Of a DNA stretch of 28,308 nt, positions 1-28,308 are shown piece after piece. The position numbers were made by a program, and so were the translations under genes. This DNA comes from a virus: positions 1-28,308 of IMG/VR virus record IMGVR_UViG_3300040751_000568; one strand, written 5' to 3'. Within the stretch, counting starts at the first letter, position 1; each line of letters starts with the position of its first letter. The notes beneath the pieces are model-generated. The model made no database searches. It was not told the origin of the DNA and was given only the letters and a program-made list of their open reading frames with translations.

Positions 1-13
1 AAGATTAGATTTA

Positions 14-847
14 ATGGCTAAGATTGATAAATCGAAATATACCAAGCAAGAAATTGCAGAAATTAAAGAGCGTAAGCGTAAACGCAAACTAGAAAAAGAG
101 TTTGCTAAACGACAAAAGCTCTTTAATACTGATCCTACATCTACTGATAAGAATATACTAGTTTTAAAACACGGAACAAAGTATGGTGCAGACTATGTTA
201 ACAAAATGTACAACATGGTTTCAAGAAACTTAGAGTACGATTTCAACTTCTATTGCATAACAGAAGACCCAAAAGAATTAGATCCAAATATAATTGTAAT
301 ACCTTTACCTCAAGTTGCTGTAAATGGTTGGTGGTATAAGCCTTATATATATTCTAATGATATTCCTATAGAAGGAACGATATTATATTTAGATCTAGAC
401 ATGGTAATAACTAATTCGCTAGATAGATTATTTGATTTTTATCCTGGTGAATATTGTGTTTTAAGAGACTTCACTAGAGCTATGCGTCCTAATTGGGAAA
501 AATATAATTCAAGTGTGGTACGATTTGAAAAAGGACAACTTGATTATGTTTGGCAAAAATTTAAAGCACAGAGCCAAAACATAATGCGTAGACACTTCGG
601 CGACCAAGATTATCTTTGGGAAGAAACACAAGGTAAGGCAAAATATTTTCCAGATCCGTGGATACAAAGTTGGAAATGGGAAGTTCGCAAAGACAAAAGA
701 TTTAGACCAGGACAATCTAGAGGCAATAGAGAACTTATGATAATTGAAGACACTGTTGCTCCTAGTGACTGTTGTATTGTTGCTTTCCACGGTGATCCTA
801 ATCCGCACAGATGTAAAGATCCATACATTATTAAAAAATGGGTTTGA
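14..847 (+). CDS. Glycosyltransferase with DxD motif (GT-A fold, GT8-like)
   Basis: Probable nucleotide-sugar-dependent glycosyltransferase of 277 aa. The N-terminus (residues 10-36) is a strongly basic helix. The catalytic part starts near residue 46 and carries a hydrophobic strand ending in the metal-binding DxD motif (LYLDLDMV, DLD at residues 127-129), followed by FGDQDYLW (195-202), a pattern usual in GT8-like enzymes, and a C-terminal FHGDPNPH segment that may bind the nucleotide. No signal peptide or membrane helix is seen. It could glycosylate phage DNA, virion proteins or a host surface sugar; the sequence does not say which. The gene ends a few bases before the uvsE promoter, whose -35 box overlaps its stop codon. 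The family call is firm; the acceptor is unknown. The start lies close to the window edge, so upstream signals cannot be judged. Confidence 0.8.
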   Translation: MAKIDKSKYTKQEIAEIKERKRKRKLEKEFAKRQKLFNTDPTSTDKNILVLKHGTKYGADYVNKMYNMVSRNLEYDFNFYCITEDPKELDPNIIVIPLPQVAVNGWWYKPYIYSNDIPIEGTILYLDLDMVITNSLDRLFDFYPGEYCVLRDFTRAMRPNWEKYNSSVVRFEKGQLDYVWQKFKAQSQNIMRRHFGDQDYLWEETQGKAKYFPDPWIQSWKWEVRKDKRFRPGQSRGNRELMIIEDTVAPSDCCIVAFHGDPNPHRCKDPYIIKKWV

Positions 848-872
848 CTTTAAACAACAAAGGTAGTATAAT
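844..872 (+). promoter_or_regulatory. Sigma-70-type (early) promoter before uvsE
   Basis: TTGACT at 844-849 and a perfect TATAAT at 867-872 are separated by exactly 17 bases. The -35 box overlaps the stop of the glycosyltransferase gene. A start about 7 bases after the -10 box falls near 879, on the annotated uvsE ATG (878). The message is therefore either leaderless or begins translation at the in-frame ATG at 911. Host RNA polymerase would read it, which fits early expression. Confidence 0.75.
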
Positions 873-877
873 AATAT

Positions 878-1987
878 ATGGACTTAAAATTTACAACCGC
901 AGGCGATTATATGAGGCAACCACAAAAACGCATAGGCTTCGCATGTAAGTACATGCACCCGGATCAAACACAAAAAAAGAAACTACTAGAAGACATTCAA
1001 CGACCGCTAAACACTCGCAGCACTACAGTTCAATGGTTAAATAGACAAACAAAGGATGTCGCAGAAGAACGCTTGTGGGATATCATGGTTCATAATATAC
1101 AATCGTATATGAACCTTATTAACTATGTAGGAGGATTACCGAATGAACTTAGAATGGTTAGGTTGGGAAGTGACGTCCTACCTGTTTATACTCAGTCTGA
1201 TTGGAGTTACTTCTGGCGCAAGCCTGATGTACGACAATATTGTGAACGACACTTGGCAGACGTCGGCGCAAAGGCTCGTGAACTGGATGTTAGGTTGTCT
1301 ATGCATCCTGGTCAGTTTACTGTACTTGCGTCAGATAATCCTGACATTGTAGATAGGAGTGTAGAAGAATTTGAATATCACACCGATGTCGTGCGCTGGA
1401 TGGGATACGGACAGACATTTCAAGACTTTAAATGCAATGTACACATATCGGGTAGAAGAGGTCCACAAGGCATCAAAGACGCCCTCAAGAGACTCTCGCC
1501 CGAAGCACGAAACACCATCACGATCGAGAACGACGAAAACAAGTGGGGACTTGAACACAGCCTTGAACTTGTCGACCACTGCGCACTCGTTCTCGACATA
1601 CACCATCACTGGTGCCGTGAAGGAGAATACATTCGCCCCACCGACGATAGATTTGCTCGCGTGATTGACAGCTGGCGTGGTGTGCGTCCTGTAATTCACT
1701 ACAGCTACAGTCGCGACACAGCATTACCAGAAGGCTTTGCACACGATACTATGCCCGATATGCCGGCACTACTAGAAGCAGGTTACAAGAAGGCAAAGCT
1801 ACGAGCGCACAGTGATTACTATCCTAATCCTGTTGTAAACGACTATGCACTAAGTTTCTTAGACTATGCAGATATTATGTGCGAGAGCAAGTGTAAAAAT
1901 CTTGCCAGCATAGAGTTGTATAAATACAGTATGGAGAACAAACATTATGAAAACAAAAGGGTTAAAACAGAACTTATCGCTGGATAA
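878..1987 (+). CDS. uvsE: UV damage endonuclease (UvdE/UvsE)
   Basis: TIM-barrel endonuclease that nicks DNA 5' to UV photoproducts, starting alternative excision repair. The protein is 369 aa. The family landmarks are in order: RIGFACKYM (first strand, residues 18-26), SMHPGQFTVLAS (141-152), CNVHISG (186-192), TITIENDE (213-220), VLDIHHHW (238-245) and VIHYSYSRD (272-280). His143, His189, Glu217, Asp240, the His242-244 cluster and His274 sit where the family's metal ligands lie. The C-terminal 90 residues extend past the core. The start is uncertain: ATG 878 coincides with the predicted transcription start, while ATG 911 (residue 12) would give a protein beginning MRQPQKRIGF, closer to known family members. 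The last 41 bases overlap the next small gene, and a late promoter motif lies at 1919-1926 inside the coding region. Confidence 0.93.
   Translation: MDLKFTTAGDYMRQPQKRIGFACKYMHPDQTQKKKLLEDIQRPLNTRSTTVQWLNRQTKDVAEERLWDIMVHNIQSYMNLINYVGGLPNELRMVRLGSDVLPVYTQSDWSYFWRKPDVRQYCERHLADVGAKARELDVRLSMHPGQFTVLASDNPDIVDRSVEEFEYHTDVVRWMGYGQTFQDFKCNVHISGRRGPQGIKDALKRLSPEARNTITIENDENKWGLEHSLELVDHCALVLDIHHHWCREGEYIRPTDDRFARVIDSWRGVRPVIHYSYSRDTALPEGFAHDTMPDMPALLEAGYKKAKLRAHSDYYPNPVVNDYALSFLDYADIMCESKCKNLASIELYKYSMENKHYENKRVKTELIAG
1919..1926 (+). promoter_or_regulatory. T4-type late promoter inside uvsE
   Basis: TATAAATA, an exact match to the T4 late promoter -10 element, lies near the 3' end of uvsE and starts 28 bases before the ATG of the 56-aa gene. 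The distance agrees with the other late motifs in this window (26-33 bases from motif start to ATG). It would give the 56-aa gene, the superoxide dismutase and the 55-aa membrane protein their own late transcript, separate from early uvsE. Confidence 0.6.
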
Positions 1988-2117
1988 GATTAAAGGTATC
2001 CGTATTGACACTGGACCAGTTACATATGTACCTGTTAAAAAGGAATATCAGTTTCCTGAAGCAACTAAAATTAGAAAAGTAAAGTCTACTGTCACTAAAG
2101 ACGGACTAAAGTATTAA
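1947..2117 (+). CDS. Small basic protein, unknown function (56 aa)
   Basis: Short gene of 56 codons, from ATG 1947 to a TAA at 2115-2117. The protein is lysine-rich and soluble, begins [14 protein letters not shown] and ends TKDGLKY; no membrane segment or known motif is seen. Its first 41 bases overlap the 3' end of uvsE in another frame. A purine-rich GGAGAA stretch at 1933-1938 can serve as ribosome binding site. Its stop overlaps the sodC ATG by one base (TAATG), a typical translational coupling arrangement, which is the best evidence that it is real. A late promoter motif lies just upstream. Function is not recognised. Confidence 0.65.
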
Positions 2118-2674
2118 TGAGATTTAAAGAGATCCAAAAATGTCCAAGGACCCGTGCTGCAAACTGTCAGTGCGAAAGTATCTCTATATCAGAAGCTCAA
2201 GGCGATACAATAATTGCACAGTGTGAATTAGAACATTCAGATACTGTGAAAGGCAATATTCTATGTATGCAGGCTACTAGTGGAGGTGTCACACTTATAA
2301 AAGGCACTATTACAGGACTTGAACCAGGTGAACATGGATTCCATATACACGAATACGGAGATCTAAGCAAAGGGTGTGAAAGCGCCGGCGGTCATTATAA
2401 TCCAGATGGTGTTGATCACGGTAATGTTGAAGAAGGACATGTAGGCGACTTGGGCAATATTACAGCAAACGAAAGTGGTGTTGCAGAATTCTCAATCAAG
2501 GCAGAACGAATTGATTTAATGGGCGATCGCAGTATTATTGGAAGATCCTTTGTTGTACATAGTGATGTAGACGACTTAGGTAAAGGCGGAGACGAAGAAA
2601 GTTTAAAAACAGGAAATGCAGGCGACAGGCTTGCTTGCGGAGTAATTGTTTTAAGAGGAGACAATAATGATTAA
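2117..2674 (+). CDS. sodC: Cu/Zn superoxide dismutase, eukaryote-type
   Basis: Converts superoxide to oxygen and peroxide. All key positions of the SOD1 family are present. Copper ligands are His76 and His78 (GFHIHEYGD), His93 (GGHYNP, bridging) and His148 (SFVVHSD). Zinc ligands are His93, His101, His108 and Asp111 (HVGDLGN). The disulfide pair is Cys87/Cys174, and the active-site Arg is Arg171 (GDRLACGVI). The segment [11 protein letters not shown] (152-162) followed by [12 protein letters not shown] is the electrostatic-loop signature of eukaryotic cytosolic SOD1, unlike the periplasmic bacterial SodC. No signal peptide is visible. The N-terminus has a 40-residue extension with C9, C17, C19 and C36. 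The ATG overlaps the stop of the upstream 56-aa gene, and the 3' end overlaps the next small gene. It should be catalytically intact; location is probably cytoplasmic. Confidence 0.95.
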
Positions 2675-2834
2675 AAAATGGATAACAAACAGACTAAATG
2701 AGCGTACAACATTAGACGGTGCTATACTAATTGGCGCTGGCATTGCTTTCTTAATTTTTAAACCAATCGCTAGTTTAGTAGCATATGGTGCTATTGCATA
2801 CGGTGCTTGGACTATTTGGAAGCGTGAAGACTAA
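2667..2834 (+). CDS. Small membrane protein, unknown function (55 aa)
   Basis: A 55-codon gene starting with ATG 2667 after a strong ribosome binding site (AAGAGGAG, 2653-2660) that lies inside sodC; the two genes overlap by 8 bases. The protein has a short basic and polar N-terminus ([18 protein letters not shown]), then a long hydrophobic stretch (about residues 18-50) that can form one or two membrane helices broken by KPIAS, and ends in WKRED. The charge pattern suggests an inner-membrane protein. Its stop overlaps the stop of the convergent zinc-ribbon gene by four bases. Function is unknown. Confidence 0.7.
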
Positions 2835-3118
2835 AGTTTACTAATATCTAATCCACTACTAGCGGGCATATCCCATATTTGTTTACGGGTTATGCCCATT
2901 TTTTGTGCAAATCTTTTGCTGTCGCAGTTACCACATACATGAAAATAATTATTGTTTATGCGGTTAGGATCCATTGATCCTCTTGATCTTTCAAATTCTG
3001 AACTACAACTATCACATCTTAGTATAATCATAGTTACATTCCTATAATAGGTGTGTGTTTTTCCTAATTTACTAGGACGCTCGTATCTCTTTTTAAGTGT
3101 GTATTCTTTAATGAACAT
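2831..3118 (-). CDS. Zinc-ribbon-like protein, unknown function
   Basis: Small basic protein on the minus strand between plus-strand units. It has two CxxC knuckles: RCDSCSSEF and, 26 residues further on, HVCGNCDSK, with a conserved-looking NNNYFHVC lead-in. It ends in a QIWDMPASSG tail. This is a probable single zinc-binding ribbon, found in proteins that touch nucleic acids, but no catalytic motif (for example HNH) is visible. The start is uncertain. The ATG ending at 3118 gives 95 aa and lies about 20 bases after a TATAAT -10 box (3142-3137 on this strand), whose -35 is poor. The ATG at 3148 would precede that transcription start. The ATG at 3031 (66 aa) has the best ribosome site (AGGA) but would drop the protein-like KKRYERPSKLGKTH segment. 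The gene converges on the sodC unit and contains that unit's candidate terminator. Confidence 0.65.
   Translation of the reverse strand: MFIKEYTLKKRYERPSKLGKTHTYYRNVTMIILRCDSCSSEFERSRGSMDPNRINNNYFHVCGNCDSKRFAQKMGITRKQIWDMPASSGLDISKL
2864..2904 (+). terminator. Candidate intrinsic terminator for the sodC unit, inside the antisense gene
   Basis: GGGCATA (2864-2870) pairs with TATGCCC (2891-2897). After one T-T mismatch, CCC (2872-2874) pairs with GGG (2887-2889) around a 12-base loop. The stem is followed by A and six T (2899-2904). It lies 30 bases after the stop of the 55-aa gene, where the sodC transcript would end, and is encoded within the convergent gene's coding region. The long loop makes it weaker than a classical terminator. 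Confidence 0.5.
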
Positions 3119-3151
3119 AACTATATTTACATTAAGATTATAAAACAATAC

Positions 3152-3159
3152 GATAAATA
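3152..3159 (+). promoter_or_regulatory. Late promoter before the Fe-S carrier and fibre block
   Basis: GATAAATA fits the NATAAATA late element and starts 29 bases before the ATG at 3181, with a ribosome site (AAGAGG, 3168-3173) between. It is the only late motif seen before the fibre genes up to 14.1 kb, so it may drive the Fe-S carrier and the giant fibre together. Confidence 0.65.
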
Positions 3160-3180
3160 GTTATAATAAGAGGTTAAAAC

Positions 3181-3540
3181 ATGGAAATTTGCACACTAAC
3201 TGAAGCAGCACAAGATCAAATTAATACAATTTGCAAAGAAAGAAACTGCTTTGCAGTTACCCTTAATCTTAAGGGAGGAGGCTGTGCTGGATTTGAATAT
3301 CAATGGGACACTGTAGATCATCAACTAGAATTAGATGAAGACACAGAAATTATTGATGCAGGAAATGGTAAACTAGCAATCGGATCTCACAGCATAATGT
3401 TTTTAATTGGAACTGTAATAGATTACAAAAAAGACATTATGGGTGCAATGTTTGATATACAAAACCCAAATGCACAAAGTAGTTGTGGATGCGGTGTTAG
3501 TGTAAATTTTGACTTTGATAAGTTAGCAGAAACTGCGTAA
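3181..3540 (+). CDS. A-type Fe-S cluster carrier (IscA/SufA/HesB family)
   Basis: A 119-aa protein of the family that binds and hands over iron-sulfur clusters. The three cluster-binding cysteines are in place: Cys35 in GGGCAGFEY, and Cys102 and Cys104 in SSCGCG. The family segments LTEAA (6-10), IDYKKDI (80-86) and FDIQNPNA (91-98) are also present. The length is typical. The gene sits directly upstream of the giant fibre gene behind a late promoter motif, so it is probably made late, when virions assemble. It might help mature a virion protein that carries a cluster, or support host Fe-S proteins and the phage's own ferredoxin encoded at 22.1 kb (inference). IscA, SufA and ErpA cannot be told apart by eye. 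Confidence 0.92.
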   Translation: MEICTLTEAAQDQINTICKERNCFAVTLNLKGGGCAGFEYQWDTVDHQLELDEDTEIIDAGNGKLAIGSHSIMFLIGTVIDYKKDIMGAMFDIQNPNAQSSCGCGVSVNFDFDKLAETA

Positions 3541-3552
3541 TTGGAGCAATAG

Positions 3553-6500
3553 ATGGCAAAACAAGATATTAATATTGGTGTAGAGGGTAACGACGGCACC
3601 GGCGATAGTATTAGAGAATCGTTTCGTAAAACCAACGAAAACTTTTCAGAACTATACGCGGTGTTTGGTGTTGGTGGTCAGATTACATTTACAACACTTA
3701 GCGATACACCAGATGAACTTACACCTAATACAGTTCCGTTAGTAAACGATGCTGGTACACTTCTTGGACTTGTAGAGCTTGCAAGTAACAATGCATTAGG
3801 TGGCGGGGCACAGGATACAATTACATTTAGTTATGATATTCCAGGTAAGTTAATAATATCAAGCTCATTTACTAAAGTTAGTGACGACCTTAGTCCAACA
3901 CTCGGAGGGCCTTTAGATGCAGGTGGTTTTGGTATTGCCAATGTTGGTATTAGCACAGTTGAAGCAGAGAGACTTAACACTACCCACGATAATCTAAGTG
4001 GAATAACTATCGACGATCTTGTAATTACAAAGGGCTATGCGGACCAAAGATATATCACATCAGGACTACCCTTAAGAATAGCCGAAGAGCCTACAGGAAA
4101 ATTACATTATACTTGGACAATTAGTAGATATATTGATAGTTCAGTTGAAATTACAAGTTATTATGATGTTAACCAGGCTTTACAATCTGGCGGCCATGGA
4201 TTAGAAAGTGGATCTAATGGTACTGCTATTAAATTTAATGCTGAAGACACAGATCCTAACAATTTAACATCTGGAACAACTTACTACATAAGAGTAATAA
4301 GTCCTACAAGACTTTGGTTGTACACCGAAGCAAATAAAGAATATGCAACAACAGATGTAGAATCAGATGCAAATTCATTTAAAGTTATTCCCTCTGGATC
4401 GATAGCCGCTGACGATGTTCATACTATAGTTGATGCTTCGTTAGATACAACTTTATCAGGTAATTTCTTAAGCGACAACGGCGTTCCAAGAGAAAGTATC
4501 ACTAGACGTCAAGGGGATACAATGACAGGTGAATTATACTTGTCAGATCATCCTGGTGAATTAGCAGGACAAGGAACTCCAAATGGTGTTGAAGATTTAC
4601 AGGCTGCAACTAAATTTTATGTAGATAACACTGCATATAGTTCTCCTGAGGCACTTTTTGTAAGTACCACAGGTGACGACACAATGCAAGGTGTTCCTCC
4701 GGGTAAAGAAGGTACATCATTAACTTATGCATTTAAATCAATTAATGCCGCTGCGGAAAGAGCAGAAGAACTTATTAGAAGTGCTCCTGCAGAGCCTGGC
4801 AACTATATGCAAACACTAACACATACTAGTGGACAAACTGATAGTGTTGTTATCAATGCTGATGTTGAAACTCCGGTTTTTGAACAAGCAAGAAAATTAT
4901 TAGATAACAACAGAGAATATATTTCATCTGAGGTTGTAGCTTATGTGAGCAGTGCATTTCCTAACTTTGCTTATAATGTTGATACATGTAAAAGAGATGT
5001 TGGATTAATTATCGATGCTATTGCTTTAGATATTAATCGTGGATTGACAGCAAACTATCTTACAATACAAGCAGCACAAAGTTATTATTCAGGTGTTAGT
5101 GCTAGAATAGCAATTACATCTCAATTAACTGAAACAGTTGCTGGTATTGTTAAAGCAAGAGATATAGCCGCAGCATGTTTAACAAATGATCTACTGAATC
5201 AAAAGAATATTAGTAGCATTAGTGTTGCTGAAATATCAGAAGTAGTGACAACTACTAATCATGGTTTAACTACTGGCGATATTGTTGTATTTAGAAATGT
5301 TGAAGGTATGGTACAAATTACTGACAACACTAAAAAATATGTAAGAGTAACTGGTGCAAGTAGTTTTGAACTGTACAATGATAGTGCTTTAGAAACTCCA
5401 TACGATACTAGCGCATTTGACGGATACACTGGTGGTGGTATAATTGGTCAAGTGTATCAAATAGAAGAAGACCAATTCCTCGATCTAGGAACAATTTATA
5501 CGATTAATACAACAGGTAATATTACTGTAACAGCAGGCGAAACAATTACTCAAACTGGTAGTGGTGCAACTGGTATAGTTGTTAGTTCAGTAACTAATGG
5601 TTCAACTATTCTTTTACAAACAGTTACTGGTGAATTTAACACAGGTAACGAATTGACAGGAACTGTAAGCGGTGCTTTAGGACCTGACAGTATACCTACA
5701 TCAATTGCTAATGATTTAGATGCTGATTCAAATGCACGAGCAGCTATTAGTGATAAATTTGACCTAGTAACAAATATCATCCAAAATGGGTTAGACGCAG
5801 GTGGAGATATTGTCTATGGTAGCACATATAAAATTGTTGTAACAAATGGTGCAAGCACCTATACAGATCAAACTAATCCAGGCAATACTGATGCATTACC
5901 AGGTAAAGTTATTAGAGGTAAGCGTTCAGAAGCAATAGGACAAATTGTAAGTTTCACAAATGATGTAGGTGCAGAATCTGCAACTGATCCACAGACCGGT
6001 GCAACAGAACCAGGTCCTACAGTATTCCAAGTACACTTATTGAGTGCAAAAGATTTTGAACCTGAAGAGCCATTAGAATACGGTAACTTTGTTAAAAAGA
6101 AACAAGTTAGTATTATGGTAGAAACAGGTATATATGAAGAAGACTATCCAATTCGTCTAAGCAACAATGTGTCATTAAAAGGTGACGAATTTAGACGAGT
6201 AATTATTAAACCTAAGACTGAAACAGATTCAAGAATACCTAGAGTTTCACAGAGTAAATGGGCAAACTTATACTTCTATAGAGATAACGAGTTTGATGGT
6301 CTAACTTTGAACAACGGTGGTACAAATTTCTTCAATCAGGATGGCGTAGCACAAGGTAAGTTTGGTTACCACTATTTGTACAGAGGCGACAAACCACTAA
6401 ACTTAGGACCAGATGTAACTAATGTAGGCTCATATACTACAGCTGCAAACATAGTAAAAGAAAATAAAGACTATATTGTAGAAGAAACAATTGAATATAT

Positions 6501-9500
6501 TACACAACAATATCCTTCTTTAGTGTATGATTCTGCTAAATGTAGAAGAGATACAAAACTTATTGTAGATGCTCTTGTAAATGACTTAAGAAATGGCGGA
6601 GAGGTAAGAACCCTAGAAGTTCAAGGTAGCTATCAAACTTTACTAGCAGGTGAAGGCGATTACTTAACACAGTTAGGAGATAGTTCACAGGAAGTTGCAA
6701 CTGAGGCTGCTATACAAAATATAAGCCAATTAACAAGTGCTTTACTTACAGGGGTTGCTCCAAATTATACTACAGGATCTTACACCGCAGGTAGTGCAAG
6801 TGTGTTAGCAGCCGAACCTGTAGATATATCATTAGGTTCAGGCGAATCGGGTACAGCTACAGTTGTTGGACAGTTAATTGATAAAATTACATTTGTATTC
6901 GATGTAGAATATAACCCACCAAAACGCAATGATGCACTAGATGTGTTCTTAATGAGTGATGCTACTATTATTCGTAATGTTACTGTACAAGGACATGGCG
7001 GATTTATGTGTGTTCTTGATCCGCAAGGACAGGTTCTTACCAAATCACCATACATTCAAACAGCATCAAGTTTCTCAAAGAGTATAAATGCAAAAACATT
7101 TGCAGGCGGTATGTATGTTGATGCATATGTTGGTAACTTGCCTGCAAGAATTACAGGACAACCACAAAGTGCAGATAAATTTAAACTTACAGTACAAAGT
7201 AATGTAGGTGAAGGATTAAGATTGCGTCCACCAGAACTACCTTGTCCATTCTATGTAGAAGGTAGACGATATCAGGTTAATGCTATTTCAGATTATGACC
7301 AAGGACAGGGTACTGCAACAATTTATCTCGATGCTAACAGTAATGACGGTGACGGATATGATGTAGAACAATTTGACGATTCAAGTGTTGAAAGAGATAT
7401 CTTCCTTCAAACAGCTGGTAACAGAAGTATGTTGGCAAACGACTTTACTCAAATTAATGACTTAGGTTATGGATTAGTTGTTAACAATGCTGCGTTCTCA
7501 GAGCAAGTGTCAACATTTACATATTACTGTCAAACAGCGATGTATGCTAATAATGGTTCTGAAATTAGAGGACTTAACTGTTCAAATGGTTATGGTAAGT
7601 TTGGTCTAATCGCAGAAGGTGCTGATCCGAACGAGATTCCAGACCAGGTTACGCTAAAGTATGACCAAGTGCAACCAGCAAAAGCATTTACCAGTGGAGC
7701 ATATACAAACGCATTTGAAGATCCAAGTATTACAGTTACAGACTTAAAAAGACCTCCCACTGCAAACAGTATTATTACAGTTTATCACCCGGGAGCAGTT
7801 GGACCTTTATCTGGGACATACAATTATGTAATTTCAACAGTTACTAACTTGAGTGACAGCGATGGTGATGGTGTAGAAGGTGAATCAGGAGATGTTGTTG
7901 TTACTGGTGTTAACGCACTAGATGCAGCCACACTAGCTGGTACAACTGCTTCTGCAGCTACATTCAACGGAGTGGCTACTAACGCATCAGCATCGGGTAC
8001 TGGATTAACAGTAAATGTAACAGTTACTGGTGTTGGAGTTATTGGTGGCGGTGGATCAGCAGTTGTTGCTGTAGTTCAGCCAGGTACAGGATATGCAGCA
8101 GGAGAAACTATTACTATCAGTGGTAGTAACTTAGGCGGAAGTTCTCCAACTAATGATTTAACAATTGATGTTGATACAATCTTTGGTACTACAGCAGGCG
8201 TACACAACAACACAGTTTATAAATTAGATTTAAAAGCAGATGACGTAGCGGCGGATGATTTCTTTGGCCAGTTGCAAGACACTGTAACTGACGGAACTAT
8301 TATTGAATATAGAGATAACTTCAATATGATATTTGATAATGTTAGCGATCCTTCAGGACTTGTAACAAGACCAAGTACAGCCATTAACTTCGATGAAAGT
8401 GATAATACAACATACAGAAGTATTGCATTTAGTAACAAAGATTCATTTAGTCAAGACTTAGCAAGCAATGAAATTTTAACTACATTTGAAGTTGGTTTTG
8501 ATTTTGTTGATATGGAAGTTAATGTAACAAAACTAGCAGGTGGTTATGGGTCAGCACAGGGTGATACAAAACTAGCTATTCAACCATTAACGGCAAGTCT
8601 TACAAATATATATGACGACACTGAGCGTGTGACTAGAGACAGCAGTACTCAAGCAGGACTATATCCAGGAGATTTGGGTTATAGTGCTAGTGGTGGTATG
8701 CGTTTCCTTTGGGATGGTAAAACACACGGTATTACAGAATACAGAGCAATTAGTGAAATTGCAGTGACGTCTAGTATAACTGTTGTTGCTGGCGAAACTC
8801 TCACACAAGCTAATACAGGTGCAACAGCAGTAGCTCTTACAAATGGTGCTGCTTCTACTATAGAAGTGTATAGTATAACAGGTACATTTAATACAACAGA
8901 TCAACTTACAGGTAGCACAAGTGGAGCACTAGGAGCATCTAGTGTACCAACAAGTATTACAAATGATACATGGGCATTTATTGAATTTGTCGATGTTGCA
9001 GGTACAAATATTAACAGCAGCTACGGCGGCACTGGACTTAACAGTGCAGTTCCGGCAGCTGAAAGGGTTGTTACAGCAGGTCTTCCTGCTGCAAGTACAG
9101 GTGAAATTACTATTGCTATTTCACTGTTAAGAGCAACAGGACATGACTTTACACAAATTGGTACAGGATCGTTTAACGATTCAAACTATCCAAATGTTAT
9201 TTTAGGTGAACCAGTTAATCCGTTGGCTGATTTCTATACAGATGCTGACACAGCAACAACAGCTCAAGTCTGGGAAAGACGCAAAGGTAGAGTGTTCTTT
9301 GTAAGCACGGACCAGGATGGATTCTTCCGTGTTGGTAAGTTCTTCAGTGTAGACCAAGCAACAGGTGATATTACATTTGCTGGTGAAATTGGACTTTCTA
9401 ATGCTAACGCACTTGGCTTTAAGAAAGGTGTTACAATTAATGAATTCTCAGCAGACGATAGTTTTGCAGATGATTCAGGACAGGCTGTTCCAACAGAAAA

Positions 9501-11796
9501 AGCAATCGGAGGATACCTAAACAGAGCATTAGGATTTAATGTTAAATCGGGCGCACAGATTCCCGGGTCATCAAATAGAATTGGTCCTGGTTTCCTTCCA
9601 TTGAACGGATTAAGTCCTATGGAAGGCAACTTGAATATGAATAGTAACAATATTCAAAACCTTGCTTTACCAGGTAGCGGTAGCGATGCAGCCAACAAAA
9701 ATTATGTAGATGACAATGCAAACGCATTTGCTACAGTTAAACAATTAAGAGATACAACAGTTGACACTGTTGGTGCAAATGAACTTGCAGTATTCAGTGG
9801 TAAGCAAATTATTTACACTGAACCAGAGACAGGTGGAACATTTATTGTAGGTGACACTATTCAAAACGATCCAAGTGCTCCATCAGCTACTGGTGTAGTT
9901 GTTGATATTGAAACGCTTACAGATGAGCAATTTGGGTCGATTCGTAAAATTGTTTACACAGTTGGATCAGGAACATTTGACCCTGACAATGATACAATTT
10001 ATGAAAATGGTGGTTCTGCTCAAGCAGTTGGATTAACCACATCACTACAAGCAGATGTTGGCGGTCCATTCCCAGAAATCACACATGCATCAGAATCTAC
10101 AGCTAGTGATATTAATGTTACTATTACAAGAACAGCTGCTGGAGCCGAATATAATTTACAATATGAAGCAAACAGTCTTATAAATGCTGATGTAAACAGT
10201 GCGGCGGCTATTGCACAAAGTAAACTTGCAATGAACACAGCAGGCACTAGAGCAAATGCTGCTGGCATAACACAAGCAGACTTAGGTGTAGCAACATTTA
10301 AGAATACTGAATTTACACACACCAGTGGTTTTGTAGAACTACAAACAAGCTCAAGCACATCAACAGGTATTGCACCTGGTAAACTACAACATCAGGCAAC
10401 AGACACTGTGCTAGGTAGAAGTGCTGCTGGTGATGGTGCTGTAAGTGCAATTAGTTTTGACACAGTTCTTGATGAAGGTGGCGCACTACGAGATAGTGAA
10501 TTTGGTGCATTTGGTGCTAGTGGCGACGAAGTATTAATTAGAACAGCGGCGGCAACATACGATACTATTGAAGTTACAACAAGTGGCGAGAACAGCAAAA
10601 TTGTTAAGACACTAAGTGATGGTGCTATTAGAGCAACAGGACTTGTGTTGGGTGGTTCTGATAGTTATGAAGTTGCAACAACTACAGGATCAGGAACAAC
10701 ACTAACAGTCAAAACACCAGGTCAAGCAGTGGTATTTAATGCTACTGGTACAACCAGTGCAAGTTTAGTCACTAAGTTCCCAGGAAGTATTGACATAGGT
10801 GATACTACACAAACTACCGAAAGTAATTTCCAGGGTTCATCATCTTATGCAAGCGAAGGATTTGTATCAACTGATTGGGTTTACACAAACTTTATTGAAG
10901 CTATATCTGAAAGAGATGCTGCAAGCACAGGTATTGCACTAGGTGAAACAGGTGCATTTGCTGAAGATGCTGCAGATGTAATTGCATTCGTTACTGGTGG
11001 TAATGTTGAAGCAAGAGTTACAACTACTGGAATAGAAACTGATGCTATTCAAAGTTTAACTTCAAATACCGATCTTGCTCTAAGCGGTAATGGAACAGGA
11101 AATGTTAATATCACTGACAGTTTAGATGTTGATACAATTACAGCATACAGTGGTACAAACACAAACCTTACACTAGCAGGTAAAGGTTCAGGTGTTGTTA
11201 GCGTTAGTACTGGATTAACTGTAGCTGGAACCACTACCCTAAATGGAAATTTAGATATTGGTAATGCTACAACAGACACTGTAACATTTACAGCAAGACT
11301 TGATAGTAATATTGAACCAGATAGCACAGCAAACAATAGAAACTTAGGTGCTAGTGGTAGACAGTTTAATACAGTGTATGCAAGTGTATTTGAAGGCACA
11401 GCAACATCAGCACAATATGCTGACTTGGCAGAGAATTACTTGGCAGATACAGGTTACGAGCCAGGAACTGTACTAGTGTTCGGTGGTGATGCAGAGGTTA
11501 CAACTACAAATACAAAAGGCAATACCAGAGTTGCTGGCGTAGTATCGACTAATCCTGCACACTTAATGAATTCAAATCTAGAAGGTGAACATGTAGCAGC
11601 AATAGCACTGCAAGGTCGTGTTCCGTGTAAAGCACTAGGTCGTGTAGCCAAAGGTGACATGCTAGTTACAAGTGCCATACCGGGTTATGCTATAGTTAAT
11701 AACACTCCGGGAGTCGGTAGTGTTATAGGTAAAGCAGTTGGCGATAAACTCGATGACGGCAAAGGCACTGTTGAAGTTGTAGTAGGGAGAGTATAA
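3553..11796 (+). CDS. Giant tail fibre / adhesin-like virion protein (2747 aa)
   Basis: Fills 8.2 kb. The N-terminal 30 residues (INIGVEGNDGTGDSIRESF, then NFSEL) are shared with the proteins at 11796 and 13452 and probably anchor fibres to the baseplate. Two phage-fibre motifs of the type TMTG..., then DAATK-FYVD, occur near residues 322-359 and 2020-2055. Residues about 880-910 (SLKGDEFRRVIIKP) and 1015 onward form a mixed globular region. Two internal duplications are visible: residues 446-497 with 965-1016, and 657-721 with 1742-1805. A glycine-rich beta module with GTGYAAGETITISG lies near 1515. The C-terminal 130 residues (from AQYADLAENY, near 2619) look like a compact terminal domain, of the kind seen at the ends of phage fibres and in some cases linked to trimerisation or self-cleavage. 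RBS TTGGAGC precedes the ATG. Sugar or receptor specificity cannot be told. Confidence 0.85.
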   Translation: MAKQDINIGVEGNDGTGDSIRESFRKTNENFSELYAVFGVGGQITFTTLSDTPDELTPNTVPLVNDAGTLLGLVELASNNALGGGAQDTITFSYDIPGKLIISSSFTKVSDDLSPTLGGPLDAGGFGIANVGISTVEAERLNTTHDNLSGITIDDLVITKGYADQRYITSGLPLRIAEEPTGKLHYTWTISRYIDSSVEITSYYDVNQALQSGGHGLESGSNGTAIKFNAEDTDPNNLTSGTTYYIRVISPTRLWLYTEANKEYATTDVESDANSFKVIPSGSIAADDVHTIVDASLDTTLSGNFLSDNGVPRESITRRQGDTMTGELYLSDHPGELAGQGTPNGVEDLQAATKFYVDNTAYSSPEALFVSTTGDDTMQGVPPGKEGTSLTYAFKSINAAAERAEELIRSAPAEPGNYMQTLTHTSGQTDSVVINADVETPVFEQARKLLDNNREYISSEVVAYVSSAFPNFAYNVDTCKRDVGLIIDAIALDINRGLTANYLTIQAAQSYYSGVSARIAITSQLTETVAGIVKARDIAAACLTNDLLNQKNISSISVAEISEVVTTTNHGLTTGDIVVFRNVEGMVQITDNTKKYVRVTGASSFELYNDSALETPYDTSAFDGYTGGGIIGQVYQIEEDQFLDLGTIYTINTTGNITVTAGETITQTGSGATGIVVSSVTNGSTILLQTVTGEFNTGNELTGTVSGALGPDSIPTSIANDLDADSNARAAISDKFDLVTNIIQNGLDAGGDIVYGSTYKIVVTNGASTYTDQTNPGNTDALPGKVIRGKRSEAIGQIVSFTNDVGAESATDPQTGATEPGPTVFQVHLLSAKDFEPEEPLEYGNFVKKKQVSIMVETGIYEEDYPIRLSNNVSLKGDEFRRVIIKPKTETDSRIPRVSQSKWANLYFYRDNEFDGLTLNNGGTNFFNQDGVAQGKFGYHYLYRGDKPLNLGPDVTNVGSYTTAANIVKENKDYIVEETIEYITQQYPSLVYDSAKCRRDTKLIVDALVNDLRNGGEVRTLEVQGSYQTLLAGEGDYLTQLGDSSQEVATEAAIQNISQLTSALLTGVAPNYTTGSYTAGSASVLAAEPVDISLGSGESGTATVVGQLIDKITFVFDVEYNPPKRNDALDVFLMSDATIIRNVTVQGHGGFMCVLDPQGQVLTKSPYIQTASSFSKSINAKTFAGGMYVDAYVGNLPARITGQPQSADKFKLTVQSNVGEGLRLRPPELPCPFYVEGRRYQVNAISDYDQGQGTATIYLDANSNDGDGYDVEQFDDSSVERDIFLQTAGNRSMLANDFTQINDLGYGLVVNNAAFSEQVSTFTYYCQTAMYANNGSEIRGLNCSNGYGKFGLIAEGADPNEIPDQVTLKYDQVQPAKAFTSGAYTNAFEDPSITVTDLKRPPTANSIITVYHPGAVGPLSGTYNYVISTVTNLSDSDGDGVEGESGDVVVTGVNALDAATLAGTTASAATFNGVATNASASGTGLTVNVTVTGVGVIGGGGSAVVAVVQPGTGYAAGETITISGSNLGGSSPTNDLTIDVDTIFGTTAGVHNNTVYKLDLKADDVAADDFFGQLQDTVTDGTIIEYRDNFNMIFDNVSDPSGLVTRPSTAINFDESDNTTYRSIAFSNKDSFSQDLASNEILTTFEVGFDFVDMEVNVTKLAGGYGSAQGDTKLAIQPLTASLTNIYDDTERVTRDSSTQAGLYPGDLGYSASGGMRFLWDGKTHGITEYRAISEIAVTSSITVVAGETLTQANTGATAVALTNGAASTIEVYSITGTFNTTDQLTGSTSGALGASSVPTSITNDTWAFIEFVDVAGTNINSSYGGTGLNSAVPAAERVVTAGLPAASTGEITIAISLLRATGHDFTQIGTGSFNDSNYPNVILGEPVNPLADFYTDADTATTAQVWERRKGRVFFVSTDQDGFFRVGKFFSVDQATGDITFAGEIGLSNANALGFKKGVTINEFSADDSFADDSGQAVPTEKAIGGYLNRALGFNVKSGAQIPGSSNRIGPGFLPLNGLSPMEGNLNMNSNNIQNLALPGSGSDAANKNYVDDNANAFATVKQLRDTTVDTVGANELAVFSGKQIIYTEPETGGTFIVGDTIQNDPSAPSATGVVVDIETLTDEQFGSIRKIVYTVGSGTFDPDNDTIYENGGSAQAVGLTTSLQADVGGPFPEITHASESTASDINVTITRTAAGAEYNLQYEANSLINADVNSAAAIAQSKLAMNTAGTRANAAGITQADLGVATFKNTEFTHTSGFVELQTSSSTSTGIAPGKLQHQATDTVLGRSAAGDGAVSAISFDTVLDEGGALRDSEFGAFGASGDEVLIRTAAATYDTIEVTTSGENSKIVKTLSDGAIRATGLVLGGSDSYEVATTTGSGTTLTVKTPGQAVVFNATGTTSASLVTKFPGSIDIGDTTQTTESNFQGSSSYASEGFVSTDWVYTNFIEAISERDAASTGIALGETGAFAEDAADVIAFVTGGNVEARVTTTGIETDAIQSLTSNTDLALSGNGTGNVNITDSLDVDTITAYSGTNTNLTLAGKGSGVVSVSTGLTVAGTTTLNGNLDIGNATTDTVTFTARLDSNIEPDSTANNRNLGASGRQFNTVYASVFEGTATSAQYADLAENYLADTGYEPGTVLVFGGDAEVTTTNTKGNTRVAGVVSTNPAHLMNSNLEGEHVAAIALQGRVPCKALGRVAKGDMLVTSAIPGYAIVNNTPGVGSVIGKAVGDKLDDGKGTVEVVVGRV
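4888..5043 (+). repeat. Fibre internal duplication A, copy 1
   Basis: Encodes residues 446-497 of the giant fibre (ARKLLDNNREYISSEVV ... CKRDVGLIIDAIALDINRG). It aligns without gaps over 52 codons with copy 2 at 6445-6600; the shared core is C-K/R-RD-x-x-LI-x-DA. Confidence 0.7.
5521..5715 (+). repeat. Fibre internal duplication B, copy 1
   Basis: Encodes residues 657-721 (ITVTAGETITQTGSGAT ... LTGTVSGALG ... PTSIAND). It aligns with copy 2 at 8776-8967 with one residue of length difference. Confidence 0.7.
6445..6600 (+). repeat. Fibre internal duplication A, copy 2
   Basis: Encodes residues 965-1016 (ANIVKENKDYIVEETIEYI ... CRRDTKLIVDALVNDLRNGG), the same 52-codon length as copy 1 at 4888-5043. 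Confidence 0.7.
8776..8967 (+). repeat. Fibre internal duplication B, copy 2
   Basis: Encodes residues 1742-1805 (ITVVAGETLTQANTGAT ... LTGSTSGALG ... PTSITND), matching copy 1 at 5521-5715. Confidence 0.7.
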
Positions 11797-12644
11797 TGGC
11801 TAAGAAAATTGTAAACATTGGTACAAGTGCAAACAAAGGAGACGGAGATCCTTTACGCACAGCATTTGATAAAATCAATGATAACTTTGATGAACTATAT
11901 GCGGCAACTACACTAGACTTAGACAGTATAGGTTCTAACATGATCCCTACTACTGACGGTGCTTATGCACTAGGTAGTGCAAGTAAACAGTGGAGCGACT
12001 TGTATGTAAAAGATTTTATCTATCTAGGCAACGCTAGATTACAATCTGATGTGCAAGGAAATCTTGTAATAAATGGTGCTAGTATTAAAGTAGATGGTGA
12101 TGTTAGTGGTAGTATTTTTGCAGATGATAGCACTTTACTTGTAGATGCAATAAATGGTAAAATTGTTGGTCCTGTGGATGCAAATATAACAAAAACAGGA
12201 TCACTTGTAATATCAGGATCTACAGTAAACATGGTATCAACAGCTGGTATTATTGGTATTTCTGCATTTGATACTGCAAGCATGTCTGCAACTGGTATAG
12301 TAAGTCTTACATCAAGTGGTTCAAACATAGATATTTCTGCTAACAATAATGTAGAAATAGTAGCATCTACAGTTGATATTAGATCAAGTTTAAATGTAAC
12401 TGGAGGTATTACTGGAGATGTAACTGGTAGTGTGTTTGCTGATGACTCAGCTGTAATAGTTGATGGCATAACTGGGGCAGTAACACCTTCTGAATTTAAG
12501 CCACCAATGCTTACACAAGCACAAATAGATGCACTAACACCTGTAGAAGGACTAATGGTGTACAACACAACAACTGGTAAGTTCCAAGGTTATGCTGCAG
12601 ATGCTAATAATGATAGCACAACTGGTTGGGCAGATTTACACTAA
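11796..12644 (+). CDS. Tail fibre protein with shared N-terminal anchor
   Basis: A 282-aa protein whose ATG overlaps the giant fibre's stop codon by one base. The N-terminus (VNIGTSANKGDGDPLRTAFD ... NFDELY) is homologous to that of the giant fibre and of the 13452 gene. After it come ALGSASKQWSDLYVKDF, a motif common at fibre shafts, and a beta-rich serine/threonine/asparagine repeat region. It has two copies of a 23-residue module (GDVSGSIFADDSTLLVDAIN type) at 12096-12164 and 12414-12482. The C-terminal EGLMVYNTTTGKFQGYA is typical of the tip of phage tail fibres. No enzyme motif is seen. It is probably a trimeric accessory fibre acting in host recognition. Confidence 0.8.
   Translation: MAKKIVNIGTSANKGDGDPLRTAFDKINDNFDELYAATTLDLDSIGSNMIPTTDGAYALGSASKQWSDLYVKDFIYLGNARLQSDVQGNLVINGASIKVDGDVSGSIFADDSTLLVDAINGKIVGPVDANITKTGSLVISGSTVNMVSTAGIIGISAFDTASMSATGIVSLTSSGSNIDISANNNVEIVASTVDIRSSLNVTGGITGDVTGSVFADDSAVIVDGITGAVTPSEFKPPMLTQAQIDALTPVEGLMVYNTTTGKFQGYAADANNDSTTGWADLH
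12096..12164 (+). repeat. 69-bp fibre module, copy 1
   Basis: Codes for 23 residues around GSIFADDSTLLVDAINGKI. Copies of exactly the same length lie at 12414-12482 (same gene) and 13276-13344 (next gene). Confidence 0.75.
12414..12482 (+). repeat. 69-bp fibre module, copy 2
   Basis: Codes for the variant GSVFADDSAVIVDGITGAV, 23 residues, in the same gene as copy 1 and closer to its C-terminus. Confidence 0.75.
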
Positions 12645-12666
12645 ATATAGATAATAGGAAAACAAA

Positions 12667-13440
12667 ATGGCAGTAAGATATCCACTAATTATAGACGCAA
12701 CTGACAATAATAAAATTAAAGAGATACCTCTCAATGACAGTTTAAACCTTAGCACAAACAGTATTGTTAATGCTGTTAATATAACTGCTAGTGGAACGCT
12801 TACTGTTGCAAGTCTAGTAGTTGATAGTTCAAGTGTAACAATTAACGGTACTGCACTTGGCAGTGTTGCAATCTCAAACAGTTATACTGATCTTGATAAC
12901 AAGCCTAGTTTGTTTGACGGGCAATATAGTTCACTAACAGGTAGACCAACTATTCCAACAACTACCGCAACTCTTGCAGATGTAGGAAGTACTTCACCAA
13001 CAAATGGTCAAGCACTTATATATAATTCAGCATTAGGCAGATATGAACCAAGTGATGTAGCAGATGTTTCGATAGACTTAACTAGTCAATCAATTGGAGA
13101 ACTTGGCGATGTTATTAATACTTCACCTGTTTTAAACCAAACATTAAAATGGAACGGTGGAGCATTTGTAAATGGTAGTGTAGATTTTACAGAACTCACT
13201 GGTACAAGTTCTGTTGTATCGCAAGGTGATACATTTACAGGATCAGTAGTAGGAAATACAATAGGTTATCACACAGGTGATATAACAGGTAGTGTTTTTG
13301 CAGACGATTCAACGCTTTTAATTGATGCTGTAAACGGTGAGATTCCTGGATATGTAAAAATTACAGATTTGAAAACGGCACTGCAGGATGGCGCTGGTGA
13401 TTATGCAGCATTTAAAGCATGGGTACTAGCAAACTTATAA
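12667..13440 (+). CDS. Tail fibre-like protein
   Basis: A 257-aa fibre-like protein preceded by AATAGGAAAAC as ribosome site. Its N-terminus (AVRYPLIIDATDNNKIKEI) differs from the neighbours' anchor. It carries the fibre motif pair YTDLDNKPSLFDGQYSSLTG and RPTIPT (near residues 77-100), which is widespread in phage fibres. Near its C-terminus is the third copy of the 69-bp module (13276-13344), shared with the 11796 gene. The tail (ALQDGAGDYAAFKAWVLANL) is helical and could be a trimerisation cap. No enzymatic domain is seen. It may form a distal or side fibre together with its neighbours. Confidence 0.75.
   Translation: MAVRYPLIIDATDNNKIKEIPLNDSLNLSTNSIVNAVNITASGTLTVASLVVDSSSVTINGTALGSVAISNSYTDLDNKPSLFDGQYSSLTGRPTIPTTTATLADVGSTSPTNGQALIYNSALGRYEPSDVADVSIDLTSQSIGELGDVINTSPVLNQTLKWNGGAFVNGSVDFTELTGTSSVVSQGDTFTGSVVGNTIGYHTGDITGSVFADDSTLLIDAVNGEIPGYVKITDLKTALQDGAGDYAAFKAWVLANL
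13276..13344 (+). repeat. 69-bp fibre module, copy 3
   Basis: Codes for GSVFADDSTLLIDAVNGEI and flanks, 23 residues, in the second fibre gene. At protein level it is closer to copy 1 than copy 2 is, which suggests exchange between the two genes. Confidence 0.75.
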
Positions 13441-13451
13441 CGGAGATATAA

Positions 13452-14156
13452 ATGGCAATACAATCAATTAACATAGGTAGCATAGCAAACGACGGAACAG
13501 GCGATGATCTTCGTGAAGCATTTAATAAAGTAAATGCAAACTTTACAGATTTAGATTCTAAACTATCAATAGCAGAAGGTTCAGAAGGTGAAAACTTAGG
13601 ACTAGGCGAAGGTGTTTTTGCACAAAAGAGTGATAATACACTACAGTTTAGAAGTATTGTTGCAGGTTCAAACATTAGTTTAAGTGGCGGTGGTAATAGT
13701 ATTACTATCAGCGGCGATGCTGCAATGAAACAATTAATTGTTGTAAGTGACAGCGGAAGTGTTGTGTTAGGCACAGGAAATCAAACACTTCGTATACAAG
13801 GCGGTGTAGGTGTTAGCACACGAGTAACAAGTGAAGATGTGTTTATTGATGTCGACGGACAGGATTTAATTGAAACAGACACTACACCTGTACTAGGTGG
13901 AACACTTGATGCAAATGCGTTTAATATTATAAATGCAAATAGTATTACTGCACAGTCATTTGTGGGTAATTTAACAGGGTTAGTAAACAATATAGATGTT
14001 AGTCGACTAGATCCTTTCTTAAACGGTTTTGATTTTAATACTATACTAAGGTCTGCAGATAGTTTTTATGAATGGCTAGTATATAATCAAGATGTCGATT
14101 TTGGAACATTTGTTTTACCTGAAGATACAGAAGTTGACCTTGGAGCTATTGCTTAA
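13452..14156 (+). CDS. Tail fibre protein with shared N-terminal anchor
   Basis: A 234-aa protein starting after a CGGAGAT ribosome site. The N-terminus INIGSIANDGTGDDLREAFN followed by VNANFTDL is the cleanest version of the anchor motif shared with the giant fibre and the 11796 gene. The middle part (SGGGNSITISG, then LRIQGGVGVST) is beta-rich, followed by a TPVLGGTLDANAFNIINAN motif that also resembles a segment of the giant fibre (SPTLGGPLDAGGFGIANVG, near residue 115). The C-terminal 50 residues (LDPFLNGFDFNTILRSADS) look globular. It is probably a short fibre or an adaptor. The last codons run close to the late promoter of the next gene. Confidence 0.78.
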   Translation: MAIQSINIGSIANDGTGDDLREAFNKVNANFTDLDSKLSIAEGSEGENLGLGEGVFAQKSDNTLQFRSIVAGSNISLSGGGNSITISGDAAMKQLIVVSDSGSVVLGTGNQTLRIQGGVGVSTRVTSEDVFIDVDGQDLIETDTTPVLGGTLDANAFNIINANSITAQSFVGNLTGLVNNIDVSRLDPFLNGFDFNTILRSADSFYEWLVYNQDVDFGTFVLPEDTEVDLGAIA

Positions 14157-14160
14157 CTCC

Positions 14161-14168
14161 GATAAATA
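14161..14168 (+). promoter_or_regulatory. Late promoter before the Ig-repeat virion protein
   Basis: GATAAATA starts 26 bases before the ATG at 14187 in a 30-base intergenic gap, with AAGGAG (14175-14180) as ribosome site. Confidence 0.7.
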
Positions 14169-14186
14169 CAATACAAGGAGTATTGA

Positions 14187-16736
14187 ATGGCCGATTTTTG
14201 GACTATACCATCTGACAAAACAATAGCAACTATTGAGGAACGCAAAACTGTAAGACTCAATTTACCTATTAATGGCCGTTACTTACCTTTAGACACAAGC
14301 GGAATGACTATCACAGTTATATCTGGAACCATACCAAGAGGTATGAGATTACAAGGATATGAAATAACAGGTACACCGTTTGAAGTTGTTCGCGACACTA
14401 AATATGAATTTGTTGTAAGGGCAACACTAAATGGAGTTGTGTCAGATAGAACATTTAATGTTATTGTTACCGGAGCAGATGATCCGGTTTGGCTTACAGC
14501 AGAAGGCAGCCTTCCTATCGGTACAAATGACACATTTTTTATTATAGATAGCGCACCTTTAGATTTTCAATTACTAGCAACTGATCCAGATATTTCAGCT
14601 GGAGACAATTTAGAGTATTTCCTTTATGCTGGTGAGATACCTCCTGGTATACAATTAACAGTAGATGGCAGATTAGTTGGTGTTGTAGAACCAATACTTG
14701 CACTAGAAAAGCCTGCAGGGAATGGCAACTTTGATAGTAACAATTATGGAAGGTTTCCATATGATTTTGGTGTTAGATCCGGTAATGGGTTTGACAGTTA
14801 TTTTTATGATCTTGGAACTTATGACTTATCAACACCCACAGCAAGCCCAAAAAAATTAAATAGATACTATGAATTTACTGTAAGAGTATCTGACGGAGAT
14901 AGTTTTAAAGACAGGACATTTAAAGTTTATGTTGTAGGCGATGATTTTTTGAGAGCAGACAACACTATAATGCAAGTTGCAAACGGTATCTTTACAGCAG
15001 ATGTTACTAATGTCAGAAACCCAATTTGGTTAACTCCATCTGCCTTTGGATTTCGCAGAGCCAATAACTATGTAACACTATATCTAGATGTAATTGATCC
15101 AAATCCCGATACAGGTTTTATTGAATACTCACTTCAGCCATTAAATGATGATGGATCTGCAAGCACACTGCCGCCTGGTTTAGAACTAGATACAACAAGT
15201 GGTGAACTTGCTGGCAGAGTACCTTATCAGCCTGCAATAACTATAGAATATAAATTTACTGTTCGTGCTACAAGAAATGAAGCAAACAGTAATGACACTC
15301 CATTTAAAGATAAAACATTTACTGTTAAACTACTTGGAGAAATTGATAGTGTTATTACTTGGAACACTTCTACTAATTTAGGACTTATAAGTAGTAACTA
15401 TATAAGCACACTATCAGTTAGTGCTACTACTACTGTTCCTAATGCTAATTTACTTTATGTGTTAGAAAGTGGAACTCTGCCTCCCGGACTAAGATTAGGG
15501 GCAGACGGTGAGATTATAGGAAAAATCAATAGCTTTGGTACAGCAGATAATCCAGGACTTACAGTATTCGATAGTCAAAATTTAATCATAGACGGCAATA
15601 CAACTAGCATCGATAGAGAATACACTTTTACTATCAGCGTAAGAGACCATTACGGATTTAGTAAAATTGAAAGGACATTTACTTTAACAGTCGGTGATCC
15701 AGACGATAAACTATATAGTAATCTATATGTTAGGCCTTTATTAAAACAGTCTCAAAGAGATACACTTACCGAAATTATTACAAATCAAAATATATTTGAT
15801 AATGATAAAATATACAGACCAAATGATCCTAACTTTGGTTTACAAAAGCAACTACAAATGCTTATATTTTCAGGTATCGAAACAAAGGCAGTTGAGTACT
15901 ATGTGTCAGCTGCAGCTAGAAACCATATAAGAAAACGCTATAAGTTAGGTGAAGTAAAAACTGCTATTGCAAAAAATCCAGGTAGTAGCAAAACTGTTTA
16001 TGAAGTAGTATATGTAGAAGTAATCGATCCTGCTGAAAGTACATCAGGTGCAAAGACTCGTACAAAATTTACTATAAGGAATAAAACTGATCTTAGTGTA
16101 GATAGTGAACTGTACACTTCAGACGGTTATACAGTTCCAGGAGAATCAATTGATTTATACGACCCCGATGTTATTGAATTGGGCACAAGACGCTTTAGTA
16201 ATGTAAGAGTACAACTTCTGCCAAATCTAACAGTATTTTCAAGAGATGGATCAAGATTAGTAATACCAACTAGTGACGGATTCAATGTAGGAATTAGAGG
16301 AGAACTTGACGCTGTTGTAGAACTTGATACCGGAACATTTGAATCATTTAGATTCAGACCGGTGCCTGAAAACACAACAAAGGTAGATTCTAACGCAATA
16401 ACTATTGACGGTGCAGATGATAAAACTAGATATATTTCTAACATAAGAAATATGAGAGATAGGATACGCGAAGTAGGTGAAACAGAAATAAACTTTTTAC
16501 CTTTGTGGATGCGTACTGCCCAACCTGGAAACATTGCTAATTTAGGGTTTGTGAATGCAATACCATTATGTTATACAAAACCTGGCCAAAGCGAAAGCAT
16601 AAAAGTAGCTATTAAAAATGCAGGAATTAATTTTAACCAGTTTGATTATGATATTGACAGATATGTTATAGATAGTACAGAAGGTGTATCAGATGAAAAA
16701 TATATCATGTTCGCAAATTATAAATTCAACATATAA
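14187..16736 (+). CDS. Ig/cadherin-like repeat virion protein (849 aa)
   Basis: The N-terminal 500 residues hold four Ig/cadherin-like repeats. Each pairs a turn of the type LPPGLxL...GxIxG (IPRGMRL, IPPGIQL, LPPGLEL, LPPGLRL) with a closing strand such as YEFTVRVSDGDSFKDRTF; the closing strands fall near residues 73, 228, 355 and 476. Residues about 505-849 form a different, non-repetitive part (PLLKQSQRDTLTEII, then VEYYVSAAARNHIRKRYKLG), probably a baseplate or tail-binding domain. No signal peptide is present. It has its own late promoter and lies inside the fibre cluster, so it is probably a tail-associated structural protein. Ig-like repeats on phage particles often give weak binding to cell-surface sugars (known for the fold; not shown here). 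Confidence 0.75.
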   Translation: MADFWTIPSDKTIATIEERKTVRLNLPINGRYLPLDTSGMTITVISGTIPRGMRLQGYEITGTPFEVVRDTKYEFVVRATLNGVVSDRTFNVIVTGADDPVWLTAEGSLPIGTNDTFFIIDSAPLDFQLLATDPDISAGDNLEYFLYAGEIPPGIQLTVDGRLVGVVEPILALEKPAGNGNFDSNNYGRFPYDFGVRSGNGFDSYFYDLGTYDLSTPTASPKKLNRYYEFTVRVSDGDSFKDRTFKVYVVGDDFLRADNTIMQVANGIFTADVTNVRNPIWLTPSAFGFRRANNYVTLYLDVIDPNPDTGFIEYSLQPLNDDGSASTLPPGLELDTTSGELAGRVPYQPAITIEYKFTVRATRNEANSNDTPFKDKTFTVKLLGEIDSVITWNTSTNLGLISSNYISTLSVSATTTVPNANLLYVLESGTLPPGLRLGADGEIIGKINSFGTADNPGLTVFDSQNLIIDGNTTSIDREYTFTISVRDHYGFSKIERTFTLTVGDPDDKLYSNLYVRPLLKQSQRDTLTEIITNQNIFDNDKIYRPNDPNFGLQKQLQMLIFSGIETKAVEYYVSAAARNHIRKRYKLGEVKTAIAKNPGSSKTVYEVVYVEVIDPAESTSGAKTRTKFTIRNKTDLSVDSELYTSDGYTVPGESIDLYDPDVIELGTRRFSNVRVQLLPNLTVFSRDGSRLVIPTSDGFNVGIRGELDAVVELDTGTFESFRFRPVPENTTKVDSNAITIDGADDKTRYISNIRNMRDRIREVGETEINFLPLWMRTAQPGNIANLGFVNAIPLCYTKPGQSESIKVAIKNAGINFNQFDYDIDRYVIDSTEGVSDEKYIMFANYKFNI

Positions 16737-16740
16737 AAGA

Positions 16741-16748
16741 CATAAATA
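16741..16748 (+). promoter_or_regulatory. Late promoter before the small fibre-like protein
   Basis: CATAAATA starts 26 bases before the ATG at 16767 in a 30-base gap, the same geometry as at 14161. ACGGAGAAA serves as ribosome site. Confidence 0.7.
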
Positions 16749-16766
16749 TTAACGGAGAAATAAAAA

Positions 16767-17333
16767 ATGGCTATTACTATAGACACAAGTGCAATAAGCG
16801 GAATTGATGAACTATATCCTGTCGCAGGACAAGATAACGATTCGCAAGGATTTAGAGATAATTTTAATACTATCAAAACACAGTTAAATGCAGCTGCTAC
16901 AGACTTATCAGCATTAGATACTAATACTGCAAAGTTAAATGTCAATAATGACTTTAACGGTAATAACATTACTGAAGCAAACTTCATTGCTAACACAGAA
17001 GAAGTTAATAACATTGGCAATGTAACTGCTAGTCAGAATATTAACTGGGATGAAGGAAATTATCAAACAATTCAAGCAGGTGCAGACATTACACTGACTT
17101 TAACTAATTGGCCAGCGACAGGCAAAATGGGTCGCCTACGAATGGTATGTACCGGTGACGGTACACCAAGAGAAATAACTTGGGCCGCAGGTGGTGGTGG
17201 ATCCATTAAAAAAGATAATAATTTTCCTGTATCATTTGATGTTCAAAGCGCCACTGATCCACTAATTGTTGACTTTTGGACTAGCAATGCAGGGTTAACA
17301 GTATACGCAAAATATGTAGGCGAATTTACATAA
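16767..17333 (+). CDS. Small fibre-like virion protein
   Basis: A 188-aa protein. Its N-terminus (ELYPVAGQDNDSQGFRDNF, then NTIKTQLNAAATDLSAL) looks like a distant version of the fibre anchor, ending in a coiled-coil-like helix. A beta-rich C-terminal half follows (ITLTLTNWPATGKMGRLRM, then GTPREITWAAGGGG, then VDFWTSNAGLTVYAKYVGEF), which resembles the C-terminal domain of short phage fibre proteins. A late promoter stands in front, and the next gene's ATG follows one base after its stop. It is probably structural and tail-linked; the exact role is not known. Confidence 0.65.
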   Translation: MAITIDTSAISGIDELYPVAGQDNDSQGFRDNFNTIKTQLNAAATDLSALDTNTAKLNVNNDFNGNNITEANFIANTEEVNNIGNVTASQNINWDEGNYQTIQAGADITLTLTNWPATGKMGRLRMVCTGDGTPREITWAAGGGGSIKKDNNFPVSFDVQSATDPLIVDFWTSNAGLTVYAKYVGEFT

Positions 17334-17334
17334 A

Positions 17335-17568
17335 ATGAATCATCCGCTAATAGAAAATTATCGAGATCTTTCTGATGTTGATCTCCAAGAAAGAATATCA
17401 AATCTTTCAACCAAATATTGGCAAACGCAAAATCCAGATGTAAGATCACAAATGATGCTTATTTTAGACGAGCTGAAAGAAGAATTTAGAAGTAGAAACC
17501 AAAAAAATCTGCAAAATAATTCTGAAGATGGTAATAAAGATCTTGACAGTTTAATCAATATCAGTTAA
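17335..17568 (+). CDS. Small helical protein, unknown function (77 aa)
   Basis: Begins one base after the fibre-like gene's stop, so it is probably translated by coupling. The protein is charged and predicted helical (DLSDVDLQERISNLSTKYWQ, then MMLILDELKEEFRSRNQ) and ends in an acidic, asparagine-rich tail. The pattern of a short two-helix hairpin is common among small conserved proteins of T4-like marine phages, but no function is recognised. Its 3' end contains the TTGACA box of a candidate promoter for the next gene. Confidence 0.65.
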   Translation: MNHPLIENYRDLSDVDLQERISNLSTKYWQTQNPDVRSQMMLILDELKEEFRSRNQKNLQNNSEDGNKDLDSLINIS

Positions 17569-17571
17569 ACT
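17543..17571 (+). promoter_or_regulatory. Candidate sigma-70 promoter before the DnaE-like gene
   Basis: A perfect TTGACA (17543-17548) is followed after 17 bases by TAAACT (17566-17571), which matches TATAAT at four of six positions. The predicted start would fall on or next to the ATG at 17578, as seen at uvsE. The weak -10 keeps confidence moderate. Confidence 0.4.
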
Positions 17572-17577
17572 ATATAC

Positions 17578-18135
17578 ATGCTTATGAAAACAGACTCTCT
17601 AGGAATACCACGATTTAGTAACCGCGATCTTATCGATATGATCTATACAGGTCATGCGGACAAAGTCCATGTAGTATTATGTGATGCAAACGACGATGTA
17701 GACCGGTTCAATGCCGCTATGGAAGAACAAGGCCTTAGCAAACTACAAAAGTATATCCCATTAGATGTAGATCAACAGACTTTTGACGGTGTATGTCAAA
17801 GTGAATGGTTCATGCCTGATGAATATAAAGAGATTAATCCAAATAAATGGTTAGAAGCAAAACTAATGGAAAAACTACAAATACAAGATCCTGTGGCTTT
17901 GCGTGATACACAAGAATGGATCCGTGTAACCGAAGAACTTACAGAATACTTTGGTCGTGGTATGTATCCATTATTACAGTATATGATATATCTTGTAGAC
18001 TTCATGCGTGAGAATGATATTGTATGGGGTGTAGGACGTGGATCAAGTGTGGCAAGTTATGTGTTGTATTTGATAGGTGTACATAGAATAAATTCAATCC
18101 AGTTTGACCTGGATTGGAGAGAGTTCTTAAGATAA
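17578..18135 (+). CDS. DnaE/PolC-like fragment without catalytic aspartates
   Basis: A 185-aa protein. Its last 45 residues (LVDFMRENDIVWGVGRGSS, then VASYVLYLIGVHRINSIQFD) match the C-family DNA polymerase III alpha palm segment. In the bacterial enzyme this segment reads GPGRGSxAGSLVAY...DPLxFDLLFERFLN and contains the nucleotide-binding GS motif. The phage gene stops at WREFLR, just before the family's catalytic PDFDVDF. The N-terminal part (SLGIPRFSNRDLIDMIYTG) resembles the linker before the palm. No remaining polymerase sequence follows in any frame; a strong ribosome site (AAGGAGG) and a new gene begin within 28 bases. It cannot polymerise DNA alone. It may bind host polymerase parts, primer or nucleotide, or be a re-used fold (inference). 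The start could be ATG 17578 or 17584. Confidence 0.7.
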   Translation: MLMKTDSLGIPRFSNRDLIDMIYTGHADKVHVVLCDANDDVDRFNAAMEEQGLSKLQKYIPLDVDQQTFDGVCQSEWFMPDEYKEINPNKWLEAKLMEKLQIQDPVALRDTQEWIRVTEELTEYFGRGMYPLLQYMIYLVDFMRENDIVWGVGRGSSVASYVLYLIGVHRINSIQFDLDWREFLR

Positions 18136-18162
18136 GTAATTTAAACTAAGGAGGTATTAACA

Positions 18163-18498
18163 ATGCCAATGAAACAAACAGGTCGCAAAGTTTATAAATC
18201 AATGCAAGGTAAACAAATTGATATGGACTTATTGCGTCAAAAAAACGAACTTACTCCAGCAGTAGGTAACGCTAAAGTAAATGCAAGAGGCGATGAATTA
18301 GGACCAGGTGGTAAAATTATTAGAACTAGAGAACAGATTTTATCCGATCATCAAACTAATCATCCAGGTGTTCCAAATGAAATTGCTGTTGCAAAGCCAA
18401 AAAAAGACGAGATGGCACAAGAATCTGATCCGTTAGTTGTCGAAGATGACGAGTGGGTTGAAGACGAAGACGGTAATTTTGTTGCAAAGGAGAATTAA
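18163..18498 (+). CDS. Conserved acidic-tailed phage protein, unknown function
   Basis: A 111-aa protein after a perfect ribosome site (AAGGAGG, 18148-18154). The N-terminal half is basic (MPMKQTGRKVYKSMQGKQID) and contains the compact segment NARGDELGPGG. The C-terminal half is acidic (VVEDDEWVEDEDGNFV). There is no cysteine, membrane segment or known catalytic motif. The opposed charges suggest a small adaptor or disordered protein, possibly virion-associated. It lies directly before the gp31-like gene with a 2-base gap, so the two are probably co-translated. Function is not recognised. Confidence 0.65.
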   Translation: MPMKQTGRKVYKSMQGKQIDMDLLRQKNELTPAVGNAKVNARGDELGPGGKIIRTREQILSDHQTNHPGVPNEIAVAKPKKDEMAQESDPLVVEDDEWVEDEDGNFVAKEN

Positions 18499-18500
18499 CA

Positions 18501-18899
18501 TTGCCTAAAATTAAAGGACAATTACGAGCTATAAAAAACAGAGTACTAGTTTGTGACATGCACTTTGGTGAACAGAAAACTGCTAGTGGGTTGATTATTA
18601 AAGATGACAATGGATCAACTCGCGGCATTTATCCCCGTTGGGGAAAAGTTTATGGCAAAGGTCCAGAAAACAATGACGACTATAATGTTGGAGACTGGAT
18701 CCTAGTTGAACACGGTAGATGGACACGAGGTGTCGAACTAGACGATGGCACAGGCGAAAAAACTGTACGCATGGTTGAAGCAGAAAGTATACTAGCATAT
18801 TCAGAAGAAAAACCAAGCGATGTTCAAATAGGTGGAGAATATGCCGACGGTGAACATGCTACCGTTGACCCACAATCATTTATTAACCCACAACATTAA
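18501..18899 (+). CDS. 31: gp31/GroES-like co-chaperonin
   Basis: A 132-aa GroES-fold protein that would replace host GroES on the GroEL ring for folding of the major capsid protein, as T4 gp31 does. The GroES-like features are the N-terminal strand AIKNRVLVCD, a long mobile loop with HFGEQKTASGLI (residues 21-33), a GKVYGKGPEN turn, YNVGDWILVEHGRWTRG, and a C-terminal strand MVEAESILAY. The start codon is TTG at 18501 behind AAGGAGAA (18487-18494); no ATG fits upstream. About 20 residues longer than T4 gp31, with an acidic tail rich in E and D. It lies in a run with MazG. Confidence 0.8.
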   Translation: MPKIKGQLRAIKNRVLVCDMHFGEQKTASGLIIKDDNGSTRGIYPRWGKVYGKGPENNDDYNVGDWILVEHGRWTRGVELDDGTGEKTVRMVEAESILAYSEEKPSDVQIGGEYADGEHATVDPQSFINPQH

Positions 18900-18908
18900 G
18901 AGGCTATC

Positions 18909-19313
18909 TTGACCCAAGTAGATTTAAACAAATACAAAGATTTCGTAGAAGAAGTAACCAGTGACGAAAGCAACACAGTTGCTGCTATGTCACATAGGAT
19001 GATAGAGATTTCTGAAAAAGTAAACCCTTCTCTATTACTAACTGGAGCCATAGGCATAGCAAGCGAAGGAGGCGAATTTGCAGAAATTGTTAAAAAATGT
19101 ATATTCCAAGGCAAACCAATGGATGACGAAACTGTCTTTCATTGCAAACGAGAACTTGGCGATATTATGTGGTATTGGATTAATAGTTGCCGGGCATTGG
19201 ATCTCGATCCTAATGAAGTCGTAGCAGAGAATGTAAACAAACTTAAGGCTCGTTATCCAGGTGGTGAGTTTGATGTACACTATTCAGAAAACCGTAAAGA
19301 AGGAGATTTGTAA
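18909..19313 (+). CDS. mazG: MazG nucleotide pyrophosphohydrolase
   Basis: A 134-aa single-domain MazG. The metal-binding pattern is visible as EGGEFAEIVKK (ExxE type) and ELGDIMWYW (ExxD type), with the closing NKLKARYPGGEF motif. It hydrolyses nucleoside triphosphates to monophosphates. In marine phages MazG has been proposed to act on (p)ppGpp or to recycle host nucleotides; substrate cannot be read here. The start is TTG 18909 behind AAGAGG (18898-18903). The stop is immediately followed by the ATG of the BI-1 gene (TAAATG), so the two are coupled. Confidence 0.9.
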   Translation: MTQVDLNKYKDFVEEVTSDESNTVAAMSHRMIEISEKVNPSLLLTGAIGIASEGGEFAEIVKKCIFQGKPMDDETVFHCKRELGDIMWYWINSCRALDLDPNEVVAENVNKLKARYPGGEFDVHYSENRKEGDL

Positions 19314-19982
19314 ATGAATACAATTACTGAAACCCGTGTAGCCTACGATGAAGGCTTACGAAACTTTATGATCAACATGTACAACCACACAGCCGCAGGT
19401 TTGGGTGTAAGTGGAGTTGTAGCATGGTTAACTTACTCAACTGGCGCACTATACGCAATGGGCAGTCTAATGTGGCTGTTTATGCTTGCTCCATTGGGCA
19501 TGATTCTTTACTACAGTTTCGCAGGTCAAAACTGGAGCAAGGACACACTAACAAAATTTTATTACATCTTTACAGCAGTAATGGGTGTAAGTCTAAGTAC
19601 AATCTTTGCTGTCTACACAGCCTACAGTATTGTACAAGTATTCTTTATAACAGCCGCAACATTTGCGAGTGCTAGTTTGTACGGATATACGACCAAGAAA
19701 GACCTCACAAGTTTTGGTAGTTTTCTAATCGTAGGACTTATCGGTATTGTCATTGCTAGTGTTGTTAACTTATTCTTACAAAGCACAGGAATGCAGTTTG
19801 TAATTAGTATACTAGGCGTTCTTATCTTTACAGGTCTTACAGCCTGGGACACTCAAAATGCCAAAACAATGTATCTACAGTATCAAGACAGTAGTATGGG
19901 CATTCGTTTTGCATTAAGTTTATATCTAAACTTTATAAATCTATTTCAAATGCTATTGCATCTTATTGGCAATAGAGAATAA
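19314..19982 (+). CDS. Bax inhibitor-1 / YccA-family membrane protein
   Basis: A 222-aa protein with about seven hydrophobic helices (near residues 27-48, 50-68, 80-101, 105-124, 134-155, 160-177 and 196-218). The C-terminal signature is that of the BI-1 (TMBIM) family: TGLTAWDTQNAKTMY, then SLYLNFINLFQMLL. In bacterial members such as YetJ two aspartates in the last two helices control a pH-dependent calcium leak. Here the first is kept (Asp179) but the second is Asn206, where LYLDFINLF is usual. It lies in the inner membrane, directly coupled to mazG, with AAGGAG (19300-19305) upstream. Possible roles are ion leak, modulation of host FtsH-type proteolysis as for YccA, or timing of lysis; all are inference. 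Confidence 0.88.
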   Translation: MNTITETRVAYDEGLRNFMINMYNHTAAGLGVSGVVAWLTYSTGALYAMGSLMWLFMLAPLGMILYYSFAGQNWSKDTLTKFYYIFTAVMGVSLSTIFAVYTAYSIVQVFFITAATFASASLYGYTTKKDLTSFGSFLIVGLIGIVIASVVNLFLQSTGMQFVISILGVLIFTGLTAWDTQNAKTMYLQYQDSSMGIRFALSLYLNFINLFQMLLHLIGNRE

Positions 19983-19991
19983 GAGGTTAAC

Positions 19992-20570
19992 TTGAATTAT
20001 GAAAAAGACCGCAAAATACTTGCGGATGTAGACGGTGTCTTGCTCGATTGGGAATCAGCATTTGATGCTTGGATGAATGAAAACGGGGGTGCTATAAAAA
20101 ACCCTTATGAATATAAACAAACTATAAGATATGGTATAGATAAAGACCGTGCAGATAGAGCAGTGAAGCAATTTAATGAAAGTGCTTGGATCGGGTATCT
20201 TAAACCATTAAGAGACAGCGTAAGTGCATTAGAGTATCTTGCTTCAAAACATTGGCATATTGAATGTATCACTAGCCTTAGTAAAGACCACTGGGCTGGA
20301 GAATTAAGACGATCAAACCTTAAGAAGTGGTTTGGACAAACTATTCGTAGATGTCAATGTATTGAAACCGGCGGCGATAAAGATGAATATTTACAAGAGT
20401 TTGAACCAGGACATTGGTGGATTGAAGACAAGCCTGAAAACTGTATTGCAGGTCTAAACGCAGGACATCGTCCAATTCTTATAGATCATCCTTATAACCA
20501 AGATTTTGAACACCCTGATGTAGTGCGTGTTAAGAATTGGCAAGAAATCATTGAATTAATTGCAGAATAG
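19992..20570 (+). CDS. HAD-superfamily phosphatase (5'-nucleotidase-like)
   Basis: A 192-aa protein. HAD motif I is DVDGVLLDW (Asp12 nucleophile, Asp14 acid/base). Motif II is probably ITSLSKD (Ser/Thr after a hydrophobic strand). Motif IV is WWIEDKPENC, where Asp replaces the usual GDxxxD by the ED pair seen in the 5'(3')-deoxyribonucleotidase group. Motif III is likely a lysine in the GDKDEYL area. The likely role is dephosphorylation of deoxynucleoside monophosphates, fitting the nearby mazG and thyX, but the substrate is not proven by sequence. It uses a TTG start at 19992 behind AAGAGG (19981-19986); the ATG 7 bases later is out of frame. Confidence 0.72.
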   Translation: MNYEKDRKILADVDGVLLDWESAFDAWMNENGGAIKNPYEYKQTIRYGIDKDRADRAVKQFNESAWIGYLKPLRDSVSALEYLASKHWHIECITSLSKDHWAGELRRSNLKKWFGQTIRRCQCIETGGDKDEYLQEFEPGHWWIEDKPENCIAGLNAGHRPILIDHPYNQDFEHPDVVRVKNWQEIIELIAE

Positions 20571-20572
20571 AC

Positions 20573-20601
20573 TTGACTCTTAGAAGTTTATACGCTATAA
20601 T
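20573..20601 (+). promoter_or_regulatory. Sigma-70-type promoter before the dexA-gp44 operon
   Basis: TTGACT (20573-20578) and a perfect TATAAT (20596-20601) with a 17-base spacer, the same -35 variant and spacing as at 844-872. The predicted start near 20608 leaves a leader of about 20 bases with TAGGAG (20615-20620) before the TTG start of dexA. Confidence 0.8.
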
Positions 20602-20627
20602 GTATATAAACTAATAGGAGTATTATT

Positions 20628-21173
20628 TTGGCGACACACGGTATGATTGACTTGGAAACACTTGGCGTAGAGCCTGATAGTGTTATTATGACATTAGGCG
20701 CTATTAAGTTTGATCCATTTTCTGATGCAGAGCCGCATACTCCGTTATATTTGCGTGGCGATGTAGAAGAACAATCAGAAGACCTTGGAAGAAGTATTGA
20801 TGAAAATACACTTGCTTGGTGGGGAAGACAGTCACAATCAATTCAAGACGAAGCATTTGGAGATCATTCAGATAGAGTTACAACTGCTGAAATGACAAGG
20901 CAACTTAACAAGTGGTGTGTAGGATTAGATTATATTTGGTGTCAAGGTCCAACATTTGACTTTGTAATACTACAGCATTTATACAAAAATATTGGTAAGC
21001 CTGCTCCATGGAACTATTGGCAAATTAGAGACAGTCGTACATTGTTTGCTATGATGCCCCAAGATCCACGCAGAGCAATACAAGAAGAGCTACATAATGC
21101 ACTAGCTGACTGTTATTATCAGGCTAAGTGTGTACAACAATCATATAAACACTTTGGAGTAAAGGCAAGATGA
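20628..21173 (+). CDS. dexA: DexA-like 3'-5' exonuclease (DEDDh)
   Basis: A 181-aa DnaQ-fold exonuclease. The acidic metal residues are Asp8 and Glu10 (MIDLETLG), Asp111 (GPTFDFVIL), and His156/Asp161 (HNALADCYYQ), which gives the DEDDh order. The spacing and short length resemble T4 DexA, which degrades single-stranded DNA. The likely role is breakdown of host DNA or trimming of ends during replication and recombination. The start is TTG 20628 with TAGGAG at the right distance. The stop overlaps the gp44 ATG by four bases (ATGA). First gene of the operon under a consensus early promoter. Confidence 0.85.
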   Translation: MATHGMIDLETLGVEPDSVIMTLGAIKFDPFSDAEPHTPLYLRGDVEEQSEDLGRSIDENTLAWWGRQSQSIQDEAFGDHSDRVTTAEMTRQLNKWCVGLDYIWCQGPTFDFVILQHLYKNIGKPAPWNYWQIRDSRTLFAMMPQDPRRAIQEELHNALADCYYQAKCVQQSYKHFGVKAR

Positions 21174-22084
21174 AAGAATTATGGGTAGAAAAGTACCGTC
21201 CTAAAACAGTAGACGGTTATGTGTTTCGAGATGAAGCACAACGATCACAAGTAAAAAACTGGATCAAAGACAAAACAATCCCGCACTTGTTGTTTTCAGG
21301 CAATGCTGGTATTGGCAAGACAACACTTGCAAAATTATTATTTAATGAATTAGAAATTAATGATTTAGATGTGCTAGAAATTAACGCATCACGAACAAAC
21401 TCAGTAGATGACGTTCGTGATAAGATTGTTAACTTTGTACAAATGATTCCGTTTGGTGACTTTAAGGTAGTGTTGCTAGATGAGGCTGATTATTTGAGTC
21501 CAAACGCACAGGCTGCTTTGCGTGGTGTTATGGAGGAGTATCATACGACAGCAAGGTTTATTTTAACTTGTAACTATCCTAACAAAATTATTCCAGCAAT
21601 ACATAGTCGCTGTCAAGGTTTCCATATTGCTAAGATTGACCAAACAGAGTTTACAGCAAGAGTTGCAGAGATTCTTATTACAGAAGGTGTAACTCCGGAC
21701 TTGGATACGCTAGACACATATGTAAAAGCAACCTACCCAGACTTGCGTAAGTGTATCAACATGGTGCAAATGAATGTACAGGACAACAGTTTGCTAAAAC
21801 CTAATGAAGGCGACACAGGAGAAACTGATTGGAAACTGGATATGGTAGAACTGTTTAAAGCAGGCAAGATCCAAGATGCTCGTAAACTGCTATGTGGCGC
21901 AGTGCGTCCAGAAGAAATGGAAGAAATTTATCGTTGGTTATATGACAACATTGAACTGTTCGGTGATGAAGAAAAACAAGATACCGCAGTACTAACGATT
22001 AAACAAGGATTAGTAGACCATACACTGGTTGTGGATCCAGAAATTAACTTAGCGGCAACGCTGATTAGATTAGCGAGGTTATAG
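21170..22084 (+). CDS. 44: Sliding-clamp loader ATPase subunit, gp44-like
   Basis: A 304-aa AAA+ ATPase of the RFC small-subunit type that loads the phage sliding clamp. Seen in order: the N-terminal [16 protein letters not shown] box, Walker A GNAGIGKT (44-51), Walker B VLLDEAD (101-107), sensor 1 LTCNYPNKI (132-140) and the arginine-finger SRC (146-148). The C-terminal part is helical, as in the clamp-loader collar. The length is close to T4 gp44 (319 aa). Coupled to dexA in front and to the ferredoxin gene behind (one-base overlap, TAGTG). The usual partner, gp62, is not in the neighbouring position, where the ferredoxin gene lies. Confidence 0.93.
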
Positions 22085-22437
22085 TGACTTACTTAGTAAC
22101 AGATAATTGTATTAAATGCAAACATATGGATTGTGTAGATGTTTGTCCTGTTGACTGCTTTTACGAAGGCGAAAACATGTTAGTAATCAATCCACTTGAA
22201 TGTATAGATTGTGGAGTATGCGAGCCAGAGTGTCCTGTGGATGCTATAGTTCCTGACAACGCACTCGACCCAGAAAAGCAAGCATATTGGGAACTTTTCA
22301 ATCAACGCTATTCAAACGAATGGCCTAACATTACAGAAAAGCGTCCAGAAGATGTGCCTGCTGATGCCGACCAATGGAATGGTGTGGAAAATAAAGTAGA
22401 GGAACATTTTAGTGAAAAACCAGGAAAAGGTGACTAG
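22084..22437 (+). CDS. fdxA: 7Fe ferredoxin (FdxA / Azotobacter FdI type)
   Basis: A 117-aa electron carrier with one 3Fe-4S and one 4Fe-4S cluster. The cysteines Cys9, 12, 17, 21, 25, 40, 43, 46 and 50 align one for one with the nine cysteines in the N-terminal half of the 7Fe ferredoxin FdI of Azotobacter (shifted by one residue). The CxxC before Cys17, the CPVDCFYEG segment and the [13 protein letters not shown] block are hallmarks. The C-terminal WPNITEK and DADQWNGV segments also match that family, so this is not a plant-type 2Fe-2S ferredoxin. It starts with GTG 22084, overlapping the gp44 stop. It lies between replication genes and thyX. Cytoplasmic; its redox partner is not identified. 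Confidence 0.93.
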
Positions 22438-22612
22438 GAATAAGTCACTAATAAATGATATTGTAAGGATAAATGTATTAGAAGAAGAAGTAGAATATTA
22501 TAAAACTCTGCTTCAACCACATGACACAGGTCACATACACACAGCAATAAGTTTTATAAGAGATAGAATTCGCATTTTAAAAGGAGCAAAAAAAGAATGG
22601 CCGTTCGAATAG
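22412..22612 (+). CDS. Small coiled-coil protein, unknown function (66 aa)
   Basis: Starts with GTG 22412 after AGAGGAA (22399-22405) and overlaps the ferredoxin gene by 26 bases and thyX by 16, a linked arrangement. The protein has two helices ([17 protein letters not shown] and [16 protein letters not shown]) joined by QPHDTGHI; the helix-turn-helix hairpin with a TGHIHT turn looks conserved rather than random. No known function. Its position within the dexA-thyX operon suggests a small partner protein of replication or nucleotide metabolism (inference). Confidence 0.65.
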
Positions 22613-23283
22613 TAAGTTACTCACAACCCTCAAACGATTTTGAAGATCAAGGACTAGAAAATATTCAAGATTTAATTGCATTCTGTGCAAGGGTATCAAA
22701 TCCTAGTAACCAAATGAATCAGGAAACTAGCGAAAAATTAATTAAGTATTTGATCAAACATGCACACTGGTCACCGCTTGAAATGGTAAGTGCTTGTTTA
22801 GAGATTGATACTACTCGCGATATTGCACACCAGATTGTACGACATCGTAGTTTTGCCTTTCAAGAGTTTAGTCAGCGTTATGCTGATCCAAAAGAGTTTG
22901 GTAATCAGTTTGTTATCCGTGATGCAAGGCTGCAGGATGAAAAGAATAGGCAGAATTCAATCGAGACCGATGACCTACAATTACATGCCCAATGGGAGAA
23001 CCAACAGCGTAATGTTATTGATGCTGCCAAAAAGGCATACGAATGGGCGATTGACAATGGCATTGCAAAAGAACAAGCCCGTGCAGTACTGCCGGAAGGT
23101 AACACAAAAACAAGATTGTATATGAATGGCACTTTGCGTAGTTGGATTCACTATATTGAATTGCGTGGCGCTAACGGTACACAAAAAGAACATATGGATA
23201 TTGCACATGCTTGTGCTAAAGTAATTGCAGAAATTTTTCCGTTAGCAGAACAATTAAATGTCAGTAATACAGGAAATACATAA
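22597..23283 (+). CDS. thyX: Flavin-dependent thymidylate synthase ThyX
   Basis: Makes dTMP from dUMP with FAD, NADPH and methylene-tetrahydrofolate. A 228-aa protein, typical length. The family motif RHRx7S is present (Arg82-His83-Arg84, Ser92, in RHRSFAFQEFSQRYAD). The N-terminal HAHWSPLEMVS segment (55-65) and the MNGTLRSWIHYIELR segment, which forms the dUMP-binding region in known ThyX, are also present. Replaces classical ThyA, as in many marine phages. Ribosome site AAAAGGAGC (22578-22586) upstream; the gene is coupled to its neighbours on both sides. Confidence 0.95.
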   Translation: MAVRIVSYSQPSNDFEDQGLENIQDLIAFCARVSNPSNQMNQETSEKLIKYLIKHAHWSPLEMVSACLEIDTTRDIAHQIVRHRSFAFQEFSQRYADPKEFGNQFVIRDARLQDEKNRQNSIETDDLQLHAQWENQQRNVIDAAKKAYEWAIDNGIAKEQARAVLPEGNTKTRLYMNGTLRSWIHYIELRGANGTQKEHMDIAHACAKVIAEIFPLAEQLNVSNTGNT

Positions 23284-24385
23284 TTTTTGGGGAATTGGCT
23301 CTAAAAACATACACGGAGAAGAATTTACTGGGTATGAGTCAGTTTATAGCCAATTAGACAAATTTGATAAGCCTGCCTTCAATCGAGACCCCGAAGGCAC
23401 AATATCTAGTGTTTTTGACATCTATCGTTCAATAAATCTAGTGCCTATTATCTATTTCACAGAAAGAGGTGTCTTAAGAGCCATTCGTGACTTTAAAGAC
23501 AGTAGCTATAATACTGTGAACAATAGTCGAATTAATCTAGGAAACAATAAAGGACAGCCGTTAAGCCGTTTTCTTTTTCCTAATATGATGACTGCCGAGC
23601 CTAAAGGCAGAGGTTCAAATAGTTTGCGTGATAGATTTTTTGATGATAAGAAATTAAAAAGAGCAATACGCATTTGCTATGAAATGCGAGAAGGTAATAA
23701 TCTTGTATATCCTACAGCAGTGCGTAGAGCTCTTGAACTTGTTACTGGAGAAAACATACAAAACTTCAAGCCACAGAATGCCCGTGCTATTGTAGAACAT
23801 TTATGCCCTGTAATTTGGGGCAATGTATATGACTACAGTTGCGGATATGGTGGCAGATTGCTTGGTATAGGTTCAAGCAATATGAAATATAATTATATAG
23901 GTGTTGACCCTAATACTGAAACAGTAAAATATTTAAATTATTATAATGAATGTATCGAAGAAGCAGTTGGTGTAAAAGGTGTTATACATTGTGATGTTAG
24001 TGAAAACTTTCAACCAACAGATATAGATTTAGCATTTAGTTCACCACCTTACTTTAATTTGGAGAAATACACTGATGAAGATACACAATGTATGGTACGA
24101 TATAAAACACTTGAAGAATGGTTTAATGGCTATGTTGAACCAACTATGCAAAACATCTATAATGGACTTAATAGCGAAGGACTTTTCGCTACTAATATCG
24201 CCGACTACAAAAGTTACGGAAACAAAGAATATAAAGTCGTCGAAGATTGGATCAAGACAGCTGAAAGAATAGGCTTTAAGCATGTGTCAACAATTAAGAT
24301 GATGCTGAACACTCGCCCAGGTGTAGGCAATCAAAAACTTGCCGGTAGAGAAAAATACGAAGGTGTATATGTCTTTAAGAAGTGA
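23258..24385 (+). CDS. DNA methyltransferase (SPPY type, N4-C or N6-A)
   Basis: A 375-aa protein with the SAM-binding motif I (DYSCGYGGRL, 192-201) followed by the catalytic motif IV SSPPY (261-265), the order of class gamma or alpha amino-methyltransferases. S-PP-Y favours N4-cytosine, but N6-adenine is possible. The first 180 residues precede the methyltransferase fold and may recognise DNA (IYFTERGVLRAIRDFKDS). No restriction endonuclease gene is near, so it is probably an orphan protecting phage DNA or modifying it for regulation. It starts at ATG 23258, overlapping thyX by 26 bases, without a clear ribosome site, so translation probably depends on coupling. Its stop leads straight into a terminator. 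Confidence 0.83.
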   Translation: MSVIQEIHNFWGIGSKNIHGEEFTGYESVYSQLDKFDKPAFNRDPEGTISSVFDIYRSINLVPIIYFTERGVLRAIRDFKDSSYNTVNNSRINLGNNKGQPLSRFLFPNMMTAEPKGRGSNSLRDRFFDDKKLKRAIRICYEMREGNNLVYPTAVRRALELVTGENIQNFKPQNARAIVEHLCPVIWGNVYDYSCGYGGRLLGIGSSNMKYNYIGVDPNTETVKYLNYYNECIEEAVGVKGVIHCDVSENFQPTDIDLAFSSPPYFNLEKYTDEDTQCMVRYKTLEEWFNGYVEPTMQNIYNGLNSEGLFATNIADYKSYGNKEYKVVEDWIKTAERIGFKHVSTIKMMLNTRPGVGNQKLAGREKYEGVYVFKK

Positions 24386-24404
24386 AAAGGGCCGAAGCCC
24401 TTTT
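24385..24404. terminator. Bidirectional intrinsic terminator, UUCG tetraloop on the minus strand
   Basis: AAAAGGGC (24385-24392), loop CGAA, GCCCTTTT (24397-24404), a perfect 8-bp stem whose flanking A and T runs give a U-tract on both strands. On the minus strand the loop reads TTCG closed by C-G, a very stable tetraloop. It fills the gap between the stops of the methyltransferase and phoH genes. Confidence 0.88.
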
Positions 24405-24405
24405 C

Positions 24406-25128
24406 TTATTCGTCTCCATAAATTTGTAATACTTCCTTAACTGCTTCGTGCCTTTCAATGTCTCCTTGTGCAAAACGGACTATGTCCAAACGGGTGTGAT
24501 CTTGTGCTTGTAATCTTTGAACAAAGCGTATTAGGCCATTATCACTGATTCGATCTGCTTGTGCAAGATCTCCTGTAACAGCCATTCTTGAACCTTCGCC
24601 TAATCTAGTAAGCAACATTTTCATCTGGTTTTCAGTAGCATTTTGCATTTCGTCTGCAAGTATGAAACTTTGCTTAAATGTACGACCGCGCATATACGCA
24701 AGAGGTGCTATTTCAATAATGCCTTCATCTATCATATCTGATATTTGTTTAGCATTAAAATAGTCTCTTAGGACATCAAATATAGGTCTTGTCCATGGTG
24801 CCATTTTTTGTTCTAGTGTGCCTGGTAAGAATCCTAAATCTTCATCTACTGACACTGCTGGCCTTGTTACAATTATCTTATCTACTTGTCCTTCTTTGAA
24901 CATCTTTACAGCCACCTGCACCGCAAGCAGTGTTTTACCGGTTCCCGCTGGACCAACACCGAAGACTATGTCTTTCTTCGGATCCAACAGTTTTAGCATG
25001 TATGTTTCTTGATTTTTATTTCTTGGAAGGATAGTTACTTGATTTTGTTTTTTAAAGTTATTGAAATCAACTACATTTTCGTAGTTGCTTGGTTGTCTCT
25101 GTTTACGAGACGCTCTTTTTGCACCCAT
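24406..25128 (-). CDS. phoH: PhoH-like ATPase
   Basis: A 240-aa P-loop ATPase of the PhoH family, often found in marine phages and linked to phosphate starvation and RNA metabolism (known for the family; exact role uncertain). Walker A GPAGTGKT (59-66), the conserved VTRPAVSVDEDLGFLPG (87-103), Walker B FILADEMQNAT (155-165), and MAVTGDLAQAD (182-192). The start at 25128 is chosen for its perfect ribosome site AAGGAGG (25140-25134 on the minus strand); an upstream ATG at 25170 would add 14 residues and overlap a hairpin. Alone on this strand here, with its own upstream region of about 130 bases and a terminator shared with the methyltransferase gene. Confidence 0.95.
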   Translation of the reverse strand: MGAKRASRKQRQPSNYENVVDFNNFKKQNQVTILPRNKNQETYMLKLLDPKKDIVFGVGPAGTGKTLLAVQVAVKMFKEGQVDKIIVTRPAVSVDEDLGFLPGTLEQKMAPWTRPIFDVLRDYFNAKQISDMIDEGIIEIAPLAYMRGRTFKQSFILADEMQNATENQMKMLLTRLGEGSRMAVTGDLAQADRISDNGLIRFVQRLQAQDHTRLDIVRFAQGDIERHEAVKEVLQIYGDE

Positions 25129-25170
25129 TAAGTCCTCCTTACATGGATAATATATGTAGGACAGTGCCAA

Positions 25171-25184
25171 AGGGCTTGTGCCCT
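25171..25184. other. Hairpin in the phoH upstream region
   Basis: A 5-bp perfect stem AGGGC / GCCCT around a four-base loop (TTGT on the plus strand, ACAA on the minus strand), about 40 bases before the phoH start and transcribed if the candidate minus promoter is used. It has no T-tract, so it is not a clear terminator. It may be a 5' leader structure that stabilises the mRNA or controls it. Confidence 0.35.
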
Positions 25185-25187
25185 ACA

Positions 25188-25216
25188 AAAGTATTTACCA
25201 TCTAAGGCATCGTCAA
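25188..25216 (-). promoter_or_regulatory. Candidate phoH promoter (minus strand)
   Basis: On the minus strand TTGACG (25216-25211) and TACTTT (25193-25188) are separated by 17 bases. The -35 is good, the -10 weak (three of six). Position fits phoH with a leader of about 55 bases holding the hairpin at 25171-25184. Confidence 0.35.
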
Positions 25217-25241
25217 AAGCACTTTGTTATTGATTATTTGC

Positions 25242-25249
25242 GATAAATA
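25242..25249 (+). promoter_or_regulatory. Late promoter before the 25275 gene pair
   Basis: GATAAATA starts 33 bases before the ATG at 25275 and faces away from phoH. It probably drives the two genes that follow and perhaps the lysis module. Confidence 0.65.
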
Positions 25250-25274
25250 ACTATAACAAGTTTTGGAATTTAAA

Positions 25275-25856
25275 ATGCACGACATATATGATATAATAAA
25301 AAATGTAGAAGGCATATACGAAAGCACAACTGCTTTTCAAGTATTAAAAGACTTTGAAAGAGTACTGGATGAGCTAGATTTATATGTTTATAAAAATTGG
25401 GAAGATGGCGAATTAGCTGAAGGTCCTAATATAGATAGACATTGGATAACATGTAAATTCTTTTGGCCAAGAGCTAAAATGCCTGACCCAATGGGCGGCA
25501 AAAGACTTCTAGATTATGATTGCAAAGTTAGCTATCAAAAAGCATATTTGACACAGCCAAGAAAAATTCGTAAACCTGGAGATATTCGTCCCGGAACTAG
25601 AAAAGGTAAACTTGATAGACATCCTATTTGGATTGTTGAAATCATGATGCCAAAAAAATTAGTTGCAGAAATATACGGATCCTATGCAGACATGAAAGAC
25701 TTGGTTTCAGAACCAGCTCAAGAAACAACTCAAGCGCAACCGGGGGCGCAACCAGCTGATGCAGCAGTAGCCGGAACAGCGGCGCCAGCACCAGCAGGCG
25801 GAGCAGAAGCACCAGCAGGCGGAGCAGAAGCACCAGCAGGTGGTGGGACAATATAA
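25275..25856 (+). CDS. Phage protein of unknown function with Ala/Pro/Gly repeat tail
   Basis: A 193-aa protein. I use ATG 25275 rather than TTG 25263 because a GGAA ribosome element (25265-25268) precedes it. The first 140 residues are globular (DIIKNVEGIYESTTAFQVL, then WEDGELAEGPNIDRHWITC, then RRHPIWIVEIMMPK-type ending at KLDRHPIWIVEIMMPK). The last 45 residues are a low-complexity, glutamine-, alanine- and proline-rich tail ending in tandem APAGGAE repeats. The tail is strikingly GC-rich compared with the rest. It is coupled to the next gene by a one-base overlap. It sits between a late promoter and the lysis genes, so it is probably a late, perhaps virion protein. I do not recognise a function. 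Confidence 0.7.
   Translation: MHDIYDIIKNVEGIYESTTAFQVLKDFERVLDELDLYVYKNWEDGELAEGPNIDRHWITCKFFWPRAKMPDPMGGKRLLDYDCKVSYQKAYLTQPRKIRKPGDIRPGTRKGKLDRHPIWIVEIMMPKKLVAEIYGSYADMKDLVSEPAQETTQAQPGAQPADAAVAGTAAPAPAGGAEAPAGGAEAPAGGGTI
25788..25850 (+). repeat. 21-bp tandem repeat coding for APAGGAE
   Basis: Three units of 21 bp (25788-25808, 25809-25829, 25830-25850); the first two are identical and the third diverges in its second half. GC-rich in an AT-rich genome. In-frame changes in copy number would vary the tail length without a frameshift. Confidence 0.85.
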
Positions 25857-26572
25857 TGGGACTTAGAGAACACGATTTAAAACATATGATTTATGATATT
25901 TTTGAAGTTGATTCATATGCTTCAAAAATGGGCGAAGACTCAGACATTGTAACTATAAGTTTTAGCCTTAGAGACAAAGCACCAGCAGACGATCTTGTTA
26001 AATTTTTAGAAGGTGGATATAGTTTCATACTTGATGCTGATGCAACACCCGGTGAACAATCAGATGGTACATACAAAGTATTTGTAGAACTAGAAAGAAA
26101 CAGACACATACACGAAAACATTTTTGAAATACTAGACGGCGTTAAGAAAATTGGTGGCTTAAACGATTTAAAGTTTAGGTACTATAAGAACTTTAAGAGC
26201 AGAGATGCTACTATGGAAAATCTAGACAGTTTTATTCCTAAAGATCCAAATAACTACGGCTTAATAAAAAATGAAACAACAATGGAAAATTACAAAAACT
26301 TTTTCAATAACAGTTATTTAGAAAGTGTTGATATGCTTGAAAATAAATTGTTTATTAAAAAAGCCTATGCGGATACTTTAGTATTTGAATTCATAGAGTT
26401 CGGAAGTAAAAAGGAAATACTAGAAAGTATAGATGGCAAATTTGACTTAATGGAAAGTTATCCAGAGATACTCTTTTTAACTAAGTATATCGGTGACTAT
26501 AATATAAGTAAGTACGGAGACAAGCTAATCTTCGAAAATGAGGGCAAAGCCCTTGTAGTTAAAAGGACCTAA
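25856..26572 (+). CDS. Conserved phage protein of unknown function (238 aa)
   Basis: Starts with ATG 25856, whose A is the last base of the upstream stop codon. The protein is alpha/beta, acidic and soluble, beginning GLREHDLKHMIYDIFEVDSY, with FVELERNRHIHENIFEILDG near residue 80 and a C-terminal domain (ESVDMLENKLFIKKAYADTL, then LLFLTKYIGDYNISKYGD-like ending). There is no cysteine cluster, P-loop or membrane segment. The late unit, the coupling to the repeat-tailed protein and the position before the endolysin suggest a late structural or assembly role; no function can be given. Confidence 0.65.
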   Translation: MGLREHDLKHMIYDIFEVDSYASKMGEDSDIVTISFSLRDKAPADDLVKFLEGGYSFILDADATPGEQSDGTYKVFVELERNRHIHENIFEILDGVKKIGGLNDLKFRYYKNFKSRDATMENLDSFIPKDPNNYGLIKNETTMENYKNFFNNSYLESVDMLENKLFIKKAYADTLVFEFIEFGSKKEILESIDGKFDLMESYPEILFLTKYIGDYNISKYGDKLIFENEGKALVVKRT

Positions 26573-26575
26573 AAT

Positions 26576-27442
26576 ATGAGCTTTGAATTTGATTTCACAA
26601 AAGAACATCTCGCCGAGATTATTTCCGCAGATGCAGATGACTGGTATGACGCACTATGCAAACTACTACCCAAGTATGGAATTACTACAGAACGCAGAGT
26701 TGCACACTTTCTTAGTCAGTGCGCTCACGAATCAGCAGGCTTTAAACGCCTAGAAGAAAATCTAAACTATTCAGCAAAAGCACTTCGTGCTGTGTTTGGT
26801 CGTTACTTCGGTGATAGTCCAAAAGCAGATGCAGACGAATATGCTCGCAATCCAGAAATGATTGCTAATCGTGTTTACAACGATGAATATCGTAAGTATA
26901 AGATGGGCAACACACAAGAAGGTGACGGTTGGAGATTCCGCGGTCGCGGATTGAAGCAACTTACAGGGCGTGACAACTATACACGCTTTGGTAAAACTAT
27001 TGATTTAACAGCAGAAGAAGCCGCAGAATATGTAGCAACTCCTGCAGGTGCTATTGAGAGTGCTTGTTGGTTCTGGGACGCAAACAATCTAAATGAAATT
27101 GCTGATACAGACAATGTTGTAAAAATGACTAAAAAGATCAATGGTGGAAACATTGGTCTAGAAGATCGTCAAAAGCGTTACAAACATGCACTACAAGTAC
27201 TGGGCATGAGTGCTGAAGACCTAGGCGAAGACGAAGGACACATTGATGTAGATGATATCGGTGTACTACGCAAAGGTTGTAAAGGCGAAGGTGTCAAGAT
27301 GATGCAAGAAGCATTAGGTATTGGTGCTGACGGAGACTTTGGTCCAGGTACAGAAAGAGCATTGAAAGAGTGGCAAGCAAGTAATGGGTTAGTTGCTGAT
27401 GGTATTGCTGGTCCTTCTACTCTTGGAAAACTTTTGGGATAA
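26576..27442 (+). CDS. Endolysin: GH19 chitinase-like with C-terminal peptidoglycan-binding domain
   Basis: A 288-aa endolysin. Residues about 8-205 are a GH19 (chitinase/lysozyme-like) catalytic domain: HFLSQCAHESAGF (44-56) with the likely catalytic Glu52, NYSAKALRAVFGRYF (64-78), GDGWRFRGRGLKQLTGRDNY (117-136) and the RQKRYKHALQ (198-207) ending. A linker of about 20 acidic residues (SAEDLGEDEGHIDVDDIG) leads to a peptidoglycan-binding (PG_binding_1) domain (231-288) with LRKGCKGEGVKMMQEAL and DGDFGPGTERALKEWQ. It cleaves the cell wall glycan strands at lysis. There is no signal peptide, so it needs a holin to reach the wall. A weak AAAGGACC ribosome site precedes ATG 26576. Confidence 0.9.
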   Translation: MSFEFDFTKEHLAEIISADADDWYDALCKLLPKYGITTERRVAHFLSQCAHESAGFKRLEENLNYSAKALRAVFGRYFGDSPKADADEYARNPEMIANRVYNDEYRKYKMGNTQEGDGWRFRGRGLKQLTGRDNYTRFGKTIDLTAEEAAEYVATPAGAIESACWFWDANNLNEIADTDNVVKMTKKINGGNIGLEDRQKRYKHALQVLGMSAEDLGEDEGHIDVDDIGVLRKGCKGEGVKMMQEALGIGADGDFGPGTERALKEWQASNGLVADGIAGPSTLGKLLG

Positions 27443-27450
27443 CTATTAGT

Positions 27451-27876
27451 ATGTTTAGTTCAATTAGAATTGCTATGATACTTGTGTTGCTTGCTGGAGC
27501 AGGTGGTGCATTTATGTATGTAAAAAAGTTACAGAGTGACTTAGAAACTGCAAGAGCAAATGTAGCAAAAATGGAAATTGCTGTACAAACAAGTGAACAA
27601 AGTTTAAAACTTGAAAGAGCAGAAACTGCGAGACTAGGCGAACTAAACAACCAACTGAGTTCAGATTTACAAAAAGCAGAGCAGTACGGAGACGAACTTC
27701 GTGCTACTCTACAGAAACATAACTTAACACACTTGGCAAATAAAAAGCCAGGGTTAATTGAAAAGAGGATGCAAGATGCGACTAATAAGTTATGGGATGA
27801 TCTTGAGTCTATCACTACTGTTCCTTCAGGGGTGCAGTCTACTGACTCCGGAACCCAAGATAATAACAGTAACTAA
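27451..27876 (+). CDS. Inner-membrane spanin (Rz-like)
   Basis: A 141-aa protein with one N-terminal membrane helix (about residues 5-24, IAMILVLLAGAGGAFMYV) followed by a long periplasmic coiled-coil (KKLQSDLETARANVAKMEI onward, to near residue 95) and a conserved-looking end HLANKKPGLIEKRMQDATNK. This is the layout of i-spanins, which with the lipoprotein partner fuse inner and outer membranes in the last step of lysis. It follows the endolysin by 8 bases and overlaps the o-spanin gene by 101 bases in another frame, the classical Rz/Rz1 arrangement. No clear ribosome site is visible. Confidence 0.85.
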   Translation: MFSSIRIAMILVLLAGAGGAFMYVKKLQSDLETARANVAKMEIAVQTSEQSLKLERAETARLGELNNQLSSDLQKAEQYGDELRATLQKHNLTHLANKKPGLIEKRMQDATNKLWDDLESITTVPSGVQSTDSGTQDNNSN

Positions 27877-28159
27877 TACAGTAAAAACCACTGTACCAAT
27901 AGTTGCTCATCCTAAGCCTGTGCGACTTAACGATGTCAAAATCTATGTAGTTTCGCGTGAAGAAAACTACGAAGAATTTATCAAAGAATTCGAAGCCAAA
28001 AACGGCGGCGATGCCTACATCGCTATATCAGTAAAAGACTACGAAAATCTTTCACTTAACTTTGCTGAACTAAGACGCTATATCGAACAGCAAAAACAAA
28101 TCATTCTTTACTACGAAGAAGCAGTTAAGCCAGCAGAAGAAACTCCAGAATCAGAATAA
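27776..28159 (+). CDS. Outer-membrane spanin lipoprotein (Rz1-like)
   Basis: A 127-aa lipoprotein. I take ATG 27776, behind AGAGG (27764-27768), not the upstream TTG at 27758. The N-terminus is a signal peptide ending in a lipobox, LQGC, with Cys20 as lipidation site (Gln at -2 is less usual). The mature part runs through LTPEPKIITVTNTVKTTVP, a VRLNDVKIYVV strand and AELRRYIEQQKQIILYYEEA. The gene begins inside the i-spanin gene (101-base overlap, different frame) and outlasts it. The mature chain is longer than lambda Rz1. It pairs with the i-spanin across the periplasm. The host is therefore Gram-negative. Confidence 0.85.
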   Translation: MRLISYGMILSLSLLFLQGCSLLTPEPKIITVTNTVKTTVPIVAHPKPVRLNDVKIYVVSREENYEEFIKEFEAKNGGDAYIAISVKDYENLSLNFAELRRYIEQQKQIILYYEEAVKPAEETPESE

Positions 28160-28162
28160 ATA
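28155..28162 (+). promoter_or_regulatory. Late promoter before the membrane protein at the window end
   Basis: AATAAATA, one base from the GATAAATA/TATAAATA forms, overlaps the stop of the o-spanin gene and starts 32 bases before the next ATG, with GAGAGG (28174-28179) as ribosome site. Confidence 0.55.
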
Positions 28163-28186
28163 CACATAGTAACGAGAGGGGTTATT

Positions 28187-28308
28187 ATGTGGGAAATGAT
28201 ACAACAGATGGCGGGCGACCGTCTTTGGATTTACACTAGCATTGCAGGCTCACTACTAGGTGCCGCATTTTTATTCTGGTTTAAAGACACTAGAATGGCA
28301 ACATGGGG
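28187..28308 (+). CDS. Partial membrane protein at window edge (candidate holin)
   Basis: Runs off the window after 40 codons. The visible part begins MWEMIQQMAGDRLWIYTSI and continues with AGSLLGAAFLFWFKDTRMA, one membrane helix of about 18 residues (14-32) followed by a basic turn. It is placed right after endolysin and spanins under its own late promoter, where a holin would be expected, and the endolysin has no export signal of its own. The family is not recognised, and the rest of the sequence is needed to count helices. Could also be a virion or unrelated membrane protein. Confidence 0.5.
   Translation, partial: MWEMIQQMAGDRLWIYTSIAGSLLGAAFLFWFKDTRMATW

Follow-up and report, generated by a model that had tools for sequence, protein, structure and literature searches.

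The BI-1 gene and its genomic setting

The window analyzed here, meaning the whole stretch of DNA under study, is an IMG/VR virus record of 28,308 bases. The open reading frame at 19314-19982 on the + strand starts with ATG and encodes a 222-residue membrane protein of the Bax inhibitor-1 (BI-1)/TMBIM family. It matches Pfam PF01027 (Bax1-I) with an E-value of 1.3e-56 and 192.1 bits (cut-off 34.1) over positions 1-206 of the 207 in the profile. An AlphaFold2 model based on a 56-row alignment (mean pLDDT 85.9) predicts a helical bundle, for which YetJ is the nearest fold. More specifically, YetJ chains are the best structural matches of the model (VIA Z 12.1-15.8, versus 7.2 for the next unrelated fold), and Foldseek aligned the two with an E-value of 4e-4; the rmsd is 5-6 Å, which makes the match approximate. 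The protein thus lies above the curated Pfam cut-off and is predicted to adopt the helical BI-1 fold.

The gene is located in an island of cargo genes on the + strand, bordered by two backbone genes. The left border is a gp31/GroES-like co-chaperonin (18501-18899; phrog_931, E 1.2e-12; phrog_3188, E 7e-06) and the right border a gp44-like clamp loader (21170-22084; phrog_168, E 7e-76; 54% identity to Pseudomonas jumbo phages). Between them lie a MazG-like pyrophosphohydrolase directly upstream of BI-1 (18909-19313; Pfam MazG, E 8.1e-08; phrog_229, E 9e-46), BI-1 itself, an NT5C-like deoxynucleotidase (19992-20570; Pfam NT5C, E 1.1e-09) and an Rv2179c-like exonuclease (20628-21173; Pfam PF16473, E 2.2e-35). 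The backbone resembles that of the jumbo phages Paride and Atu_ph07: both gp44 and a small gene resembling DNA polymerase III alpha have their nearest relatives among Pseudomonas jumbo phages of the Paride/PA5oct group, and gp44 also matches Agrobacterium phage Atu_ph07. In Paride and Atu_ph07, the gene order is a polymerase fragment, a hypothetical gene, a short ORF or head-morphogenesis gene, and gp44. The gap before gp44 measures 13 nt in Paride and is short, with one small ORF, in Atu_ph07; the corresponding interval of the window is filled by MazG, BI-1, NT5C and the exonuclease. The polymerase-like piece (17578-18135) encodes 185 residues similar to a portion of the DNA polymerase III alpha NTPase domain, is far too short for a polymerase, and lies close to the gp31-like and gp44 genes in the window as well as in both of these phages.

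Viral loci were also fetched with gp44. In the 69 that contained both borders, BI-1 was present in 13, MazG in 24, and both in 10. One of these viral genomes (L239, 4295-6912) has the island order of the window, MazG-NT5C-Exo-gp44, with BI-1 absent, and provides a clean empty-site comparison. Because BI-1 occurs in only 13 of the bordered loci and is missing from this one, it represents optional cargo.

The mazG stop codon (TAA, 19311-19313) directly abuts the BI-1 ATG, a junction from which translational coupling and a joint role with mazG had been proposed. BI-1 carries its own strong Shine-Dalgarno motif, AAGGAG, within the mazG end (19300-19305, +; 8 nt before the ATG), and such a motif precedes almost all chosen phage BI-1 starts. 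Among the 80 loci fetched with BI-1, mazG lies directly upstream in 32 (~40%), whereas 39 have no mazG match and 2 more lack upstream room. In the gp44-fetched set, mazG accompanies BI-1 in 10/13 loci, versus 14/56 loci without BI-1 (Fisher p 0.0008, relatedness uncorrected). The pairing is therefore real, here and elsewhere, but a joint role is not required, since each gene occurs without the other: mazG is a frequent, dispensable neighbor of BI-1.

Elsewhere in the window, the products of 11796-12644 and 13452-14156 both match phrog_677, a baseplate wedge tail-fiber connector, over N-termini of ~38 residues, as if a shared anchor carried different tips. A 2747-residue protein (3553-11796), whose only Pfam match is E1_FCCH (residues 564-634), is probably a tail or adhesin protein, and 2117-2674 encodes a superoxide dismutase-like protein (phrog_1975).

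The di-aspartyl dyad and the distribution of Asn206

The C-terminal helices of phage BI-1 carry the motifs GLTAWDTQ, with Asp179 (codon GAC, 19848-19850, +), and SLYLNFINLF, with Asn206 (codon AAC, 19929-19931, +). Alignment with YetJ (PDB 4pgr) by phmmer pairs Asp179 with Asp171 and Asn206 with Asp195. The same search returned PDB entries 6nq8 and 6nq9, which are the D171E and D195E mutants of YetJ, so that both residues correspond to experimentally studied dyad positions. Neither motif is locally shifted, and a register shift concealing an aspartate is ruled out by the alignment around both residues. Asp179 is invariant in the 102 aligned rows. The YetJ-type di-aspartyl dyad is hence incomplete in the phage protein, with the first aspartate present and Asn206 in the second position. 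This bears out the earlier note, which had described a phage-borne BI-1 protein with Asp179 retained and an Asp-to-Asn change at 206.

That BI-1 is uncommon in phages, as had also been supposed, holds for annotated records, of which 14/50,697 match, including a single annotated isolate (Salicola phage SCTP-2), but does not extend to uncultured marine viruses, since one scan of IMG/VR returned 119 matching stretches. PHROGs yielded no match to phage BI-1. Most of the annotated-phage matches (Listeria, Enterococcus, Salmonella, fecal clones) are without annotation, and three are labelled UNVERIFIED; these were given no weight. A literature search of incomplete coverage found no paper on BI-1 in phages. 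The BI-1 family itself is known; PHROGs contain no phage members of it, and annotated phage records hardly any. In another phage background (L064, 5986-7546), BI-1 is found beside a NifU-like Fe-S assembly protein.

Among the viral loci fetched with the BI-1 protein, Asn206 is present in 67 of the 78 with a readable residue, and Asp179 in all of them. Viral forms with Asp206 occur only at greater distance (<54% identity). One of the search peptides (NFINLFQM) contained the asparagine, which raised a concern of search bias. An artefactual excess of Asn206 is countered by a different search peptide, present in 49/67 clade-A loci (the viral clade of the window, described below), and by the independent set found via the gp44 clamp loader, without using BI-1, in which 13/13 proteins have Asn206.

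Asn206 is also widespread in bacteria. Using the codon-level pattern LYL[D/N]FxNxF, we surveyed 385 sampled Alphaproteobacteria genomes and found the motif in 277, with the Asn version in 46 (~17% of motif-bearing genomes). Carriers include Azospirillum, Methylobacterium, Chthonobacter, alphaproteobacterium BAL199 and a Rhodobacteraceae strain (G004), in which the Asn copy is the sole Bax1-I match of the genome. On the protein tree, at least 12 changes between Asp and Asn occurred at column 206, and even close sister proteins differ there (Asp in L087, Asn in L093). Because the residue is common in chromosomes and has switched repeatedly, Asn206 alone does not mark a phage-specific locked state. 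The earlier note had read Asn206 as a departure from the usual motif that may leave the phage protein locked or re-used; the altered dyad stands, but the asparagine is not by itself a phage peculiarity. The note had named Asn being common among active bacterial members as a finding that would speak against its reading, and as regards frequency this objection largely holds. Furthermore, the Asn/Asp variation in Alphaproteobacteria cautions against treating the di-aspartyl motif as a signature that holds throughout.

Phylogeny, selection and hallmarks of the viral clade

The BI-1 tree was calculated from the 102 aligned rows with column 206 left out and was midpoint-rooted. The viral clade of the window, here called clade A, comprises 34 dereplicated rows (SH-aLRT 100), all with Asn206. 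Its codon varies synonymously (AAC in 21, AAT in 13), while the residue is always Asn. A further 7 viral rows form a second clade, in which Asp predominates; it falls with alphaproteobacterial rows and occurs in a different genome setting, marked by genes for primase and ribonucleotide reductase. Most members of this second group (L068-L080) keep both aspartates, and L070 has the primase and ribonucleotide reductase genes nearby.

Selection on phage BI-1 is strongly purifying, with dN/dS values of 0.03-0.07 between the window gene and its nearest relatives. Cellular homologs share ~45-55% identity with the phage protein over the whole length (best 55%). Midpoint rooting of the tree does not single out a donor of the clade A gene; judging from these nearest cellular matches, its origin is presumably bacterial and probably alphaproteobacterial.

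Beyond Asn206, two features set clade A apart. The first is a short N-terminal tail, with 14 residues ahead of the conserved Leu15 (19314-19355, +). The median length is 14 in clade A, compared to 23-24 in cells and 20 in other viral rows; the p value of the rank test (4e-15) is overstated, as clade A is one lineage. The second is Asn73 (codon AAC, 19530-19532, +), the likely equivalent of YetJ Arg60. This mapping is uncertain, because phmmer places the Arg run of YetJ as an insertion, the register is loose where TM2 ends, and the pairing was obtained by ungapped extension from the aligned stretch. Column 73 is basic in 39/60 cellular rows and in 0/34 clade-A rows; it is Asn in 28/34 clade-A rows and in 13/13 of the BI-1 genes fetched via gp44. 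Cellular Asn206 forms keep a basic residue at this column in 19/22 cases, so that clade A is more than another Asn206 form of the cellular kind. The same count rules out the idea that Asn206 is compensated in cells by loss of the basic TM2 residue, for which a test on independent pairs was powerless. No acidic residues gained beside 179 or 206 were found in clade A, and acidic shifts were seen at 77 and 192. Further fixed signature residues of the clade are T26, W74, F82, Y83, A120 and A183. On the alignment, the short tail and the lack of a basic residue at the likely Arg60 column distinguish clade A better than Asn206 does.

BI-1 proteins are found across life, and their role in bacteria is poorly understood. 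With strong purifying selection and a fixed Asn at the second dyad position, clade A constitutes a natural mutant series, and it poses the question whether the conserved role of BI-1 is ion leak or protease modulation.

Candidate functions and comparison with known systems

With the gene, its membrane fold, its cargo status and the purifying selection on it all demonstrated, phage BI-1 is best explained as a functional homolog carried as optional cargo in uncultured marine jumbo-type phages. Regarding its mechanism, we tentatively favor, at somewhat less than even confidence, modulation of host FtsH in the manner of YccA and give less credit to a pH-gated calcium leak. Every step beyond a BI-1 membrane protein under selection is one that we infer. 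The protein would insert in the host inner membrane and engage FtsH, with or without HflKC, like E. coli YccA, and in the infected cell would delay the breakdown of membrane and phage proteins. It would function with an incomplete di-aspartyl pH sensor, reduced to the equivalent of Asp171, and any pH-gated calcium leak would be expected to be slight or altered. The incomplete dyad, the shortened tail and the strong purifying selection suggest that the protease branch fits better than the ion branch. YccA inhibits FtsH, and no ion transport has been shown for it (PMC9379554); TMBIM5, for its part, binds AFG3L2, an FtsH homolog, and keeps it in check (PMC9379554). The shortened tail may make phage BI-1 a poor FtsH substrate, comparable to YccA11: with 8 residues removed from the hydrophilic region at its N-terminus, this variant escapes degradation although its interaction with FtsH and HflKC persists (PMC7876416).

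Several observations temper the FtsH reading. The phage protein scores 45 bits against the NCBIfam YccA model NF007765, far below the cut-off of 353, and by score falls outside this equivalog. The shorter tail arose once, in a single clade, and may reflect the usual compaction of phage genes, and Asn206 is common to many chromosomal copies and provides no evidence for a phage-specific mode. The invariance of Asp179 in the 102-row set suggests a residual function linked to protons or ions. In four related phage records, possibly fragments, a search for FtsH or Band-7 (HflKC) homologs found none, so no partner is co-encoded there. FtsH recognizes its substrates by tail length, with a threshold of ~20 residues; this value was not used as evidence here. 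A more specific version, in which clade A is a phage-adapted, FtsH-resistant BI-1 that the ~9-residue-shorter tail and the lost Asp195 and Arg60 partners have turned into a stable FtsH inhibitor, appears improbable. If true, a host FtsH substrate and pH sensor would have become a membrane analogue of lambda CIII.

Among the alternatives, a leak for cations or calcium whose gating has changed, the gate at the Asp171 equivalent being unlatched and the pore less pH-dependent or constitutively leaky, is conceivable but on balance unlikely. Such a pore could change membrane energetics during infection. The invariant Asp179, the predicted YetJ-like fold and the absence from clade A of Asp195 and of any basic residue in column 73 are consistent with it, as contacts among Arg60, Asp171 and Asp195 position TM2 for gating in YetJ (PMC7349521). 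However, the correspondence of column 73 to Arg60 depends on the ungapped extension, and the common cellular Asn forms, mostly with their basic residue (19/22), indicate that Asn alone is tolerated in cells. Moreover, human Asp213, the Asp195 equivalent, is reported to be necessary for BI-1 peptide flux (PMC7349521), and a TMBIM5 double dyad mutant resembles the knock-out (PMC9379554), which together would point to reduced rather than increased flux.

Rather doubtful, too, and given still less weight, is a plain duplicate of the host BI-1, an extra membrane-stress protein with an unchanged mechanism. The natural occurrence of the Asn form in Alphaproteobacteria and the whole-length identity to cellular homologs would fit a duplicate, as would the requirement of Brucella BrBI, whose loss impairs membrane homeostasis and viability (PMC7876416). 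The clade-specific short tail and the fixed signature residues suggest adaptation over simple copying. That BI-1 and MazG form one module holding the host in a productive state is very unlikely despite the TAA|ATG junction and the enrichment described above, given the separate Shine-Dalgarno motif, the many mazG loci without BI-1, and the second-clade and SCTP-2 loci (the latter treated below) without a mazG neighbor.

Compared with known systems, phage BI-1 and YetJ (PDB 4pgr, 6nq8, 6nq9), the best structural match, have in common the BI-1 fold and the Asp171 equivalent; the phage protein differs in having Asn for Asp195 and Asn at the likely Arg60 column, at ~22-28% identity in structural alignments. 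E. coli YccA belongs to the same Pfam family, and its NCBIfam model weakly matches phage BI-1, but the phage protein falls far below the YccA cut-off, its tail is shorter than that of the cellular alphaproteobacterial homologs, and contact with FtsH is putative. Chromosomal BI-1 proteins of Alphaproteobacteria (Azospirillum, Methylobacterium) are the closest cellular relatives, many with the same Asn, whereas their tails are ~9 residues longer and their Asn forms are mostly basic at column 73. The cytomegalovirus US12 family and the giant-virus BI-1 relatives are also virus-borne and have the same fold, but show ~11-23% identity and infect eukaryotes. In Salicola phage SCTP-2, an isolated jumbo phage, gene 332 (L315, 3105-3776; 294582-295253), annotated as hypothetical, is a BI-1 homolog that has lost the second Asp as in the window. 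It differs in having neither canonical Asp, with Glu at the Asp171 position (YETQQ) and Ser rather than Asn at the second (LYLSMINIF), and in its ~31% identity over half the length. Gene 332 lends independent support to the view that phages can do without the second Asp, and it offers a culturable system for phage BI-1.
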